A stretch of 64,000 bases of DNA from Ligilactobacillus faecis (lineage in GTDB: Bacteria; Bacillota; Bacilli; Lactobacillales; Lactobacillaceae), in assembly GCF_029889745.1 (NCBI RefSeq), contig NZ_CP123639.1, forward strand, positions 658,501-722,500, in the 5' to 3' direction. Shown piece by piece: positions 1 through 64,000 of the stretch. The notes under the pieces are model-generated. The model worked only from the letters and a program-made list of their open reading frames with translations. It was not told where the DNA came from and ran no database searches. The first letter of the stretch is position 1, and the number at the start of each line of letters is the position of its first letter. A program made the position numbers and the translations under genes.

Positions 1-145
1 TTTGACGATATTGTCTGAATTCTTCCGGTGTCACTTCATGACCGTTGATCATGTAGCGACTGTTTTCATTACCTAAGCCATTGTTTCCCCATAATTGATT
101 GAAAATGTCGTCCATATCTCCAAAAGGATCTGTATATCTTGCCAT
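1..145 (-). CDS. clpL: ClpL-type ATP-dependent Clp chaperone, N-terminal fragment
   Basis: Only the first 48 codons lie inside the window; the gene runs off the left edge. The product begins [18 protein letters not shown] and continues with a segment containing the words [11 protein letters not shown], which resembles the start of ClpL, the stand-alone HSP100 disaggregase of lactobacilli. The start is the ATG at 145, with a CAGGAGTGAGGG Shine-Dalgarno region just upstream. No clear CtsR or HrcA operator was seen in the 170 bp upstream. The assignment rests on N-terminal similarity from memory because the AAA+ domains are outside the window. Confidence 0.7.
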
Positions 146-322
146 AATTATCCCTCACTCCTGTTTTTAATAACTCTTTCTTTATAACATCTGTAATTTA
201 CAACTTATTTTTTGAATTTGCAACCAATAAGACTCACACATCAAAAAGCCCAAGTTCACCTAGCACATATCGTACTTAACTAGAGCTTTTTTGTCATAAA
301 CCGTTTGCCATCATCGACTTAG

Positions 323-550
323 TCACTTCCAAGTCAGATAATTCTCCTCTAACTCTTGCAACACTTGCCACATCGTCACGTGCTGTGCTTTAGCTAAAGC
401 ATCAAGATCACGGAGATTCAGAGAAGTCGCACGGGTCTGTTGCTTATTGAACGATTTATGCAGGGTCGTATATCCATAACCCGACCTCTTGGATACTTCA
501 TAGATCGTGAGTTCTTTTTCACGTAAGTACCCTTTGATGTCGATCTCCAC
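323..550 (-). CDS. small HTH (Cro/C1-like) protein
   Basis: A 75-residue protein that looks like a single helix-turn-helix domain: a segment reading LTIYEVSKRSGYGYTTLHK, then an LRDLDALAKA helix and a WQVLQELEE tail. It is shorter than normal XRE regulators and has no effector domain. I chose the GTG at 550 because AGGTGA sits 6 nt upstream; a GTG at 559 would overlap that ribosome-binding site. A good promoter with an overlapping palindrome lies 60-100 bp upstream, which suggests autoregulation. It could be a small regulator or an antitoxin-like protein; no partner toxin gene is visible. Confidence 0.65.
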   Translation of the reverse strand: MEIDIKGYLREKELTIYEVSKRSGYGYTTLHKSFNKQQTRATSLNLRDLDALAKAQHVTMWQVLQELEENYLTWK

Positions 551-611
551 GAAGGTCACCTGCCATTTCGATTTTTAGGAGAAGATCATCATTGATCATC
601 CTCACAAATAT

Positions 612-647
612 AGTATATCACATCTGTGGAGTTTTACAAGTGTAAAA
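612..647 (-). promoter_or_regulatory. promoter of the small HTH gene with overlapping palindrome
   Basis: On the minus strand TTGTAA (634-639) and TATACT (612-617) are separated by 16 bp. A perfect inverted repeat, TTTTACA-AG-TGTAAAA (632-647), covers the -35 box. A palindrome at this position is typical of an operator for a small HTH repressor; autoregulation is inferred. Confidence 0.5.
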
Positions 648-702
648 TACCAAAAATGTGAAATAATTTTTAAAATTATTTCATACTCTTTTTTATGTAA
701 AA

Positions 703-720
703 AAAACACCACTGACTAGC
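703..720 (-). terminator. left half of a terminator hairpin split by the IS4 element
   Basis: AAAACACC (703-710) pairs perfectly with GGTGTTTT (2297-2304) once the IS4 element and one copy of its target duplication are removed, leaving a 10-nt loop. On the minus strand the stem is followed by a long U run, so it was the terminator of the deoxyribosyltransferase transcript coming from the right. The IS now separates the two arms by about 1.6 kb. Confidence 0.65.
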
Positions 721-737
721 GCAATGTCATTAAGTTA

Positions 738-789
738 AGAGAGCTTGTATCAAATTTCAATTTAGAAATTTGATACAAGCTCTCTTTTT
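738..789 (+). terminator. hairpin upstream of the IS4 transposase
   Basis: A stem of about 20 bp (AGAGAGCTTGTATCAAATTT and its complement) around a short loop, followed by TTTTTT. It lies between the left inverted repeat and the transposase, where it would block impinging transcription into the transposase, a common IS self-restraint feature. Confidence 0.8.
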
Positions 790-838
790 TGACATCTATG
801 ACGTTAATAGAGATTATTAATGTACGGAGGTGAGCATT

Positions 839-2146
839 ATGAATATAGCACAACTGAAAAAGTTATTTTTAACTACCCTTGACTCGATCGACCAAGAAAA
901 AGAAAAATATGTTGTCGATCCCAAACGTGATTTTATACGTCAGAGAAAACTTGTTTTTAAAGACACGCTACTTTATATTCTATCAATGGGTGGCGGGACT
1001 ATTCTAAGTGAATTATCACAACTAACAGGAGGTATACCGGAACTCACTGTTTCAGCTTTTACACAACAAAGATATAAAGTAAAAGCTGAGGCGTTTAAAA
1101 AATTCTTCCATCTGTTTTCCGATCGATTATCACAAAACACTCAAAGTCAAATCAGGATCCTAGCTATCGATGGCTCTAGTATTCATATCCCAACTGATCC
1201 AACTGATAAAAGCTCTTATTTTCCATCTCCAAATGGTCGCAAAGCTTATAATTTACTTCACCTTAACGCACTCTTTGACTTAGACAAACAAATTTATACA
1301 GATGTGATCGTCCAAAAAGGTATGGATAATGAGCGCAATGCCTTGAATAAAATGATCGCTCGTTCTAAAATCCCTAAGGCGCTCATTATTGGCGATAGAG
1401 GATATGAATCTTATAATACCTTAGCGCACATCCAAGAAAAAGGTTGGTCTTTCTTGATCAGAGTACGAAACAACAATGGCGTGATCAGTGGAATAGCACT
1501 TCCAGATGAACGCCAATTCGATAAACATTTCACACTAAAATTAACACGTAAACAAACTAGAGAAACTAAGGAATTATTTAGAGAACGTAATTCTTATAGA
1601 TTTATACCGGCCAATGTGACCTTCGATTTTTTATCACAAAAAACCAAGAAAGCTGACCCAACTGAATTTTATTCACTTGAATTTAGAATAGTACGTTTTT
1701 CTGTATCCGAAGACAAGGATGTGACTGTAGTAACTAATCTAAATCAAAGTTCATATCCAGCTTGGAAACTAAAAAAGCTTTACCATTTACGTTGGGGGAT
1801 AGAAACAGCATTCAGGACATTGAAACATACCTTGGGATTATTGAACTTTCACGCTAAAAAAATAGTGGGGATCCTTCAAGAGATCTACGCTAAACTTATA
1901 GTGTACAATTTCACCCAAATGATCATAGATCATGTATCACTCCAAGAAAAGGCTCGATCATATCAATATAAAGTTAATTTTACAGTCGCTGTGAGACTGT
2001 GTAGATCTTTTATTAGAGGAAAATCCCCACCAAAACGGTTAGAATCCTATATTTCTAAAAATATTCTTCCAATCAGGAATGGTCGGCATTATAAAAGATC
2101 ATCCAGCAGAAGAAAAGCATCAGGATTCAACTACAGAATAACATAA
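839..2146 (+). CDS. IS4-family DDE transposase
   Basis: This 435-residue transposase carries the IS4 signature: a first Asp in LAIDGSSIH, a second Asp in IIGDRGYES, and the Y-(2)-R-(3)-E-(6)-K motif in YHLRWGIETAFRTLK near residue 330. It catalyses cut-and-paste transposition of the surrounding element. The ATG at 839 is preceded by GGAGGTG at ideal spacing; an upstream GTG at 830 lies inside that site. No stop or frameshift interrupts it, so it is probably functional. Confidence 0.92.
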   Translation: MNIAQLKKLFLTTLDSIDQEKEKYVVDPKRDFIRQRKLVFKDTLLYILSMGGGTILSELSQLTGGIPELTVSAFTQQRYKVKAEAFKKFFHLFSDRLSQNTQSQIRILAIDGSSIHIPTDPTDKSSYFPSPNGRKAYNLLHLNALFDLDKQIYTDVIVQKGMDNERNALNKMIARSKIPKALIIGDRGYESYNTLAHIQEKGWSFLIRVRNNNGVISGIALPDERQFDKHFTLKLTRKQTRETKELFRERNSYRFIPANVTFDFLSQKTKKADPTEFYSLEFRIVRFSVSEDKDVTVVTNLNQSSYPAWKLKKLYHLRWGIETAFRTLKHTLGLLNFHAKKIVGILQEIYAKLIVYNFTQMIIDHVSLQEKARSYQYKVNFTVAVRLCRSFIRGKSPPKRLESYISKNILPIRNGRHYKRSSSRRKASGFNYRIT

Positions 2147-2198
2147 AAGAACGTGCTGATAAAAAAATTTGATTAACTATCAGCTTATTTGTCGTGAT

Positions 2199-2243
2199 AA
2201 AAAGAGATCAGATAACTACAAAATATGTTTCTGATCTCTTTTT
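2199..2243 (+). terminator. terminator after the IS4 transposase
   Basis: AAAAAGAGATCAGA pairs with TCTGATCTCTTTTT across a loop of about 16 nt, ending in a T run 50-95 bp after the transposase stop. Confidence 0.75.
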
Positions 2244-2317
2244 CAATATCTAATCTTTAGTACTGTAGGCTTAACTTAATGACATTGCTGACTAGCGGTG
2301 TTTTCATAGATATTTTT

Positions 2318-2500
2318 CGTCAACCACCACTGACTAAAGTCAGTGGCTTGTGAGCCGAAAATCCTTACAGATTTCGAACCACAATTTGCGTAGATAGGGA
2401 CAACTTATTTGACCAACCGAAATTGTAATCAAACAGCGGTCGTCTAATTACCAACGCCTTTTATGTCCCCAGGTTGCCATAGGGACAGATAAGATAAGCT
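2318..2500 (-). ncRNA. candidate omega RNA of the TnpB element
   Basis: In IS200/IS605 elements the guide (omega) RNA overlaps the 3' end of tnpB and runs to the right end of the element. Here that interval is about 180 nt between the tnpB stop and the perfect hairpin at 2327-2346. Any guide would be read from the flanking sequence just past the element, leftwards from about 2317. The call is by position and family knowledge; no scaffold was folded or aligned. Confidence 0.35.
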
Positions 2501-3749
2501 AAGCTAGTTTAGCTATTCCCTTATCAAGAATATTTTTAGCTGCGTTCCAGTCACGAATATGGTGAATACCACAGTTAGGACAAGTCCATTTTCGGTCATC
2601 TAGCGTTAGTTTGTCCGTCCCATTAGTGCCCATCACAAAGCCACAATCGCAACATGTTTGGGTAGTGTTTCTTGGATTGATTGTGATAAATTGACGCCCA
2701 TAAAGCTTTGCTTTATAAGCCAACATGCCAAGAAATGTTCGCCAACCAACGTCAGAAATACTAAGTGCTAAAGCATGATTTTTAAGCATATTCTTGCTAC
2801 GCAACTCTTCGGCTACTACTAAATCGTGGTTCTTGATTAATGCAGTAGAGATTTGTTGGAGAAAATTATGTCTTTGGTTCATTACTTTGGCATGGAGTTT
2901 GGCAACTAGCAAGCGTTGCTTTTGGTAATTTTTACTATCGCGTAAAGAACGATGTTCTTTTTTTGCACGTTGTTGCCGTCTAGATAAAATGCGCTGTTCT
3001 TTGGCTAATTTACCTTTAATAGTGCGATAATATCGTGGATTAGGAACTATGTTACCTTCACTGTCGGTTAAGAAGTTATCAGTATTAAGATCAACTCCAA
3101 CATGCCCATGAGTAGCTTTGGCCACTTTAACAAAAGATTCATCTGAAGCTAACTGCATTGATAAGAAGAAGCGATCCGCTGAATCTTTAGTCAACGTCAC
3201 AGTACCAATTCTAGTCTCGCATATTCTTTTCAAAAGCCGTGCTTGCGAACCGGCAACACGTAACAGTCCGATTTTAGGGACTTTGACATGGCTATTATCT
3301 AGAAAACAGATTGTACCGTTAGTTAGCAACGCAGTCTTTTGCCCTGGGTATTGACAATTGGTTTGATAACGCCAGCGATAATTCTTTCGATGAAACTTAG
3401 GAACACCAGCGGTGTGAACCTTCCGAAAAGCATTCCAAGCTTTCCGATAGTTCTGAATGGCATTAGCTTTCGTCAAACTATCAATTCGTTTATCTTCTAA
3501 GAATTGATAGTGATTAGACATTTGCTTAGCGTTTTGGCGCATAGTTAGTTGCTTAATACGATCCCTAACTATGTCAATCGGTAGCTTAACTCTGCGAAGC
3601 TGCATCAGTTCCTTATTGATCGCAACCATTTCGTTATAGATAAAGCGACTAGCGTCACTGTTGATTTTAATCAACTGCTTTTGTTGGTCACTAGGATAGC
3701 AGCGCATTTTTAGGCCATAATGATATTTCATTTTTGCCATTGACTTCAT
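2499..3749 (-). CDS. tnpB: TnpB RNA-guided endonuclease (IS605 type)
   Basis: This 416-residue protein has the full OrfB/TnpB layout: an N-terminal helical region, then RuvC motifs with Asp in HVGVDLNTDN (about residue 220), Glu in DLVVAEELRSKN and Asp in HIRDWNAAKNI. The last two flank a zinc ribbon (CCDCGF and WTCPNCG). All catalytic and zinc-binding residues are present and length is normal, so it may be an active omega-RNA-guided nuclease. The ATG at 3749 has GGGAGGTG 7 nt upstream. It is divergent from tnpA, 73 bp away. Confidence 0.92.
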   Translation of the reverse strand: MKSMAKMKYHYGLKMRCYPSDQQKQLIKINSDASRFIYNEMVAINKELMQLRRVKLPIDIVRDRIKQLTMRQNAKQMSNHYQFLEDKRIDSLTKANAIQNYRKAWNAFRKVHTAGVPKFHRKNYRWRYQTNCQYPGQKTALLTNGTICFLDNSHVKVPKIGLLRVAGSQARLLKRICETRIGTVTLTKDSADRFFLSMQLASDESFVKVAKATHGHVGVDLNTDNFLTDSEGNIVPNPRYYRTIKGKLAKEQRILSRRQQRAKKEHRSLRDSKNYQKQRLLVAKLHAKVMNQRHNFLQQISTALIKNHDLVVAEELRSKNMLKNHALALSISDVGWRTFLGMLAYKAKLYGRQFITINPRNTTQTCCDCGFVMGTNGTDKLTLDDRKWTCPNCGIHHIRDWNAAKNILDKGIAKLA

Positions 3750-3766
3750 TGGATTTCACCTCCCTT

Positions 3767-3800
3767 ATTGATATAATAACATTATATCATGATGTCAATA
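3767..3800. promoter_or_regulatory. bidirectional tnpA/tnpB promoter palindrome
   Basis: The 73-bp gap between the divergent genes contains a perfect palindrome, TGATATAAT-AAC-ATTATATCA, giving a TATAAT-like -10 in each direction. It could drive both genes. Confidence 0.4.
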
Positions 3801-3822
3801 TATTAACAAAGGAGACCATATT

Positions 3823-4278
3823 ATGACTAAAGAAAAAATCAAAGAGGCCATTTATACTCGTCGTTATATCTATAATTTCCATTACCATTTGATCTGGGTA
3901 ACTAAATATCGCAATCAGACTTTTACAACCGAGGCCTTATCTAACGAAATGAAAGCTATCTTGCAGCAAGTTGCAGATAACAATGACATCGTAATCGAAA
4001 AGATGGAAGTCATGCCGGATCACATTCATATGCTGATCAGTTTTCCGCCAAGCAAAGCGCCGGCTAGTGCCATTAAGGCGCTCAAAGGACGTAGTGCCTA
4101 TATTTTTTTACAAAATCATCCAGAAATACGACGTAGCCAATATTGGGGCGGTCATCTTTGGTCGCCAAGTTACTATATGAGTACATTGGGCAATATGAGC
4201 AAAGAAGTTGTCGAGAAATATATCAATGACCAAAAATATACAGAAACAAACAAAAAGCCCCATAAAGAGGCTCAATAG
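3823..4278 (+). CDS. tnpA: IS200/IS605-family Y1 transposase TnpA
   Basis: This 151-residue HUH transposase contains the paired-histidine motif in MPDHIHMLISF and the catalytic tyrosine in VEKYINDQ, preceded by the family signature HLIWVTKYR. It excises and inserts the element as single-stranded DNA using the subterminal hairpins. The ATG follows AAAGGAG. The gene is full length, so with tnpB the element appears autonomous. Confidence 0.93.
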   Translation: MTKEKIKEAIYTRRYIYNFHYHLIWVTKYRNQTFTTEALSNEMKAILQQVADNNDIVIEKMEVMPDHIHMLISFPPSKAPASAIKALKGRSAYIFLQNHPEIRRSQYWGGHLWSPSYYMSTLGNMSKEVVEKYINDQKYTETNKKPHKEAQ

Positions 4279-4328
4279 TGGCCTATCCATCCCATGACTA
4301 AAGTCACGGAATTTCCGGCTAGGCGTCA

Positions 4329-4805
4329 TTAAATAACTGGACGAGGACAATATTTAGGCATCAAAAGATCAAAGTCATAAGCTTCTAATGCTTTAAGTCC
4401 TTCTTTTGTAACATCAAAGTAAGCTGTCAGACCTTGAGCGATCATCAAATTGACTTCTTTTTCACTGTCAAATTGGATCACGATCACAGGCGTCCGTGTT
4501 GCATAAGCATAACCGATCTCAAAAGCTGTTCCTGAGTCTGGTTCGTTTTCTTTTGTTTCTTCTAACTTGTAATCAACGATCGCAACGACCACATCGCTTG
4601 CATCGATCTGAGATGTGTCTAGTTGAAAAGCTGCTTTTTGCCATTCTAAGCTTCCAAATTCAGCTTTTGTATATTCATTTTCATGTGGGACAAAGATCGC
4701 TTTTTCATCGATCGTCGGATTTTTTTCTAAAGCTGCTTTAACTTGGGCGATCCGCTCTTTTTGTGCTGGACTAAAAAATGGTGATGCTAAATATACTGAT
4801 TTCAT
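4329..4805 (-). CDS. ntd: nucleoside 2-deoxyribosyltransferase
   Basis: This 158-residue cytosolic enzyme exchanges the base on 2'-deoxynucleosides and is a hallmark of lactobacilli. The N-terminal SVYLASPFFSPAQ strand-loop and the DSGTAFEIGYAYA segment, with the active-site Glu region, fit the family, as does the length. The ATG at 4805 follows GGAG at 6-7 nt; an upstream TTG was rejected. It is divergent from the deoxynucleoside kinase gene, giving a compact salvage module. The IS605 element begins directly at its TAA stop, so its native terminator now lies beyond two IS elements. Confidence 0.93.
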   Translation of the reverse strand: MKSVYLASPFFSPAQKERIAQVKAALEKNPTIDEKAIFVPHENEYTKAEFGSLEWQKAAFQLDTSQIDASDVVVAIVDYKLEETKENEPDSGTAFEIGYAYATRTPVIVIQFDSEKEVNLMIAQGLTAYFDVTKEGLKALEAYDFDLLMPKYCPRPVI

Positions 4806-4842
4806 CAAGTTCTCCTCTAAAAGTTAACATTATTATACTTCA

Positions 4843-4871
4843 AGTATAAATTATTCGTATTTTTTCAGCAA
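4843..4871 (-). promoter_or_regulatory. ntd promoter
   Basis: Minus-strand TTGCTG (4866-4871), a 17-bp spacer and TATACT (4843-4848), about 40 bp upstream of the ntd start. Just upstream, an 8-bp perfect palindrome ACCCACAA-GATG-TTGTGGGT (4881-4900) lies between the two divergent genes and may be an operator. Confidence 0.55.
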
Positions 4872-5010
4872 GTGATATCTACCCACAAGATGTTGTGGGT
4901 CTTTAAAAAAATACACAAGATACGCTTTATTTTTTACTGATTTCCGAGTATGATGGTTAGAGGTAATTATAATAGTTAACGATTTTTAGAGAAAGGATGC
5001 TTCAATCATT

Positions 5011-5757
5011 TTGATCACACTATCAGGAATCATCGGCTCAGGTAAGTCGAGTTTAACAGAGATCTTAGCCCAAGAATTAGGCACTAAAGCATACTATGAA
5101 CCAGTTAAAGATAATCCCGTCTTGCCGATCTTTTATAAAGGTAATGAGATCGCAGCCAAAAAACGGGCTGCTGGCGACAAAGACGCTACTAACCCCTATG
5201 CTTATCTTCTTCAAACTTTCTTTTTGAATCGACGCTTTGCAATGATCAAAGCTGCGATGCAAGAAGACAATAATATTCTTGACCGTTCGATCTATGAAGA
5301 TGAGATCTTCATGAAGATGAACACTGAAATGGGTAATGCAACAGATGTTGAATATGATATCTATAAGAGCTTACTTGCGAATATGATGGAAGAGCTCCCC
5401 TTTGCTTCACATAAAAAATCTCCCGATCTGATGATCACGATCAAAGTTTCTTATGATACGATGATCAAGCGGATCGAGAAACGGGGCCGTGAATATGAAT
5501 TAGTCGAACGCGATCCTTCTTTAGTTGAATACTATCAACGTCTCTTACGTCACTATGACATTTGGATGGCAGAATACGATTCTTCACCATTACTCGTGAT
5601 CGATGGCGATAAATATGATTTTGTCTCAAATGTAACTGATCGTGTTGCTGTTTTAGAACAGATCGAAGACAAACTTTTTGAATTAAACAACCTTGATGCA
5701 CAACAATTAGCTCGTTTGAAAGAAAAACACGTTGAATTACTCAAAGAGATCGGTTAA
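5011..5757 (+). CDS. deoxynucleoside kinase (deoxyadenosine/deoxyguanosine type)
   Basis: This 248-residue kinase phosphorylates deoxynucleosides for dNTP salvage. The P-loop GIIGSGKSS is at residues 6-14, the DRSIYED motif (Asp-Arg-Ser substrate site) lies near residue 90, and a lid region RIEKRGREYE follows. It matches the dAK/dGK family of lactobacilli, with a somewhat longer charged C-terminus. Translation appears to start at TTG (5011), 13 nt after AAAGG; an ATT one codon upstream is closer to the site and cannot be excluded. The neighbouring divergent deoxyribosyltransferase gene supports the salvage role. Purine versus pyrimidine preference is not decided by sequence. Confidence 0.88.
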   Translation: MITLSGIIGSGKSSLTEILAQELGTKAYYEPVKDNPVLPIFYKGNEIAAKKRAAGDKDATNPYAYLLQTFFLNRRFAMIKAAMQEDNNILDRSIYEDEIFMKMNTEMGNATDVEYDIYKSLLANMMEELPFASHKKSPDLMITIKVSYDTMIKRIEKRGREYELVERDPSLVEYYQRLLRHYDIWMAEYDSSPLLVIDGDKYDFVSNVTDRVAVLEQIEDKLFELNNLDAQQLARLKEKHVELLKEIG

Positions 5758-5797
5758 AAATAAAGTTAGGTCGACTTAGACCTAACTTTATTTTTTT
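5756..5797 (+). terminator. terminator after the deoxynucleoside kinase
   Basis: Perfect stem AAATAAAGTTAGGTC / GACCTAACTTTATTT with a 6-nt loop and a T run. Confidence 0.9.
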
Positions 5798-5815
5798 CGA
5801 AAGTGAGGTATCTTT

Positions 5816-6697
5816 ATGCCACTACACACAAAACGTCCGTTCACTTATCCACTTTGGATCTATTTGTCATGTTCCCTGCTCTTTCTAGTCGTTTTAAGCC
5901 TCGCTCAATTGGCAATACCTACCTTGTCTGAAAATAGTGGCTGGCCTTATTTTTTGGCTGTCATCGTCATTCTTTTTACGCTCTATCTTGCAAGCTCAAG
6001 AAATTTATTAAACCAACTCAAAACTACCTTTGAAGTACAACGCCCTTCCAAAAAGATGCTTCTTTATATGATCAGCTGTCTTTTTTTATGTCAAACGCTC
6101 TTTTCTTTCAGTGATGGGCTGGTCGAAGGGCTACTAAACTTTATTGGCCACAGCGCCACTGAACAGATCGAAGCTGCTAGTGGTAGTAGTACAACTTGGT
6201 CGATGTTTTTTTATACGATCTGTCTTGCACCTTTATGCGAAGAATTGCTCTTTCGCGGTTTTCTTTACCAGAGTTTTTTAAAGTGCGGTAAAAATTTTGC
6301 TATCTTTTTTTCCGCACTGCTCTTTGGACTTTACCATGCCAACATCGTGCAAACGCCTTTTGCTTTTGTCCTAGGGATCGTCCTTGGCTATATAACGGCT
6401 ATTTACGGCTTGAAATATGCTATTTTCTTACATATTTTCAATAATCTAGTCCTCGGAGAGATATTTGATCTTTGCTTGCAACATTTTCCCCAGATCAGCG
6501 GGCCATTGCTCGAGATAACGCACTTTAGCTTCGTTTTGATCGCACTTTATTTCTTATATCACTACCGCACAAAGATCAAATACTTTTATCAAAGGGCACC
6601 TTTTTCAAAAAAAGTTTGGCGCCAAGCAACTTTCAATTTGCCGTTTTGTCTGATTTTAGTGACAACGTTTGGCTTGATGTTTCTCACCTTAAACTAG
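5816..6697 (+). CDS. CPBP-family intramembrane glutamic protease
   Basis: A 293-residue multi-spanning membrane protein with about eight hydrophobic segments. The three CPBP (Abi/Rce1) motifs are intact: EELLFRG (Glu-Glu...Arg) near residue 142, FGLYHAN (Phe...His) near 170 and HIFNNL (His...Asn) near 207. The family includes CAAX-like proteases and bacteriocin immunity or maturation proteins. The ATG at 5816 follows GTGAGGT. It appears monocistronic after a strong terminator, and no bacteriocin gene is adjacent, so the substrate is unknown. Confidence 0.88.
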   Translation: MPLHTKRPFTYPLWIYLSCSLLFLVVLSLAQLAIPTLSENSGWPYFLAVIVILFTLYLASSRNLLNQLKTTFEVQRPSKKMLLYMISCLFLCQTLFSFSDGLVEGLLNFIGHSATEQIEAASGSSTTWSMFFYTICLAPLCEELLFRGFLYQSFLKCGKNFAIFFSALLFGLYHANIVQTPFAFVLGIVLGYITAIYGLKYAIFLHIFNNLVLGEIFDLCLQHFPQISGPLLEITHFSFVLIALYFLYHYRTKIKYFYQRAPFSKKVWRQATFNLPFCLILVTTFGLMFLTLN

Positions 6698-6768
6698 CTT
6701 ATTGCTTGCAGTTCAACAAAGTTAAGCGTTATGATAAAAATAAATCATTAAAGGCAGGGTGAAAGGTT

Positions 6769-7242
6769 ATGACAGTTACTTATAGACAGATCCTAGTTGC
6801 AGTCGATGGTTCTAACGGGGCAAACGCCGCCTTGAAAACAGCGGTCGAAGTTGCAAAACGTAATGATGCTCATTTAGATATCCTCCGTGTTTTAGATCTC
6901 AACTCACTTGAATACGGTGGCGCTGGGATCGCCTTAGACGGTGAACAGATCTACCGCATCGAACAAGAAAATGAACAATATCTGCTCGAACTACGTAATG
7001 ATCTGATCAAAAAGTATGACTTCAGACCAGAACAGATCAATGTTCATATTCGTTTTGGAAACCCTAAACTCGTGATCGCAGAAGACTTTCCTGAAGAATA
7101 TCAGTCTGATTTGATCATTGTTGGTTCGACTGGCAAAAATATCTTACACCGGATCGTTACTGGTTCAGTCGCTGCTCACGTTACCCGCGTAGCAAATTGT
7201 GACGTTCTCGTTGCCCGCACGACAGAGGCTGACCTCAAATAG
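6769..7242 (+). CDS. universal stress protein (UspA family)
   Basis: A 157-residue cytosolic protein with the Usp fold: an N-terminal ILVAVDGSNGANAAL strand-turn and a C-terminal GSTG...GSVA nucleotide-binding motif (G-2x-G-9x-G-S) around residues 123-137, the ATP-binding subtype. The ATG follows CAGGGTGAAAGG. It is flanked by a terminator and stands alone. Usp proteins respond to stress and growth arrest; the specific trigger here is unknown. Confidence 0.9.
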   Translation: MTVTYRQILVAVDGSNGANAALKTAVEVAKRNDAHLDILRVLDLNSLEYGGAGIALDGEQIYRIEQENEQYLLELRNDLIKKYDFRPEQINVHIRFGNPKLVIAEDFPEEYQSDLIIVGSTGKNILHRIVTGSVAAHVTRVANCDVLVARTTEADLK

Positions 7243-7249
7243 TTTTTTC

Positions 7250-7280
7250 TAAGAGCTCGTAAAAGGGCTCTTTTTTTAGC
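7250..7280 (+). terminator. terminator after the universal stress gene
   Basis: AAGAGC and GCTCTT around a short loop, ending in TTTTTTT. Confidence 0.75.
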
Positions 7281-7733
7281 TAAAACGGCGTTGCGCCTTG
7301 AATATGAGTGTGGTATCATAAGCTCCGTTAGTGTCACTTATATCCTTGATGCTGCGCGGTAAAGCAATTTTACTGCGCAGTTTTGAGACACTTTCCTCTA
7401 CTGCAGCTGATCTGTCTTAGTTTTTTGAGTATTTGCGGTACTCGTTTGCTTGACAATATCAGCTGCTTTTTTAGCGCTTCAATAAAATTTTTTGGTCATT
7501 CATTTAATGATATCCCCATTTTATTATAACTTAAGTATTAAAAAACTTTTATATATCACCATAAACTTGGCAAGATCTTTCACTTGTATAAGAAAACGCA
7601 GTTAAACAGATCATTTTAAACTTGATAAAATGAACTTTTTTTAATTTTTACCCAAAAAGTACATCACCTAATAGGTGTATAATGTTGTTATTCTTGGCGT
7701 TTTATACTTTTTTATAGAAATGAGGGATAAGCT
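7281..7733. other. gene-free interval with an inverted repeat and small ORF debris
   Basis: No convincing gene was found. An imperfect inverted repeat, CTGCGC...GCGCAG with inner GTAAA/TTTAC, spans 7352-7380. On the minus strand a TATAAT-like box near 7520 precedes a GGGGAT site and very short reading frames that stop quickly, which could be a decayed small gene. The last 60 bp is the leader of the YitT gene. Confidence 0.4.
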
Positions 7734-8603
7734 ATGTTAAAAGCTTTAGTTATGTTCACTAAACAAAAGCATGTCAAAAACTGCTTCTTAGCCGTAACTT
7801 ACGGGCTACTTTCTGCGATCGCCGTCAATCTCTTTTTGAATAACGCACAATCGTATTCGATCGGCGTAACTGGGATCGCCCAACTCTTACAAGCGATCTT
7901 AGCGGCAACAGGGATCCACCTCACTTTGAGCCTTTTGATGTTTCTTTTGAATATCCCGTTGTTTATCTTTGCTTGGCATGCTTTTGGCTTAAGGTATATT
8001 ACATATTCGCTTCTAGCAGTCATCTCAAGTATCAGCTTTATCCAGCTTATCCCAGAAGCTGTGATCGTCAAAGATCCACTGACTAATACTTTGATCGGCG
8101 CGGCCCTTGTCGGGATCGGCGTTGGTTTTTGTTTCAATAACGGTTTTTCGACTGGGGGAACAGATATCATCGTTAACTTTATCCAATTGCGCTATCACAA
8201 AAAAGTCGGCTTCGTCAATAATCTGATCAACAGCTTGATCTTGATCATCACGGCCCTTTTCTTTGATCTAGGACGGACAGTTTATAGTTTGATCGGGATG
8301 CTCGTGACAAGTTATTTGATGGATCATTTCTTTATTTTACAAAAAGACGTCAATATTTTGATTTTTACTAAAAAATCAGCTCAGATCACTGATAGTTTAA
8401 AAAAATTCGTTCACGGAGCAACACTTGTCCAAGGAACGGGAGTCTATACCGGTGAACCGACCGATGTGATCATTATCGTTGCGCAAAAAAGCCAGTTAAA
8501 TTACTTAAAACATTTGATCCAGGCAGTCGATCCCGATGCCTTTATCAGTACGCAAAGCGCAAACGCCGAATTAGGAAACTATCAACGCGTCTTTGACGCT
8601 TAA
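7734..8603 (+). CDS. YitT-family membrane protein (DUF161/DUF2179)
   Basis: This 289-residue protein has five or six transmembrane segments in the first two thirds, including the family-typical GVTGIAQLL and GFSTGGTDIIV loops. A soluble C-terminal DUF2179 domain follows from about residue 220 (TKKSAQITDSLKKF, GATLVQGTGVYTGE). YitT proteins are widespread in Firmicutes; their function is unproven, with transport or small-ligand sensing suggested. The ATG follows GAGGGATAAGCT. It is 31 bp upstream of the Firmicu-CTERM gene on the same strand, so cotranscription is possible, but YitT is not a known part of XrtG loci. Confidence 0.88.
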   Translation: MLKALVMFTKQKHVKNCFLAVTYGLLSAIAVNLFLNNAQSYSIGVTGIAQLLQAILAATGIHLTLSLLMFLLNIPLFIFAWHAFGLRYITYSLLAVISSISFIQLIPEAVIVKDPLTNTLIGAALVGIGVGFCFNNGFSTGGTDIIVNFIQLRYHKKVGFVNNLINSLILIITALFFDLGRTVYSLIGMLVTSYLMDHFFILQKDVNILIFTKKSAQITDSLKKFVHGATLVQGTGVYTGEPTDVIIIVAQKSQLNYLKHLIQAVDPDAFISTQSANAELGNYQRVFDA

Positions 8604-8634
8604 CGTTCGAGCAAGTTAGAAAGGTTTAGTAGTC

Positions 8635-9309
8635 ATGAAAAAATTTTTGTTATTTTCCACATGTTTATTCACATTCTTGTGTTTTAGCCCTGTTGTCAAA
8701 GCTGATCAAAAGATCACGATCGATGGTAAATTTGATGATTGGAATGATGTTCCTAAAACAGACATCTCTTTTTCTTATGATACTTACAACATCAAACAGA
8801 TGGCACTCTTAGCAGACGACAAAGATCTTGATCTTTACATCAACATGTCACCTTACCGTGGCAACGGTTATAGTACTTTGCAACCTGCTGGCTATCAACT
8901 TTGGATCGGTGAGCGGCATTATTTTTTAGACTTTAAATCAGTCGACGGTCAATATTTTGACAGCAATAACTTAGCTCCAGGAAGCTCAAAAGAATTCAAA
9001 GTTTATATTTATGAAGAAAACGGTCGTGTCAATAAACTTTCTGCTACTTCTAAAGGTTATGTGACACGTGAAAAAACTGACTTGAGTCACAACGATATCG
9101 CCGAAGTCAAACTTCCATTGCGCGATTTTGAAGTCGATAGCTTAGTCGATCAAAAGATCACGATCAAAAATTATAACCTGGGTGATCAAGAACTTGTCGT
9201 TACTGGAGCTAGTACAAGTCCCTATCTTCTAGCAGCACTTGGTGCACTCTTTGCCACTAGTTTTGTTTATTATAAAAAGCGTTCTACTAAAGTTAGGTGG
9301 CTCGGTTGA
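8635..9309 (+). CDS. Firmicu-CTERM surface protein, candidate XrtG substrate
   Basis: A 224-residue secreted protein. A signal peptide covers residues 1-23, ending near VVKA. A conserved-looking DGKFDDWNDVP motif follows, then a beta-rich extracellular domain. The C-terminus has the tripartite sorting layout: a short motif region (TGASTSPY), a hydrophobic helix from about 195 to 212, and a basic tail (KKRSTKVR). This matches the Firmicu-CTERM domain paired with exosortase G. Its stop overlaps the xrtG start in TGATG, strong evidence for a dedicated enzyme-substrate pair. Family names are from memory; the ligand of the extracellular domain is unknown. Confidence 0.85.
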   Translation: MKKFLLFSTCLFTFLCFSPVVKADQKITIDGKFDDWNDVPKTDISFSYDTYNIKQMALLADDKDLDLYINMSPYRGNGYSTLQPAGYQLWIGERHYFLDFKSVDGQYFDSNNLAPGSSKEFKVYIYEENGRVNKLSATSKGYVTREKTDLSHNDIAEVKLPLRDFEVDSLVDQKITIKNYNLGDQELVVTGASTSPYLLAALGALFATSFVYYKKRSTKVRWLG

Positions 9310-9908
9310 TGTTATATACGACGATCTTTTGGATCTGCTTTAGTTTATGGATCTATGCACTCTCAGTCTTAAAACGCGCTAAACTCGCCGGCTTTTATTT
9401 TATCGTTGGTAGTATCGGACTTTTTGCGACATGTATCTTTCTTTTTCAAGATTACTTAGTTTGGCTGTTTTCAGCGGTTCTTTGTCGTAGTTTAAGACCG
9501 ATCGGACTCTTTACAGGTCTTTTTTCAACTGTAAACGATAATTTGCTCATTTTAAAGCGTCCTTTAGAGACACTTTACGTTTACCTTGATTTTGAATGCT
9601 CTGGCGTGATCGAAACGACTGCCTTCTTTGGTCTGATCATGTTTTATCCCCTCTATACAAGAAAAGAGCGTTCATTTTTAGCTTTGACTGGAATAGCTTA
9701 TATTTACTTTGCTAACTTCTTTAGGATCTTATTGATCGTAGGGGTGCTCCAAATGGGTGGTAGCACTTGGTTTTATTTTGTACACTCGATCTTAGGACGT
9801 TTATTTTTCTACGTTTTGATCATTACTTTATACTATAACGTCTTTACCCGTTCGCATATCGTACAAAAATATCTCCAACGCCTCGAGCCTGGGGCAACAC
9901 TAGCTTAA
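9309..9908 (+). CDS. xrtG: exosortase-family transpeptidase XrtG
   Basis: A 199-residue integral membrane protein with several predicted spans. The exosortase/archaeosortase catalytic residues are present in order: Cys in DFECSGVIE (about residue 96), Arg in NFFRILLIV (about 139) and His in VHSILGRLFF (about 159). It is predicted to cleave the Firmicu-CTERM tail of the preceding gene product. The ATG at 9309 overlaps the upstream stop codon and follows AGGTGG; a GTG at 9297 was rejected. The gene order after it, GT2, PTPS-like, then a large membrane protein, is that of exosortase-G loci. Confidence 0.88.
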   Translation: MLYTTIFWICFSLWIYALSVLKRAKLAGFYFIVGSIGLFATCIFLFQDYLVWLFSAVLCRSLRPIGLFTGLFSTVNDNLLILKRPLETLYVYLDFECSGVIETTAFFGLIMFYPLYTRKERSFLALTGIAYIYFANFFRILLIVGVLQMGGSTWFYFVHSILGRLFFYVLIITLYYNVFTRSHIVQKYLQRLEPGATLA

Positions 9909-9953
9909 AAAACTGTCGTACAAAAAGTTAAATGTGGGTCAGACAGTTTTTTT
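9906..9953 (+). terminator. terminator after xrtG
   Basis: AAACTGTC and GACAGTTT enclose a loop of about 24 nt and are followed by TTTTT. The long loop may make it a partial terminator or attenuator between xrtG and the glycosyltransferase. Confidence 0.55.
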
Positions 9954-10038
9954 AGGTCTGTAAAATTATTTAGAAAGGATAAACTATATTTCTTTTTCGT
10001 CGCTTTTTGACGCCACATCGATATAGTAGATTTCTCTG

Positions 10039-11376
10039 ATGGCTTTGATCTTTTCCCGGTTAGGCTTTTGGTTAGCTTGGCTCTTGATCCCGATACTTTT
10101 TGAATTTTTACCTACTTGTAGCTATTTTTTGCGATTGCGTTTCTTTAAAAAAATAGCTCCTCCTCCAGAGCCATTGACCTACTTTCCTTATATCACAGTG
10201 ATCATCCCCGTCTATAATTCTGAAAAAACGTTATATAAGTGTCTAGCTTCGCTCAACGATTCGACTTATCCAAATAGCTCGATGCAGATCATCGTAGCTA
10301 ATAATCACAGCACTGATCAAAGTTTTGCGGTCTTTGAGCGAGCGCGTCATGATTTCAATCGTTTGAATCTTCAGTGGCTCGAGACTGATCCTGGCAAAGC
10401 GCGGGCCTTGAACGCTGCGATCTACAATGCACGCGGAAAATACATTTTAAATATCGACAGCGATGGTTTTCTTGAAAAAAATGCGCTTTTAAATATCGTT
10501 ACCCGGTTTGAAAATGATGCCCAGATCTTAGCTTTGACGGGGACGATCTTGATCAATAAAGAATTGATCAAACAAACTAAGAGCTGGAAATTGCGTTTTT
10601 TACAGGCTAATGAATATTTTGAATATACACGCGCTTTTCTAACTGGTCGGCAGATCGAAAGTGCTAAAAATCAGCTGTTCACTCTTTCAGGGGCTTTTTC
10701 AGCTTTTCGCAAAGAAACGCTCTTTCAAACTTTTTTATATAATCCACAAACAGTTGGCGAAGATACTGAGATCACCTTTCAGATCCGAACCAAGCTCAAA
10801 GGAAAGATCGTCCTCTGTCCAAATGCGATCTTTTACGCTGAACCAGTTGAAAGCTTAGCCGCCCTTTATTTACAACGGCAACGGTGGCAACGGGGCCAGA
10901 TCGAGACGGCCCAAGCATTCATGCAAGAAAATGCTGATCTAAAAACTTTTTTCAGCAATTTTATGATCCGTAAGATGATGATCGACCACACCTTTATTTT
11001 TTGTCGGATCATTTGGGTCTTTGGGTTATTCGTCTTAGTCTACCTAGGCTATTCGCCATTGCTTTTAGCATGCTCACTAGGCTTATTATACTTGTTATAT
11101 ATTTTTAACGAGTTTTTGAATCTCTTGATCGCCCTCCATTTTTTGCGCGATTTTCCAAAAGAAAAAACATATCTCCGCCACAAAGCCTGGTGTTGTTTGA
11201 CGATCCCTTTTTATAATCTACTTTGTGCTTTGATCCGCTTGCTTGGGATCATCAATTCGATCACTTTCCCAGCTAAGTGGCGCGCTCAAGAATTTTCAAG
11301 TGAATGGTCACAAGTGACCACTATCGTCAAAAAAGATCTTAAACATTTAGCTCAAAGGAAGGATCAACATGAATAA
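10039..11376 (+). CDS. GT2-family glycosyltransferase of the XrtG locus
   Basis: A 445-residue membrane glycosyltransferase: an N-terminal hydrophobic segment, a GT-A domain with VIIPVYNSEKTL (about 54), the DxD-type motif in NIDSDGF (about 140), a GED acceptor motif (about 240), and QRQRW (about 280), the signature of processive GT2 enzymes such as hyaluronan or cellulose synthases. Hydrophobic C-terminal spans follow. It fits the exosortase-G-associated glycosyltransferase family. The ATG at 10039 lacks a good ribosome-binding site, and in-frame stops lie just upstream, so initiation is odd. Sugar donor and polymer are unknown. Confidence 0.85.
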   Translation: MALIFSRLGFWLAWLLIPILFEFLPTCSYFLRLRFFKKIAPPPEPLTYFPYITVIIPVYNSEKTLYKCLASLNDSTYPNSSMQIIVANNHSTDQSFAVFERARHDFNRLNLQWLETDPGKARALNAAIYNARGKYILNIDSDGFLEKNALLNIVTRFENDAQILALTGTILINKELIKQTKSWKLRFLQANEYFEYTRAFLTGRQIESAKNQLFTLSGAFSAFRKETLFQTFLYNPQTVGEDTEITFQIRTKLKGKIVLCPNAIFYAEPVESLAALYLQRQRWQRGQIETAQAFMQENADLKTFFSNFMIRKMMIDHTFIFCRIIWVFGLFVLVYLGYSPLLLACSLGLLYLLYIFNEFLNLLIALHFLRDFPKEKTYLRHKAWCCLTIPFYNLLCALIRLLGIINSITFPAKWRAQEFSSEWSQVTTIVKKDLKHLAQRKDQHE

Positions 11377-11752
11377 AAAATATTTTTTTAAGATCACAAA
11401 TTATTTAAACGCAGGACATGCGATCCGCTGGGAAGACAGTACTGGACAAACACATATCCATACTTGGGAGATCATCGCTCAGATCTCAACTTTCAAGCAA
11501 GACGCTTTTCCTGCTTACCGTTTTACTGCGATCGAAGAACGGCTCCTACGTATTTTAGAGCCTTTTTCACAACAAGAGTTGAATTCGATCCCACCATTTG
11601 ACAAGCTCAATCCAACTTTAGAAAATTTTACCGATCATCTATTTAATGAATTTGATCGTTCTTTAAACGAATTATCTTGCCAATTGGCAACTTTAGAAGT
11701 TTCTGAATCACCAACAAGAAGTTGTGTGATCACGAGAAAGGATCGCGAATAA
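11369..11752 (+). CDS. 6-pyruvoyl-tetrahydropterin synthase-like protein of the XrtG locus
   Basis: A 127-residue protein related to the PTPS/QueD fold. Metal-ligand histidines are visible in NAGHAIRW (residue 17) and THIHTWEI, and a PTLENFTDHLF segment matches the family helix. The catalytic Cys normally found between the first and second histidine motifs is absent; TGQTHIH occupies that place. It is therefore unlikely to be an ordinary PTPS or QueD enzyme. The start overlaps the glycosyltransferase end by 8 nt and the stop overlaps the next start (TAATG), so it is translationally coupled. It matches the PTPS-related family known only from exosortase-G loci; function unknown. Confidence 0.82.
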   Translation: MNKKYFFKITNYLNAGHAIRWEDSTGQTHIHTWEIIAQISTFKQDAFPAYRFTAIEERLLRILEPFSQQELNSIPPFDKLNPTLENFTDHLFNEFDRSLNELSCQLATLEVSESPTRSCVITRKDRE

Positions 11753-13284
11753 TGCGTTTGAAGCTTTTTGCTAAAACTAAAACTAGTATCAATTGGATCT
11801 TCACTATTTTTATCTTTTTAACGACGTATTTTGCATTAGTTTCACCTAATTTTACTTTAGGGGAGACTCAGACTCCACAAACACTTGGCGCGAAAACGAC
11901 TCACATCACCTTACTTTTTTTAGGGTGTCTCCTCGGTCTTTTCTGGGGTTGTTGGGCTAGTTCTAAATTTCGAACTTTATTGCAGCGCCTCTTTATTACG
12001 CATGCCCTGCTCTGCTCAAGTGGACTCTTTATTTTAGCGCTTTTATGGCAACTCGCCTTTTTATTTGCTGTTCATCCAGCATTTGGTTTTGACGTCACGG
12101 CTTTGCACAGTGCCGTAATAGATCCAACTGACCGTGAATTGATCGGCTATTTTAGTTCAAATACAAATAATCTTTTTTTGCTCCTGATCATGCATAAGTT
12201 AAGTCAGATCTTTGGCACGCATTCATGGTTTTTCTTTGCCAGTTGTTCTGTCTTCTTGACTTTTTGTAGCGCTTGGTTAAATCTCCTTTCAGTTTGGGTC
12301 TATGATCGGACAAAGTTACCAGCTATTTTATACATTCAAGCACTCTGGCTTTTTGTTTTCCCGATGTCAGTCGTTGCTTATTCCGATATTTGGGTCTTAC
12401 CGCTAGTCTCTTTAGTGATCTTGTGCTATATTTTGACTTTCCATAGTTCTTTAAAAACAGGACGGCTCTTTTTTGCAGTTTGCTTAGGCGTAACAGTCGC
12501 TCCGCTCTACTTTATCAAGCCTTCAGCTGTGATCCCCCTCATTGCTATGGTCCTTAGTGAACTTTTATTTGCAGTGGCTAAAAGACCAGCTCACCTAAAA
12601 CTTTTTTTGGCTTGTCTTAGTCTAGTTATTTTAGGAACTGGCCTTAGTTGTTCCTACACAGATCATGCGCTCAAACAGCAGACTTACATTGCGCTTTATC
12701 CCGATAAAACGATCCCCCCGATCCATTTTATCAGTATGGGGATGACTGGAACTGGTGGTTACGATCCAAAACAAGCTTTGGAGATGGCCAAATTACCTGA
12801 CAGAAAAGCTCGTGTTACTTATTCGAAAAAGATCATCAAACAACAGCTACATAAAAAAGGTTTCTTTGGTTATTTACGCTTTTTATTTTTCAAACAGCAA
12901 CGTAACACTGCCGACGGAACTTTTAGTTGGTTGCTCGAAGGCCATTTTATCAAAGGGCAAGCGGCTACCAAAAGGCCCCATGGCTTCTTTCAGCAATTTG
13001 TTTATCCTAAAGGTCGTTACTTAGGCGATTTTCGTTATTTGGCACAAAGCTTTTGGTTATTCTTACTGCTGATCATTACGCTTGGACGTAATTTCAAAGC
13101 TCCTACGCCTTTGATCGTCATGTTAAAATTAGCGATCCTTGGCGGCTTTATCTATCTACTTATTTTTGAAGGTGGGCGGTCGCGGTACTTGATCCAATTC
13201 CTTCCCCTCTTCTTGCTCCTAGGTTCGCTTTCACTCACTAATACTTGGCAAATTTTAAATAGATCTTTTGCCTGGATAAAATGA
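11752..13284 (+). CDS. large integral membrane protein of the XrtG locus (TIGR03766-like)
   Basis: A 510-residue protein with about ten or more transmembrane segments and a large loop near residues 310-400. The layout resembles GT-C type glycosyltransferases or polymer export proteins, and position plus topology fit the TIGR03766-like membrane family of XrtG loci. The ATG at 11752 overlaps the previous stop codon and follows AAAGGA. It is the last gene before a strong terminator, so the five genes from 8635 form a closed unit. A role in making or attaching a glycan is inferred. Confidence 0.75.
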   Translation: MRLKLFAKTKTSINWIFTIFIFLTTYFALVSPNFTLGETQTPQTLGAKTTHITLLFLGCLLGLFWGCWASSKFRTLLQRLFITHALLCSSGLFILALLWQLAFLFAVHPAFGFDVTALHSAVIDPTDRELIGYFSSNTNNLFLLLIMHKLSQIFGTHSWFFFASCSVFLTFCSAWLNLLSVWVYDRTKLPAILYIQALWLFVFPMSVVAYSDIWVLPLVSLVILCYILTFHSSLKTGRLFFAVCLGVTVAPLYFIKPSAVIPLIAMVLSELLFAVAKRPAHLKLFLACLSLVILGTGLSCSYTDHALKQQTYIALYPDKTIPPIHFISMGMTGTGGYDPKQALEMAKLPDRKARVTYSKKIIKQQLHKKGFFGYLRFLFFKQQRNTADGTFSWLLEGHFIKGQAATKRPHGFFQQFVYPKGRYLGDFRYLAQSFWLFLLLIITLGRNFKAPTPLIVMLKLAILGGFIYLLIFEGGRSRYLIQFLPLFLLLGSLSLTNTWQILNRSFAWIK

Positions 13285-13287
13285 CAA

Positions 13288-13336
13288 AGACCTCACTTAA
13301 GTTAAAGTCAAACTAACTTAAGTGAGGTCTTTAGTT
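13288..13336. terminator. bidirectional terminator between the XrtG locus and the GGDEF gene
   Basis: A 19-bp perfect stem (AAAGACCTCACTTAAGTTA and its complement) with a 9-nt loop serves the convergent units. Confidence 0.9.
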
Positions 13337-13338
13337 TT

Positions 13339-14430
13339 TTACAAAGCAGTAGCTAAACAGATCCGACCACGCCCTTGTTTTTTAGCGTTATACAGTGCCA
13401 TATCAGCTTGATGTAAAGCTTCTTGCACAGCATGTGTCGCCGTCGCATGAGCGATCCCACATGAAAAACTCAATTTGATCGCTTGTTTATCTTCAGTTAT
13501 AAACGGCGTTTGTTGTAATTTAGTCTCAAGTTCGTTAAAGAACTCCCAACACGTTTGAAGAACTTCTTCTTCGATCAAAACACAAAATTCTTCGCCACCA
13601 AAACGGTAAACTTTACAACTTTGTCCAAAATACCTCCGACAATTTTCACGTAAAAAATTAGCGAAATAGCGCAAAGCTTCGTTCCCCTCTAAATGACCAT
13701 AAGTATCATTTATTTGTTTAAAATGGTCAAGATCAAGCGCACAGATCGTGGGAAAATGTTTTTGTTGTTCGAGATGCTCATGAAAAGCAGTGTAATTCAA
13801 CAGATCAGTCAAACCATCATGCGTACTACTATATTCGATCTGAGCATATTTATTTTCCTGTGAGCGCATGTATTGATGGTAAAGATTATCAAATAAGAGC
13901 AACGTAAAGGTCCCTAGGCCTAACCATGCTAAAGTTGAAAAATCGATCTCAGTCTCTAAACCATAAAGGCTCCATTCGATCACAGGCGCTAGTAGCGTCA
14001 ATGTGATAAAAGTAAGCGCAAAGCCTAAGTAACTTCTGGTCAAAGCCTTTGTTACATAGCATAGAATAAATAAAATAAACGTTTCTAACACAAAATTAGC
14101 GATAACATTAAATTTGATCAATTGTTCAGCATACAAAAATATCACGATCGTCAGAGGCGTTAGCGCCAGTAAAGTCGTTCCAAAGTATTTTCTTCCCATA
14201 AAAAAAACGGTCATCGCGATCATATATTGAAAATAAACATATCCCAAGGTTGAAAGGGAGAATTTTAAAATAAAATACTCTTGGATCAAATATACAGCGG
14301 CCGATACTGGATACGCCACCCACCCAAGCTCATATTTAAGCAAAAAATCGTGGAAAGCCAATTTCCCTAAAAAAATACTTGCGATGATCGTTGGTAAAAC
14401 AATTGTCATAATAAGAAATTCGTACACCAA
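13339..14430 (-). CDS. membrane-anchored GGDEF diguanylate cyclase
   Basis: A 363-residue protein with about six transmembrane helices in residues 1-190, then a GGDEF domain. DGLTDLLNYTAF starts the domain, DLDHFKQINDTYGH carries the metal and substrate residues, and RFGGEEF is an active-type GG(E)EF motif near residue 297. No RxxD inhibitory site precedes the motif. It should make cyclic di-GMP from GTP. The GTG start at 14430 follows AGGTGA. It lies 79 bp downstream of an EAL gene on the same strand and is convergent with the XrtG locus. Confidence 0.9.
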   Translation of the reverse strand: MVYEFLIMTIVLPTIIASIFLGKLAFHDFLLKYELGWVAYPVSAAVYLIQEYFILKFSLSTLGYVYFQYMIAMTVFFMGRKYFGTTLLALTPLTIVIFLYAEQLIKFNVIANFVLETFILFILCYVTKALTRSYLGFALTFITLTLLAPVIEWSLYGLETEIDFSTLAWLGLGTFTLLLFDNLYHQYMRSQENKYAQIEYSSTHDGLTDLLNYTAFHEHLEQQKHFPTICALDLDHFKQINDTYGHLEGNEALRYFANFLRENCRRYFGQSCKVYRFGGEEFCVLIEEEVLQTCWEFFNELETKLQQTPFITEDKQAIKLSFSCGIAHATATHAVQEALHQADMALYNAKKQGRGRICLATAL

Positions 14431-14509
14431 TGCTCACCTACTATCAAAAATATAGATACGCTCTACATTGTAGTAGAAATACATTCAGATTAAAAATAGT
14501 GCAAAACAT

Positions 14510-15211
14510 TTATGTTACTATCGGCCAAAAGTTTCCTTGCTGAAGGCAACGTAACTCTTTTAAAGTTTGAACGAGCTGATCATCTTCAACACCTTCGATG
14601 ACTAACATCAGCTCCTTTTTTTCACAATAAGCGCGATACTTCTGAATGACCTTCAGTTTAGTTGCTTCTGAAAGGGGGGCTAACTTGAGCAGTGAAAGTT
14701 TGAGCGCTAATAAATTTTGGCTCATGCTATAATGTTCGATCATCCCGTAACGATTTATCCCTGTTCCGACATCATCTAAGACCATTACATAGCCGAGACT
14801 TTCAAAACCTTTTAAAAAACGGGTGATCGTTGCTGAATTTAAAAAGATCGGTTCTTCAGTGATCTCTAAAATAAGTTGTTTTCGTAATGATTTGAGTCGA
14901 TTTAAGAATTTCCACGTAGCTGTAAAACACAATTGTTGTGGCGCTAGATTCAAACAGATCTTTAAGTTTGGATCGGCTTGTAATCGTCTTTTCAATTCAG
15001 CTTCTTGCCAGTTTAAAAAAAGTTTATTTGCCAGCTCATCATTCAAAACAAGTTCGAGTAACTGCCTTGGTAAACGTCCTGTTTTTTTTGAACGGATCAA
15101 AAGCTCATAACTGACCACTTTTTTAGTACCGTCTTGTGGAAAAAAGACGATCGGTTGCAAAATACATGTAAGATCCCGCAATTCCATACTTATCTGTTCA
15201 AAAATTCTCAT
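14510..15211 (-). CDS. EAL-domain c-di-GMP phosphodiesterase-like protein
   Basis: A stand-alone EAL domain of 233 residues. Recognisable catalytic positions are Glu in YELLIR (the EAL motif, here ELL), Asn in LNLAPQQL, Glu in LEITEE, Asp-Asp in LDDVGTG, Lys in LALKLS and Glu in IEGVE. QQG near the C-terminus completes the set. The Asp usually found after the Lys is replaced by Ser, and the C-terminus is short, so activity is uncertain. It is upstream of the GGDEF gene, probably in one transcript. The ribosome-binding site at the ATG is weak. Confidence 0.85.
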   Translation of the reverse strand: MRIFEQISMELRDLTCILQPIVFFPQDGTKKVVSYELLIRSKKTGRLPRQLLELVLNDELANKLFLNWQEAELKRRLQADPNLKICLNLAPQQLCFTATWKFLNRLKSLRKQLILEITEEPIFLNSATITRFLKGFESLGYVMVLDDVGTGINRYGMIEHYSMSQNLLALKLSLLKLAPLSEATKLKVIQKYRAYCEKKELMLVIEGVEDDQLVQTLKELRCLQQGNFWPIVT

Positions 15212-15447
15212 AATCTACAACACATCCTTAAATTACTTCTTAATTATAACAAGACATTTTATAAATACAAAGAAGCAGGTGGCATGATCTTTGATAAATT
15301 TGACCCGAACAGCTCTCGAAAGAGTACTGGCTATACGTCTACTACGAAGCTTTTGGCCATAGCATTTTTTATTTGAAATAAGATCGTCTTCTCAGATCAC
15401 TCTTATATAATATGAAAAATTTTTAACTAAAAAGTTACTCGTTTTAG

Positions 15448-15927
15448 TCACTTATGATATGGACTTCCTTGTTCGATCATAAATGCACGATAGATCTGCT
15501 CTGTTAAAACTAGGCGCATCAACTGATGTGGAAGCGTAAAACGTCCAAATGAGATCTTAGTTTGAGCTCTTTTTAAAACAGCTGGACTCAAACCTAACGA
15601 ACCTCCGATCACAAAAGTCAGATCACTATGACCGTACGTCATCAGCTGCGTGAGTTCTTTGGAAAATTCTTCTGAAGAGCGTTCCTTTCCCTCGATAGCT
15701 AATGCATAAACATACTCTTTATCTTTGATCTTATGCAAGATCCGCTCACCTTCTTTGACTTTGACGCCTTCCATTTCAGCGGGACTTAGCTTTTCTGGAG
15801 CTTTTTCATCAGGAACTTCAATGATCTCAAATTTACAAAATTTACTGAGGCGCTTCGCGTATTCTGCGATCCCTTGCTTTAAATACTTTTCTTTGAGTTT
15901 TCCCACACAAACGATCTTAATATTCAT
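15448..15927 (-). CDS. rlmH: 23S rRNA pseudouridine-1915 N3-methyltransferase RlmH
   Basis: This 159-residue SPOUT methyltransferase modifies pseudouridine 1915 in helix 69 of 23S rRNA. The start [16 protein letters not shown], the [10 protein letters not shown] knot loop and the C-terminal [19 protein letters not shown] match RlmH along its whole length. I chose the ATG at 15927, with AAGGAG 7 nt upstream; longer starts run through the DnaA-box cluster. It is the last gene of the wal/htrA neighbourhood, as in many Firmicutes. Confidence 0.95.
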
Positions 15928-15940
15928 CTTTTTTCTCCTT

Positions 15941-15980
15941 TTTCCACAAGTTATCCACAAAGTTATCCACATTTCCACAG
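15941..15980 (+). promoter_or_regulatory. cluster of DnaA boxes upstream of rlmH
   Basis: Two perfect consensus DnaA boxes TTATCCACA (15951-15959 and 15963-15971) are flanked by two near-boxes, TTTCCACAA (15941-15949) and TTTCCACAG (15972-15980), all on the plus strand in 40 bp. The cluster overlaps the leader region of rlmH. It may regulate rlmH, titrate DnaA, or assist initiation near oriC. Confidence 0.75.
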
Positions 15981-16092
15981 AGTGGACCACAAGATATTGA
16001 ACTTATTCTTCAGATATCCCCCATATTTATGGGGAGAATTTTATTGACTTCAAATATGTATTATTATGCACAAGTTAAAAAGTCACGTCAAT

Positions 16093-16134
16093 AAAAAAGA
16101 GTAAGAGTCCTTAACAGCACTCTTACTCTTTTTT
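16093..16134. terminator. terminator after htrA
   Basis: AAAAAAGAGTAAGAGT and ACTCTTACTCTTTTTT form a perfect stem with a 10-nt loop immediately after the htrA stop. Confidence 0.9.
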
Positions 16135-16141
16135 AGCTCAT

Positions 16142-17452
16142 CTATTCACCTTGATCTGAATTCTCATTTGATGAAGTTGTTGTATTCGAATCATCAGCTT
16201 CAAGTGTCAATTTAACTTTTGTCTTTTGTTCTTTTCCTTCGTGATAGTAGCCGACTTCAACTGTATCCCCGATGCTATGTTTGTAAAGAGCTTGGCGTAA
16301 AGTTGCTAGATCAGTGACTTTAGTCCCCCCGATCGAGGTGATCACATCATATTTGGCGATCCCACTATCTTTTAGCGGGGAGTTATCTTCGATCTTCATC
16401 ACAACGACACCACTTGTAACATCTGTTGGTAATTTCAAAGTGCTCTTGCGTGCACTTTCAGAAATATAATCAAGGTCAACTAACGAGATCCCTAAAGCCG
16501 GTCGCTTGATCTTCCCATTTTTAACTAATTCATTGATCACCGAAACGACTTCATTACTTGGGATCGCAAAGCCCATCCCTTCAACAGTCGCTGAGCTTGA
16601 ACCAGAACTAGAAAGTTTCATCGAGTTGATCCCGATAACTTGCCCCGCAAGGTTGACTAACGCTCCCCCAGAGTTCCCTGGATTGATCGCTGCGTCAGTT
16701 TGGATAACAGTTGCTTGCCCAGTCGTGACACCATTACTATTCGTTACATCGATCGTCCGGCTTTTAGCAGAAATGATCCCTTGCGTCAAAGAAGTAGCAT
16801 ATTCAGAACCTAGTGGCGAACCGATCGCAAGCGCCGTCTCCCCTACTTTGATATCATCTGAATTGCCAAAACTTGCAACTTGTTTAACATCGTTTGCACT
16901 GATCTTTAAGACAGCTAAGTCTGTAACAGCATCATGCCCTACGACTGTTGCTGAAAGTTTCTTTCCGTTGCTCAATAAGACTTCAACTTTATTTGCACCA
17001 GAGATCACGTGGTTATTTGTAACAACATATGCAGTATTCCCACTCTTTTTATAGATCACACCTGAGCCTTCACTTGTCGCAGTCTGACTTTGGCTCGAAC
17101 TACTGCTTTGACCAAATAATTCTTCTAAAGAAGAGCTGGATTGTTGCTCTGAGTAGGCTTCGACCGAAACAACAGCATCTTTGACTTTATTAAAAGCTGT
17201 TGTCGTTTGAGTACTAACGTTGACTTTAACGTTACTTGTCGAGGTCACACCTTGTGAATTGCTAGCTAACTGTGAAGACGCATGGTCTTGATAATAATTA
17301 TAACCACCAACAGCTAGGCCACCACCGACAAGCCCTGAAACGAGTCCTACTAAAACGATCTTACCTAGACCATTTTTAGGTGCTTTTCTTTGTGGTGCTT
17401 GCATACTGTCATTTGCTTTGAATTCACCATCAAATTTTTCATCTTTACTCAT
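16142..17452 (-). CDS. htrA: HtrA-family membrane-anchored serine protease
   Basis: A 436-residue DegP-like surface quality-control protease. It has a cytosolic basic N-terminus, one transmembrane helix near residues 30-50, a Ser-rich linker, a trypsin-like domain with the triad His (TNNHVISG), Asp (DLAVLKI) and Ser (GNSGGAL), and a C-terminal PDZ domain from about 320. The ATG at 17452 follows GAGGTG; the GTG at 17461 lies inside that site and was rejected. Its place after yycJ is the conserved lactobacillus order and links it to the WalRK cell-wall stress response. Confidence 0.95.
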   Translation of the reverse strand: MSKDEKFDGEFKANDSMQAPQRKAPKNGLGKIVLVGLVSGLVGGGLAVGGYNYYQDHASSQLASNSQGVTSTSNVKVNVSTQTTTAFNKVKDAVVSVEAYSEQQSSSSLEELFGQSSSSSQSQTATSEGSGVIYKKSGNTAYVVTNNHVISGANKVEVLLSNGKKLSATVVGHDAVTDLAVLKISANDVKQVASFGNSDDIKVGETALAIGSPLGSEYATSLTQGIISAKSRTIDVTNSNGVTTGQATVIQTDAAINPGNSGGALVNLAGQVIGINSMKLSSSGSSSATVEGMGFAIPSNEVVSVINELVKNGKIKRPALGISLVDLDYISESARKSTLKLPTDVTSGVVVMKIEDNSPLKDSGIAKYDVITSIGGTKVTDLATLRQALYKHSIGDTVEVGYYHEGKEQKTKVKLTLEADDSNTTTSSNENSDQGE

Positions 17453-17547
17453 CAAGTTCACCTCTTAAGTCGATATATAGCTATTATAATAGCTCTTTTT
17501 TACCTAAAATATCCATAATCCTAATTAACTTTAAATTATTTTTAAAT

Positions 17548-18366
17548 TTAAAAGACACTTAACGCTGTCGCTTGACTAGGATCAGTATCACAGAGAAGGA
17601 AATCGTGATCAACACCTAAGTCGTGTTCTTTCAAGTAGTTAGCTACTGTCAAATGCGCTAACTGCTTAACGTTATTTTCTTGACTCAAATGTCCTAAGTA
17701 TATCCGCTTTGTCCGTGCACCTAAGATCTGCACTAAAGCTTCTGCACTGTCTTCATTTGAGAGATGTCCCCGATCGCCTAAGATCCGTTGCTTCAAAGAC
17801 CATGGATAACTCCCTGCACGTAACATCTCAGTATCATGATTACATTCAAATAAATAACCGTCAGCATTTTTCACGATCCCAGCGATCTTTTCAGAGACAT
17901 AACCCACATCCGTCACGATCGCAAAAGTCTTATTAGCGTGTTGAACAAGATAAAATTGTGGATCAGCCGCATCATGTGATACGCCAAAACTCTGGACTTC
18001 TAGATCAGCAAAAACTTTTTCACTGTCGCGGGCGAAAACATGCTTTTGTTCTGGTCTTAACTTACCGATCTTAGGCGTTAAAGCTTCCCAAGTAGCTTCA
18101 TTAGCATAAACATCTAGACCATACCGCCGCGCTAAAACACCCACACCTAAACTATGATCGCCGTGTTCATGTGTCACTAAGATCTTATCAACATCCGCTA
18201 CCGTTTTACCGATCGAATTCATCAAAGCTTCGATCTTTTTGCCAGACAATCCTGCGTCAACTAAGATCTTTTGGTGTGGCGTTTCGATATAAGTCGCATT
18301 TCCACTACTTCCACTAGCTAACACACTGACTTTTAAGCCATCAGATTTTGTTTGCTCTTGTCCCAT
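17548..18366 (-). CDS. yycJ: metallo-beta-lactamase-fold protein YycJ/WalJ
   Basis: This 272-residue MBL-fold hydrolase carries the metal-binding motif THEHGDH near residue 64, plus later His/Asp ligands (VTDVGY, GHLSQEN). YycJ/WalJ is conserved next to walRK and has been linked to DNA repair and to coordinating replication with division; its substrate is probably nucleic acid. The ATG follows AAAGGAA. An IS1182-family element now separates it from yycI, so it may no longer be transcribed from the walR promoter. Confidence 0.93.
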   Translation of the reverse strand: MGQEQTKSDGLKVSVLASGSSGNATYIETPHQKILVDAGLSGKKIEALMNSIGKTVADVDKILVTHEHGDHSLGVGVLARRYGLDVYANEATWEALTPKIGKLRPEQKHVFARDSEKVFADLEVQSFGVSHDAADPQFYLVQHANKTFAIVTDVGYVSEKIAGIVKNADGYLFECNHDTEMLRAGSYPWSLKQRILGDRGHLSNEDSAEALVQILGARTKRIYLGHLSQENNVKQLAHLTVANYLKEHDLGVDHDFLLCDTDPSQATALSVF

Positions 18367-18427
18367 CTAAGATTTCCTTTCTAAAAATCGCTATTATTAA
18401 TATAGCACTTTTTGAAACTAAACAAAA

Positions 18428-20253
18428 GGGGCTGGGAAAAAACTACTAGCCTGAACTAAAAATACCTGATCAAATCTCGTTTTTGAGAAATTTGATCAGG
18501 TATTTTTCTTTTATGCTTGTTTTCGGATCGTTTTTTCAAAAATCCTCCCCCTATTTCTTTGAATAGGTGCCATAATTTTGATATATTGATCGTCAAAAGT
18601 ATCAGTCCGATCTCATTTCGAACTGCTTTCTCTCCTCTAACATGTACTCGGCGTACGCCAAAATTACCCTTCATATCTCCGAAAATGGTTTCAACATCTG
18701 TACGTCTTCTCGCGTAGATCTTTGAACCCTTTTCACTTGAAAGGTCTTCTGCGGCACTATTTTTAAAAAATTCCCAGTTATAATTTATGGCTTTAGTTCG
18801 CTGATAGCCCTTAGGTGTCTTAGCTAAGTTTTCAAGTTCTTTAGTGGCCTGGAAAACATCAGCTACGTAAACTTTAAAGTTTCTTTTGAATCCATATTTG
18901 TCCACACTTGAACTGTATCTTTGAAACTTAAATACTACACCGTCAGGATCTGTATAATAATCATCTTCTGCATGATATGTCCAATTTTTGATATTGCGTG
19001 GATCTTTTTTGTATTTGCGACTCTGTTCTTTTTGATACATTGGATAGGGCATCAAGGGAATTTTTTCAAACATATCAGTAACAGCCTGATAGTTAGCTTC
19101 ATTCCCATATCCAGCGTCCGCCACTATATATTTGAATAGTTCTAAGTTAGTAAAAGATTTTAAAAATGGCACTAATGTCCGTGTGTCCGTTGGGTTAGGA
19201 AATATATCATAATGTAGGACAAAGCGACCGCTAGTCGCGATCTGTAAATTGTAAGCAGGCTTTAGTTGCCCATTTTTCATATGATCTTCCTTTAAACGCA
19301 TAAAAGTAGCGTCATTATCTGTTTTTGAGAAGCTATTTCGTCCCTGAAAGATCTTCCTATTACGTTCGTATCTTTCTTTTCTTGGCAGAAGATCAGTTTG
19401 GAGTTTGCGTTTGATGCTTTTTAGTCTTCGACGAGCTCGCTTATTTTTTGAACCACCTTTTATGACTTTAGGTTCAGTAGCGATATCTTCTTCAATCGCA
19501 TCTAATTTAAGATCGGTCCCCTTAATAAGCTCCTTTATCGCATCACTGGACCCCAGCATATCTTTTGAAATAGCGATATCAACTTGGTGTTGGATCAGCT
19601 CGTCATAGGTCTTAGCTACTCTTTCATCAAGCGACTTTTCAAACTTATCAGAAGCATTTTTCCAGGTAAAACTATAGCGATTAGCATCAGCTTCTAATTT
19701 AGTACCATCAATAAATAAAGCTTCATCGGCATCTAACATACCATTTTTAGATAGAAGCAAGGTAAACAGCACAAAGGCTTTTTCGATGATTTCTTTAGCA
19801 TGATCACTTGACCGGAAGTTATTGATAGTCTTATAACTAACAGAAGTATTTCCGCTTAACCACATCATTGGAAGATAGTATTGATTCAATTTAGCGATCT
19901 TTCTACCAGAAAAGACGGATTCATGGTAAGCAAATAAAGTCATTTTTAAAAGCATAGCTGGATGAAAAGCTGGACGACCGGTATGTGAAGTGTCCTCTAA
20001 AAGAATATCTTGGGGGATCGAATCAACAAAATGACTGATCAAAACAGCAATATGATCAGCAGGTAATTTCATTGAATAAGTGATATCCAATTCTAATTCA
20101 GATGTGTTATAATTTTTATACATGGTAGGTCTCTCCTTTATTATTTTTGGACAACTTAATATTAGCAAGAGATCGATCATATGAAAAGGCTCACGTTGAA
20201 AAAATTCGACGTGAGCCTCTTTCTTTATTAGAACTGAGTTTTTTCCCAGCCCC
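18428..20253 (-). mobile_element. IS1182-family insertion sequence, copy 1 (1826 bp)
   Basis: The ends are perfect inverted repeats reading GGGGCTGGGAAAAAACT at 18428 and its complement ending at 20253. Inside the left end a long bidirectional terminator hairpin overlaps the transposase stop; inside the right end a second hairpin (GGCTCACGT/ACGTGAGCC) shields the transposase from outside transcription. A copy that appears identical, in the same orientation, is at 61401-63226. No target duplication is evident. It sits 7 bp after the yycI stop, inside the wal operon. Confidence 0.92.
18456..20123 (-). CDS. IS1182-family DDE transposase (copy 1)
   Basis: A 555-residue transposase with the IS1182/IS5-like layout: an N-terminal domain (HTGRPAFHPAMLLKM), catalytic Asp regions near LFIDGTKLEA and IVADAGYGNE, and a C-terminal Glu region in RRRTDVETIFGDMKGN. 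The ATG at 20123 follows AAAGGAG at good spacing. An open frame continues about 50 codons upstream but crosses the hairpin and inverted repeat, so it was not used. The stop lies inside the terminator hairpin at 18450-18510. The reading frame is intact. Confidence 0.92.
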   Translation of the reverse strand: MYKNYNTSELELDITYSMKLPADHIAVLISHFVDSIPQDILLEDTSHTGRPAFHPAMLLKMTLFAYHESVFSGRKIAKLNQYYLPMMWLSGNTSVSYKTINNFRSSDHAKEIIEKAFVLFTLLLSKNGMLDADEALFIDGTKLEADANRYSFTWKNASDKFEKSLDERVAKTYDELIQHQVDIAISKDMLGSSDAIKELIKGTDLKLDAIEEDIATEPKVIKGGSKNKRARRRLKSIKRKLQTDLLPRKERYERNRKIFQGRNSFSKTDNDATFMRLKEDHMKNGQLKPAYNLQIATSGRFVLHYDIFPNPTDTRTLVPFLKSFTNLELFKYIVADAGYGNEANYQAVTDMFEKIPLMPYPMYQKEQSRKYKKDPRNIKNWTYHAEDDYYTDPDGVVFKFQRYSSSVDKYGFKRNFKVYVADVFQATKELENLAKTPKGYQRTKAINYNWEFFKNSAAEDLSSEKGSKIYARRRTDVETIFGDMKGNFGVRRVHVRGEKAVRNEIGLILLTINISKLWHLFKEIGGGFLKKRSENKHKRKIPDQISQKRDLIRYF

Positions 20254-20259
20254 CTTCTG

Positions 20260-21069
20260 CTATTTAACACTGATCGTTTCATCCATCACATTACCGTTGA
20301 AAGCATTGATCCGTCGGTATTGGATATTGCCAGTCGTGTTATTTTTGATACAAAAGTTCCAAGTTGGCGTATAGACCATACTATTATTGACAGCTAATAA
20401 ACGCGTATATCCCATATGGCACCATAAAACTTGTGAGTTAGAGGGTAACTTATTATATTGATATAACCAGATCAACGCTCGTTGTTGACTGATCGTTTCT
20501 TTTCTTTCCCGTAAGATCTTGATATCATCCATATAACCTTGGGAATAACCCGTAATATAGCCATTTTTTAGGCTAAAGCGGAGTTGCCCATCACTTGAAA
20601 AAACTGGTTCACCATAGATCGTTTGGGTGTAGACAACAACATTTTTAGTTGATAAGGCTTGATTATAAGTATATTCTTTCCCAAATAAAACAACTTGTGA
20701 ATCACTTAATAATTCATCGATCGTTGCATTAGGCTTTTCAGGATCAGCGACTTTGACCCCACTTGTAAAATCGACCGTCAACCTGCGATTTGAATATTCC
20801 CAACTATAGCGCAACTCTTCGGCTTTATCCCGTAAAATATTAGAATTTGAACTTGAGACATAGTAACCAAAACGTGCTTTATCTGAAAGTTTACCATAAT
20901 TGATCTGATCATTTTTGATCCCTTTTAAAACTGAAACCGATGCATTACTTGAAAATGAAGTCGTTCGTTGATCGATCGTATCATTTTGAGTAATATAAAC
21001 ACTCAATAAAAAGATATCTAAAGCGATAAAAGCAATGACAAAGATCCATTCGATCCGTTTAAAATTCAT
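20260..21069 (-). CDS. yycI: WalI/YycI regulatory membrane protein
   Basis: A 269-residue protein with one N-terminal transmembrane helix (residues 7-26) and an extracellular domain. With YycH it modulates WalK at the membrane. The ATG at 21069 follows GAGGGG, directly after the yycH stop. The C-terminus ends normally, and the IS1182 element starts 7 bp beyond the TAG, so the protein itself is not truncated. Downstream transcription to yycJ is probably blocked by IS hairpins. Confidence 0.92.
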   Translation of the reverse strand: MNFKRIEWIFVIAFIALDIFLLSVYITQNDTIDQRTTSFSSNASVSVLKGIKNDQINYGKLSDKARFGYYVSSSNSNILRDKAEELRYSWEYSNRRLTVDFTSGVKVADPEKPNATIDELLSDSQVVLFGKEYTYNQALSTKNVVVYTQTIYGEPVFSSDGQLRFSLKNGYITGYSQGYMDDIKILRERKETISQQRALIWLYQYNKLPSNSQVLWCHMGYTRLLAVNNSMVYTPTWNFCIKNNTTGNIQYRRINAFNGNVMDETISVK

Positions 21070-21072
21070 TTC

Positions 21073-22419
21073 TTACCCCTCCACCTTTTTACCGTTGATC
21101 AGATCTTCATAGTTGATCCAGACATTATTATATTTAACAAAATAAGTTGGGGTCAGATCGATCACTAACGAAGCTGTACTATTTTGCGAAACGCTATATC
21201 CGATCTGGATCCCACTGATCTTTGGGACCTCAACTTGTTGCGAAGCTTCGAGTTCTTTAACGACATCTTTTGTAGCTGGTAACGTAACTGCTTTGCCTGC
21301 AGCCGGCACCGGAACTTGCAGACTGCATTGTGAAAAAACGATCTTCTTGTTGCGCACACGATTTTGGATCTGGTAAGTTCCAAAATCACGATCGGAAATC
21401 ACTGGAAAACCATCGATATAGCTCCGATAGATGACATTTTTCTCTTGCTCATCAAATTCAGAATATTTTACGTCATTCAAATTAGCGCCTAACTGTTCTA
21501 GGTCGCTAAAAGCATTGGTCAAATAACTGTTCCAAGTCCAATTTTGTCGTGCCGTATCATCAGTCAAATAATCTGTATATGTGATCAATCCAGTCTTATT
21601 GTTGACACTCAATTTTTGCCCTGAATCATCTGTATATGTTGTTTGTTCACCTTGTTCCCGCGTTGTCAGTGAAGCTGGGTTACTTTTTTCAGTTCCTAAC
21701 AAACGTGTCACATACATACCGATATTTTCCCGGTTATACAAATAGCTATAACGTGGGACACTGAGCGCTTCATCATAGTATTGTAAAAGATCATCATTTT
21801 TATAACGATAAGTGACTGGGACTCGCTTGATATTTTCGTTAGTTTTGAGTTTTTCGACTTGCGTCAGATCACCCTTACCTAATTTAGCAGTATAAACTTC
21901 CGTCTGGTCATCATTTAAAAAATAGACCTGCTTTCCTTTCAGATCAAGGGCGATATGCTCAAACGTATATGTCTTGTCTTTTGGGGTTTCAGTTAATAAA
22001 CTTTTGATCGCTCCAAAAGACGTTTTATCACCATAGTTCAAAAGCAAGAGCTGGTCTTTTTTCAAATAGTTCAAGTATTCTTGCTTACTAAGTGATCGTG
22101 GATCCTCAATATTTGAAAAGCGTACTTTAGCAAGAGCTTCTAACGTTGTTGCTACGACATCGACTTGGTTGCTCATCAACTGCATCGTTTTGTTTCTTTC
22201 ATTTAGTCCGACTGAAACAGGACGATAGATATCAGCCAATTTAACTTTATCTGCTGTCGTACTATCGTCTACGATTCGTTCGCGTTTAGCTGTCGTCACT
22301 CCAGTCAAGCGCTGCAAATAACTGGGGGTGATCCAGATCAAAGCCGTAAAAATAACACTGATCAAAACGACGATGATCAATAAAATATGAACAAACCAGC
22401 CACTAAATCTACTCTTCAT
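21073..22419 (-). CDS. yycH: WalH/YycH regulatory membrane protein
   Basis: A 448-residue protein with a single N-terminal transmembrane helix (about residues 9-30) and a large extracellular part, which interacts with WalK and YycI. I chose the ATG at 22419, which overlaps the walK end and has AAGGAG 9 nt upstream; longer starts lie wholly inside walK. Operon position and topology define the call, since YycH sequences diverge strongly. Confidence 0.92.
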   Translation of the reverse strand: MKSRFSGWFVHILLIIVVLISVIFTALIWITPSYLQRLTGVTTAKRERIVDDSTTADKVKLADIYRPVSVGLNERNKTMQLMSNQVDVVATTLEALAKVRFSNIEDPRSLSKQEYLNYLKKDQLLLLNYGDKTSFGAIKSLLTETPKDKTYTFEHIALDLKGKQVYFLNDDQTEVYTAKLGKGDLTQVEKLKTNENIKRVPVTYRYKNDDLLQYYDEALSVPRYSYLYNRENIGMYVTRLLGTEKSNPASLTTREQGEQTTYTDDSGQKLSVNNKTGLITYTDYLTDDTARQNWTWNSYLTNAFSDLEQLGANLNDVKYSEFDEQEKNVIYRSYIDGFPVISDRDFGTYQIQNRVRNKKIVFSQCSLQVPVPAAGKAVTLPATKDVVKELEASQQVEVPKISGIQIGYSVSQNSTASLVIDLTPTYFVKYNNVWINYEDLINGKKVEG

Positions 22420-24274
22420 CCCAGAGATCTCCTTCCCCATATTCTTCGTATGGCAATGAGATATAAAATGTCGACCCCTTGCCTTCGGTACTGTCGACCC
22501 AGATCCGACCACGATGCATCTCGATCACTTCTTTTGAGATCGCAAGACCAAGTCCAGTCCCTCCTTGTGCACGTGAACGCGCCTTATCAACGCGATAAAA
22601 ACGCTCAAAGATATGTGCAAGCTCTTTTTTAGGAATCCCTAATCCTTGATCAGTGATGCTCATGATCACATGGTTATGTGTCTCCAAAAGCCGACAAGTG
22701 ATCACTCCACCATCTGGTGAGTACTTGATCGCATTATTCATAATATTATCAACGACTTGAATGATCTTATCAGTATCTACTTCGACCCAAAGATCTTTAT
22801 CTGTAAAATCACGCTTGATCGTATAATTTTTAGTTACTTCTCGCGTATCATTACTGTCTTTTTCAAGCATCATATCAAAGCGATCTAAAATATAATTGAA
22901 AAGTTCATTCAAATTGACTAGTTCAAGTTCTAGTTCAACTTTACCCAGATCCATCCGTGAAAGGCTCAAAAGATCGTTGATCATGCGGATCATTCGGTCA
23001 GTTTCTTCTTGAGTTACTTTCAAAAAGGCTGGTGCGATCTCAGGATCTTGCCAAGCCCCTTCATTCAACGCTTCGATGTAGCTGCGCATACTCGTCAAGG
23101 GCGTCCGCAACTCATGTGACACGTTCGAAACAAATTGCCGGCGTTCACGGTCGATCTTTTGCTGTTCAGTAATATCATGTAAAACACAAACGATCCCGAT
23201 GATAAAACCTGAACGCCGTTGGATCAACGAAAAATTAGCATTCAAGATCTGATCACGCATCGTATCTAGATCTTCTAAGATGATCTCATCTTGACTTTCG
23301 AGTAATTCACGGATCGAATACTGATCACGAATATTCAAGACATCTAAGATCGAACGTCCAGTAACTTCAGTCGCCGAAACTTCTAACGCTTCACATGCCA
23401 TTTCATTTATGATCGTGATCTTACCACCTCGATCGGTCGCGATCACCCCATCTGACATATGGGCTAAGATCAGGTCTAAGCGGCGCCGTTCTGACTCGGT
23501 CGCCTCTTGAGCTTCTTCGACGCGGGCTGAGAGATTATTGACTGCTTGAGCTAACTGTCCTAACTCATCTTGACCATAAACGTGGACTTGTCCTGAATAG
23601 TCTCCCCGCGCGATCCGAGCCGTCTGCTTTTTCATCTCGTCGATCGGTCGCGTGATCGCACTTGAGACAAAGATCGCAAGGGCTAGCCCGATCCCAGTCG
23701 CGATCAAAGCAGCCGTAATAAAGATCACCGTCACACTATTGACGGAATCATACACGTTTTCTAAATTGGCCCGCACATAGATCGCACCGACCACCGTATT
23801 ATTATTTCCCGAAGCATTGAAAAGCGGGGTGATCGAAATATAGTACCGATGATTATCGCGTTCGTTATACATCGTCTGGGTAAAGGTCCGACCACTATAT
23901 AAAACTTGGGTGATATTTGTGTTCGTCACCTTTTGCCCGATCATCGAGCGATTATTGACATTATTTTCGCCCCGGATCACCCCTTTAGCATCAACGACTT
24001 GAATATCGGAGATATTATTATTATTGATATCATCTAAGATCGTCTTGATCTTGTCGTTAGCCTTAGCAGTATCAGCTTCATTCAACTGCGTCACCAGCAT
24101 ATTATTGACATATGCTGGGATCTCGATATTTTGCTTGAACTGCTTTAAGTTCTCGCTTTTCAAACGTTGGATGAAAACAGCTCCGACGATCTGAAAAGTG
24201 ATAAATAACAAAAGCGCAAAGACAAGTGCGATCTTAAAATGGATCGATTGGAAAAAATGTAATTTCTTATTCAT
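22409..24274 (-). CDS. walK: sensor histidine kinase WalK (YycG/VicK)
   Basis: A 621-residue essential cell-wall sensor kinase. The order is transmembrane helix 1 (about 12-34), an extracytoplasmic sensor domain, helix 2 (about 183-205), HAMP, PAS (about 265-370), HisKA with SHELRTPLTSM (phospho-acceptor His near 387), and an HATPase with the N box NAIKYSPDGG, DQGLGIP and GGTGLGL. It has the long bacillus-like architecture with two membrane spans, not the short streptococcal form. It follows walR by 18 bp. Confidence 0.97.
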   Translation of the reverse strand: MNKKLHFFQSIHFKIALVFALLLFITFQIVGAVFIQRLKSENLKQFKQNIEIPAYVNNMLVTQLNEADTAKANDKIKTILDDINNNNISDIQVVDAKGVIRGENNVNNRSMIGQKVTNTNITQVLYSGRTFTQTMYNERDNHRYYISITPLFNASGNNNTVVGAIYVRANLENVYDSVNSVTVIFITAALIATGIGLALAIFVSSAITRPIDEMKKQTARIARGDYSGQVHVYGQDELGQLAQAVNNLSARVEEAQEATESERRRLDLILAHMSDGVIATDRGGKITIINEMACEALEVSATEVTGRSILDVLNIRDQYSIRELLESQDEIILEDLDTMRDQILNANFSLIQRRSGFIIGIVCVLHDITEQQKIDRERRQFVSNVSHELRTPLTSMRSYIEALNEGAWQDPEIAPAFLKVTQEETDRMIRMINDLLSLSRMDLGKVELELELVNLNELFNYILDRFDMMLEKDSNDTREVTKNYTIKRDFTDKDLWVEVDTDKIIQVVDNIMNNAIKYSPDGGVITCRLLETHNHVIMSITDQGLGIPKKELAHIFERFYRVDKARSRAQGGTGLGLAISKEVIEMHRGRIWVDSTEGKGSTFYISLPYEEYGEGDLWDEE

Positions 24275-24292
24275 CTGCCGCGCTTCTTATCC

Positions 24293-25006
24293 TTATTCTG
24301 CTTCAGGGTTACGCAAATAATAACCGACACCACGGCGCGTCACAAGCCAAGTTGGACGACTTGGTGTATCCTCGATCTTTTCGCGTAGACGCCGGACAGT
24401 CACATCGACAGTGCGCACATCACCAAAATAATCATAACCCCAGACAGTTTGGAGCAAATGTTCCCGTGTCATCACTTGGCCCAAATGTTTTGCTAAATAA
24501 TATAGCAATTCAAATTCACGATGAGTCAGTTCGATATTTTCACCATCTTTTGAAACGACATAAGCTTCAGGGTGGATCGTTAGATTTCCGATCGTGATAT
24601 CACTGCTCTTCTCATCTTCTTCGCTTGGTGTATTTGCAGCAACTGTCGCTTGGCGGCGCAAGTTAGCTTTGACACGCGCGACTAATTCACGATTTGAAAA
24701 TGGCTTTGTAACATAATCATCAGCCCCCATTTCCAAACCTAAAACTTTATCTAATTCAGTATCTTTAGCTGTGACCATGATGATCGGCATCTCATATTTT
24801 TTGCGGATCTCACGCGCCACTTCCAAACCATCGATCTTAGGTAACATCAGATCTAAGATCACTAGATCAGGTAAGACTTCTTCAACTTTTTCCAATGCTT
24901 CTTGACCGTCTTCAGCGGTAAATACTTCATAACCTTCTTTATTTAAATTGAATTTGATGATGTCTAAGATCGGCTTTTCATCATCAACTACTAAAATCTT
25001 TTTCAT
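24293..25006 (-). CDS. walR: response regulator WalR (YycF)
   Basis: A 237-residue OmpR-type regulator: a receiver domain with the acidic pair DDE, phospho-acceptor Asp in LVILDLMLP (about 53) and Lys in VTKPF, then a winged-helix DNA-binding domain from about 130 ending RRGVGYYLR. It is essential in most Firmicutes and controls wall hydrolases. It is the first gene of the wal operon; the ATG follows AGAGGAA. Confidence 0.98.
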
Positions 25007-25132
25007 GATATAAATTCCTCTTTAGTCTGATCCTCTTACTTTTTACATGCCATGAGACCGTTTAAACTATCATGACATCATTCTTATTGTACTACATTCA
25101 AAGGTCCTCTTGGTCCAATATGTGCTTAATGG

Positions 25133-25175
25133 TAAAAAAACAGCGACCACAGAGCAAGATCTGTGATCGCTGTTA
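25133..25175 (-). terminator. terminator of the tRNA-Lys transcript
   Basis: Minus-strand stem AACAGCGA(T)CACAGATC with its complement, followed by a T run, just downstream of the promoter-distal tRNA gene. Confidence 0.8.
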
Positions 25176-25187
25176 GTAAATCTCTGA

Positions 25188-25260
25188 TGGGTGGTCAGGG
25201 GATCGAACCCTGGACCCACGGATTAAGAGTCCGTTGCTCTGCCAGCTGAGCTAACCACCC
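25188..25260 (-). tRNA. tRNA-Lys (anticodon CUU)
   Basis: A 73-nt cloverleaf with acceptor GGGTGGT pairing with the 3' ACCACCC, discriminator A, D-arm GCTCAGCTGGCAGAGC, anticodon loop CTCTTAA, and T-arm GGGTTCGATCCC. The CCA end is not encoded. It is identical to the copy at 25342-25414. Confidence 0.95.
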
Positions 25261-25341
25261 ATTTCATCAACGAATAATACTATAACAAAAACAAATATGA
25301 AAAGCAAGCTTTTCTAAAAGATACTTCAAACTAAGTACCGA

Positions 25342-25414
25342 TGGGTGGTCAGGGGATCGAACCCTGGACCCACGGATTAAGAGTCCGTTGCTCTGCCAGC
25401 TGAGCTAACCACCC
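25342..25414 (-). tRNA. tRNA-Lys (anticodon CUU), second copy
   Basis: Same 73-nt sequence as 25188-25260, upstream in the same transcript orientation, with an AT-rich 81-bp spacer. It reads the AAG lysine codon and is a tandem duplication. Confidence 0.95.
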
Positions 25415-25487
25415 GTTTTATCAACAAAAAACATTATAACAAAGTTTAAAACCTAGTACAAGCTTTTTTTCAACTTTCTAAATACTA

Positions 25488-25528
25488 AAATACCGCTCTA
25501 AAGCTAAGTCAGCTCAAGCGGTATTTTG
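25488..25528. terminator. terminator after the ECF S-component gene
   Basis: AAAATACCGCT and AGCGGTATTTT enclose a loop of about 19 nt between the tRNA genes and the transporter gene. Confidence 0.7.
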
Positions 25529-25548
25529 TCAAATTCAGTTGTTATACT

Positions 25549-26109
25549 TTATGTTTGGCGCTGTTGCACCAAAGTGTAGATCCTTTTTACTACGAAATAT
25601 AAAATCGGTGCGCAGATCGCCGTTGAGATCGCATTGATCACAGTTGCGGGGAGGCTAAAGAAAGCCGCTACAGCAGCTACCTTAAAGCCTGTCCCGACCA
25701 TCAATGCCTCAATGATCGAAGCGAAGTAGGAAGTTACGATCTTAGTGATCCCTGCAGCGATCGCTAAAATTGCAATGTTTTTCTTACTATCATCATATGA
25801 AAAAGCTTTGAAAAGTCCGGAAATTATCAAAGCTACAACAACGACTTCAAGCATCGTCAGCCAAGAAACAGCTAAATATCCATTCAAGATATCAAAGCCT
25901 CCCAAGCCGATGATCCCCGCCAGCATACCATTGCGTCTTCCTAAAAAAAGGATCGCCGTAACTGTCAAAGTATTACCAAAATGAATGAACGGACGTCCGA
26001 CCATCGCAGGGATCGGGATCCGCAACATCCAAATACCGATATAAATGATCGCGGCAAAAAGACCGGTCAAAATGACACCACGCAATGTATTTTGCTGGTC
26101 ACGCAACAT
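25549..26109 (-). CDS. ECF transporter S component, probably for vitamin B6
   Basis: A 186-residue, six-helix membrane protein with the typical N-terminal LFAAIIYIGIWMLRIPIP and small-residue-rich helices of ECF substrate-binding components. It would pair with a shared EcfAA'T module encoded elsewhere. It lies 21 bp downstream of a pyridoxal kinase gene on the same strand, so a pyridoxine-type substrate (PdxU-like) is the best inference. The ATG follows GGGGG at 7 nt. Confidence 0.8.
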   Translation of the reverse strand: MLRDQQNTLRGVILTGLFAAIIYIGIWMLRIPIPAMVGRPFIHFGNTLTVTAILFLGRRNGMLAGIIGLGGFDILNGYLAVSWLTMLEVVVVALIISGLFKAFSYDDSKKNIAILAIAAGITKIVTSYFASIIEALMVGTGFKVAAVAAFFSLPATVINAISTAICAPILYFVVKRIYTLVQQRQT

Positions 26110-26130
26110 ATTATATCCCCCTTCAAAAAA

Positions 26131-26955
26131 TCATAGCTTTTCTAGCAAATAAGGTAACGCAGCTGCATAGTCGACTCCAAAACGGGCATCTCGTGGCTGA
26201 GGTGTGAGGCGGATCGCAAGGGTGATAAAATCCATTGCGATCTTAGTCGCTGCCCGCAGATCTTGTCCTTTGAGCATGCCAGCCAGTAAAACACTCGCAA
26301 AAATATCTCCCGTCCCAAAATAATTCCCAGCTGATCTTGGGCGGGCTTCATACCAGAGTTTTCCATGATCATAACCGACAACGATCACTTTATCTGCACT
26401 TTTTATCCCAGTCAAAAGTGCTTGTTCTAAACTAAAACAGTCAACTAATCGCAGTAAGAGTTGCTCAGCTTGGTCAAGTGCAACTGGAGAAGTAGTCAAA
26501 GCCTCATCTAAAAGGAGTTGGGCTTCTGTTAAATTAGGTGTTGCAACTGTCGCATGCTTGAGCAATTTTTTCATTTGAGTGACATAATCAGCATCGAACC
26601 CTTTATAAAGTTTACCATCATCGGCCATAACTGGATCGACTAACAAAAGCGTTTCTGGTGTCTTTAAATAGTTGATGTTTGCTAAAATGACTTCGAGCGG
26701 TCTTAGCCCTAAATATCCCAGATAAACGGCCGAAAACGAGAGCTCTAATGTTTGCCAATGCTGGAGAATGCGTGACATTTCAGAGGAAAGATCTAAGTAG
26801 GTATTTTCACCAAATCCGCCGGTGTGCGTTGATAACAGCGCAGTCGGCAAAACATCAGGTCGAAGGTCGACAGCACTTAGCAAGGGTAGCGCAACGCTCA
26901 TCGAAACCTGACCCACACAAGACAGATCTTGACTGATCAAAACATTGGCCTTCAT
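26131..26955 (-). CDS. pdxK: pyridoxal/pyridoxamine kinase (PdxK/ThiD superfamily)
   Basis: This 274-residue ribokinase-fold enzyme phosphorylates vitamin B6 vitamers. Motifs are VLISQDLSCVGQVSM at the substrate strand, LLSTHTGGFG (family loop), DPVMADDGKLY (about 127) and the catalytic GTGDIFASVL near 217, where Asp is the base. It matches the pyridoxamine kinase branch rather than ThiD. It is upstream of the ECF S-component gene, giving an uptake-plus-trapping pair. Confidence 0.88.
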   Translation of the reverse strand: MKANVLISQDLSCVGQVSMSVALPLLSAVDLRPDVLPTALLSTHTGGFGENTYLDLSSEMSRILQHWQTLELSFSAVYLGYLGLRPLEVILANINYLKTPETLLLVDPVMADDGKLYKGFDADYVTQMKKLLKHATVATPNLTEAQLLLDEALTTSPVALDQAEQLLLRLVDCFSLEQALLTGIKSADKVIVVGYDHGKLWYEARPRSAGNYFGTGDIFASVLLAGMLKGQDLRAATKIAMDFITLAIRLTPQPRDARFGVDYAAALPYLLEKL

Positions 26956-27166
26956 TTCAGTTGGTCACATCCTTTTTTTGGCACCATAACTTATTACTAG
27001 TATGCTCGATCATACGAGCTTGTAAGTATTATATCATCTTTAATACGCACTTAACCACGGCATTTACAATTCTTTTTGAGAAAAGGTAGATTTATTGTGC
27101 GAAATCAAGTTATAATACGAATGCTTTATATTCGCTAAAAAATTAAAGCCAGAAAGGAATCTTACT

Positions 27167-27538
27167 ATGTCATTGTTCTCAACGATCTTACTTTTTGTTG
27201 TAGCTTTAGAAGCACTTTACATCATGGGACTTGAGATGTTTGCTTCTAATGAAAAGCTCCATGAGATCTTTGGACTCAGAAAAGAATATTTAGAAATGCC
27301 TGAAGCTCGGGTTGCTATGGCCAATCAAGGGCTTTATAACGGTTTTATCGGAGCTGGGCTCTTGCTTAGTCGTTTTGTTTTACCAAGTAATGCCCAATAC
27401 AGTGCAAGCTTGATGTTTGTTTGTTTTGTCGTCGTTGCAGCGATCTACGGCTGGTTGAGCGCTAAAAATCCTAAGATCTTATTAGCACAAGGTTCACCTG
27501 CGCTCTTAGCCTTACTAGCCTTGCTCATCTTGCACTAA
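27167..27538 (+). CDS. DUF1304-family membrane protein
   Basis: A 123-residue protein with four hydrophobic helices and the DUF1304 features ALEALYIMGLEMF near the N-terminus and ANQGLYNGFIGAGLL in the middle. The function of the family is unknown. The ATG follows AGAAAGGAA, and a TATAAT box lies about 50 bp upstream. It is monocistronic with its own terminator. Confidence 0.85.
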   Translation: MSLFSTILLFVVALEALYIMGLEMFASNEKLHEIFGLRKEYLEMPEARVAMANQGLYNGFIGAGLLLSRFVLPSNAQYSASLMFVCFVVVAAIYGWLSAKNPKILLAQGSPALLALLALLILH

Positions 27539-27574
27539 AAAACAGTTTAGGTCAGAGGCCTAAACTGTTTTTTC
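27536..27574 (+). terminator. terminator after the DUF1304 gene
   Basis: AAAAAACAGTTTAGG and CCTAAACTGTTTTTT form a 15-bp stem with a short loop. Confidence 0.9.
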
Positions 27575-27617
27575 ATATATAAGATCAGGTATTTTGAATG
27601 ACGATTTCTTTTAGACT

Positions 27618-27656
27618 AAAAAAATGATCTCAAGTTTGCACTTGAGATCATTTTTG
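27618..27656. terminator. terminator downstream of nupC
   Basis: AAAAATGATCTCAAGT-TTGC-ACTTGAGATCATTTTT is a perfect stem with a tetraloop, usable in both directions. Confidence 0.9.
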
Positions 27657-27671
27657 AGTGCTATTATATTT

Positions 27672-28913
27672 TTACCAAACGAACAAGCCGACCATTGCTG
27701 CTGATAGTAAGGAAACTAAGATCCCGGAAAGCAACATGTAGCCTACGTTCTTCGAGATAAGATCGTTCTTTTCACGGTCAACGATCCCTTTGAAACAGCC
27801 GATGATCATCCCAACGGTCGAGAAGTTCGCAAAAGAAGTTACAAAGACTGTCAAGACTGCTTTATAGTGTGGAGCAAAATCTTTGATCGTGTCAGTCACT
27901 TGACCCATAACAACAAATTCATTTGTAACTAACTTCATCCCCATATATTGTGAGAATTGGAAGGCTTCACCTGCTGGAAGACCCATCAACCATGCAAATG
28001 GATACATCACGATCCCAAGTAAATGTTCTAATGAAAGCCATGGATTGATCAAACCTAAAAGCTTGTTGATCAAAGCAGCTAAAGCAACGAAAGCAATAAC
28101 GTTGGCAGCAATGATCAAGATCAAACGACCTGCACCTAAGATCGAATCACCTAAGAAGGAGAAGAAAGGTTCTTTCTTAGGTTTACCGTTAGCATCAACA
28201 TCACCGATCTCAGCTTCAGCCATCGCTGAACCTTTCATCGTTGCGATCGTATCTTCTTCAGGAGAAACTTTGACTGGGTTCAACATCGCTACGACTGTTA
28301 AGGCGTTGATCACGTTAACTGGCACAGCCGTCAAGATGTATTCACCTGGCATCATCTGTGTATAAGAACCGATGATCGAAGCTGTCACACAGCTCATCGA
28401 CATCATCGCCAATGTCAAATTACGTTTGGCATTGATCTGTTTAAGTTGTAAGGAAGAAACAGCAAGTGCTTCAGTATTCCCAAGAAACATCATTTCGATC
28501 GCAAAGAATGATTCAAACTTAGGTTGTCCTGTAAGTTTAGATAACCCCCGACCGATCCATTTGATGATCCAAGGTAAAACACCGATATAAGTCAAAATAT
28601 CAAACAATGGAACGACCATCAAGATCGGGAGCAGAACTTGCACGAACCAGTCCATTTGCTTGACTTTGACCATACTTGGGATCGCAAATTCGATCCCAAC
28701 GTACGCGATCTTCATCAATTCGTTAAAGCCAGCAGCTGCCCCTTCAACGATCGCACGTCCGACCGAAAAGCTCGTTAAGAACCAAGCCATCACCAAGTTG
28801 AACACGACCATCGTGAGCACCCCACGCCAATTGATCGCATGCCGATCCTTTGAAAAAGCGTAACCGATCGCCAAGAAGATCACTAAACCTACAACATTTA
28901 TTGCTAAATACAA
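27672..28913 (-). CDS. nupC: concentrative nucleoside transporter (NupC/CNT family)
   Basis: A 413-residue CNT transporter with about ten helices. Signatures include FVQVLLPILMVVPLFDIL, the conserved FFAIEMMFLGNTEAL (about 145-160) and NEFVVMGQ with SFANFSTVGMIIG near the C-terminus. It imports nucleosides by cation symport and would feed the salvage enzymes at 4.3-5.8 kb. The best start is TTG at 28913, with AGAGGAG 8 nt upstream; earlier starts overlap that site. It is divergent from the small RNA gene at 29.3 kb. Confidence 0.92.
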   Translation of the reverse strand: MYLAINVVGLVIFLAIGYAFSKDRHAINWRGVLTMVVFNLVMAWFLTSFSVGRAIVEGAAAGFNELMKIAYVGIEFAIPSMVKVKQMDWFVQVLLPILMVVPLFDILTYIGVLPWIIKWIGRGLSKLTGQPKFESFFAIEMMFLGNTEALAVSSLQLKQINAKRNLTLAMMSMSCVTASIIGSYTQMMPGEYILTAVPVNVINALTVVAMLNPVKVSPEEDTIATMKGSAMAEAEIGDVDANGKPKKEPFFSFLGDSILGAGRLILIIAANVIAFVALAALINKLLGLINPWLSLEHLLGIVMYPFAWLMGLPAGEAFQFSQYMGMKLVTNEFVVMGQVTDTIKDFAPHYKAVLTVFVTSFANFSTVGMIIGCFKGIVDREKNDLISKNVGYMLLSGILVSLLSAAMVGLFVW

Positions 28914-29242
28914 GATAATTTCTCCTCTCTTTATCAATAAAAATAATAGCAATACTGATATGACTGTAAAACTTCAATTAGTATATCTATTTCCATCAGA
29001 TTTGTAAATATCCTTATTATTTTTATTTAATCTTCAAAAATAAAAAAAATATAATCTATTCCTACAAAAGATACGTACCAATCGCAAAATAAATAACGGT
29101 CGATCAACAAAAAGAACGAACAACCGCCTAACAAAAGAACGAACGATTATAACAAAATTAGCCGATTAATCAAAAAATAATTTCATTACGTGCATATTTT
29201 AACAAAATCTCGCACCCGAGTAAACTTTTGCGTTTTCCCGAA

Positions 29243-29279
29243 TGAAAGCGTTGACAAAAAGAATACAAACGAGTAGAAT
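29243..29279 (+). promoter_or_regulatory. strong promoter overlapped by a cre (CcpA) site
   Basis: TTGACA (29251-29256), a 17-bp spacer and TAGAAT (29274-29279) make a near-ideal sigma-A promoter. TGAAAGCGTTGACA (29243-29256) matches the cre consensus TGWAANCGNTNWCA fully and covers the -35 box. A second site with 13 of 14 matches lies on the other strand at 29332-29345 in the transcribed region. CcpA repression is therefore likely. Confidence 0.8.
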
Positions 29280-29304
29280 AAAACTTGAAAAGGAGATAAA
29301 GCCA

Positions 29305-29397
29305 CTGTACGTACGTTATAAAATGTTGGTATATCAACGTTTTCATCTTGATGATTTTTTAGAACTCAAGCGACTTAGATCTCCTTTTGATCGCTAG
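29305..29397 (+). CDS. possible short peptide within the small RNA
   Basis: A 30-codon frame from CTG (29305) or 24 codons from ATG (29323) ends at TAG 29395-29397. The peptide is rich in Arg, Leu and aromatic residues (MLVYQRFHLDDFLELKR...). A strong AAAAGGAG site lies 9 nt before the CTG but 21 nt before the ATG. The same site is complementary to a segment just before the stop codon, so translation may be self-masked. Start and reality are uncertain. Confidence 0.35.
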   Translation: MYVRYKMLVYQRFHLDDFLELKRLRSPFDR

Positions 29398-29489
29398 ACA
29401 GACGGATCACCGATAATGTAAAAGAAGATCGTGAAAGAACGCTAAGCGGTGATGAAAGGTCTGTTTAGTTACATGTATCCAAAGAAAGA

Positions 29490-29523
29490 GGGAGCGCCTT
29501 GCTTTAGAGGCGTTCCCTTTTTT
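29490..29523 (+). terminator. terminator of the small RNA
   Basis: GGGAGCGCCT and AGGCGTTCCC around an 8-nt loop, followed by TTTTTTT. Confidence 0.9.
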
Positions 29524-29750
29524 AGCTACTCCAACCCTTTGATATCAGCTTTTTAAATAAAAACACGAATGTTTAACAGAAAATATTTTTTATTTTTTCG
29601 GGTGTTTATTTTTAAGTGTTACTTTTGTCGCCAAGATCTTTTAAGCTATTTTAAGTTTCCTTTAAACTAAGGCATGTGGCTCTATCTCAAAATACACCTC
29701 ATGCTAAAATATACTTAAATAATTATATATTTTTCGATAGAAAGGTAGGT

Positions 29751-29792
29751 TTGCACGAGTGGACGACTCTCATCCCCCGCGCTTTATTTTGA
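29751..29792 (+). CDS. possible leader peptide upstream of the P-type ATPase
   Basis: A TTG-initiated frame of 13 codons (MHEWTTLIPRALF) with AAAGGTAGG just upstream lies 92 bp before the ATPase start in its leader. Position and the ribosome-binding site suggest an attenuation or sensing peptide, as known for mgtL upstream of some Mg2+ ATPases. No alternative hairpins were clear, so this is tentative. The rest of 29524-29884 is AT-rich leader without other evident genes. Confidence 0.25.
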   Translation: MHEWTTLIPRALF

Positions 29793-29884
29793 TCCAATCC
29801 CATAAGGTCTTAGCTATTTACCGTGAATAATTTCTTGAATTTGACTATTACATTGTTCATTTTTAGAAAGGAAGACACAAATAA

Positions 29885-32554
29885 TTGGAACCTTATCAGA
29901 GTAAATCAGAAGAACTACTCCAAAAATATGAAGAACACGACCCGCTGGCTGGACTGACGAGTGCTCAAGCTCACAAACAGTTGGCTCTTGATGGTCCAAA
30001 CACTTTAACGACTAAAAAGACACCTAAATGGCAACTATTTATCCGTCAATTCAATAATATGATCATTTATATTTTGTTATTGGCGACAGCTTTGACACTT
30101 TTTTTAGAGCACTATACCGATGCGCTCGTGATCTCCGCTGTGATCATCGCCAATGCGGTGATCGGCTACTATCAGGAAGCAAATGCGGCCGATGCTCTAG
30201 CAAAGATCAAAGAATTATTGGCGACAAAAGCAACTGTTTATCGCGATAAAAGACGCCAAGATATCGAGGCCAAAGAACTTATCGTAGGTGATGTCGTTTA
30301 TTTAGAAGCAGGCGATCAAGTTCCCGCAGACTTACGCCTTTTAAAAACAGCCGACTTGCGGATCGAAGAATCTGCTTTGACTGGTGAAGCAGACGCTGTT
30401 GATAAAGAGGCCTGTGAGCTAGCAGAAGCGCACCTGCCCCTAGCTAAGCAACTCAATATGGCTTTTTCCTCCACGACTGTTGTCAATGGTTCTGGGCTGG
30501 GCGTCGTAGTTGCAACGGGAAAAAACACTGAACTTGGAAAGATCTCACAAGCTGTTTCAAATGCGAAAACACGTCCAACACCATTGATGCGTGACATCAA
30601 CGCGCTTGGAAGAACTGTCTCACTTTGTGTTTTGAGCGCCGCCATTTTGCTCTTTATCCTAGGGTTATTTTTAGAGAGCTACTCGCTTTCAGTTTTGACT
30701 TTAGCGATCGTCACGATGATCGTTGGTTCGATCCCAGAAGGACTTCCAGCCACAACTTCAGTCATTTTAGCCTTAGGTGTGGCTGACCTTGCCAAAAATA
30801 AAAATGCGATCGTCAAAAGCTTACCTTCAGCTGAAACTTTAGGGGCTGTTGATGTGATCGCAACTGACAAAACTGGGACTCTGACTAAAAACGAAATGAC
30901 TTTGACAGATATTTATCTTGCCAAACAACATCTTTCTGTCAGCGGAAGTGGTTATGCTCCTTACGGCGAATTATTTGAAAAAGGCCGTCCTCTCAGCAAG
31001 CGCAGTCCTGAGCTCCAAGAACTTTTGACTGCGGGCTTTTTCGCTAACGATACAACGTTGACCCAAAGTAAAGGGACTTGGGAGATCAACGGCGAACCGA
31101 CCGATGGCGCCTTTTTAACGGCATATTACAAATTATTGCCTAAAAAACAACAGTTACCACTGACAAAACTCGATCTCTTACCGTTTGACTCAGTGCACCG
31201 TTATATTGCTAGTTTAGTCATGGCCGCCGATCAAACAAAAAAGATCTATTTGAAAGGTGCCCCAGATAAAATCTTTGCCTTTGCCCAAAAACAAGATCCA
31301 AATTTTGAGCGCAGCTTCTGGCAAACACGCGCTGATCATTTAGCAAAACAAGGAAAACGTGTCGTTGCTTTAGGCGCGATCACAGCAGATCAAGCACTCA
31401 CAGAATTAGAGCATGAACATTTAGAACAAGGTTTCAAATTTCTAGGCTTAGTTGGGATCATCGATCCACCTCGTCCTGAAGTTATCGCTGCTTTACGCGA
31501 GATGCGAAAAGCTCACGTCGAAGTAAAAATGATCACAGGTGATGCCCCACTGACAGCTAAAGCGATCGGGCAACAGCTAGGTTTGAGCGAGCGTAAACTT
31601 CAAGCGATCACAGGTCAAGAATGGGATCAACTCTCTGCGGCCGAAAAACAAGTGGCCGCTGTAGAAAATCAGATCTTTGCCCGTACGACTCCAGAAAATA
31701 AACTTGAGATCATCGAAGCTTTGCAACAAAAAGGCAAAGTTACAGCGATGACAGGCGATGGCGTCAATGATGCTCCAGCTTTGAAGAAAGCTGACATCGG
31801 TGTTGCGATGGGGATCAAAGGGACAGACGCAGCAAAAGAAGCAGCCGATATGATCTTGACAGATGACAACTTCCAAACGCTGACAACTGCGATCCGCGAA
31901 GGACGACGGATCTATGACAATATCAAAAAGAGCATTCTCTTTCTTTTACCGACGTCTTTTGCCGAGGGATTGATCATCTTTTTAACGATCCTCTTTGATC
32001 GCGAGATGCCTTTACAAGCAACACAACTCCTTTGGATCAACTTAGTTTCAGCTTTGACGATCCAGTTTGCGTTCATCTTTGAACCAGGAGCGAGCGATCT
32101 GATGAAACGGCCACCCCGTGCTAGCGCAAGCCGCTTATTAGGTAAGCGCGAATTGATCCAACTTGGCTACGTCTCGCTTTTGATAGCTTTAGTTGGTCTT
32201 TTAGCTTACGAAGGCTTGATCCAGACTGGAGCTTCAAGTGCGCTCGCAAGTACTGCAATGGTCAACATCATCGTCTTTAGCAAGATCTTTTATTTGTTCA
32301 ATATCCGCACAGATGCTTCTGCTTTTTCAAGTGCGTCTTTTACAAATAAAAAAGCCTTTTTGATCATCTTACTCATGATCGTACTCCAATTAGGGCTGAC
32401 CTATCTGCCTTTCATGCAAGATGCTTTTAGCACGACTGGGATGCAATTAGGTGAATGGATCTTGACCATTCTTTGCGGTTTTAGTATTTTAGTCATCACT
32501 GAATTAGAGAAAGTTTTTTTCCATAAGAAAAGAGCGCTTCGTCTCAAAGCGTAA
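29885..32554 (+). CDS. P-type cation-transporting ATPase (type II)
   Basis: An 889-residue pump with an N-terminal cation-ATPase domain, an A-domain loop TGEADAV, M4 motif SIPEGLPATT, phosphorylation site DKTGTLT near residue 330, KGAPD nucleotide-binding loop, TGDGVNDAPALKKADIGVAMG hinge (in part), and six C-terminal helices. It resembles the Ca2+/Mn2+ pumps of lactic bacteria, but the M6 ligand Asp of SERCA is replaced (INLVSALT) and M5 Asn is Ser, so the transported ion is open. The start is TTG (29885) after AGAAAGGAAG. Its terminator was duplicated by an IS insertion. Confidence 0.88.
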   Translation: MEPYQSKSEELLQKYEEHDPLAGLTSAQAHKQLALDGPNTLTTKKTPKWQLFIRQFNNMIIYILLLATALTLFLEHYTDALVISAVIIANAVIGYYQEANAADALAKIKELLATKATVYRDKRRQDIEAKELIVGDVVYLEAGDQVPADLRLLKTADLRIEESALTGEADAVDKEACELAEAHLPLAKQLNMAFSSTTVVNGSGLGVVVATGKNTELGKISQAVSNAKTRPTPLMRDINALGRTVSLCVLSAAILLFILGLFLESYSLSVLTLAIVTMIVGSIPEGLPATTSVILALGVADLAKNKNAIVKSLPSAETLGAVDVIATDKTGTLTKNEMTLTDIYLAKQHLSVSGSGYAPYGELFEKGRPLSKRSPELQELLTAGFFANDTTLTQSKGTWEINGEPTDGAFLTAYYKLLPKKQQLPLTKLDLLPFDSVHRYIASLVMAADQTKKIYLKGAPDKIFAFAQKQDPNFERSFWQTRADHLAKQGKRVVALGAITADQALTELEHEHLEQGFKFLGLVGIIDPPRPEVIAALREMRKAHVEVKMITGDAPLTAKAIGQQLGLSERKLQAITGQEWDQLSAAEKQVAAVENQIFARTTPENKLEIIEALQQKGKVTAMTGDGVNDAPALKKADIGVAMGIKGTDAAKEAADMILTDDNFQTLTTAIREGRRIYDNIKKSILFLLPTSFAEGLIIFLTILFDREMPLQATQLLWINLVSALTIQFAFIFEPGASDLMKRPPRASASRLLGKRELIQLGYVSLLIALVGLLAYEGLIQTGASSALASTAMVNIIVFSKIFYLFNIRTDASAFSSASFTNKKAFLIILLMIVLQLGLTYLPFMQDAFSTTGMQLGEWILTILCGFSILVITELEKVFFHKKRALRLKA

Positions 32555-32555
32555 A

Positions 32556-32588
32556 CAAAAAGCAGGCTGTAAATCAGCCTGCTTCAGA
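32556..32588 (+). terminator. P-type ATPase terminator, left copy (target duplication)
   Basis: AAAAAGCAGGCT and AGCCTGCT form the stem around GTAAATC, 10 bp after the ATPase stop. The 23-bp hairpin at 32561-32583 is repeated exactly at 34104-34126, beyond the IS. The left copy has lost its T run, which now lies after the right copy. Confidence 0.85.
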
Positions 32589-34103
32589 ATGTAGACTAAG
32601 TCATCAGAGTATGTGCTCTGGTGACTTTTTTTTGTATAATTAAAGAAAACGGTTACGGAGGTGCTCATTATGCTTCACAAAAGTGATCCCAATCTCAAAC
32701 GCTGTGAATATGCTCGTACTTCTCTAGATGATTTGGTCCCAAAAGATCATTTACTCCGTAAAATTGATCAAATTATTGATTTCTCTTTTATTTATGATCT
32801 TGTCGAAGATTCCTATTGTAAAAATAATGGTCGTCCTAGTCTTGACCCTGTACTACTCATAAAGATTCCTTTGATCCAAAATCTATTTGGTATTCGTTCT
32901 ATGCGTCAAACGATCAAAGAAATTCAAGTTAATGTCGCTTATCGATGGTTTCTAGGACTAGGTTTAAATGATCCTGTTCCTCATTTCTCTACCTACGGTA
33001 AAAATTATAAAAGAAGATTTGCTGAAAGCCATGTAATAGAAGCTATTTTTGCTCATATTTTGAAACTCTGTTTAGAAAATGATCTTATCGACACAACTGA
33101 TATCTTTATTGATGGAACTCATTTGAAAGCTGCTGCTAACAGCCGTAAATATACTACTGAAGTTATTGAAACTAAGTCAAAATTTATGAGTGAAGATCTC
33201 GAAAAAGAAATAAATGTAGATAGAGCTAAACATCAAAAGAAACCCTTAAAAGAAGAAAAACCTAAAAAAAAACTAGACAAGTAAAAATATCTAAAACTGA
33301 TCCTGATAGTGGATGGTTTCATAAGGGTGAACACAAACAGGTTTTTGCCTATAACGTTCAAGCTGCCTGTGATAAAAATGGGTGGCTCTTAGCTTATGTG
33401 GTCGGTGCGGGAAATATCCATGATACGCAACTTTTTCCTGAAATATTTGAAAAAGTACGGAAGTACGACCCACAATATATTATCGCTGATTCTGGCTATA
33501 AAACACCCACGATCGCACACTTTTTACTATCTCAAGGCATAATTCCCATTCTTCCTTATAAACGCCCAAGGGGCAAAGTTGGTACGCTTAGACCCAAAGA
33601 TTTTGTTTATGATGAATATTATGATTGTTATTTATGTCCTGGCGATCAAATCTTAATGTACTCCACAACTAATCGAAGTGGTTATCGTGAATATAAAAGT
33701 GATCCTACAATCTGTGAAAAATGTCCTTTACTGCACAAATGTACACAAAGTAAAAATCATCAAAGAGTTATCGCTCGTCATGTTTGGCAAGATAGTATGG
33801 AAAAATGTGAGGATATCAGGCATCAAACTGGCTCAAAATTAAAGTATGAAGCGCGAAAGGAGACGATCGAAAGAAATTTTGGTTCGGCAAAAGAATATCA
33901 CAACTTGAGATACGCCCGAGAAGTAGGAATTGATAAAATTCTAGCTAAAGTTGGGTTGATATTTGCGTGCCTAAATCTAAAAAAATTGGTAAAAATACTG
34001 GGGAAAAACCCTGTTATATTCGTATATTTCAAAGTATATAGTTATAAAAATACATAAAAAAACAAACTCTATCCGATTTGAATAGAGTTTGTCTACGTTC
34101 TGA
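32584..34103 (+). mobile_element. IS1182-like insertion sequence, 1520 bp
   Basis: Short inverted repeats TCAGAATGTAGAC (32584) and GTCTACGTTCTGA (ending 34103) match at 12 of 13 positions. The flanks are a 23-bp direct duplication that comprises the complete stem-loop of the ATPase terminator. A second hairpin terminator (AGTCATCAGAG...CTCTGGTGACT then T8) just inside the left end blocks read-through into the transposase. The element carries one transposase in two frames. Confidence 0.88.
32670..34057 (+). pseudogene. IS1182-like transposase split by a -1 frameshift at A9
   Basis: The N-terminal half (32670-33284) has the family start HKSDPNLKRCEYARTSLDDL, GRPSLDPVLLIK and the Asp region DIFIDGTHLKAAAN. 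It stops at TAA 33284, just after PKKK coded by a run of nine A (33264-33272). In the -1 frame the protein continues directly as TRQVKISKTDPDSGWFHKGE through IADSGYKTP and the Glu region KETIERNFGSAKE to 34057. A single-base deletion or programmed/transcriptional slippage at A9 explains it. The ATG at 32670 follows GGAGGTG. Confidence 0.85.
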
Positions 34104-34131
34104 AGCAGGCTGTAAATCAGCCTGCTTTTTG
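34104..34131 (+). terminator. P-type ATPase terminator, right copy
   Basis: The second copy of the AGCAGGCT...AGCCTGCT hairpin, here still followed by TTTTTG. It now terminates the IS rather than the ATPase. Confidence 0.85.
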
Positions 34132-34174
34132 TTTACAATAGACTTAACATGTTCTAACTCAAGGGGGAAAAATA

Positions 34175-34675
34175 ATGACACACACAATAACTTGTCGCCA
34201 AACTTTAGCCGTCACAAGTCACCGCGTCTTAGCTAGCGATCTAAATGAACACGAAACAGTCTATGGCGGAAGACTCCTGAGTTTACTTGATGGCACAGCT
34301 TCGATCTCTGCTAGTCGCTGCGCTAGAACTCAATGCGTGACTGGTCTAGTAGAAGATGTTGACTTTATCGCTCCTTTTGCCTTACAAGACTCCCTTTGCA
34401 TCGAAGCTTATGTCACTGGGATCGGTCAGAGATCCCTTGAAGTTTTTGCCAAAGTCATCGGCGAACATTTAAATACAGGTGAACGCTTTTTAGGAGCAAC
34501 AGCTTTTTTGACGTTTGTCACGTTAGAAAAAGTCGCGCTACCGACTTTACAGCCTGAAACACCAGAAGAAAAAGCTTTGTGCCAAGGCTTTTTAGCACGG
34601 CAAACGACCCGCAAACAAAAACGGCAAGCCAAAAAAGTCCTTTTTAAGCAGCTCACACTTACGCCCCCATGGTAA
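34175..34675 (+). CDS. acyl-CoA thioesterase, hotdog fold
   Basis: A 166-residue YciA/BFIT-like thioesterase. Features are VLASDLNEHETVYGGRLLSLLDGTAS (hotdog helix with the Asn/Gly-rich turn and catalytic Asp region) and VEDVDFIAPF. It hydrolyses acyl-CoA; the acyl chain is not deducible. The C-terminal extension is basic (RKQKRQAKK). The ATG follows AAGGGGG. It stands between an IS and its own terminator, likely monocistronic. Confidence 0.87.
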   Translation: MTHTITCRQTLAVTSHRVLASDLNEHETVYGGRLLSLLDGTASISASRCARTQCVTGLVEDVDFIAPFALQDSLCIEAYVTGIGQRSLEVFAKVIGEHLNTGERFLGATAFLTFVTLEKVALPTLQPETPEEKALCQGFLARQTTRKQKRQAKKVLFKQLTLTPPW

Positions 34676-34677
34676 AA

Positions 34678-34712
34678 AAATAGTCACCAGTATCAGACTA
34701 GTGACACTTTTT
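34678..34712. terminator. terminator between the thioesterase and the small ORF
   Basis: AGTCACCAG and CTAGTGACA form a stem with one mismatch, followed by TTTTTT. Confidence 0.7.
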
Positions 34713-34716
34713 TAGA

Positions 34717-34932
34717 TCAACGCTTCCCTTGGGCTAGGTCTAATAACAATCGGATCGCTTCTTCGTAGCTACAAGACCTTTCTTTCATCACTGTTTGGAC
34801 CAACTCTTCGGTTGAAGTTTTAGCTGAGATCGTCATAAAATGCCCGACTATATCAAGATGTGACTGCAGTTGAGTAGTAAAGCTACACAACTTCGAGAAA
34901 ATATAGTTTATCCTTTCTTGATTGTACTGCAA
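34717..34932 (-). CDS. hypothetical small protein
   Basis: A frame of about 71 codons; the product is helical, with YEEAIRLLLDLAQGKR at the C-terminus. I do not recognise a family. The nominal TTG start at 34932 has no good ribosome-binding site. An AGAAAGGA site lies inside the frame, so the real protein may be shorter and start at a rare codon or the TTG about 40 nt further in. It ends next to a terminator, which supports a real transcript. Confidence 0.4.
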   Translation of the reverse strand: MQYNQERINYIFSKLCSFTTQLQSHLDIVGHFMTISAKTSTEELVQTVMKERSCSYEEAIRLLLDLAQGKR

Positions 34933-35573
34933 CTACTACCAACATCAGCCCTTGACCTTGATAGTTACTGCTCTATGCTTTTTGCACTGCACGTTTAAAA
35001 TATAACTAACGCACATCTTTTTCTCACCGTTAGTCATATTCGATGCTTTTGGTCATTGACCAACAAACTCCGCTTTTATAAGCGAACGTCCGTTCATTTA
35101 TTTTGATTACTTTTCCATTCTAGCGCGCTCATCCTAAAAAATAAAGCATTAATATTGTTCAATTTTTTTAAATATCTTAGTAAGTCGCATTACATCAAGC
35201 AAAAGCCTGTTAAAATTTTTTTGCGTAAGATATTTTATGCATCTTTTTATTGAAATATGCATAAAACCTTTAATAACAACCTTTACACCGAACATTTATC
35301 ACTTCAAAAAAATCCTTATAAATCATGTTTTCATGATTATTTTCAAAACTCTTTATACATTCTTTTGCAAATTATTATAAATACAATAAATAATAACTTA
35401 TCGTTTTAAAGTGGCTTATTTTTCGTTTTCAGCTACTTTTGGCAAATACCCTAGCCAAGATAGCTACTACTTTTTTACAAGCTAGGCTCGCAGATCACAG
35501 CGTTAAAATATCATTTTAATAACAAACACTAAGATTTACTACGTCCACAAACGTTCTTTATTTTAAAGCACTA
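34933..35573. other. AT-rich gene-free interval with three palindromes
   Basis: No gene was recognised in about 640 bp. Three inverted repeats stand out: TTGGTCA-T-TGACCAA (35049-35063), GAACG-TC-CGTTC (35084-35095), and TTTTATGCAT...ATGCATAAAA with a 14-bp spacer (35233-35266). The first two look like repressor operators, but no adjacent regulator gene exists here. Confidence 0.5.
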
Positions 35574-35607
35574 AAAAAGCAGAGCCCAAAGAGACTCTGC
35601 TTTTTAC
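35574..35607 (-). terminator. terminator after pflA
   Basis: AAAAGCAGAGTC and its complement form a strong stem with a short loop and T run, directly after the pflA stop on the minus strand. Confidence 0.88.
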
Positions 35608-35609
35608 AG

Positions 35610-36443
35610 CTATAGCTTTTGCTGTTTTGTATTTATTCCAGGGTGCCAAGTCAAATACCCTTGATAATCGGCTACATGAAGCAATTTTTCTGCATTTTCG
35701 ACTCGCTCGGCCGTCGGTGGTTCAACGCCTTCAAGCCGATATCTGATCCCCATCTCCTTGTACTTATGCACACCCATCGTGTGGTACGGCAAGACTTCGA
35801 CCTTTTCGACATTTTTTAAGGTCTTGATATACTCACCTAACTGCTGTAAATATTTATCATTATCAGTGAGCCCGGGGATCAAAACATGTCTGATCCAAAC
35901 TGGCTTGCCAAGCTCAGACAAATATTCACACAAGTCTAAAATATTTTCGTTTGGATAACCTGTCAGACGCTTATGCTCATCAGAATCGATATGCTTGATA
36001 TCAACAAGTAAGATATCAGTGACTTCAAGTAACTCGTTAAAAAGACTAAACCATGGTTCACGCCGGGTAAACGGTTGCCCACACGTATCTAAACAGGTGC
36101 TGATCCCCTGAGCTTTACACTTCTTAAAAAGTTCAAGCGCAAATTCAGGTTGTAACAAGATCTCTCCCCCAGAAAGAGTGATCCCACCATCTTCACCCCA
36201 AAAAGCCCGGTAAGGTAAAGCTTTTTCTAGTAGTTCATCTGAAGTCATCTTCAGCCCAACTCTTGTTTTCCAAGTATCTGGATTATGGCAAAACTTGCAT
36301 CGCATATTACATCCTTGCATGAAAGCCACAAATCGGATCCCTGGTCCATCAACTGCCCCAAAGGTTTCGAGTGAATGGACATACCCCACGACTTGGCCGT
36401 CTTTAGTTGGAACTGGAGCAAGATATGGATTATCAGCTTTCAT
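35610..36443 (-). CDS. pflA: pyruvate formate-lyase activating enzyme
   Basis: A 277-residue radical-SAM enzyme that installs the glycyl radical on PflB. The [4Fe-4S] motif GCNMRCKFCHNPDTW (CxxxCxxC) is near residues 40-55, followed by the GGE motif in ITLSGGEILLQPE and the C-terminal LPYHTMGVHKYKEMG typical of PflA. It lies 36 bp downstream of pflB on the same strand and is probably cotranscribed. Confidence 0.96.
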   Translation of the reverse strand: MKADNPYLAPVPTKDGQVVGYVHSLETFGAVDGPGIRFVAFMQGCNMRCKFCHNPDTWKTRVGLKMTSDELLEKALPYRAFWGEDGGITLSGGEILLQPEFALELFKKCKAQGISTCLDTCGQPFTRREPWFSLFNELLEVTDILLVDIKHIDSDEHKRLTGYPNENILDLCEYLSELGKPVWIRHVLIPGLTDNDKYLQQLGEYIKTLKNVEKVEVLPYHTMGVHKYKEMGIRYRLEGVEPPTAERVENAEKLLHVADYQGYLTWHPGINTKQQKL

Positions 36444-36479
36444 AATTGATCACGCCGCCTTTACTTTTATATCTTAGTC

Positions 36480-38741
36480 TTACATCGAAGTATGGAACGT
36501 TCTTGCGATAACGTCATCTTGTTGTTCTTTAGTCAAGTCAGCAAAGTAGACACAGTAGCCAGAAACACGAACTGTCAAAGTTGGATATTCTTCTGGATGT
36601 GCTTGTGCATCAATTAAAGTGTCGCGGTTAAAGACATTGACATTTAGATGATGCCCATCATTTTTCATGTAACCACTGATCATATTGACTAAAGTCTTTT
36701 CTTCAAGTTTTTCATCATGCCCTAACGTTGATGGTGTCACTGCAAATGTATTGGAGATCCCATCTGTTGCATAACGATATGGTAACTTAGCTACAGATAA
36801 CAGTGAAGCTAACGCCCCGTTCGTTTCAGCACCATAAGCTGGATTTGCACCTGGTGAGAATGGTTCACCGGCTTGACGTCCATTTGGTGTCGTACCTGTA
36901 TTTTTACCGTAAACAACATTTGAGGTGATCGTCAAAACAGATGTCGAAAGTTTAGCACCACGGTAGAGATGGTGTTTATTCATCTTAGTATAAAGTTGTT
37001 TTACTAACCAAGCTGCGATCTCATCGACACGATCATCATTATTTCCATAACGTGGGAAATCATTTTCAGTTTCAAAATCGACTGCGACTCCATTTTCATC
37101 ACGAATAACTTTAACTTTCCCGTATTTGATCGCCGAGATCGAATCAGCTGCGACTGCTAGACCTGAGATCCCCGTTGCAAAAGTCCGATCTAAACGAGTA
37201 TCTTTCAAAGCTAATTGAGCTGATTCATAGTAGTATTTGTCGTGCATGTAATGGATGACATTCAACGCATTGACATAAACATCTGCGACCCATTCGAGCA
37301 TATCATCAAATTTCTTCATAAATTCGTCATAATCGATATATTCTGATGTGATCGGTGCGTAGGCTGGCCCACATTGCATTTTTGTCAACTCATCGACTCC
37401 ACCGTTGATCGCATATAAAACGGTCTTCGCTAAGTTAGCGCGAGCCCCAAAGAACTGCACTCCATCAGCGATCGGTTGAGCAGACACACAGCAAGCGATC
37501 CCGTAATAGTCAGTCCCCCATGTTTCCATCATCAACTCATCATTTTCATATTGGATCGTTGAACTTTCGATCGAAACACTTGCAGCATAATTCTTGAACG
37601 GCTCTGGTAAGCGTTCTGACCATAACAACGTGATATTTGGTTCTGGTGCAGCGCCCATATTATGCAATGTGTGTAAGAAACGATAAGTCGTCTTAGTTAC
37701 ATGGTGACGTCCATCCATCCCCATACCAGCAATCGACAAGGTCGCCCAGATCGGATTACCTGAGAATAAAGAATTATATTCTGGTGTCCGAATAAAGGTC
37801 ACCATCCGCAATTTCATCGTAAATTGATCGATCAATTCTTGGGCTTCTTTTTCTGTCAAACGTCCTGAAGCTAGATCACGTTGGATATAAATATCGATGA
37901 ACGCATCGATCCGGCCGATCGACATCGCAGCCCCGTTTTGTTGTTTGATCGAAGCTAAGTATCCAAAATAGAGCCATTGGATCGCTTCTTTTGCATTCGT
38001 AGCTGGATATGAGATGTCATAACCGTAAGCAGCGGCCATCTTCTTCATATCTTGTAAAGCACGGATCTGATCAGAAACTTCTTCGCGTAGACGGATGACT
38101 TCATCTGTCATCTCACCATCGCCACAGTTTTTAAGATCTTCTTTTTTAGCTGCGATCAAACGGTCGATCCCATAAAGTGCGACCCGTGGAAAATCAGCGA
38201 TGATCCGTCCCCGTCCATAGGAATCAGGTAACCCAGTCACGATCTTGTTATGCCGTGCCCGTTTGATCTCATCATCATAAGCATCAAAAACGCCTTGGTT
38301 ATGTGTTTTATGCAGATCAGTGAAGATCCGTTCTGCTTCAGGGTCAAGTTCCATACCGTAAGCTGCTAAGGCAACTTTGGCCATCCGGATCCCACCATAA
38401 GGCATCAAAGCTTTTTTCATTGGCTTTTCAGTCTGAAGTCCAACGATCTTTTCGAGATCTTTATCTAAATATCCCGGTCCGTGTGACGTGATCGAAGAGA
38501 TAACTTTCGTATCTGCTTCTAACACCCCACCAGCTGCACGCTCTTTTAACTTGATGTCGATCAACTTGTCGTTTAACGTCTTAGTTGCTTCAGTTGCTTC
38601 TTCTAAGAATGACTGATCACCATCATATGGTGTAAAGTTGCGGTTGATAAAGTCACGTACATCGATCTCATCTTGCCAATCTCCGCCTTTAAAACCATTC
38701 CATGCAGTTGTGACTGTTTCTTTACTGTTGTCTTTGAGCAT
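36480..38741 (-). CDS. pflB: pyruvate formate-lyase (formate C-acetyltransferase)
   Basis: A 753-residue glycyl-radical enzyme that converts pyruvate and CoA to formate and acetyl-CoA under anaerobiosis. The active-site pair is Cys-Cys in [11 protein letters not shown], and the radical Gly is in RVSGYCVYF close to the C-terminus. The ATG at 38741 follows GGGAGG at 7-8 nt; a start 21 nt further upstream was rejected. A perfect cre site lies about 80 bp upstream, so carbon catabolite control is expected. Confidence 0.97.
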
Positions 38742-38816
38742 CGGTATTCCTCCCTGTATCAAAACTTACTTTTTTGATCTAAAATCAACTTGTAGTACGC
38801 ACTAAAAAACGTTTTT

Positions 38817-38830
38817 TGTCAACGCTTTCA
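38817..38830 (-). promoter_or_regulatory. cre (CcpA) site upstream of pflB
   Basis: Minus-strand TGAAAGCGTTGACA matches the cre consensus at all defined positions and is the same 14-mer as at 29243-29256. Confidence 0.8.
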
Positions 38831-39023
38831 TCATAATATTATCTGAAATTATTGCTAAATACAAGTGCTAGTCGCCCTTTTTTAGAATTTTTATCAAAAT
38901 ATTGAAAAGTTTAGAAAAGTTTGAAGGTTTCATGCTATGATTATTTCAAATAATCTGCTTCATATCACCTAAAATCAAAGAAAGGAAGCTCCAGCTACTT
39001 TTGACAGCGCTGAGCATCGTTAG

Positions 39024-39371
39024 TTGACTGATATGTTATCATTTTTCTTACTTTTCAAACGGATCAAAACGATCTTGCACCTTATTTTTAAGCAAGAAGA
39101 TCAAAAAGCCCTCTTACTCAGTACCTTTTTTATCTTAATGATCGGGACCTTATTTTATCATACTATCGAAAAACTTGACTACTTAGATGCGTTATATCTC
39201 GCAGTGATGACACTGACCACTGTCGGCTACGGTGATCTAGCTCCGCAAACCACTTTAGGTAAACTGTTTACGATCGGCTACGTTTTTGTCGGGATCGGTC
39301 TTATTTCAGCTTCGATCGCAACATTTTCTTCAACCATCGATAAACTAAAACATAATGATCAAAGGAAGTGA
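39024..39371 (+). CDS. two-helix potassium channel
   Basis: A 115-residue membrane protein with two transmembrane helices around a pore loop containing the selectivity filter TTVGYGDL (residues 67-74), as in KcsA-like or MthK-pore channels, and no regulatory RCK domain. The start is TTG 39024 or ATG 39033; neither has a close ribosome-binding site. An AAAGGAAG upstream could serve an 8-codon frame (39001-39027) whose stop overlaps this start, suggesting translational coupling. It is followed 6 bp later by a ClC gene. Confidence 0.85.
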   Translation: MTDMLSFFLLFKRIKTILHLIFKQEDQKALLLSTFFILMIGTLFYHTIEKLDYLDALYLAVMTLTTVGYGDLAPQTTLGKLFTIGYVFVGIGLISASIATFSSTIDKLKHNDQRK

Positions 39372-39377
39372 TTAGCT

Positions 39378-40604
39378 TTGCATTTCAAAGGAATTTTTAT
39401 TTTATATTGTTGTCTTCTAGGCTTTTTCGTAGGTTCTTTTTCAGCCTTATTTTTAGCTCTAGTCGAGTTTATGCTCCACTTTATTTGGGAAACTATCCCC
39501 AATACATTTGATCCCCCGCTATTTTATCCGCTTTTGATCGGGATCTACGGTGGGGTTTTAGTTGGTCTGACACAAAAATATTGGGGACCTTACCCTAAAA
39601 CAATGCACGAAACACTCCATGAATTTCAACAAACAAAACGAGTTGCGTATACTAAAGTACTAGCAAAAAACTTTATCAGTGCCATTATCGTCTTAGGATT
39701 TGGCGCAAGTTTAGGTCCAGAAGCAGCCCTAGCGAGTATTCTTGGTGGACTGATCACCTGGGCAGGTGATCACATGAAACTCACTTTTTCGCGTAAAGAG
39801 GAGTTAACTGAACTAGGTTTCAAAGCTGTCTTCGCGGCCGTCTTTTCAGCGCCACTTGTAGGTTTATCAGATGCATTTGAAGATGAAAAGGGCCAAAAGC
39901 TCTCTAAAAGTCGCTCAAAAACGCTACTCTACACTTTGAGCACTGTGGCTGGTTTTTTAGGCTTTTCTTTTATCAATAGTTTTCTCCCTAAAGAAAACAT
40001 ATTCTTTATTCGGATCCCGACCGTTACTTGGGACTATCGCCTCATATTCAGCGCTCTGCCTGCAATATTACTTGGGATCAGTTTTGGCTATCTCTTTTTA
40101 GCGTTAGAAAAATTTAGCGATAATTTAGTCAAAGGTCACACGCGCCCTATCTTCTTTGCCCTTTGTGGTGGTCTTTTGCTGGGAGGCTTAGGCATGTGCT
40201 CACATTATTTCCTATATTCAGGTGAACATGCTGTCTTTCCGCTCTCAAGACACTACACTGAATACAGCATACTTTTTCTAGTTTTCCTAGCTTTAGGTAA
40301 AGCTTGCTTGACTCATCTTAGTTTCGCCTTTGGTTGGCGAGGAGGAAAGATTTTTCCTGCTATCTTCGCAAGTACTGCTCTTGCCTGTGCCTTCGCCAAA
40401 ATTTTTCCGTACACTCCAGGAGCAACCGTTGCCCTCATCGTCGCTGCCAGCATCACGATCATTTTAAAACGTCCACTCTTTACAGCTCTGCTTCTCTTAC
40501 TGCTCTTTCCACTCCAGTATTTTCCTTTGCTGTTATTGGCTTGCTTTTTAGCTAAACAAAGCGATACTTGGCGCAAAAACTACTTCAAAAAAATCTCGAA
40601 ATAA
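39378..40604 (+). CDS. ClC-family chloride channel or H+/Cl- antiporter
   Basis: A 408-residue membrane protein with about ten helices. Divergent ClC signatures are visible: GASLGPEAAL near residue 110, in which the Glu aligns with the gating Glu of GREGP, and WRGGKIFPAIF near 320 for GxFxP. The first GSGIP motif is not recognisable, as in the lactic acid bacterial branch. The start is TTG 39378 after AAGGAAG. It is coupled to the K+ channel gene, so the pair may balance K+ and Cl- flow. Its terminator was split by an IS3 element. Confidence 0.82.
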   Translation: MHFKGIFILYCCLLGFFVGSFSALFLALVEFMLHFIWETIPNTFDPPLFYPLLIGIYGGVLVGLTQKYWGPYPKTMHETLHEFQQTKRVAYTKVLAKNFISAIIVLGFGASLGPEAALASILGGLITWAGDHMKLTFSRKEELTELGFKAVFAAVFSAPLVGLSDAFEDEKGQKLSKSRSKTLLYTLSTVAGFLGFSFINSFLPKENIFFIRIPTVTWDYRLIFSALPAILLGISFGYLFLALEKFSDNLVKGHTRPIFFALCGGLLLGGLGMCSHYFLYSGEHAVFPLSRHYTEYSILFLVFLALGKACLTHLSFAFGWRGGKIFPAIFASTALACAFAKIFPYTPGATVALIVAASITIILKRPLFTALLLLLLFPLQYFPLLLLACFLAKQSDTWRKNYFKKISK

Positions 40605-40615
40605 AAAAGCTAGCG
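40604..40615 (+). terminator. left arm of the ClC terminator split by the IS3 element
   Basis: AAAAAGCTAGCG (40604-40615) pairs with CGCTAGCTTTTT (42315-42326). Removing the IS and one TCAT duplication restores a 12-bp stem with a loop of about 15 nt directly after the ClC stop codon. Confidence 0.75.
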
Positions 40616-40667
40616 AGCTTCATTATGATCTGAGACCCGTCAAGTGAACAACTAAATAATTAAAATT

Positions 40668-41552
40668 CTAGGCAGCCTGATTCCGGTATTCTTCTGGAGT
40701 CAGGCTGTTTAGTTTTATTTGGTAACGTTGGGTATTGTAGAACTTGATATAGTTTTCGATCATTTCTACAAGTTCTCCATATGTTTCACATTTTAGCCAA
40801 TAATAACATTCTGTCTTGAAATGACTCCAAAAACTTTCCATTGGTGCATTATCGATACATTTTCCCACTCGAGACATACTTCTTGTAACACCATGCCTTG
40901 AGGTCAACCGGAGATATTCTCTTGAAGTATATTGAAATCCACGGTCACTGTGAAGAAGTAGATCAGCTCCATTTAAATGCGTGAATGCTTTTTCCAAAGT
41001 CTTCATGACAAGCCGATTATCATTTCTTTTACTAATTTCAAAACTTATGATGGATCCATCGTATAGATCCTTGATCGCACTTAAATAAGCTTTTTGTCCT
41101 AAGCCATACTCTAAATAAGTGACATCAGTCACCCACTTTTGATTAGGTTCAGTAGCGGAAAAATCACGACCTAAAGTATTTTCTTCGTAGTTTAAATGTT
41201 CTGAATGAGTACAACCTCGGCGTTTGCGTCGGATCACTGAATATAAACCAAGGACTCTCATTAGGCGACGAATACGTTTGAAGTTATATTGTTTTTGATA
41301 CTTTCGATTGATAAGAAGAGTCATTCTTCTAGAACCGTAAATTCCATTTAAAGCATGAAATTCTTTTTTTATGATCTCACTTAACCATTCATTTTCCAAA
41401 GTACATTGTGATTTTGGAGCAGTTAAATAACGATAATACCCTGAGCGCGATACATTTAAGATCGCACAAAGGATCCAGAGTTCAATTTGTGGAAACTCTT
41501 TAAGAACTTCCTGAATAGCTTTAAAACGCAGATTTTTAGGTATAAAGCTTAT
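40668..41552 (-). CDS. IS3-family transposase OrfB (frameshifted catalytic part)
   Basis: The catalytic DDE domain of an IS150-like transposase. An HTH_21-like YGSRRMTLLINRKY region is followed by the core with Asp in KWVTDVTYLEY, Asp in LLHSDRGFQYTS and Glu in NAPMESFWSHFKTE. The frame is open from well inside orfA without a good start codon. A run of seven A at 41576-41582 in orfA is the likely -1 slip site, so the active product is an OrfAB fusion. It ends at 40668 with LTPEEYRNQAA, typical of the family. Confidence 0.88.
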   Translation of the reverse strand: MSFIPKNLRFKAIQEVLKEFPQIELWILCAILNVSRSGYYRYLTAPKSQCTLENEWLSEIIKKEFHALNGIYGSRRMTLLINRKYQKQYNFKRIRRLMRVLGLYSVIRRKRRGCTHSEHLNYEENTLGRDFSATEPNQKWVTDVTYLEYGLGQKAYLSAIKDLYDGSIISFEISKRNDNRLVMKTLEKAFTHLNGADLLLHSDRGFQYTSREYLRLTSRHGVTRSMSRVGKCIDNAPMESFWSHFKTECYYWLKCETYGELVEMIENYIKFYNTQRYQIKLNSLTPEEYRNQAA

Positions 41553-42238
41553 CTCCTCCTTTCGAGTTCGTCCAATTTTTTTAAAACGATATTTTCTGCT
41601 TCTAGATATTTATTACGTTCTTTCAAACGTAGGATCTCAAGCTTGAGACGCTCAGTTTCAGAAAGAGTCTTATAATCACGATCTTTAACTGTTTTACCAC
41701 GATTATCGTATAATGCCTTTTCGCCATCTACTTCAAACTTTTTGACCCAATTATAGACTTGGGAATAAGAAACATTATATTTATCGATCGCTTTGTGATA
41801 ATTCTTATTATTAGCAAGTGTATACTGAACTATTTCGAGCCGTTCCTTAAAAGTAGTTTTACGTCCATGTTTCATTCTATTACGACCTCCAATGGTAGCT
41901 TTAAAGCCTTTTCCATTAGTATACAAGTTGATCCATTTACGTAAAACCGAAACACTCGAAATATTGTATTTATCACAAATTTTCTTTGGTGAACGTCCAT
42001 TTTCTAAATATTCTAGAACCGCAGTTGTTTTTAATTCAACTGAATATTCTTTCCAGGTTCTAGACTCTTTTAAGCCATCTAAACCGCCAGCTTTGTATTT
42101 TCTGATCCAATTATCAAATGTATTTTTAGAAATGGTATATTTCCGGCAGATAAAGTACTTACTATATTGTCCACTAAGATACTCGGAGACTGCCTGGTAT
42201 CTTTCTTCAAGTGTATGTTTAGTAGTTCTTCTAGACAT
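41549..42238 (-). CDS. IS3-family OrfA DNA-binding protein
   Basis: A 229-residue protein with two or three helix-turn-helix units (LEERYQAVSEYLSG, ELKTTAVLEYLENG, FKERLEIVQYTLANN) and a C-terminal coiled-coil ending KKLDELERRR. It binds the IS ends and is fused to OrfB by a -1 frameshift at A7. The ATG at 42238 is preceded by GGGGG. Confidence 0.87.
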   Translation of the reverse strand: MSRRTTKHTLEERYQAVSEYLSGQYSKYFICRKYTISKNTFDNWIRKYKAGGLDGLKESRTWKEYSVELKTTAVLEYLENGRSPKKICDKYNISSVSVLRKWINLYTNGKGFKATIGGRNRMKHGRKTTFKERLEIVQYTLANNKNYHKAIDKYNVSYSQVYNWVKKFEVDGEKALYDNRGKTVKDRDYKTLSETERLKLEILRLKERNKYLEAENIVLKKLDELERRR

Positions 42239-42408
42239 AAAAAATCCCCCTAGAGTGATCACAGAATCTTTATTATTTCCGTGTCCACTCTAGGGGAATC
42301 ATATCATTATTGCCCGCTAGCTTTTTATATTTGACTTAGCAACTGGATCTTTCCCAGCCACTTATAACAACAGTTATACTCGTTGACAGATGCCTAGAAG
42401 TGGCTCTT

Positions 42409-43707
42409 TTAGGCTTCTTGCCAAATATTTTTTAAGACATTCGTTTGATCACGATCTGGACCAACTGAGAAAGTCGAAACTTCAACACCAACGAGTTCTT
42501 CGATCCGTTTGATGTAGTTACGTGCATTTTCAGGTAATTCCTCTAATGTCTTACAATTTGTGATATCTTCTTTCCAACCTGGTAGTGTCTCATAGACAGG
42601 CTTACATGCTGCCAATTCTTTCAAACTAGCTGGATAGCGATCGATAAGGTCACCGTTCAATTCATAAGCGGTACAGATCTTTAATTCATCTAAACCAGTC
42701 AAAACATCAACACAGTTCAAGCAGAGGTTCGTGATCCCAGAAACCCGTTTAGAATGGCGCATTACGACACTATCGAACCATCCGATCCGCCGTGGACGTT
42801 TTGTGACCGTGCCATATTCATGTCCTGCTTCACGGATGTAATCACCGATCTCATCATGTAATTCAGTTGGGAACGGACCATCACCAACACGCGAAGTATA
42901 GGCTTTGCAAGCCCCTACGACTTTTGTGACTTTAGCTGGACCGACACCAGAACCAGTCGTCACGCCCCCAGCGATCGGATTGGATGATGTGACAAACGGA
43001 TATGTCCCGTGATCAACATCTAACATGACACCTTGCGCACCTTCAAAGAGGACATGCCCCCCTTGGTCAAACGTGTCATTTAAGATGACTGAAGTATCAG
43101 CCACATATTTTTTGATCTGTTGTCCATAAGCATAGTATTCTTCGTAGATCTTTTCAAAATCAAGTGGTTCGCCAGTATAATCGTACATTTTTTCAAATAA
43201 ACGATTTTTATCGGCGATATTCTTTTTGAGTTTTTCAGCAAAAGTATCGGCTTCTAATAAATCAGCGATCCGGATCCCGACCCGGGCTGCCTTGTCCATG
43301 TAGCATGGACCGATACCTTTATTTGTCGTACCGATCTTGTTGTCTTTTTTAGCACTTTCTTGTAGACCATCTAAAATAATGTGGTACGGCAAAATAACAT
43401 GGGCCCGATTAGAAACGCGAAGATTATCAGTCGGAATGTTATTTTCGTGTAAATATTCTAATTCTGCAACTAATGATTTCGGGTTCACGACAACACCGTT
43501 ACCGATCACGCTGATCTTATCGGAATAAAAAATACCCGATGGGATCAAACGAAGCTTATAGGTGTTTCCCCCAAAAGCGATCGTATGTCCAGCATTGTCT
43601 CCTCCTTGATAACGTGCGATAACATCGGCATTTTTACTCAAGAAATCTGTGATCTTGCCTTTACCTTCATCGCCCCATTGACTACCAACAACTACTACTG
43701 ATGACAT
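42409..43707 (-). CDS. purA: adenylosuccinate synthase
   Basis: This 432-residue GTP-dependent enzyme joins IMP and aspartate on the way to AMP. The N-terminal [12 protein letters not shown]-loop with catalytic Asp, GHTIAFGG, the RARV-like segment and TTGSGVGP, and C-terminal [10 protein letters not shown] all fit, with normal length. The ATG follows GAGGTGG. Possible PurR boxes occur 110-160 bp upstream. In lactobacilli purA is usually close to the wal cluster and oriC. Confidence 0.97.
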
Positions 43708-43813
43708 AAACAGTCCACCTCATAATATTTCTAAGCTAACTTAGTGCTAGCCTGCAAGTCTTCAAATTAACGACCTTGATAATTGTAACAACCGGACCTC
43801 ACTTTTTCAAGTA

Positions 43814-43870
43814 ATTACGAATATTAATACTATAAAAAATGTTTTACACAAATAATTGCGAACTTTAATC
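43814..43870 (-). promoter_or_regulatory. possible PurR boxes upstream of purA
   Basis: Two similar 15-mers, AATTACGAATATTAA (43813-43827) and AATTGCGAACTTTAA (43854-43868), share the CGAA core of the Gram-positive PurBox. They are direct repeats about 41 bp apart rather than the usual inverted pair, so the call is weak. Confidence 0.3.
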
Positions 43871-43901
43871 TGGATTTTATGCTTCTTTTACGCAAAAATC
43901 G

Positions 43902-44207
43902 CTATTCATCCCAAGGGTCATAGCGACGAAAGGGTAAAATACTACGCTCGCGCGCAAGTTTTTCCATCTCTTTGACAAGCGCTAATGTCGTAGCATCCAT
44001 CTTGATCTTTCCTTTGCCCCGTAAAACAGCTTCATATGCTGCTCTTGACATTTTTTCCATAATATTTTGCGGGGCGATCTGACGCGCTGCTAGTTCCTTT
44101 TTGCCATAACGTGCGATCTTTTGGAAAACTTTATCATCTGCTGTTTGTTGTTCAAACGCTACTGTCAGCTCAAGCGCCCTTTGTGCGATCTCTTTACGCG
44201 CTTTCAT
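43902..44207 (-). CDS. hypothetical protein, 101 aa
   Basis: A charged, mainly helical cytosolic protein with Lys/Arg-rich repeats (ARKEIAQRALEL, GKKELAARQIAPQN) and an acidic RRYDPWDE end. I do not recognise a family. The ATG at 44207 has AAAGGA 8 nt upstream, and the frame is flanked by the purA promoter region and the azgA terminator, which supports a real, monocistronic gene. Confidence 0.6.
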   Translation of the reverse strand: MKARKEIAQRALELTVAFEQQTADDKVFQKIARYGKKELAARQIAPQNIMEKMSRAAYEAVLRGKGKIKMDATTLALVKEMEKLARERSILPFRRYDPWDE

Positions 44208-44259
44208 CTCTTCGATCCTTTCCTAGGCTAAACTGCCAAATACCGTCTTTATTATAACA

Positions 44260-44292
44260 AAAAAAGCTAGCCTTGACTTAGACTAGCTTTGC
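44260..44292 (-). terminator. terminator after the purine permease
   Basis: Minus-strand AAAGCTAG and CTAGCTTT with a 12-nt loop, ending in T7. Confidence 0.8.
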
Positions 44293-44300
44293 TCTCCCGA

Positions 44301-45650
44301 TCAGTTATGGGGCAAAATATTTAATACATAAAGCATCACGATAAAGACAAAGAAGAGCGTAATCACAACAGGATTCAACTCTTTCCGACGCCCAGCCGCG
44401 ATCATCGTGATCGGATAAACTAAAAAGCCAAACGCGATCCCATACGAGATGTTGTATGTCAAAGGCATGGCGATGATCGTCAAGAAGGCCGGTAAGGCGA
44501 TCTCAAATTTTTCCCAATCGATAAAGCGCATCGACTGCGCCATCAAGGAACCGACAATGATCAAAGCTGGGGCTGTCACTTGCGTTGTCACAACTGTCAG
44601 TAATGGTGAGAAGAATAAGCTCAATCCAAAGCACCCAGCGATCACTAAAGATGTAAAACCACTCCGGCCCCCAACGGCGATCCCTGCTGAAGATTCAACG
44701 TAAGCAGCTGTTGGGGTCGTTCCCATAACAGAACCAGCTAACATTGAAAATGAATCAGCCATCAAAGCGCGTCCGATCCGGGGCATCTTATCATTTTTCA
44801 TCAATCCAGCTTGTTGAGCTAGACCAACTAACGTTCCGGCTGTATCAAAGAAAGAAACAAGTAAAAGAACTAGGATCACCGCAAACATCTGCGGCGTATT
44901 GATATCTCCTAAATGAGCTAGACCAACGCCAAAGGTTGGTTTCAAGCTTGGGATCGTAGAAACGATCCGGTCTGGCATCGGAATAAGTCCAGTGCAAAGC
45001 CCTAAAACGGCAGTCGCTAAGATCCCGATAAAGATCGAGCCTGGAACTTTACGTGCCATCAATAAAGCAGTGATGAAAAAGCCAAAAATCGTCAACCATG
45101 TTGTTGGAACAGTCAAAGACCCTAGTTCGACTAACGAAGATTTGCTAGCAACAACGATCCCGCCACCTTTGAGTCCAACAAAAGCGATAAAGATCCCGAT
45201 CCCAGCTGCCATTGCTAATTTCAGATCATGTGGGATCGCATCGATCACGATCTCCCGGATCTTAAAAAGCGACAGAAGCGTAAAGATCACCGAAGCGACA
45301 ACAACGCCTGCCATCGCCGTTTGCCATGAGATCCCCATCGTCAAAACGACTGAATATGTGAAGAAGGCATTATCTCCAAGACCTGGCGCGATCCCGATCG
45401 GATAATTGGCCAAAAAAGCCATCAATGTACAACCGATGATCGCTGATAAAGCGGTCGCTGTAAAAACAGCTCCTTTATCCATCCCAGCTGCTCCTAAAAT
45501 ATTGGCATTCACAAATAAAATATAGGCCATCGACACAAAGGTCGTCAGTCCGGCGACTGTTTCGCGTCGGGTGTTTGTCTTTAATTCCTTAAAATGAAAT
45601 GTTTTTGCGATCCAGCTCTCGTTTGTAGCTGGTGCTTCTCCATTAGCCAC
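44301..45650 (-). CDS. AzgA-type purine (adenine/guanine/hypoxanthine) permease, NCS2
   Basis: A 449-residue transporter with about 12 helices. Family marks are TTFVSMAYILFVNANILGAAG at the start, GIAPGLGDNAFF near residue 95 (usually GMGLNAYF in relatives) and GTTPTAAYVESSAGI near 310. The GTG at 45650 has AGAGGTG just upstream, while the GTG at 45659 is part of that site. A promoter is visible at 45684-45711, and no purine riboswitch was found in the short leader. Confidence 0.9.
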   Translation of the reverse strand: MANGEAPATNESWIAKTFHFKELKTNTRRETVAGLTTFVSMAYILFVNANILGAAGMDKGAVFTATALSAIIGCTLMAFLANYPIGIAPGLGDNAFFTYSVVLTMGISWQTAMAGVVVASVIFTLLSLFKIREIVIDAIPHDLKLAMAAGIGIFIAFVGLKGGGIVVASKSSLVELGSLTVPTTWLTIFGFFITALLMARKVPGSIFIGILATAVLGLCTGLIPMPDRIVSTIPSLKPTFGVGLAHLGDINTPQMFAVILVLLLVSFFDTAGTLVGLAQQAGLMKNDKMPRIGRALMADSFSMLAGSVMGTTPTAAYVESSAGIAVGGRSGFTSLVIAGCFGLSLFFSPLLTVVTTQVTAPALIIVGSLMAQSMRFIDWEKFEIALPAFLTIIAMPLTYNISYGIAFGFLVYPITMIAAGRRKELNPVVITLFFVFIVMLYVLNILPHN

Positions 45651-45683
45651 TGCTTTCACCTCTGATTTATTTTTACTTTGTAA

Positions 45684-45711
45684 GTATTACACGAATAAAA
45701 ACAAAAATCAA
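45684..45711 (-). promoter_or_regulatory. purine permease promoter
   Basis: Minus-strand TTGATT (45706-45711), 16 bp, TAATAC (45684-45689), about 30 bp before the GTG start. Confidence 0.55.
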
Positions 45712-45743
45712 CCCTAAAATAGTTCGTCTTTTATTTTCAGATA

Positions 45744-45776
45744 AAAAAAGCTACGCCATTTAACGTAGCTTTTTAA
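45744..45776 (-). terminator. terminator after cysK
   Basis: AAAAAGCTACG and CGTAGCTTTTT around a short loop, with T/A runs on both sides. Confidence 0.88.
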
Positions 45777-45777
45777 C

Positions 45778-46701
45778 TTAATTTTGGAATAATTCGGTCG
45801 AAAGATAACGTTCACCATTATCTGGCGCAACTGTCAAAACTTTTTTACCTGGACCTAATTCTTTCGCTAACTCGAGTGCACCATAGATATTAGCACCAGC
45901 AGAGATCCCCGGTAAGAATCCTTCATTTTGACCAACTTTACGTGCCATTTCCAATGCTTTTTGACTTGGAACTTCAACGACTCCATCATAAAGCTCAGTA
46001 TCTAAGATCGCAGGGACAAAACCAGCTGAAAGACCTTGGATCTTATGTTTACCTGCTTTACCTTCCTTTAAAACTGGAGATTCACTTGGTTCTAGCGCAT
46101 AGATCTTGATATCTGGGCGCGCTGCTTTTAAAACATGTCCGACACCTGTCAGAGTTCCGCCAGTTCCAACCCCAGCAACAAAAGCATCGGGGAGATCTTC
46201 GCCAAAAGCAGCTAAGATCTCTTTAGCAGTCGTTTTTTCATGCACTGAGACATTAGCTGGATTGTCAAATTGCATCGGTAAGAAATAGCCTTCTTTTTGC
46301 GCTAGCTCTTTGGCTAATTTGATCGCGCCTCCCATGCCTTCACTTCCTGGCGCCAAGATCAATTCTGCTCCGTAAGCTTGCATCAATTTACGCCGTTCGA
46401 TACTCATCGTTTCTGGCATCGTAATGATCAAACGGTAGCCTTTAGCCGTGGCGACTGCTGCCAAGCCAACACCAGTATTACCTGAAGTCGGTTCGATGAT
46501 CGTTTGACCAGCAGACAATTGTCCGTTAGCTTCAGCTGCCTCGATCATCGCTAAAGCGATCCGATCCTTGACTGAACCAGCTGGATTGAAAAATTCTAGT
46601 TTGACATAAACATCAGCTGCCTTATCTGCAACGACATGATTCAACTTCACGATCGGAGTCTCGCCGATCGTCTCTAAGATCGAATGATACACTTTACTCA
46701 T
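45778..46701 (-). CDS. cysK: cysteine synthase (O-acetylserine sulfhydrylase)
   Basis: A 307-residue PLP enzyme. The PLP lysine is in [10 protein letters not shown] (near residue 42), the substrate loop in [10 protein letters not shown], and the phosphate-binding loop in [12 protein letters not shown]. It makes cysteine from O-acetylserine and sulfide; in lactobacilli some CysK-like enzymes act in transsulfuration instead. It is 15 bp downstream of metA in the same operon, a typical sulfur amino acid pair. Confidence 0.93.
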
Positions 46702-46716
46702 AATTAATCGGTCCTT

Positions 46717-47538
46717 TCAATTTTTAATAACGTTTTTAGCTTTTTTACGTGTTGCGATCAGCGTGAGCCAGTTCTTAAAAAAGAGCTGTTGGGCTTTTCC
46801 CCATGAAAATCTTTGAACTTGACTCGCATAAGTTGGGCGCGCTAAGTGAGCTTTTTGGTCTGGATAAGCGGCGACTTCGCGTTGATACTCTTTTTCTAAC
46901 GCCTGTCGGCCATATTCTAGATGAGAAAATAAAAATGTTTGGTGCGCTTTTTTGGCTCCGATCAAAAAAGCATGTCCAGTCGAAGAATTAGCGCTGATCT
47001 GTAGTTCTCGTCGTTGGCTGACTTGGGCAAGATCGATATCAGCATAACGCGCATGCGGCGCTAAAAAACCATCCTTTAGCCCGTGTAAAAGTTTGGAAGG
47101 AGCTAAGATCTCCTGTGGGTAAACGCCAAAAACTTTTTGCGCTAGCAGATATTTCTCGATCCCATAAAAGTAATTGAGCGCAGCCATCGCTCCCCAACAA
47201 ACGTACAGTTGCTCGATCTGATATTTTTCTAAACATGAAAAGAGCTCGTAGAGTTCATCGCTATACGTGATCTCTGTAAAAGATAATCTTTCAAGTGGCG
47301 CCCCAGTCACGATAAAACCGTCTAATTTTTTGACTTCGGCTAGCTCAAGTGGACGCGCATATTTAGCGACTTCTGGTGGGACTGAGCGCCCTTTATAGTG
47401 ATCTTTTGGATAATAAAATGTTATTGCGACATTTATCCCTTGTCCCTCTAAGACCCGTAAAAAGCGGGCACGGGTATCTAACTTATCGTGCATCAAGTTT
47501 AAGACCCCGATCCGCAAAGCATCTGCGGGTTGACGCAT
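46717..47538 (-). CDS. metA: homoserine O-acyltransferase (MetA/HTS family)
   Basis: A 273-residue amidotransferase-like enzyme acylating homoserine for methionine or cysteine synthesis. Catalytic Cys is in LYVCWGAMAALNYFYG, and the His and Glu are in FLFSHLEYGRQALEKEYQRE. It is about 30 residues shorter than the enterobacterial enzyme, as in other lactobacilli. The ATG at 47538 follows AGGGGG; a longer frame exists but lacks a ribosome-binding site. Acetyl versus succinyl specificity cannot be settled here. It is coexpressed with cysK. Confidence 0.87.
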   Translation of the reverse strand: MRQPADALRIGVLNLMHDKLDTRARFLRVLEGQGINVAITFYYPKDHYKGRSVPPEVAKYARPLELAEVKKLDGFIVTGAPLERLSFTEITYSDELYELFSCLEKYQIEQLYVCWGAMAALNYFYGIEKYLLAQKVFGVYPQEILAPSKLLHGLKDGFLAPHARYADIDLAQVSQRRELQISANSSTGHAFLIGAKKAHQTFLFSHLEYGRQALEKEYQREVAAYPDQKAHLARPTYASQVQRFSWGKAQQLFFKNWLTLIATRKKAKNVIKN

Positions 47539-47595
47539 GACATGACCCCCTTTTTTATGATCACAGCCAAGCTTTACTTGTATTCTGTAAGTTAA

Positions 47596-47624
47596 ATTAT
47601 ACACTAGCTTTGCTTAAAAAACAA
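47596..47624 (-). promoter_or_regulatory. metA-cysK promoter
   Basis: Minus-strand TTGTTT (47619-47624), a 17-bp spacer and TATAAT (47596-47601), about 60 bp before the metA start. The leader is too short for a T-box or SAM riboswitch. Confidence 0.65.
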
Positions 47625-47690
47625 TTAACGGTATCATCAGCACCTTTTTCATGTTACAATCTTGCTAATAAAAATAAGGATGTGATTGCG

Positions 47691-49487
47691 ATGGCTTTAC
47701 CATTAAGAAAAGATGTCCCGCAAGAACTCACTTGGGACTTAAGTGCACTTTATGCTGATGACGCTGCTTTTTTCGCTGATCTAGAAAAATTAGCTCAAAA
47801 AACGACAGCTTTTTCAGCGCGTTTCAAAGGGCAAGTGACTGATGCACAGCAATTGACAAAAGCTTTGATCGAACTTGAACAGCTTGAACGTTATGCAACT
47901 AAGATCGAACACTACGCTTTTTTGCAACAAGCAAGTGATATGACCGATCCGCACTACGACCATTTGCTCACACAAGCTGACCAAGCTTTAGCGACAAAAG
48001 AAGCAACTTTAGCTTTCTTTGAACTCGAAGCTGCCAACCTAGATCCAACCGAACTCGAGCTCGTCGCTCAAAAGACACCACGCTTTGCTTCTGTCATTCG
48101 CCATTTAAAGACGGCCAAAAAACACCAACTACCTCAAGCGACCGAAGAAGCTTTAGCCTTGCTTGCACCTACTTTCAAAGCACCCGAAAATATTTATACG
48201 ACTACGCGAGCTGCTGATATGCGCTTTAGTGATTTTGCAGTGGCCGGTCAAACCTATCCGATGTCATTTGTCTTATACGAAAATACGTATCAGTATCATC
48301 CAGATCCCGAAGTTCGGCATAAGGCTTTTGCTTCATTTTCTAAGACCTTGCGCCGCTACCAAAATACCGTTGCAGCCACATACTACACCCAAGTTGCCAA
48401 AGAAAAAACATTAGCGACTTTACGTGGGTATGATTCTGTCGTCGATTACTTGCTCGAACAACAAGAATCAAACCGCGAGCTCTTTGATCGGCAGATCGAT
48501 CTGATCATGGAAAAACTCGGCCCGATCATGCAACGCTACGTCAAGCTCATCCAAAAAGAGCATGGCTTAGATCGCTTGACTTTTGCTGACTTACAGATCG
48601 ATCTTGATCCAACCTTTGCCCCTAAAGTCAAATTAGCCGACGCTCCCCACTACATCAAACAAGCTGTTGCACCTTTAGGGAGTGCCTACGAAAAACTAGT
48701 CTTACGCGCCTTTGATGAACGCTGGGTCGATTTTGCTTTGAATGAAGGCAAAGAGACGGGGGGCTTTGAGACAACACCTTACGGGCTCCACCCATATATC
48801 TTGATGTCTTGGACAGACGAATTAGCCGATGTCTATACTTTAGTCCACGAACTAGGACATGCGGGTCAAGCACTCTTGACGATGGAAAATAATTCGATCT
48901 TAGGAAGCGAACCTTCCATGTACTTAGTCGAAGCACCTTCGACGTTTAACGAATTACTGTTGACTCATTCATTGACTCAAACCAGTTCTGATCCGCGCTT
49001 AGAGCGCTTTGCCTATACGAAGATGTTGACAAATACGTTCTACCATAATTTTGTCACTCATCTCCTCGAAGCTGCCTTTCAACGTGAAGTCTATCGCTTG
49101 ATCGATGCAGGCCAAACGTTTGATGGTGCCAAGCTTTCTGAAATCAAAAAACAAGTTCTACAGCGCTTTTGGGGCGAAGCAGTCGTGATCGATGATGATG
49201 CGGCCTTGACTTGGATGCGGCAATCGCACTACTACATGGGGCTTTATTCTTACACATATTCAGCCGGTTTGACCATCGCGACTCAAGCTTATCTCAAATT
49301 GCTAGCTGAACCTGAAACAACTGTCAAAGATTGGCTTGCCTTTTTGAAATTAGGTGACTCACTTCCACCGATAGCAGCAGCTAAAGTTGCTGGATGCGAT
49401 ATTTCGACTAAAGAGCCGTTAGAAAATACGCTCGACTTTTTAGCTCAAACAGTCGAGCGGATCGAAACTTTGACTACGCAGCTCTAG
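47691..49487 (+). CDS. pepF: oligoendopeptidase F
   Basis: A 598-residue cytosolic zinc metallopeptidase of family M3. The HExxH motif is in LVHELGHAGQ near residue 387, with the third ligand Glu in EAPSTFNE about 25 residues later. It degrades oligopeptides of about 7-17 residues. The ATG at 47691 with AAGGATGTG upstream matches the usual MALPLRKDVP start; a frame 27 codons longer was rejected. Its TAG overlaps a parS site. Confidence 0.94.
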   Translation: MALPLRKDVPQELTWDLSALYADDAAFFADLEKLAQKTTAFSARFKGQVTDAQQLTKALIELEQLERYATKIEHYAFLQQASDMTDPHYDHLLTQADQALATKEATLAFFELEAANLDPTELELVAQKTPRFASVIRHLKTAKKHQLPQATEEALALLAPTFKAPENIYTTTRAADMRFSDFAVAGQTYPMSFVLYENTYQYHPDPEVRHKAFASFSKTLRRYQNTVAATYYTQVAKEKTLATLRGYDSVVDYLLEQQESNRELFDRQIDLIMEKLGPIMQRYVKLIQKEHGLDRLTFADLQIDLDPTFAPKVKLADAPHYIKQAVAPLGSAYEKLVLRAFDERWVDFALNEGKETGGFETTPYGLHPYILMSWTDELADVYTLVHELGHAGQALLTMENNSILGSEPSMYLVEAPSTFNELLLTHSLTQTSSDPRLERFAYTKMLTNTFYHNFVTHLLEAAFQREVYRLIDAGQTFDGAKLSEIKKQVLQRFWGEAVVIDDDAALTWMRQSHYYMGLYSYTYSAGLTIATQAYLKLLAEPETTVKDWLAFLKLGDSLPPIAAAKVAGCDISTKEPLENTLDFLAQTVERIETLTTQL

Positions 49488-49501
49488 TTTCACGTGAAAC
49501 A
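49486..49501. other. parS-like ParB/Spo0J binding site
   Basis: AGTTTCACGTGAAACA matches the bacterial parS consensus TGTTTCACGTGAAACA at 15 of 16 positions; the central 14 bp is a perfect palindrome. It overlaps the end of pepF. parS sites cluster around oriC, consistent with the other near-origin markers here. Confidence 0.8.
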
Positions 49502-49502
49502 C

Positions 49503-49566
49503 AAAACAGCATCAGATCTTCGCAAAGCAAAGTAATTTGCTTTCCAAAGATCTGATGCTGTTTTTT
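49503..49566. terminator. bidirectional terminator between pepF and the next gene
   Basis: AACAGCATCAGATCTT and AAGATCTGATGCTGTT form a long stem with an inner AAGCAAA/TTTGCTT arm and a T run. Confidence 0.88.
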
Positions 49567-50221
49567 ACTGATCACCCATACTAAAATAGGCACTCATAGT
49601 ATTGTGATCAGCCGCTGTGATCCCAGCGATCGTCATAAAAACGAGGACTTTTCCTAAAATATGGATGAGATCTTTTTTCTCAAGCTCTTCTCTAGTTAAA
49701 GGTCCACCTGTCTGATCGACTAATTCATAGTAAGCTACATCCTTATACGAGAAGATCCCTAAGTTAAAGAAATTGAACTCGGCTAAGGCAACAAGTTCTT
49801 TTGTCCCTACGATAGCTGCTTTCAAATCGTCTTTTTCATCAACGACGACTACTTGCTCAGTAAATAAAGCTTGTACACCAACAGGGACTGACTTCGTTGG
49901 CTTTTCTTCAGGTAAAGTTTTGAGTTCTTCGCGTAACTCTAATAATTTCGCCTTAAATGTCAAAAATGTCTGCTCATCATGAGATCTCATCTCATCTGTG
50001 ATATATAACCCATCCTTTAATTGGATGACAGGATAATGCATACACCGTTTGACCTCACGCCTGCCTGTCCAAAGGCGCTTATCCAAAATAAGATTACTAT
50101 ATTCTGAATACCTGGTCTGAGCTAAGCGCAATACCTTACCAAAATTTCCGATCAAATTGACTGTCATACCGTTCACATTTTGTTCAGTTAAAAAAGTTAC
50201 GATAAAATCTTTCAACTTCAT
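49565..50221 (-). CDS. hypothetical protein, 218 aa
   Basis: A soluble mixed alpha/beta protein without signal peptide or clear membrane span until a mildly hydrophobic HILGKVLVFMTIAGITAADH near the C-terminus. I do not recognise a family. The ATG at 50221 has AGGTGA 5 nt upstream, so the gene is probably real. It lies downstream of hemH on the same strand with a 75-bp gap and is convergent with pepF. Confidence 0.6.
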   Translation of the reverse strand: MKLKDFIVTFLTEQNVNGMTVNLIGNFGKVLRLAQTRYSEYSNLILDKRLWTGRREVKRCMHYPVIQLKDGLYITDEMRSHDEQTFLTFKAKLLELREELKTLPEEKPTKSVPVGVQALFTEQVVVVDEKDDLKAAIVGTKELVALAEFNFFNLGIFSYKDVAYYELVDQTGGPLTREELEKKDLIHILGKVLVFMTIAGITAADHNTMSAYFSMGDQ

Positions 50222-50306
50222 GCTTATCACCTATTTTCTTTACTTTCAGTTTGATGATAGCATATTTTTCAACTTTCCAAAACACTTTTTTAGGTCTACC
50301 TAAAAA

Positions 50307-51254
50307 CTAACGCTTGCTCCATTTAGCTAAAAGCTCGATCCAGCTGGCATCATCATTTAAGCAAGCTAGAACATCAAATTTTTTTCCGCCAGCAGCCATG
50401 AATTTTTGCCGATTTTCGATCTCTAGCTCAAATAGTGTCTCTAAGCAATCTGACACAAAGGACGCTGAGACGACCAAAACCTTTTTATACCCTTTTTCAG
50501 GCAACGTCTGAAGCGTCTTATCTAACGCTGGCTCAAGCCATTTAGCTGGGCCAAATTTTGACTGATAACATTGTAAAAAAGTCAACTCAGGCAACCGCTC
50601 TTTGAGCATTTTAGTCATCAAGCAACACTGTTTTTCATACGGATCACCTTTTTTGACATAACTTTGCGGAATACCATGATAGGAAAGGATCACACAGTCA
50701 TAATCTGCTTTTTTAGTCTGTTCTTCGATCTTAGTCGCTAAAAGTTCTAAATATTCTGAACGTTCACTAAATGACGTGAGCATCTTCAAATTTGGTTGAT
50801 AATTTTTCCCTTGATAAAAGCGCATGATCTCGTCACTGACAGATCCGACAGTTGTCGTCGAATACTGCGGATAAAGTGGGATAAGGGTCAGGTCGGTGAT
50901 CTCTTCGGCTGCAAAGGCTGCTAAAGCAGTCGTAAGTTGCGGATCACTATAACTAAAAGCATATCTCACCTTAGCTTCAGGACATTTTTTTTGTAAAAGC
51001 TCAGCTTGGCGCTTAGTATAGTATTCCAACGGAGAACCATATTCAGCTGACCAAATGGACTGATACATCTTAGCGGAAGTATAGGGACGGCGCGGTAAAA
51101 TAAATAATTCTAATATTGGACGCCAAAGTATGGGAGACAGGGTGATCACTCGCTTATCTCCTAAAAAAGCCCGTAAATAACGACGGACACTTTGGGGCTC
51201 TGGGGTATCAGGTGTCCCTAAATTGATCAGTAAGATCCCTTGTTTTTGATTCAT
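50307..51254 (-). CDS. hemH: ferrochelatase (coproporphyrin III type likely)
   Basis: This 315-residue enzyme inserts iron into porphyrin. The family start GILLINLGTPDTPEPQSV, the catalytic His in ILSYHGIPQSYVKKGDPYE (about residue 190) and the Glu in DCLETLFELE (about 270) are conserved. In Firmicutes HemH normally acts on coproporphyrin III. No other heme gene is in the window, so it is either a relic or uses scavenged porphyrin. It overlaps the preceding small gene by 4 nt (ATGA), so the two are coupled. Confidence 0.92.
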   Translation of the reverse strand: MNQKQGILLINLGTPDTPEPQSVRRYLRAFLGDKRVITLSPILWRPILELFILPRRPYTSAKMYQSIWSAEYGSPLEYYTKRQAELLQKKCPEAKVRYAFSYSDPQLTTALAAFAAEEITDLTLIPLYPQYSTTTVGSVSDEIMRFYQGKNYQPNLKMLTSFSERSEYLELLATKIEEQTKKADYDCVILSYHGIPQSYVKKGDPYEKQCCLMTKMLKERLPELTFLQCYQSKFGPAKWLEPALDKTLQTLPEKGYKKVLVVSASFVSDCLETLFELEIENRQKFMAAGGKKFDVLACLNDDASWIELLAKWSKR

Positions 51255-51535
51255 TTTTTACGAACTCCTTCTAAATATTTTTGATAAAGCACTTGCGCGA
51301 TCGAACTTGGCAAGATCTTTTCAGCAACAAGAAGTTCTAAATATTCTTTGAAATTTGTATCTTCTTTTTCCTCTTGTCCAAGCGCTTGCTTTAACTTGCT
51401 AACTTTCTTTTTCAACACAAAATATGAACTTCCGTTTTGAGCTGAAAGTCGAGCAAGTTTAAAATCAGCTGCCGCTAATTGTTGCAAAAATGCCACATCA
51501 TCTGCATCTAATGCTTCATGCCATTTTTTCCCCAT
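51251..51535 (-). CDS. small protein coupled to hemH, possible DUF2089/HTH-like
   Basis: A 94-residue helical protein. The middle segment, FLQQLAAADFKLARLSAQNG then SYFVLKKKVSKLKQAL, resembles the short HTH-like DUF2089 pattern (FL...A...LA...G.SY..L.KKV..L). This is a weak resemblance. The ATG at 51535 follows GGGGATGA, and the stop overlaps the hemH start, so it is translationally coupled and may regulate or accompany hemH. Confidence 0.6.
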   Translation of the reverse strand: MGKKWHEALDADDVAFLQQLAAADFKLARLSAQNGSSYFVLKKKVSKLKQALGQEEKEDTNFKEYLELLVAEKILPSSIAQVLYQKYLEGVRKK

Positions 51536-51715
51536 AAGCTCATCCCCTTTTTTATTAAGATTATAAGCTAAATTATAGTAAACTGCATTACTTATTTCGA
51601 TAAAATTTAAGTAAATTTAATTTTTGTTGAAGTTAACATTTTTTATTTGACCCTCAAAAGCTTAACCAAACTTAAACCGAAAAAAATTTCAAAAGTCAAG
51701 GGCACTTATTTTTTT

Positions 51716-52015
51716 CAAGTATTATATACTTGTCACATCAAGGGCTCTCCATTCCTTGATACACTTGAAAGGGGTGATATTTACTGTTATAGCGCTAGAA
51801 AAGATCTGTCATCTAGACTCTTTTTTTCCAGCCATTATTTGTTCTTTCTATAACAGTGCCTGATCGTCAGTCCACGAGTAGCAGTCCCTGACATCCTGCT
51901 TTAACTTTTCAGCTGCTACTCTCTCCCAGGGACGGATGTTCTGTGATTTCACACTCCAACTTAATAATTGCCAGGCCCGCGCCAAGTCTACCCCCTTGCG
52001 CGCGGGCTCTTTTTG
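51716..52015 (+). ncRNA. candidate structured RNA with mutually exclusive helices and terminator
   Basis: A 300-bp stretch without a gene but dense with complementary segments. CAAGTAT/ATACTTG is at 51716-51732, TCAAGG/CCTTGA at 51739-51760, and ACTGTTATAG/CTATAACAGT at 51783-51792 with 51848-51857. GAGTAGCAG/CTGCTACTC is at 51876-51884 with 51913-51921. GTCCCTG/CAGGGAC (51884-51890, 51927-51933) and ACATCC/GGATGT (51891-51896, 51934-51939) cross it and each other, implying pseudoknots or alternative folds. A GC-rich terminator closes the region. I could not match it to a known RNA family. Confidence 0.45.
51973..52015 (+). terminator. GC-rich terminator of the structured RNA
   Basis: GCCCGCGC (51975-51982) and GCGCGGGC (52000-52007) followed by TCTTTTTG, unusually GC-rich for this genome. 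Confidence 0.85.
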
Positions 52016-52098
52016 TTTCACTATGCGGAAATCCCCTCATTTTCTTTGCTTACTTGTCAGAACTTGTTATCTTTAGCTACGCAAGGCAGGGAAGATCC

Positions 52099-52519
52099 AT
52101 GGAAAATAAAAACCTTCTTTCAACTTTAGTCAATTTTTAAAGTTTATCACAGTCAATGGTAGTGTGCCAAAAGACAGTTAGGCCTCAAGCGAACAACAAC
52201 TCTTTGTGAGCTCGACTTTTTAGTAAAACGAGGTAAACGGTACTTCTTGCCGACACCACCCATTTCAGCCAAAGAGCCCTAACAGCTCAACTGGTCAGCT
52301 ATTCCGATCCTGAAACCACTCGTTGATAAGTCCAGTTTAAGTGCTTATGTCAGTTTGATCTTCAATGAGCAGATCGTTATCAGTCAAGTCATCCCTACAG
52401 CTTCACACTTAGTCGATCAAAAGCGTTTAGGTGAAAGTCTTCCGCTCAATACAACGACCATGGGAAAATGTGCTTTAGCCTTTCTTGAACCACAACAGCA
52501 AGTATATAAGAAGTGTTAG
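52099..52519 (+). pseudogene. IclR-family regulator remnant
   Basis: After a GGCAGGGAA site, an ATG at 52099 starts MENKNLLSTLVNF and then breaks. Out-of-frame pieces continue as FITVNGSVPKD, LKRTTTLCELDFLVKRGKRY and FLPTPPIS, which correspond to the winged helix of an IclR regulator. A later frame gives SLIFNEQIVISQVIP, SHLVDQKRLGESLPLN and TTTMGKCALAFLEP, the start of the IclR ligand domain, ending at TAG 52519. At least two frameshifts, internal stops and loss of the C-terminal half make it nonfunctional. Confidence 0.75.
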
Positions 52520-52669
52520 CATCATTAGCACAGGAAAAGTAAAATGCTCTAAGATATAGTCCAAACATTACTTTTAGATGAACTATTTTTTTAAATATAG
52601 CTTGTAATTGCTTCCGCTTAGGTATATGCTTTCCTTACCGTAACTGTGATTTTATAAAGGGGAAAAATA

Positions 52670-53278
52670 ATGTTTATCACTACGCTCACTAAAAAAGATT
52701 GGTTTCGAATATTTAAATACCTATGGAAAACTAACTGTATGACCTATCCTTATTTCTACTTTGTAAAAGCATATCTATTTTCATTAGATATAATTGCTGT
52801 TTACTTTCTATACAATTTTCTTCGTACTAGTTTGACCTCCGATTTCATTTCATTAGCGATAATTATTGGTATCAGATTGTTTTTTCCGTCTATAATATTT
52901 TGGCTACTTTCCTCAAAAGAAATAATAATATTTTGGAAAGTTGCTTCGGTAAAGCCACCACATACATTAATTACGTTTGAAAATACCCCGACTGATGAAA
53001 TACTACATCAAGTCAAGCAACGCTACCCTACTGCTCTAATTAATAGATCTTGTATTTTTTCACCACCGCTCAATAACAAATGGGATCTTCTGATTTTTGA
53101 GGATTATTATTTGTTGTACACTCACTATCGCACAATGCTCAAGGGGAAAAAGAAACGATTACACGTTATTCTTCCCATCAAACAAAGCGATATTAGTGAT
53201 ACTACTAAATTTATCGAACAGCTTGAACCTTTTTGTCAGCGCAAGATCGATCTTTCTGATGTCAAATTACATAACTAA
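52670..53278 (+). CDS. membrane protein of unknown family, tandem paralog 1
   Basis: A 202-residue protein starting MFITTLTKKDWFRIFKYLWK, with two hydrophobic segments (about residues 30-50 and 58-78) and a cytosolic C-terminal domain containing NKWDLLIFEDYYLLYTHYR and FCQRKIDLSDVKLH. It is about half identical to the next gene product. The ATG follows AAAGGGG. I do not recognise the family; codon use is more AT-rich than the neighbours, suggesting transfer. Confidence 0.7.
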   Translation: MFITTLTKKDWFRIFKYLWKTNCMTYPYFYFVKAYLFSLDIIAVYFLYNFLRTSLTSDFISLAIIIGIRLFFPSIIFWLLSSKEIIIFWKVASVKPPHTLITFENTPTDEILHQVKQRYPTALINRSCIFSPPLNNKWDLLIFEDYYLLYTHYRTMLKGKKKRLHVILPIKQSDISDTTKFIEQLEPFCQRKIDLSDVKLHN

Positions 53279-53294
53279 AAGGGGGAAATATCCA

Positions 53295-53870
53295 ATGTTT
53301 ATCACCAAACTTACTAAACGCGATTGGTTTCGAATATTTAAATATCTATGGAATAATAATTGCGTATACAAACTTAATATCTATTCCATAAAAGCTTACC
53401 TGTTTTCATTAGATATATTCACTATTTATTTTCTCTATCTTTTCCTTCGTAATGGTTCAACCTCTGATCTTATTTCATCAGCAGTAATTGTAGGGATAAG
53501 ACTAATTTTCCCTTCCATATTATTTTGGCGTCTTACTTTAAACCGATTGCCCCAAATATTGATTACATTTGAAAAAATTCCAGAAATTAAAATTCTGCGC
53601 AAAATAAAGCAACAGTATCCTTCTGCATTCATTAATCGCTTTGGTATTTTTTCACCACCACTCGATAACAAATGGGATCTTTTGATTTTTGAGGATTATT
53701 ATTTGCTGTATACGAAATACCGCGAGACAAGCAACGGTAGAAGTAAAAAATTTCAAGTATTCGTTCCACTTAAAAAAACTGATATTGTCAATAAAAACGA
53801 ATTTCTTAAATGTCTTGAACCTATCTGTCAACGCAAGATTGATCTTTCAAATACAAAATTACATTGTTAA
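53295..53870 (+). CDS. membrane protein of unknown family, tandem paralog 2
   Basis: A 191-residue paralog of the preceding gene with the same layout: MFITKLTKRDWFRIFKYLW, two membrane helices, NKWDLLIFEDYYLLYTKYR and ICQRKIDLSNTKLH. It lacks a short insert present in paralog 1 around residue 90. The ATG at 53295 follows AAAGGGGG, 16 bp after the upstream stop; an overlapping longer frame was rejected because it reads through paralog 1 out of frame. The pair forms one transcript ended by a strong hairpin. Confidence 0.7.
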   Translation: MFITKLTKRDWFRIFKYLWNNNCVYKLNIYSIKAYLFSLDIFTIYFLYLFLRNGSTSDLISSAVIVGIRLIFPSILFWRLTLNRLPQILITFEKIPEIKILRKIKQQYPSAFINRFGIFSPPLDNKWDLLIFEDYYLLYTKYRETSNGRSKKFQVFVPLKKTDIVNKNEFLKCLEPICQRKIDLSNTKLHC

Positions 53871-53883
53871 CTTTATATAAAAG

Positions 53884-53938
53884 AAAAATCCTCTTCTTTG
53901 TAGATTTGAACTTAATAAATCTACAAGAAGAGGATTTC
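53884..53938. terminator. bidirectional terminator after the paralog pair
   Basis: AAATCCTCTTCTT(T)GTAGATT and its complement form a stem of about 20 bp with a loop of about 10 nt. Confidence 0.9.
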
Positions 53939-53949
53939 ATTTTAATCAT

Positions 53950-55110
53950 TTAAATATGATCAATATCTTCTTTAAGAATTCCTAAAGCCACCAAAAATTC
54001 TATAATTAATTTTGGCAAATTAGCAATCCCATTTGCAATTACCATAATCATTCCTACAATAACAATCATAGCAACAACTGGATTTTGTTTCATAACTTTT
54101 ACTGGATCCAATCCTAATTGATGATAATTTATAGGTGTCAATTTTGTACCAAAAACTACTGCCAACGTCTCTTCAAGATAGGCGTCTTCATATTTTTGGA
54201 TGTTGAAAGTCATCGTAATATCAAGCGTTCCATCTGAACCTACTGAATGTTCAAACGTAACATTGCCAGCACTGATCTTACTTACAAAGTGAACTTCGTC
54301 AAGCTTTTCCATGATCAAACCAGACTGTACTGGTTCAAGACCTAGATCACCAAACATCTTATCGCTGATATTGGCAGAAAGCTTACCGTTTTCGATCGTA
54401 AAAATCGTGCCGTTTTTTGGTTCGAGCTCGGTTTTGACTTCGACTGTGATCGCAAAAGGTCCAAGGGGGACTGTGACCTTTTTTCCAAATTCTAGCCCGG
54501 CAACGTTGAGTGTTTTGCCGATATCTTTGAGTACGGCTTTCGGACTAACTACTTTAGGAAATGCTGTGATCACTACACCTTGATCACGTCCTGAAGAAGC
54601 GTCTTGATCGATCGGTGTGCCGCCGATCGGATACTCAGCAAACTGATCAAAGGCCCAGTTTTTTGGCATCTTAAACCCAAGATTCCCGCTCCAACCATAG
54701 GACATATCGGCTACAAAACTGCTTTTTACACCTAGTTTTTCACCATGGAGGCAAACATTTCGTGTCCCGTACAGGCCCACTGCATACTCGCTTCCTGTAA
54801 ACATCTGCACGAGTGCGCTGATATATGGTTCGATCCCTGCCGCGATCTCACCTTCTTGCACGTCAACATCGACCGCAAAATAGATCGTTGTTCCCTTAGG
54901 AAAACCTAGCTTGCGGGCTGCATTGAGTGCAAGCTGTGCATCGATCACACCTTGATCACCCGAAAAATATTCGACTTCATAGCCACCATCTTCATAGATC
55001 GGAAAAAGGCGCAAGCCACCATCTGCGATCCGTTTGATCTCAGCTACTGTCAGGTTCTTTGGACGCTTATCTTTTCCGACTCCGACACTTCCAGTCAAAT
55101 AGCGCCCCAC
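53950..55110 (-). CDS. DUF1906 glycoside-hydrolase-like protein, 5' truncated
   Basis: The N-terminal half is a Rv2525c-like/DUF1906 TIM-barrel domain (RIADGGLRLFPIYEDGG, GTTIYFAVDVDV, YAVGLYGTRNV, FDQFAEYPIGGTPIDQD). The second half is a beta-rich unknown domain with a C-terminal hydrophobic helix. Homologous coding sequence (CDASKQLTATDIANFKRFGF) continues in frame upstream to about 55190, but no start codon exists before the sequence runs into the antisense of the neighbouring repressor gene. Only an internal GTG at 55110 without a ribosome-binding site is available. I infer a deletion removed the 5' end. Confidence 0.6.
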   Translation of the reverse strand: MGRYLTGSVGVGKDKRPKNLTVAEIKRIADGGLRLFPIYEDGGYEVEYFSGDQGVIDAQLALNAARKLGFPKGTTIYFAVDVDVQEGEIAAGIEPYISALVQMFTGSEYAVGLYGTRNVCLHGEKLGVKSSFVADMSYGWSGNLGFKMPKNWAFDQFAEYPIGGTPIDQDASSGRDQGVVITAFPKVVSPKAVLKDIGKTLNVAGLEFGKKVTVPLGPFAITVEVKTELEPKNGTIFTIENGKLSANISDKMFGDLGLEPVQSGLIMEKLDEVHFVSKISAGNVTFEHSVGSDGTLDITMTFNIQKYEDAYLEETLAVVFGTKLTPINYHQLGLDPVKVMKQNPVVAMIVIVGMIMVIANGIANLPKLIIEFLVALGILKEDIDHI

Positions 55111-55200
55111 GATCTTAAAGCCAAAACGTTTGAAGTTAGCAATATCAGTTGCTGTGAGTTGTTTTGAAGCATCACATGTATCAGAATCACGTTCAGTGAG

Positions 55201-55755
55201 TTGGCCCGGCGCGTTGGCATGGCAAAATCAGCTGTTTTACGCTATTTCAATAAAACACGTGAATTTCCGCTAAATCGGCTTCCGGCTTTTGCCAAAGTTT
55301 TAGGCGTCAAGCCGGAAACACTCCTTGGACTCTCGGAATATCCAGAAAATCTGCGACCTCTCTCAGGGAAAACGGTCCAGTTACCTGTTCTTGGTAATAT
55401 CGCCTGTGGCATCCCGATCGATGCGATCGAAAATGTCGATGAGTATCTCTCTGTGCCAGCCGATACTTTACCTAAAGGAAAATTATTCTATCTAGTTGCC
55501 AAAGGTGATTCGATGGCACCAACGATCCCCGATGGGGCCTACGTTTTGATCCGTGAACAAGCCGAAGTCGAAGATGGTGAGATCGCAGCTGTTTTAGTAA
55601 ATAACGACACCCAAGCTACCCTAAAGCGTGTCAAAAAAGAAGCTGGCTTTGTTTTACTTTTGCCTGACAACAATAACTACGATCCGATCATCATCACTAA
55701 AGATAACCCTGCTCGGATCATTGGCAAAGCGCTTCAGTTTTTCTCTGAACTTTGA
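55201..55755 (+). CDS. CI/LexA-like repressor with S24 peptidase domain, 5' truncated
   Basis: The protein starts abruptly inside the HTH domain (LARRVGMAKSAVLRYFNKTR), lacking about 15-20 N-terminal residues including the first helix. Linker and S24 domain follow: cleavage site NIACGIP (Cys-Gly instead of Ala-Gly), Ser in KGDSMAPTIPDG and Lys in ATLKRVKK. Such repressors govern prophages or SOS-linked elements. The TTG at 55201 has no ribosome-binding site, so it may not be expressed. Junction with the DUF1906 gene is at about 55180-55200. Confidence 0.7.
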   Translation: MARRVGMAKSAVLRYFNKTREFPLNRLPAFAKVLGVKPETLLGLSEYPENLRPLSGKTVQLPVLGNIACGIPIDAIENVDEYLSVPADTLPKGKLFYLVAKGDSMAPTIPDGAYVLIREQAEVEDGEIAAVLVNNDTQATLKRVKKEAGFVLLLPDNNNYDPIIITKDNPARIIGKALQFFSEL

Positions 55756-55763
55756 TCGTCAAA

Positions 55764-55778
55764 AAAGACCTCTAAAAG
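55764..55778. terminator. left arm of a terminator split by the second IS3 element
   Basis: AAAGACCTCTAAAAG (55764-55778) pairs perfectly with CTTTTAGAGGTCTTT (57464-57478). Without the IS the stem is 15 bp with a 10-nt loop, serving the convergent repressor and racemase genes. Confidence 0.8.
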
Positions 55779-55856
55779 CATGAACTACTGGTTATAATGC
55801 CCTCTAAGTATACAGATGAAATAGAAATTTCATCTTATATTTGGAGGGTATTTTAT

Positions 55857-56570
55857 ATGTCTAGGAAATCAAAATACAGTGCAGAACAAAAATTAGCTAT
55901 ACTAAATGAACTAAATCGTTCTAGTATCAGTGAGGTAGCTAAAAAGTATGCGGTGGGCAAGAAAACTATTAGAACTTGGGGGTATCTATATAAATATCAG
56001 GGCATTGATGGCTTACGATCTACTCACAATAATCATAGATATTCAAAGGAATTTAAAGTATTTTTGGTCCAACAGTATCAAAAATCAGATGAGTCGCTTG
56101 AAATATTCGCAATCAAGCATGGGCTAAAGTCCAAAACACAACTGCTAGATTGGATTATGCAGTATAATGAATCAAAACTAAAGGCTTATACGCCAAGAAA
56201 GCGAGATTCAATTATGCTAGGAAGAAAAACTACTTTTGAAGAACGATTATCGATAATCGAAGAGTTGATCAAGCACGATGTCAATTACAACTGGGCCGTA
56301 GAAAAATATAACGTTAGTTATCAACAAGTTTATGGGTGGTATCAAAAGTATCGTAAAAGTGGCAATGATCCACAATCACTTCGTGATCGTCGAGGCAAAG
56401 CCAAGACACAAAAAGAGTGGACAGAAATTGATCAGCTAAAGGCTGAGAATCGATTATTAAAGGCCCAACTTCTCCGTAAAGAAATGGAGGAAGCATACGC
56501 AAAAAAAGTGATGGAAATACGCGATCGGGAGGCGAACGATTCTTCAAACAACAAGCCATCAAAGAACTAA
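55857..56570 (+). CDS. IS3-family OrfA DNA-binding protein (second element)
   Basis: A 237-residue protein with helix-turn-helix units (AEQKLAILNELNRSS, EVAKKYAVGKKTIRTW, FEERLSIIEELIKHD) and a coiled-coil near the C-terminus (LKAENRLLKAQLLRKEMEE). The ATG at 55857 follows TTGGAGGG. It contains AAAAAAAG at 56501-56508, the probable -1 frameshift signal to orfB. Confidence 0.87.
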   Translation: MSRKSKYSAEQKLAILNELNRSSISEVAKKYAVGKKTIRTWGYLYKYQGIDGLRSTHNNHRYSKEFKVFLVQQYQKSDESLEIFAIKHGLKSKTQLLDWIMQYNESKLKAYTPRKRDSIMLGRKTTFEERLSIIEELIKHDVNYNWAVEKYNVSYQQVYGWYQKYRKSGNDPQSLRDRRGKAKTQKEWTEIDQLKAENRLLKAQLLRKEMEEAYAKKVMEIRDREANDSSNNKPSKN

Positions 56571-57418
56571 ATAAAGAATATGGTTGGTCAATCGTTAGCT
56601 TGTGTCAAATCGCTGGTATTACTAGAGACGCCTATTACAAATGGGTTCGCAGAAAGCCAAGCAAGCACGAAAATGAACAAGCAGAATTACTTAGTTCAAT
56701 TCTAGAATTGGAAGAAAAACATAAGTGGACTTTGGGTTATTTAGGTATGACGACACAACTGGCTTTTGAAAATAAACTGAATTTTAAAGTAGGGTTAAAG
56801 CGAGTAACCAACTGTATGCGAAAACATGGAATTAGAGCAAATATCCGTAAAAAGAAACATAATCGAGTTAAACGCCATGAGGAGTATATAAATGATAACC
56901 TACTCGACGGACAATTTGATCGCCAAAGACCAAATGAAGTTTGGGTAACTGATACTACAGAAGTTCTGTATGGAGTAGATAAGTTAAAGAAGGCTCGAGT
57001 GCATATAGTTCTGGATCTGTATGGTCGTTATGCATTGAGTTACAATATTTCCGTTACAGAAACTGCAATTTCGGCAATTGAAGTATTTAGACGAGCATTT
57101 AAAATAGAACCTGATGCACATCCGATGATCCATACGGATCGCGGAGCAGCATACCGTTCTATTGATTTTAACGACTATTTAGCCAGTCGAAACTGTATTC
57201 ATAGTATGTCTCACCCAGGACATCCTTGGGAAAACTCACCGATGGAACGTTGGTGGAATGACTTTAAACTAATTTGGTTAGCAAAACGCGCTCGACCTAA
57301 GACGTTGGAAGAATTAGAGGAATCAGTAAAAGAATCTATTGAATATTTCAACACGCAACGTGCATATACATCAAAAAACGGCTTGACCGCAGAAAAATTC
57401 CGCGTTCAAACCGCATAA
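56507..57418 (+). CDS. IS3-family transposase OrfB (second element)
   Basis: Catalytic domain with QQAIKELNKEYGWSIVSLCQ leading into the HTH_21-like part, then Asp in VWVTDTTEVLYG, Asp in IHTDRGAAYRS and Glu in NSPMERWWNDFK. No independent start is convincing; the frame is entered from orfA by -1 slippage at A7, giving an OrfAB fusion. An internal ATG-like start around 56600 would lose the linker. All catalytic residues are intact. Confidence 0.87.
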   Translation, partial: SDGNTRSGGERFFKQQAIKELNKEYGWSIVSLCQIAGITRDAYYKWVRRKPSKHENEQAELLSSILELEEKHKWTLGYLGMTTQLAFENKLNFKVGLKRVTNCMRKHGIRANIRKKKHNRVKRHEEYINDNLLDGQFDRQRPNEVWVTDTTEVLYGVDKLKKARVHIVLDLYGRYALSYNISVTETAISAIEVFRRAFKIEPDAHPMIHTDRGAAYRSIDFNDYLASRNCIHSMSHPGHPWENSPMERWWNDFKLIWLAKRARPKTLEELEESVKESIEYFNTQRAYTSKNGLTAEKFRVQTA

Positions 57419-57484
57419 ACTATTTTTCTATTTAAACTGTATACTTGACGGGCCCTAGTGCCACTTTTAGAGGTCTTTACTTAT

Positions 57485-58207
57485 TTATTTTTTACGGGCT
57501 TGTTTTTGTGTCTTTTCAGCCCATTCGATCGTTCGATCAACTAAAGTCGATTGACTATCGACAAGCGGAAGATCTGTGATCGGCGCGCGTTCTTGGGCTA
57601 ACGAAAGCTCTGTGCAGCCTAAGATGACGACATCACAAGCTGTCTCAGCGATCATTTGGGCGACTAAACGCGAAAAGAGTTCGCCGTCGACATGATCTTT
57701 TTCTTTGATATTCGTATAGATCAACTCATCGGTCAAAGCTTGCACTGCCTCGCTTGGCCGCGCTAATTCGTAGCCGGCCGCTAAGATCTCTTTATCGTAG
57801 ACGCCGTCATTGACTGTCCCTCGTGTTGCAACAAGTCCGACTTTTTTAGCCTCTGGGTAACGTCGCTTGATCTCTTGGACCGTCTCTTTAGGCATGTGCA
57901 AGATCGGGATATCAACGGCTTTCGCCAGTTCATCATAAAAATAATGCGCTGTGTTACATGGTAACGTGAAAAAATCTGGTCCAAGCGTAGCGTATTGTTT
58001 AAAATCTTCCAACAGTTCCGGTAAAGGATCTGGCTTAGTATGATCTAAAATATACGCCGTGCGGTCGGGAACAGTCGCATGATTGACTAACGTATAGTTA
58101 TAGTAATCTTGGTCTTTATGTGCTTTTGTACGGAGGTTCAACTGGTGAATGTAACTCTCAGTCGCCATCGTGCCCATGCCACCAATAATCGTAAAAAAGT
58201 TTTTCAT
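57485..58207 (-). CDS. racD: aspartate racemase
   Basis: This 240-residue PLP-independent Asp/Glu racemase has the two catalytic cysteines in TLPCNTAHYF (near residue 83) and VILGCTELSL (near 194). It supplies D-aspartate. It lies 9 bp downstream of a D-aspartate ligase gene in the murE operon, which settles the substrate as aspartate by context. It is the last gene before the IS3-split terminator. Confidence 0.9.
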   Translation of the reverse strand: MKNFFTIIGGMGTMATESYIHQLNLRTKAHKDQDYYNYTLVNHATVPDRTAYILDHTKPDPLPELLEDFKQYATLGPDFFTLPCNTAHYFYDELAKAVDIPILHMPKETVQEIKRRYPEAKKVGLVATRGTVNDGVYDKEILAAGYELARPSEAVQALTDELIYTNIKEKDHVDGELFSRLVAQMIAETACDVVILGCTELSLAQERAPITDLPLVDSQSTLVDRTIEWAEKTQKQARKK

Positions 58208-58216
58208 AGCTTCAAA

Positions 58217-59476
58217 TTATCCTTTATTTTCTGCAAAATAACGGGCAAAGTTCTTCACGTAGTTATGGTTCATCCACTTGATCAATAACCAGCGTTTTAG
58301 ATTCATATCTTCTGAATATTCGTACGTTGTTCCGTAACGGTTTTCTTTGATCAAGTCCAAGGCTTTTTGTTTTTCTGCATTTTCACGGGCGTACTTTTTG
58401 AATGTTTTAACAGGTACACCAAGCCAAAGTGCGGCGTGATCGTTATGCTCGTTACAATACAACGTTTCTTCATCTTTTAAGTCGCAAGTGACATAATCAC
58501 GCACGACCCATTGAGCTAGATTATAGCCATTTAAAGTTACAAAAAAGCTACTGCGCCCTTGCCGAAGATTGATCTCAAAGAGTTTATACTTTTGATCTCG
58601 CACATCATATTTCATATCAAAATTGGCATAGCCAGTAAATTTGATCTCTTCTAAGAAACGCTTGATCGTATCGTAGATCTCTTGGTTATACTCTGGCATG
58701 ATCGCCACATAGTTTCCGATCGCTGCTGGCGCTGGATCTTCCAACAATGGATGCCCTAAACACATCATCTTGACTTTATGATCTTGATCGACATAAGCGT
58801 TCAAAACACGCATATTACTGTCATCCCCTGGGATAAAGTCTTGTAAAATGAAATCTCCCGTATACCCGTTAGTATAAGCAAGGTCAACGATACGGTCAAA
58901 TTCAGTGCGCGATTGGATCCGGAAAGCTTTTTTGCGTCCTTCAAATCGAACGTCTAACCATTCGATACTATTAGCTGGCTTCAAAGCTACTGGATAGTCA
59001 AAAGGTTGTTCGATCTTAGAAACACCAGCATCATGCATCTCTTTGGTGATGATCTTGGTAGCTGGGTAAGGCAGATCATATTTTTCACACATTTGGTAGA
59101 AGTTTTCTTTATTGTTCAGCTGATGTAGCATCTCAACATCAATATATGGACAAACGAAAACATCTTCTAATTCTTTTTTATGACGTACGATCAACTCTGC
59201 GTAGCCATCACCACATCCGATCAAGATCACCGGTCCTTCATGATCGCGGTAACGTTCTTTGATCTTCATCATTTCTTCGATCCACACTGGATCTTCAGCA
59301 AAACCATCGATCAATTCGAGATCAACGATCTTGGTAAAGCGCGTTGGAGCTAATTCTCGCTCTGCAAAGGCTTTGACTGGCTTATGGAACATCTCGTAAA
59401 ATGAGCGCGCCATCCCATAAACATTAAAATCACTTCCCAATAAGATCGGGGTAAAATTTGCTGTTTCTAGTGCCAT
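58217..59476 (-). CDS. aslA: D-aspartate ligase (ATP-grasp, peptidoglycan bridge)
   Basis: A 419-residue ATP-grasp enzyme related to Aslfm of Enterococcus faecium, which adds D-Asp through its beta-carboxyl to the side chain of Lys in the peptidoglycan precursor. ATP-grasp signatures include PVALKPANSIEW (nucleotide lysine) near 165, FILQDFIPGDDSNMR near 220 and KLFEINLRQGRSS (metal-binding Glu/Asn) near 315. It overlaps the murE stop by 1 nt, and the aspartate racemase gene follows, a complete D-Asp supply and ligation unit. Confidence 0.9.
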   Translation of the reverse strand: MALETANFTPILLGSDFNVYGMARSFYEMFHKPVKAFAERELAPTRFTKIVDLELIDGFAEDPVWIEEMMKIKERYRDHEGPVILIGCGDGYAELIVRHKKELEDVFVCPYIDVEMLHQLNNKENFYQMCEKYDLPYPATKIITKEMHDAGVSKIEQPFDYPVALKPANSIEWLDVRFEGRKKAFRIQSRTEFDRIVDLAYTNGYTGDFILQDFIPGDDSNMRVLNAYVDQDHKVKMMCLGHPLLEDPAPAAIGNYVAIMPEYNQEIYDTIKRFLEEIKFTGYANFDMKYDVRDQKYKLFEINLRQGRSSFFVTLNGYNLAQWVVRDYVTCDLKDEETLYCNEHNDHAALWLGVPVKTFKKYARENAEKQKALDLIKENRYGTTYEYSEDMNLKRWLLIKWMNHNYVKNFARYFAENKG

Positions 59477-61011
59477 TAGTCGATTTCCTCCAAAATCTCT
59501 TGTGCCATTTCAACGTCAGTCGGATAAGCAATCTCCTGACCTTTGACTTTCATATACTTATCTTCACCACGACCAGCTAAAACAACGACATCCGCTGCCG
59601 TACTTGCACTGATTGCTTTTCTGACTGCTTCTTTTCGTTCTAGTTCATAGATGACTTCAACTTTTGGTGTGTCGATATGGCGTGCTATTTCCTGGGCAAT
59701 TTTCAACGGATCTTCAAAACCAGGATCATCCGTTGTTAAATAAGCAATATCTGCTTCTTCACTCAAAGCTTTACCAAACCCTTCACGCCGTGAGATCCCT
59801 TTATCACCTGTGCTTCCAAGCACGACACGGATCTTACCGGCATGTGTTTGCTGGCGTAAGAAACGAAGCAAAGCACTCAAACTCGCATAATTATGCGCGT
59901 AATCGATATAGACCGTCCCGTGCGTTTTTGAAGCCACCATCTCCATGCGTCCAGGAACTTTGACTAACGGTAACGCCTTTTTAGCAACAGCTTTCCGCGC
60001 TCCAGCTAACGCAGAAGCGATCAACGCACTTGTGGCATTGCCTTCATTATAATCGCCAGCTAAGGCGATCTCATAGCGGCCATCGATATCTAACACTTTG
60101 CCTTTTTCAGTCAACGCTTTGACCTCAAAGCCACTTTGTTTGAGATCTTCAAAGTCATTTGTGATCTCAAAGTCGACCTCGACTGGGAAAGCGAGCTTTG
60201 CCCCCTTACGGCCATAAAGATAGACATTCTCGCTTCCAACACTTGCTTTAGCTGCTTGGTAAACATCTAATAAATGGTCTGTCTCAGCATTGATGACACA
60301 CGTCCGCGAATTCAACAAAAGTTGTTCTTTACAGAATAAGTAATCTTCAAAAGTCGGGTGCTCATTCCGGCCGATGTGATCGGGAGAAATATTTAAAAAA
60401 AGCCCGATATCAAAGGTCAACCCATAGACGCGATCTTTTTTATATGCTTGTGACGAAACTTCCATGACTAAGTGGTCCATCCCATTTGCAACTGCTTGGC
60501 GCATATCGTGGAAAAGATCAAGCGACTCTGGTGTCGTTAGATCTGATTTGAAACGCTGTTCTGGTCGATTGCCTAAGATCCGATCGATCGTTGAAAAAAG
60601 AGCCGTTCGGTCGCCCGTTGCTTTCTCTAAGATCCCGCGGGCAAAATAAGCCGAAGTCGTCTTCCCCTTTGTCCCAGTATATGCAATGATGAACAGTTCG
60701 TTTTGCGGATAACCATAAAATGCTGCCCCCAAAAGCGCCATCGCCTTTTGGACCTCTGACACGATGATCGCTGTCATCCCTTCGCCTTCTGGATAATACT
60801 GTTCAGCTACATATGCAGTTGCACCTGCTGCTTTGGCTGCACTTAAGTACTCTTTCCGAAAGTTCCCCTTGCAAATAAATAATGTATTTTCAACTGCTTT
60901 ACGTGAATCATAAGTGATCGTTGTAAATCGTTCTCTTTCAGGTGCAACTAAAAGAGATTGCAGTAATTGATGTTCTTCTAATAGCTTCTTGATCTCAGGT
61001 ACAGCAAGCAC
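59476..61011 (-). CDS. murE: UDP-MurNAc-tripeptide synthetase, L-lysine type
   Basis: This 511-residue Mur ligase has ATP loop YTGTKGKTTSAYF (about residue 111), a Lys/His/Asn core, and TTDDPGFEDP near 405. The DDPxxEDP form marks L-lysine enzymes; diaminopimelate enzymes have DNPR. It adds L-Lys to UDP-MurNAc-Ala-Glu in the cytosol. The GTG start at 61011 has GGAG 8 nt upstream. Grouping with aslA and racD links precursor synthesis to the D-Asp bridge. Confidence 0.94.
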   Translation of the reverse strand: MLAVPEIKKLLEEHQLLQSLLVAPERERFTTITYDSRKAVENTLFICKGNFRKEYLSAAKAAGATAYVAEQYYPEGEGMTAIIVSEVQKAMALLGAAFYGYPQNELFIIAYTGTKGKTTSAYFARGILEKATGDRTALFSTIDRILGNRPEQRFKSDLTTPESLDLFHDMRQAVANGMDHLVMEVSSQAYKKDRVYGLTFDIGLFLNISPDHIGRNEHPTFEDYLFCKEQLLLNSRTCVINAETDHLLDVYQAAKASVGSENVYLYGRKGAKLAFPVEVDFEITNDFEDLKQSGFEVKALTEKGKVLDIDGRYEIALAGDYNEGNATSALIASALAGARKAVAKKALPLVKVPGRMEMVASKTHGTVYIDYAHNYASLSALLRFLRQQTHAGKIRVVLGSTGDKGISRREGFGKALSEEADIAYLTTDDPGFEDPLKIAQEIARHIDTPKVEVIYELERKEAVRKAISASTAADVVVLAGRGEDKYMKVKGQEIAYPTDVEMAQEILEEID

Positions 61012-61181
61012 ACCGCCATCTCCTCATTTTAAATAATCATACTTAGTAATTATCGCATGTTTCACAGGAAAAATAAAACCTTCTACGTAATAAAAACTCT
61101 TATTTGCTATTTTAGCGTAGCGCTAGCCTCTTTTAAAGTCTTGTAAAAAAAACTTAAGCAAACCAAAAAGCTTAAACTCTT

Positions 61182-61198
61182 TTTAGAAATGTTATAAT
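61182..61198 (+). promoter_or_regulatory. extended -10 promoter of the small membrane protein
   Basis: TGTTATAAT (TGn plus TATAAT at 61193-61198) about 40 bp before the ATG at 61237, with only a weak -35. The rest of 61012-61236 holds no other visible feature. Confidence 0.5.
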
Positions 61199-61236
61199 TA
61201 AAAGTAGTTATCTTTCACCTAAAAGGATGTGAGCCC

Positions 61237-61392
61237 ATGTCAAAAAAACAGCAAAAAGCCCTTTATTTTGGGGTGATCACCGTTATTTTTACCTTTTTGT
61301 TCAACCATTTAGAAATAAATCTTTTATTAAAAGGTCTTTTAGCATTTCTTTGTCTTTACTCAAGTGCTCTATTGATCGACCGTTTCGTTTGA
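61237..61392 (+). CDS. small two-helix membrane protein, 51 aa
   Basis: A basic start (MSKKQQKAL) is followed by two hydrophobic segments, YFGVITVIFTFLF and LLKGLLAFLCLYSSALLI, separated by NHLEIN. No family recognised. The ATG has AAAAGGATGTG upstream and a good extended -10 promoter, so it is likely real. The IS1182 copy starts 8 bp after its stop. Confidence 0.7.
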   Translation: MSKKQQKALYFGVITVIFTFLFNHLEINLLLKGLLAFLCLYSSALLIDRFV

Positions 61393-61400
61393 CCAAAAAA

Positions 61401-63226
61401 GGGGCTGGGAAAAAACTACTAGCCTGAACTAAAAATACCTGATCAAATCTCGTTTTTGAGAAATTTGATCAGGTATTTTTCTTTTATGCTTGTTTTCGGA
61501 TCGTTTTTTCAAAAATCCTCCCCCTATTTCTTTGAATAGGTGCCATAATTTTGATATATTGATCGTCAAAAGTATCAGTCCGATCTCATTTCGAACTGCT
61601 TTCTCTCCTCTAACATGTACTCGGCGTACGCCAAAATTACCCTTCATATCTCCGAAAATGGTTTCAACATCTGTACGTCTTCTCGCGTAGATCTTTGAAC
61701 CCTTTTCACTTGAAAGGTCTTCTGCGGCACTATTTTTAAAAAATTCCCAGTTATAATTTATGGCTTTAGTTCGCTGATAGCCCTTAGGTGTCTTAGCTAA
61801 GTTTTCAAGTTCTTTAGTGGCCTGGAAAACATCAGCTACGTAAACTTTAAAGTTTCTTTTGAATCCATATTTGTCCACACTTGAACTGTATCTTTGAAAC
61901 TTAAATACTACACCGTCAGGATCTGTATAATAATCATCTTCTGCATGATATGTCCAATTTTTGATATTGCGTGGATCTTTTTTGTATTTGCGACTCTGTT
62001 CTTTTTGATACATTGGATAGGGCATCAAGGGAATTTTTTCAAACATATCAGTAACAGCCTGATAGTTAGCTTCATTCCCATATCCAGCGTCCGCCACTAT
62101 ATATTTGAATAGTTCTAAGTTAGTAAAAGATTTTAAAAATGGCACTAATGTCCGTGTGTCCGTTGGGTTAGGAAATATATCATAATGTAGGACAAAGCGA
62201 CCGCTAGTCGCGATCTGTAAATTGTAAGCAGGCTTTAGTTGCCCATTTTTCATATGATCTTCCTTTAAACGCATAAAAGTAGCGTCATTATCTGTTTTTG
62301 AGAAGCTATTTCGTCCCTGAAAGATCTTCCTATTACGTTCGTATCTTTCTTTTCTTGGCAGAAGATCAGTTTGGAGTTTGCGTTTGATGCTTTTTAGTCT
62401 TCGACGAGCTCGCTTATTTTTTGAACCACCTTTTATGACTTTAGGTTCAGTAGCGATATCTTCTTCAATCGCATCTAATTTAAGATCGGTCCCCTTAATA
62501 AGCTCCTTTATCGCATCACTGGACCCCAGCATATCTTTTGAAATAGCGATATCAACTTGGTGTTGGATCAGCTCGTCATAGGTCTTAGCTACTCTTTCAT
62601 CAAGCGACTTTTCAAACTTATCAGAAGCATTTTTCCAGGTAAAACTATAGCGATTAGCATCAGCTTCTAATTTAGTACCATCAATAAATAAAGCTTCATC
62701 GGCATCTAACATACCATTTTTAGATAGAAGCAAGGTAAACAGCACAAAGGCTTTTTCGATGATTTCTTTAGCATGATCACTTGACCGGAAGTTATTGATA
62801 GTCTTATAACTAACAGAAGTATTTCCGCTTAACCACATCATTGGAAGATAGTATTGATTCAATTTAGCGATCTTTCTACCAGAAAAGACGGATTCATGGT
62901 AAGCAAATAAAGTCATTTTTAAAAGCATAGCTGGATGAAAAGCTGGACGACCGGTATGTGAAGTGTCCTCTAAAAGAATATCTTGGGGGATCGAATCAAC
63001 AAAATGACTGATCAAAACAGCAATATGATCAGCAGGTAATTTCATTGAATAAGTGATATCCAATTCTAATTCAGATGTGTTATAATTTTTATACATGGTA
63101 GGTCTCTCCTTTATTATTTTTGGACAACTTAATATTAGCAAGAGATCGATCATATGAAAAGGCTCACGTTGAAAAAATTCGACGTGAGCCTCTTTCTTTA
63201 TTAGAACTGAGTTTTTTCCCAGCCCC
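61401..63226 (-). mobile_element. IS1182-family insertion sequence, copy 2 (1826 bp)
   Basis: Same length, ends and internal hairpins as 18428-20253, and identical wherever I compared them. Flanked by AAAAAA on the left and TTTTTATT on the right, suggesting insertion into the hairpin of a bidirectional terminator between the small membrane protein and thrB, though no arms remain to prove it. Confidence 0.92.
61429..63096 (-). CDS. IS1182-family DDE transposase (copy 2)
   Basis: A 555-residue transposase with the same residue sequence as copy 1 over its full length. The ATG at 63096 follows AAAGGAG, and the stop lies in the left-end terminator hairpin. Both copies are intact, which implies recent transposition. 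Confidence 0.92.
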   Translation of the reverse strand: MYKNYNTSELELDITYSMKLPADHIAVLISHFVDSIPQDILLEDTSHTGRPAFHPAMLLKMTLFAYHESVFSGRKIAKLNQYYLPMMWLSGNTSVSYKTINNFRSSDHAKEIIEKAFVLFTLLLSKNGMLDADEALFIDGTKLEADANRYSFTWKNASDKFEKSLDERVAKTYDELIQHQVDIAISKDMLGSSDAIKELIKGTDLKLDAIEEDIATEPKVIKGGSKNKRARRRLKSIKRKLQTDLLPRKERYERNRKIFQGRNSFSKTDNDATFMRLKEDHMKNGQLKPAYNLQIATSGRFVLHYDIFPNPTDTRTLVPFLKSFTNLELFKYIVADAGYGNEANYQAVTDMFEKIPLMPYPMYQKEQSRKYKKDPRNIKNWTYHAEDDYYTDPDGVVFKFQRYSSSVDKYGFKRNFKVYVADVFQATKELENLAKTPKGYQRTKAINYNWEFFKNSAAEDLSSEKGSKIYARRRTDVETIFGDMKGNFGVRRVHVRGEKAVRNEIGLILLTINISKLWHLFKEIGGGFLKKRSENKHKRKIPDQISQKRDLIRYF

Positions 63227-63232
63227 TTTTTA

Positions 63233-64000
63233 TTACTTTTCAACGCGCGCGCCTAAAGTATCGACTTCTAATTTGATAAATTTACCTGTCAATCCTTGTT
63301 TTCGGGCTTTTTTGATCAAAGTCTCCATCTTAGCTGGACCGATCAACGTCATGACGGTTGGTCCGGCTCCACTCAAATATGTCCCGTCAGCATTGACTTC
63401 ATGCGCCAATTTGCGCAAGAGCTGGAGATGCGGAACGAGTTTTTGGCGGTACGGCTCGTGATATAGATCTTGTTCGAGCAATTCTTTAACTAATGCTAAG
63501 TCATTTGTCAAAAGCGCTGCTACTAGAGCATTTCCAAGACTACCAGCCCTGACTGCTGTTTTATAGGAAAGCTCATTTGGTAAGACTTGGCGACTTTCTT
63601 TCGTGGCAAGTTCAAAATCTGGGATATAGGCTAAAAGTCCCTCAGCCGGAAATGAGGCGCAAATACTGTGCGGACGTCCATTTAACATGACTGAGACTGT
63701 CAGACCACCTAATAAGGCTGGCGCCACGTTGTCTGGATGACCTTCGAGATCTGTTGCCACTTGCAACAGATCTTCGGTCGTGTAAGCTGTCTGCGCAAAA
63801 TATTGTGCAAGTTTCAACCCGGCAACGATCGCACTTGAACTGCTCCCTAAGCCACGCGCTAATGGGATCTGTGAAGTTACCTTCAAACGCTTAGGAGAAA
63901 GTTTAGGTTCAAGCGCTAATGCAGCTTTGATGATCAAATTTCTCTCATCATGTGGAATCTTATGTCCAAAGTCATGTTCGATCCGCCACTTGGAAGCTTC
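63233..64000 (-). CDS. thrB: homoserine kinase, partial
   Basis: The C-terminal 255 codons of a GHMP kinase; the N-terminus lies beyond the right edge. The ATP loop PLARGLGSSSSAIVAG is intact, as are HPDNVAPALLGGL and the C-terminal YLSGAGPTVMTL motif (GHMP motif 3). It phosphorylates homoserine in threonine synthesis. The IS1182 copy ends 6 bp after its stop. Confidence 0.92.
   Translation of the reverse strand, partial: EASKWRIEHDFGHKIPHDERNLIIKAALALEPKLSPKRLKVTSQIPLARGLGSSSSAIVAGLKLAQYFAQTAYTTEDLLQVATDLEGHPDNVAPALLGGLTVSVMLNGRPHSICASFPAEGLLAYIPDFELATKESRQVLPNELSYKTAVRAGSLGNALVAALLTNDLALVKELLEQDLYHEPYRQKLVPHLQLLRKLAHEVNADGTYLSGAGPTVMTLIGPAKMETLIKKARKQGLTGKFIKLEVDTLGARVEK

Follow-up and report, generated by a model that had tools for sequence, protein, structure and literature searches.

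A candidate CcpA-repressed non-coding RNA family in Ligilactobacillus with a covarying core hairpin and a cre-like site at a fixed promoter position

The closest working analogue of the RNA considered here is RsaI (RsaOG) of Staphylococcus aureus, which is a trans-encoded small RNA of listed length 111, repressed by CcpA in excess glucose and released in starvation (PMC9266662). In lactic acid bacteria (LAB), the literature searched linked few small RNAs with carbon catabolite control, namely 6S RNA and the Lactococcus small RNA ArgX, the latter in an article dealing with CcpA as well (PMC6586332). LAB 6S RNA generally lies between rarA and uspA and forms a single elongated structure with a bulge at its centre (PMC8414754). 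The long non-coding RNA of L. salivarius is, like the RNA studied here, a non-coding RNA of the genus with unassigned function; it differs in being megaplasmid-borne, 520 nt long and specific to one species, and a word search of its description finds neither 'catabolite' nor 'CcpA' (PMC5643018).

The gene described here lies in Ligilactobacillus faecis, at about 29285-29523 (+) of the window (the whole 64,000-nucleotide stretch that was analysed), between a nucleoside transporter gene (27672-28952, -) and a P-type cation ATPase gene (29885-32554, +). It shares with RsaI the proposed logic, a cre site at the promoter (in the window and in 13 of 13 homologues) and a free-standing gene, and it most likely works as RsaI does. 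The two differ in length, with 111 listed for RsaI (PMC9266662) and about 214-312 nt for the Ligilactobacillus RNA, the transcript ends of which were chosen by hand in the 13 loci. They differ also in that RsaI has an Rfam family, whereas in the window no family exceeded threshold and, in four loci scanned at E up to 1, there was no credible one. RsaI is thus an analogue and, by every test made, not a homologue. No description of the RNA was found in Rfam 15 or in the literature searched, which misses most subscription journals, and the analysis supports a new family within a known kind of RNA, the CcpA-repressed small RNAs. A preliminary description, made from the DNA sequence of the window, had likewise proposed an undescribed CcpA-controlled small RNA gene; that proposal is supported by conservation, covariation, a cre-like site in 13 of 13 homologues, occurrence at two genomic sites, the lack of an Rfam family and the distinction from 6S RNA.

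Table 1. Predicted features of the RNA locus, in window coordinates
Feature	Position	Strand	Basis or remark
cre site (predicted CcpA operator)	29242-29257	+	overlaps -35; 16-mer ATGAAAGCGTTGACAA, exact match to WTGNAANCGNWNNCAW
Promoter TTGACA-17-TAGAAT	29251-29279	+	11/12 to consensus
Inferred transcript, about 239 nt	29285-29523	+	start deduced from -10
Domain I, variable hairpin region	29286-29390	+	closed by AAAAGGAGAU with AUCUCCUUUU
Internal cre-like site	29332-29345	-	12/14; not conserved
Domain II, conserved core hairpin	29394-29468	+	covariation; covariance models R1 and R2
Domain II outer helix	29394-29403 with 29459-29468	+	
Domain II inner helix	29406-29412 with 29447-29453	+	internal loop GG / GAAAG
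Apical loop, starts AUAAUGUAAAAGAAGAUCGUGAAAGAAC	29413-29446	+	most conserved unpaired segment (alignments)
Intrinsic terminator	29490-29523	+	9-bp stem with arms GGGAGCGCC / GGCGUUCCC (29490-29517), 10-nt loop, U run (UUUUUU); sequence and fold

The near-consensus promoter of the preliminary description, and the perfect cre site that it placed over the -35 element, were both recovered (Table 1). Each match alone is weak, since a consensus scan of 2 kb gave 7 promoter-like sites where shuffles gave 4.8, and since the 2 exact matches to WTGNAANCGNWNNCAW in the whole window (0.50 expected) are also reached by 15 of 100 shuffles. The other exact match, at 38816-38831 (-), has the identical sequence and precedes pflB (36480-38762, -; PFL-like by Pfam), so the same cre 14-mer does lie upstream of that gene (38817-38830), as had been claimed. 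A second, internal cre site had also been proposed; it is present, differing from the first cre 14-mer at 2 positions, but is not kept in the homologues and is probably incidental. The best internal scores in the other 12 transcripts are 10-12, the sole 12 being that of locus L004 at a different place (+4), and locus L006 scores 11 at the same offset (+47) as the site in the window.

The segment 29286-29523 folds at -72.9 kcal/mol (z -4.75), and none of 200 shuffles folded as well, in agreement with the self-complementary transcript of about 235 nt that had been expected, its length now being put at about 239 nt. The strong terminator likewise expected is evident in both sequence and fold; a consensus terminator scan reported none here, the loop limit of that scan being 8 nt against the 10-nt loop of this terminator. 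At the RNA locus there was no Rfam match above threshold in the window, and at E up to 1, in a scan covering four of the 13 homologue loci (L001, L003, L007 and L010), there were two unrelated sub-threshold matches and no credible one. The Rfam search that had been proposed as a check thus returned no family over threshold, and the statement that the locus holds no recognisable riboswitch stands. Elsewhere in the window, at 25188-25260 and 25342-25414 (-), are two tRNA genes that lie 81 nt apart and score alike in Rfam (69.1 bits each). Sub-threshold PyrG leader matches were seen in G003 and G017 (L093:3173-3252 and L094:3171-3254; 42.2 and 36.1 bits, cut-off 65).

Homologues are present in 13 of 26 Ligilactobacillus genomes, including that of the window, as judged by BLASTN and covariance model R1. 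BLASTN detected the conserved core in 11 genomes besides that of the window, and the model added a diverged copy in G011 (L028, E 4.8e-10); the remaining 32 listed genus matches, all with E of 0.0081 or worse, were taken as chance, 10 of them having been inspected. Three BLAST hits in G015 (L013, L014 and L015) were left out of the homologue set as a short palindrome in another context. This palindrome, containing AACGTTGATATATCAACGTT, matches window positions 29317-29343, in domain I, over 26-27 nt at 92-93% and lies, near position 1501 of those loci, just upstream of promoter-like sequence at two places. Nine records give named carriers, i.e. L. murinus, L. animalis, L. salitolerans, L. apodemi, L. 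pobuzihii, L. acidipiscis, L. ruminis, L. pabuli and Candidatus L. excrementavium, as identified by a pattern scan that is stricter than the covariance model and may have left out the window's own genome. Outside the genus there was no convincing match in 251 family genomes and 395 order genomes, searched with stricter filters, which lose weak matches. Four weak hits in the family genomes (25.4-28.2 bits) and eight in the order genomes (24.5-28.8 bits) were taken as chance. Of these 12, 11 lie inside open frames that are 199-532 codons long, and the last (L048), with no frame over 39 codons, looks by eye like a TTATCCACA-type repeat region. As far as searched, the family therefore appears confined to Ligilactobacillus. 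The RNA is evidently dispensable, because 13 of the 26 genus genomes have no convincing match, including G025, the neighbour of carrier G002. Five of these non-carriers have a thioesterase match (G008, G015, G022, G024 and G025; the other eight have none), and in the approximately 650 nt upstream of the thioesterase in those five the cre-promoter-hairpin unit was not seen by eye.

The carriers hold the gene at two genomic sites. At site A (G000, the genome of the window, and G002, G003, G004, G011, G017, G020 and G021) it lies between the transporter and thioesterase genes (the latter 4HBT in the window), with the ATPase gene in between only in G000, G003 and G017; the next gene after the RNA is the thioesterase in G004, G011, G020 and G021 and a convergent 5'-nucleotidase-like gene in G002. 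At site B (G001, G012, G018, G019 and G023) it lies upstream of, and on the same strand as, a HAD hydrolase gene. On the far side there is an MFS gene in G012, apparently the same gene in G019, G001 (with broken frames) and G023 (further off), and another frame in G018, these neighbours having been identified by Pfam on the G012 copies and elsewhere by likeness of the first residues. Two sites, with differing downstream genes of which one is convergent, show that the RNA is free-standing and not the leader of a single gene. Between the ATPase and thioesterase genes of the window are two adjacent frames (32661-33284 and 33398-34057, +), which we take to resemble one split transposase. A midpoint-rooted RpoB tree was made for 24 genomes, G009 and G013 having yielded no match to RpoB. 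In it the site-B species group in a single clade (100/99), and the eight site-A species together with the non-carrier G025 fall on one side of a branch with support of 89/93, below the 95/80 mark; G025 stands beside G002 (100/99). The tree fits vertical inheritance of the gene. The transporter and thioesterase genes of G025 are adjacent, with no RNA unit seen between them, and its lack of the RNA is most simply read as a loss.

In all 13 homologues a cre-like site, agreeing at 12-14 of 14 positions with TGWAARCGYTWNCW, which we take to be the cre consensus for scoring these sites, overlaps the -35 region, its first position lying at -43 to -40 relative to the transcript start that was chosen. 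For a single locus, 4-16% of 200 shuffles contain a 12/14 match somewhere within 100 nt, so the case for the site rests on its fixed position. The best -35 hexamer matches at only 1-3 of 6 positions in 9 of the 13 loci, and the automatic choice of -10 looks wrong for L007. Because the cre overlaps the -35 element, the predicted effect of CcpA is repression, as is argued for LAB 6S RNA (PMC8414754); the RNA is, on this reasoning, apparently repressed by CcpA.

The covariance of the RNA across Ligilactobacillus genomes, which had also been suggested as a check, is pronounced in the core hairpin, where 14 of the 17 pairs change on both sides among 13 sequences (13 of 17 among 12 sequences), with 39 such cells and none of 500 shuffles as high. 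Slid-partner controls gave 0-4 pairs with changes on both sides, and 92.8% of cells in the 13 sequences pair, figures to be read with the core structure having been taken from the same sequences, which favours the proposed over the slid version, chiefly on cells paired. Further pair types exceeded shuffles only mildly on 13 sequences (23 of 500) and not on 12 (273 of 500). The hairpin consists of two helices, the GG/GAAAG internal loop and a large apical loop beginning AUAAUGUAAAA; its unpaired positions rank with the least variable, whereas the two helices covary, and the first 24 nt of the apical loop have mean unpaired probabilities of 0.62-0.83 across the 13 folds. Domain I varies in sequence, and its closing helix, of 10-16 pairs, is present in the MFE folds of all 13 homologues, with the 5' end paired to a CUCCUUU-like arm in each; in L028 the arms are altered on both sides and the helix is retained. 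Full-length homologue folds have z of -2.8 to -9.2 (60 shuffles each). At site B, and likewise in L028, it is the core hairpin that leads into the U-tract, the other site-A loci have a separate terminator after that hairpin, and in all 13 an end can be chosen at a U-run 3' of a hairpin. The cre-like site at a fixed place in 13 of 13 homologues and the covariation of the core are together the strongest evidence for the RNA.

It is conceivable that the RNA acts in cis, as a leader or attenuator for the cation ATPase gene that follows it, given that it ends in a terminator and, in G003, G017 and the window, lies upstream of that gene in the same orientation. However, in 10 of the 13 homologues the next gene is not the ATPase but a thioesterase, convergent 5'-nucleotidase-like or HAD hydrolase gene, and no leader was matched by Rfam in the window, including any known leader controlling the ATPase, the case that the preliminary description had named as counting against a regulatory RNA. 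This possibility was rejected on gene order and is very improbable. A small peptide, encoded alone or by a dual-function RNA, would be compatible with the conserved AUAAUGUAA, readable as a C terminus -I-M-stop, and with GTG frames ending there of 24-26 codons in four of the five site-B loci, 28 in L002 and 19 in L011. Against this, the AUAAUGUAA frame of the window is interrupted by a stop just a few codons upstream, no frame of 12 codons ends at that motif there or in L003, L004, L005, L006, L012 and L028, and helix substitutions preserve pairing. Since no reading frame is common to all 13 homologues, the inner helix of L006 carries an insertion of 1 nt and L028 is without the ATG-stop, a peptide gene was rejected, its likelihood being minimal, and the earlier remark that there is no recognisable protein gene is upheld.

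Identity with 6S RNA, or a second 6S RNA, has in its favour that the lengths are similar and that LAB 6S RNA also has a cre over the -35 element, a second cre inside the gene in some species and a proposed repression by CcpA (PMC8414754). Moreover, RF00013 is matched at E 0.001 in just 1 of the 13 carriers, and at E up to 1 in 2 of 16 carrier rarA loci. Both of these matches, however, adjoin rarA (G000, 42.6 bits; G021, 36 bits; cut-off 46.4), and BLASTN with the G000 6S RNA, which gave no match to the studied RNA, found a homologue beside rarA in G002, G003, G004, G011, G012, G017, G019, G020 and G021. Including G000, 6S RNA thus coexists with the studied RNA in at least 10 of 13 carriers; none was found at the examined rarA loci of G001, G018 and G023. 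The studied RNA, by contrast with 6S RNA, a single long hairpin with a large central bulge that serves as template for pRNA, has two hairpin domains and a terminator, and its neighbours are nucleoside transporter, thioesterase, ATPase, 5'-nucleotidase-like or HAD hydrolase genes, not rarA. It has no RF00013 match in the window at the gathering threshold, nor at E up to 1 in L001, L003, L007 and L010. As a different gene in a different place, with a separate 6S RNA beside rarA, it was judged not to be 6S RNA, and that identity is scarcely credible. The 6S RNA of the window's genome lies beside rarA at L099:2091-2277 and scores below the Rfam cut-off. Across the genus, RF00013 is matched at E 0.001 in 8 of 26 genomes, the only carrier among them being G021, and since the cut-off is passed in 6 of 26, yet BLASTN finds 6S RNA in 10 of 13 carriers, 6S RNA is easily missed in this genus.

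The preferred reading, which we consider probable, is of a free-standing, CcpA-repressed, trans-acting non-coding RNA, about 240 nt long, that is conserved within two Ligilactobacillus groups. Its parts, their conservation, their covariation and the two locations are established from the sequence, and from them we infer transcription, binding by CcpA and the sign of its effect, action in trans, a target and a mode. CcpA, with HPr-Ser-P, would bind the cre over the -35 element and block the promoter while a preferred sugar is plentiful; when that sugar runs short, the RNA would be made. Its 5' domain would be locked by pairing of the GAAAGG(A/G)G-like 5' end with the CUCCUUU-like arm, the core hairpin would present the conserved, mostly unpaired apical loop, the terminator would end the RNA, and the RNA would act in trans. 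The likeliest mode, with about even chances, is pairing of the apical loop with mRNAs, followed by protein binding. RNAs of the RsaI type pair with their mRNAs at the SD or in the UTR. Exact complements of a loop 12-mer occur at 24 sites in the 13 genomes, nine of them the RNA genes themselves, leaving 15 non-self sites against 6 for the reversed pattern; an 18-mer with up to 2 mismatches gave 13 non-self sites in six genomes against 3. By eye, one gene recurs with the 12-mer complement, inside the coding sequence of the close relatives G012 and G019, and none recurs with the 18-mer in the six genomes, such that no target is common to sites A and B in either search (exact 12-mer, 13 genomes; 18-mer with up to 2 mismatches, six genomes).

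Because the complements show no recurring target beyond that one gene of two close relatives, a protein-binding role has to be weighed, in which the GG/GAAAG loop and the apical loop form a docking module for a protein or part of the ribosome and titrate a regulator when sugar runs out, in the manner of 6S- and CsrB-type RNAs. The nearly invariant unpaired core between covarying helices, and the lack of a recurrent complementary mRNA site, are consistent with such a role, but antisense loops can be equally conserved and the loop near-complements are commoner than the reversed control (13 against 3; 15 against 6), and we regard it as possible though rather unlikely. More doubtful still is a new RNA class tying sugar supply to a protein partner, in which the GG/GAAAG and AUAAUGUAAAA loops would capture a regulator or enzyme once CcpA releases the promoter. 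Were this the case, the same cell would contain, in addition to 6S RNA, a second global RNA under CcpA control. On the preferred reading of a CcpA-repressed trans-acting RNA, the family described here offers RNA databases a new, apparently genus-restricted entry, and it gives the study of post-transcriptional sugar control in Ligilactobacillus a concrete candidate that can be deleted.
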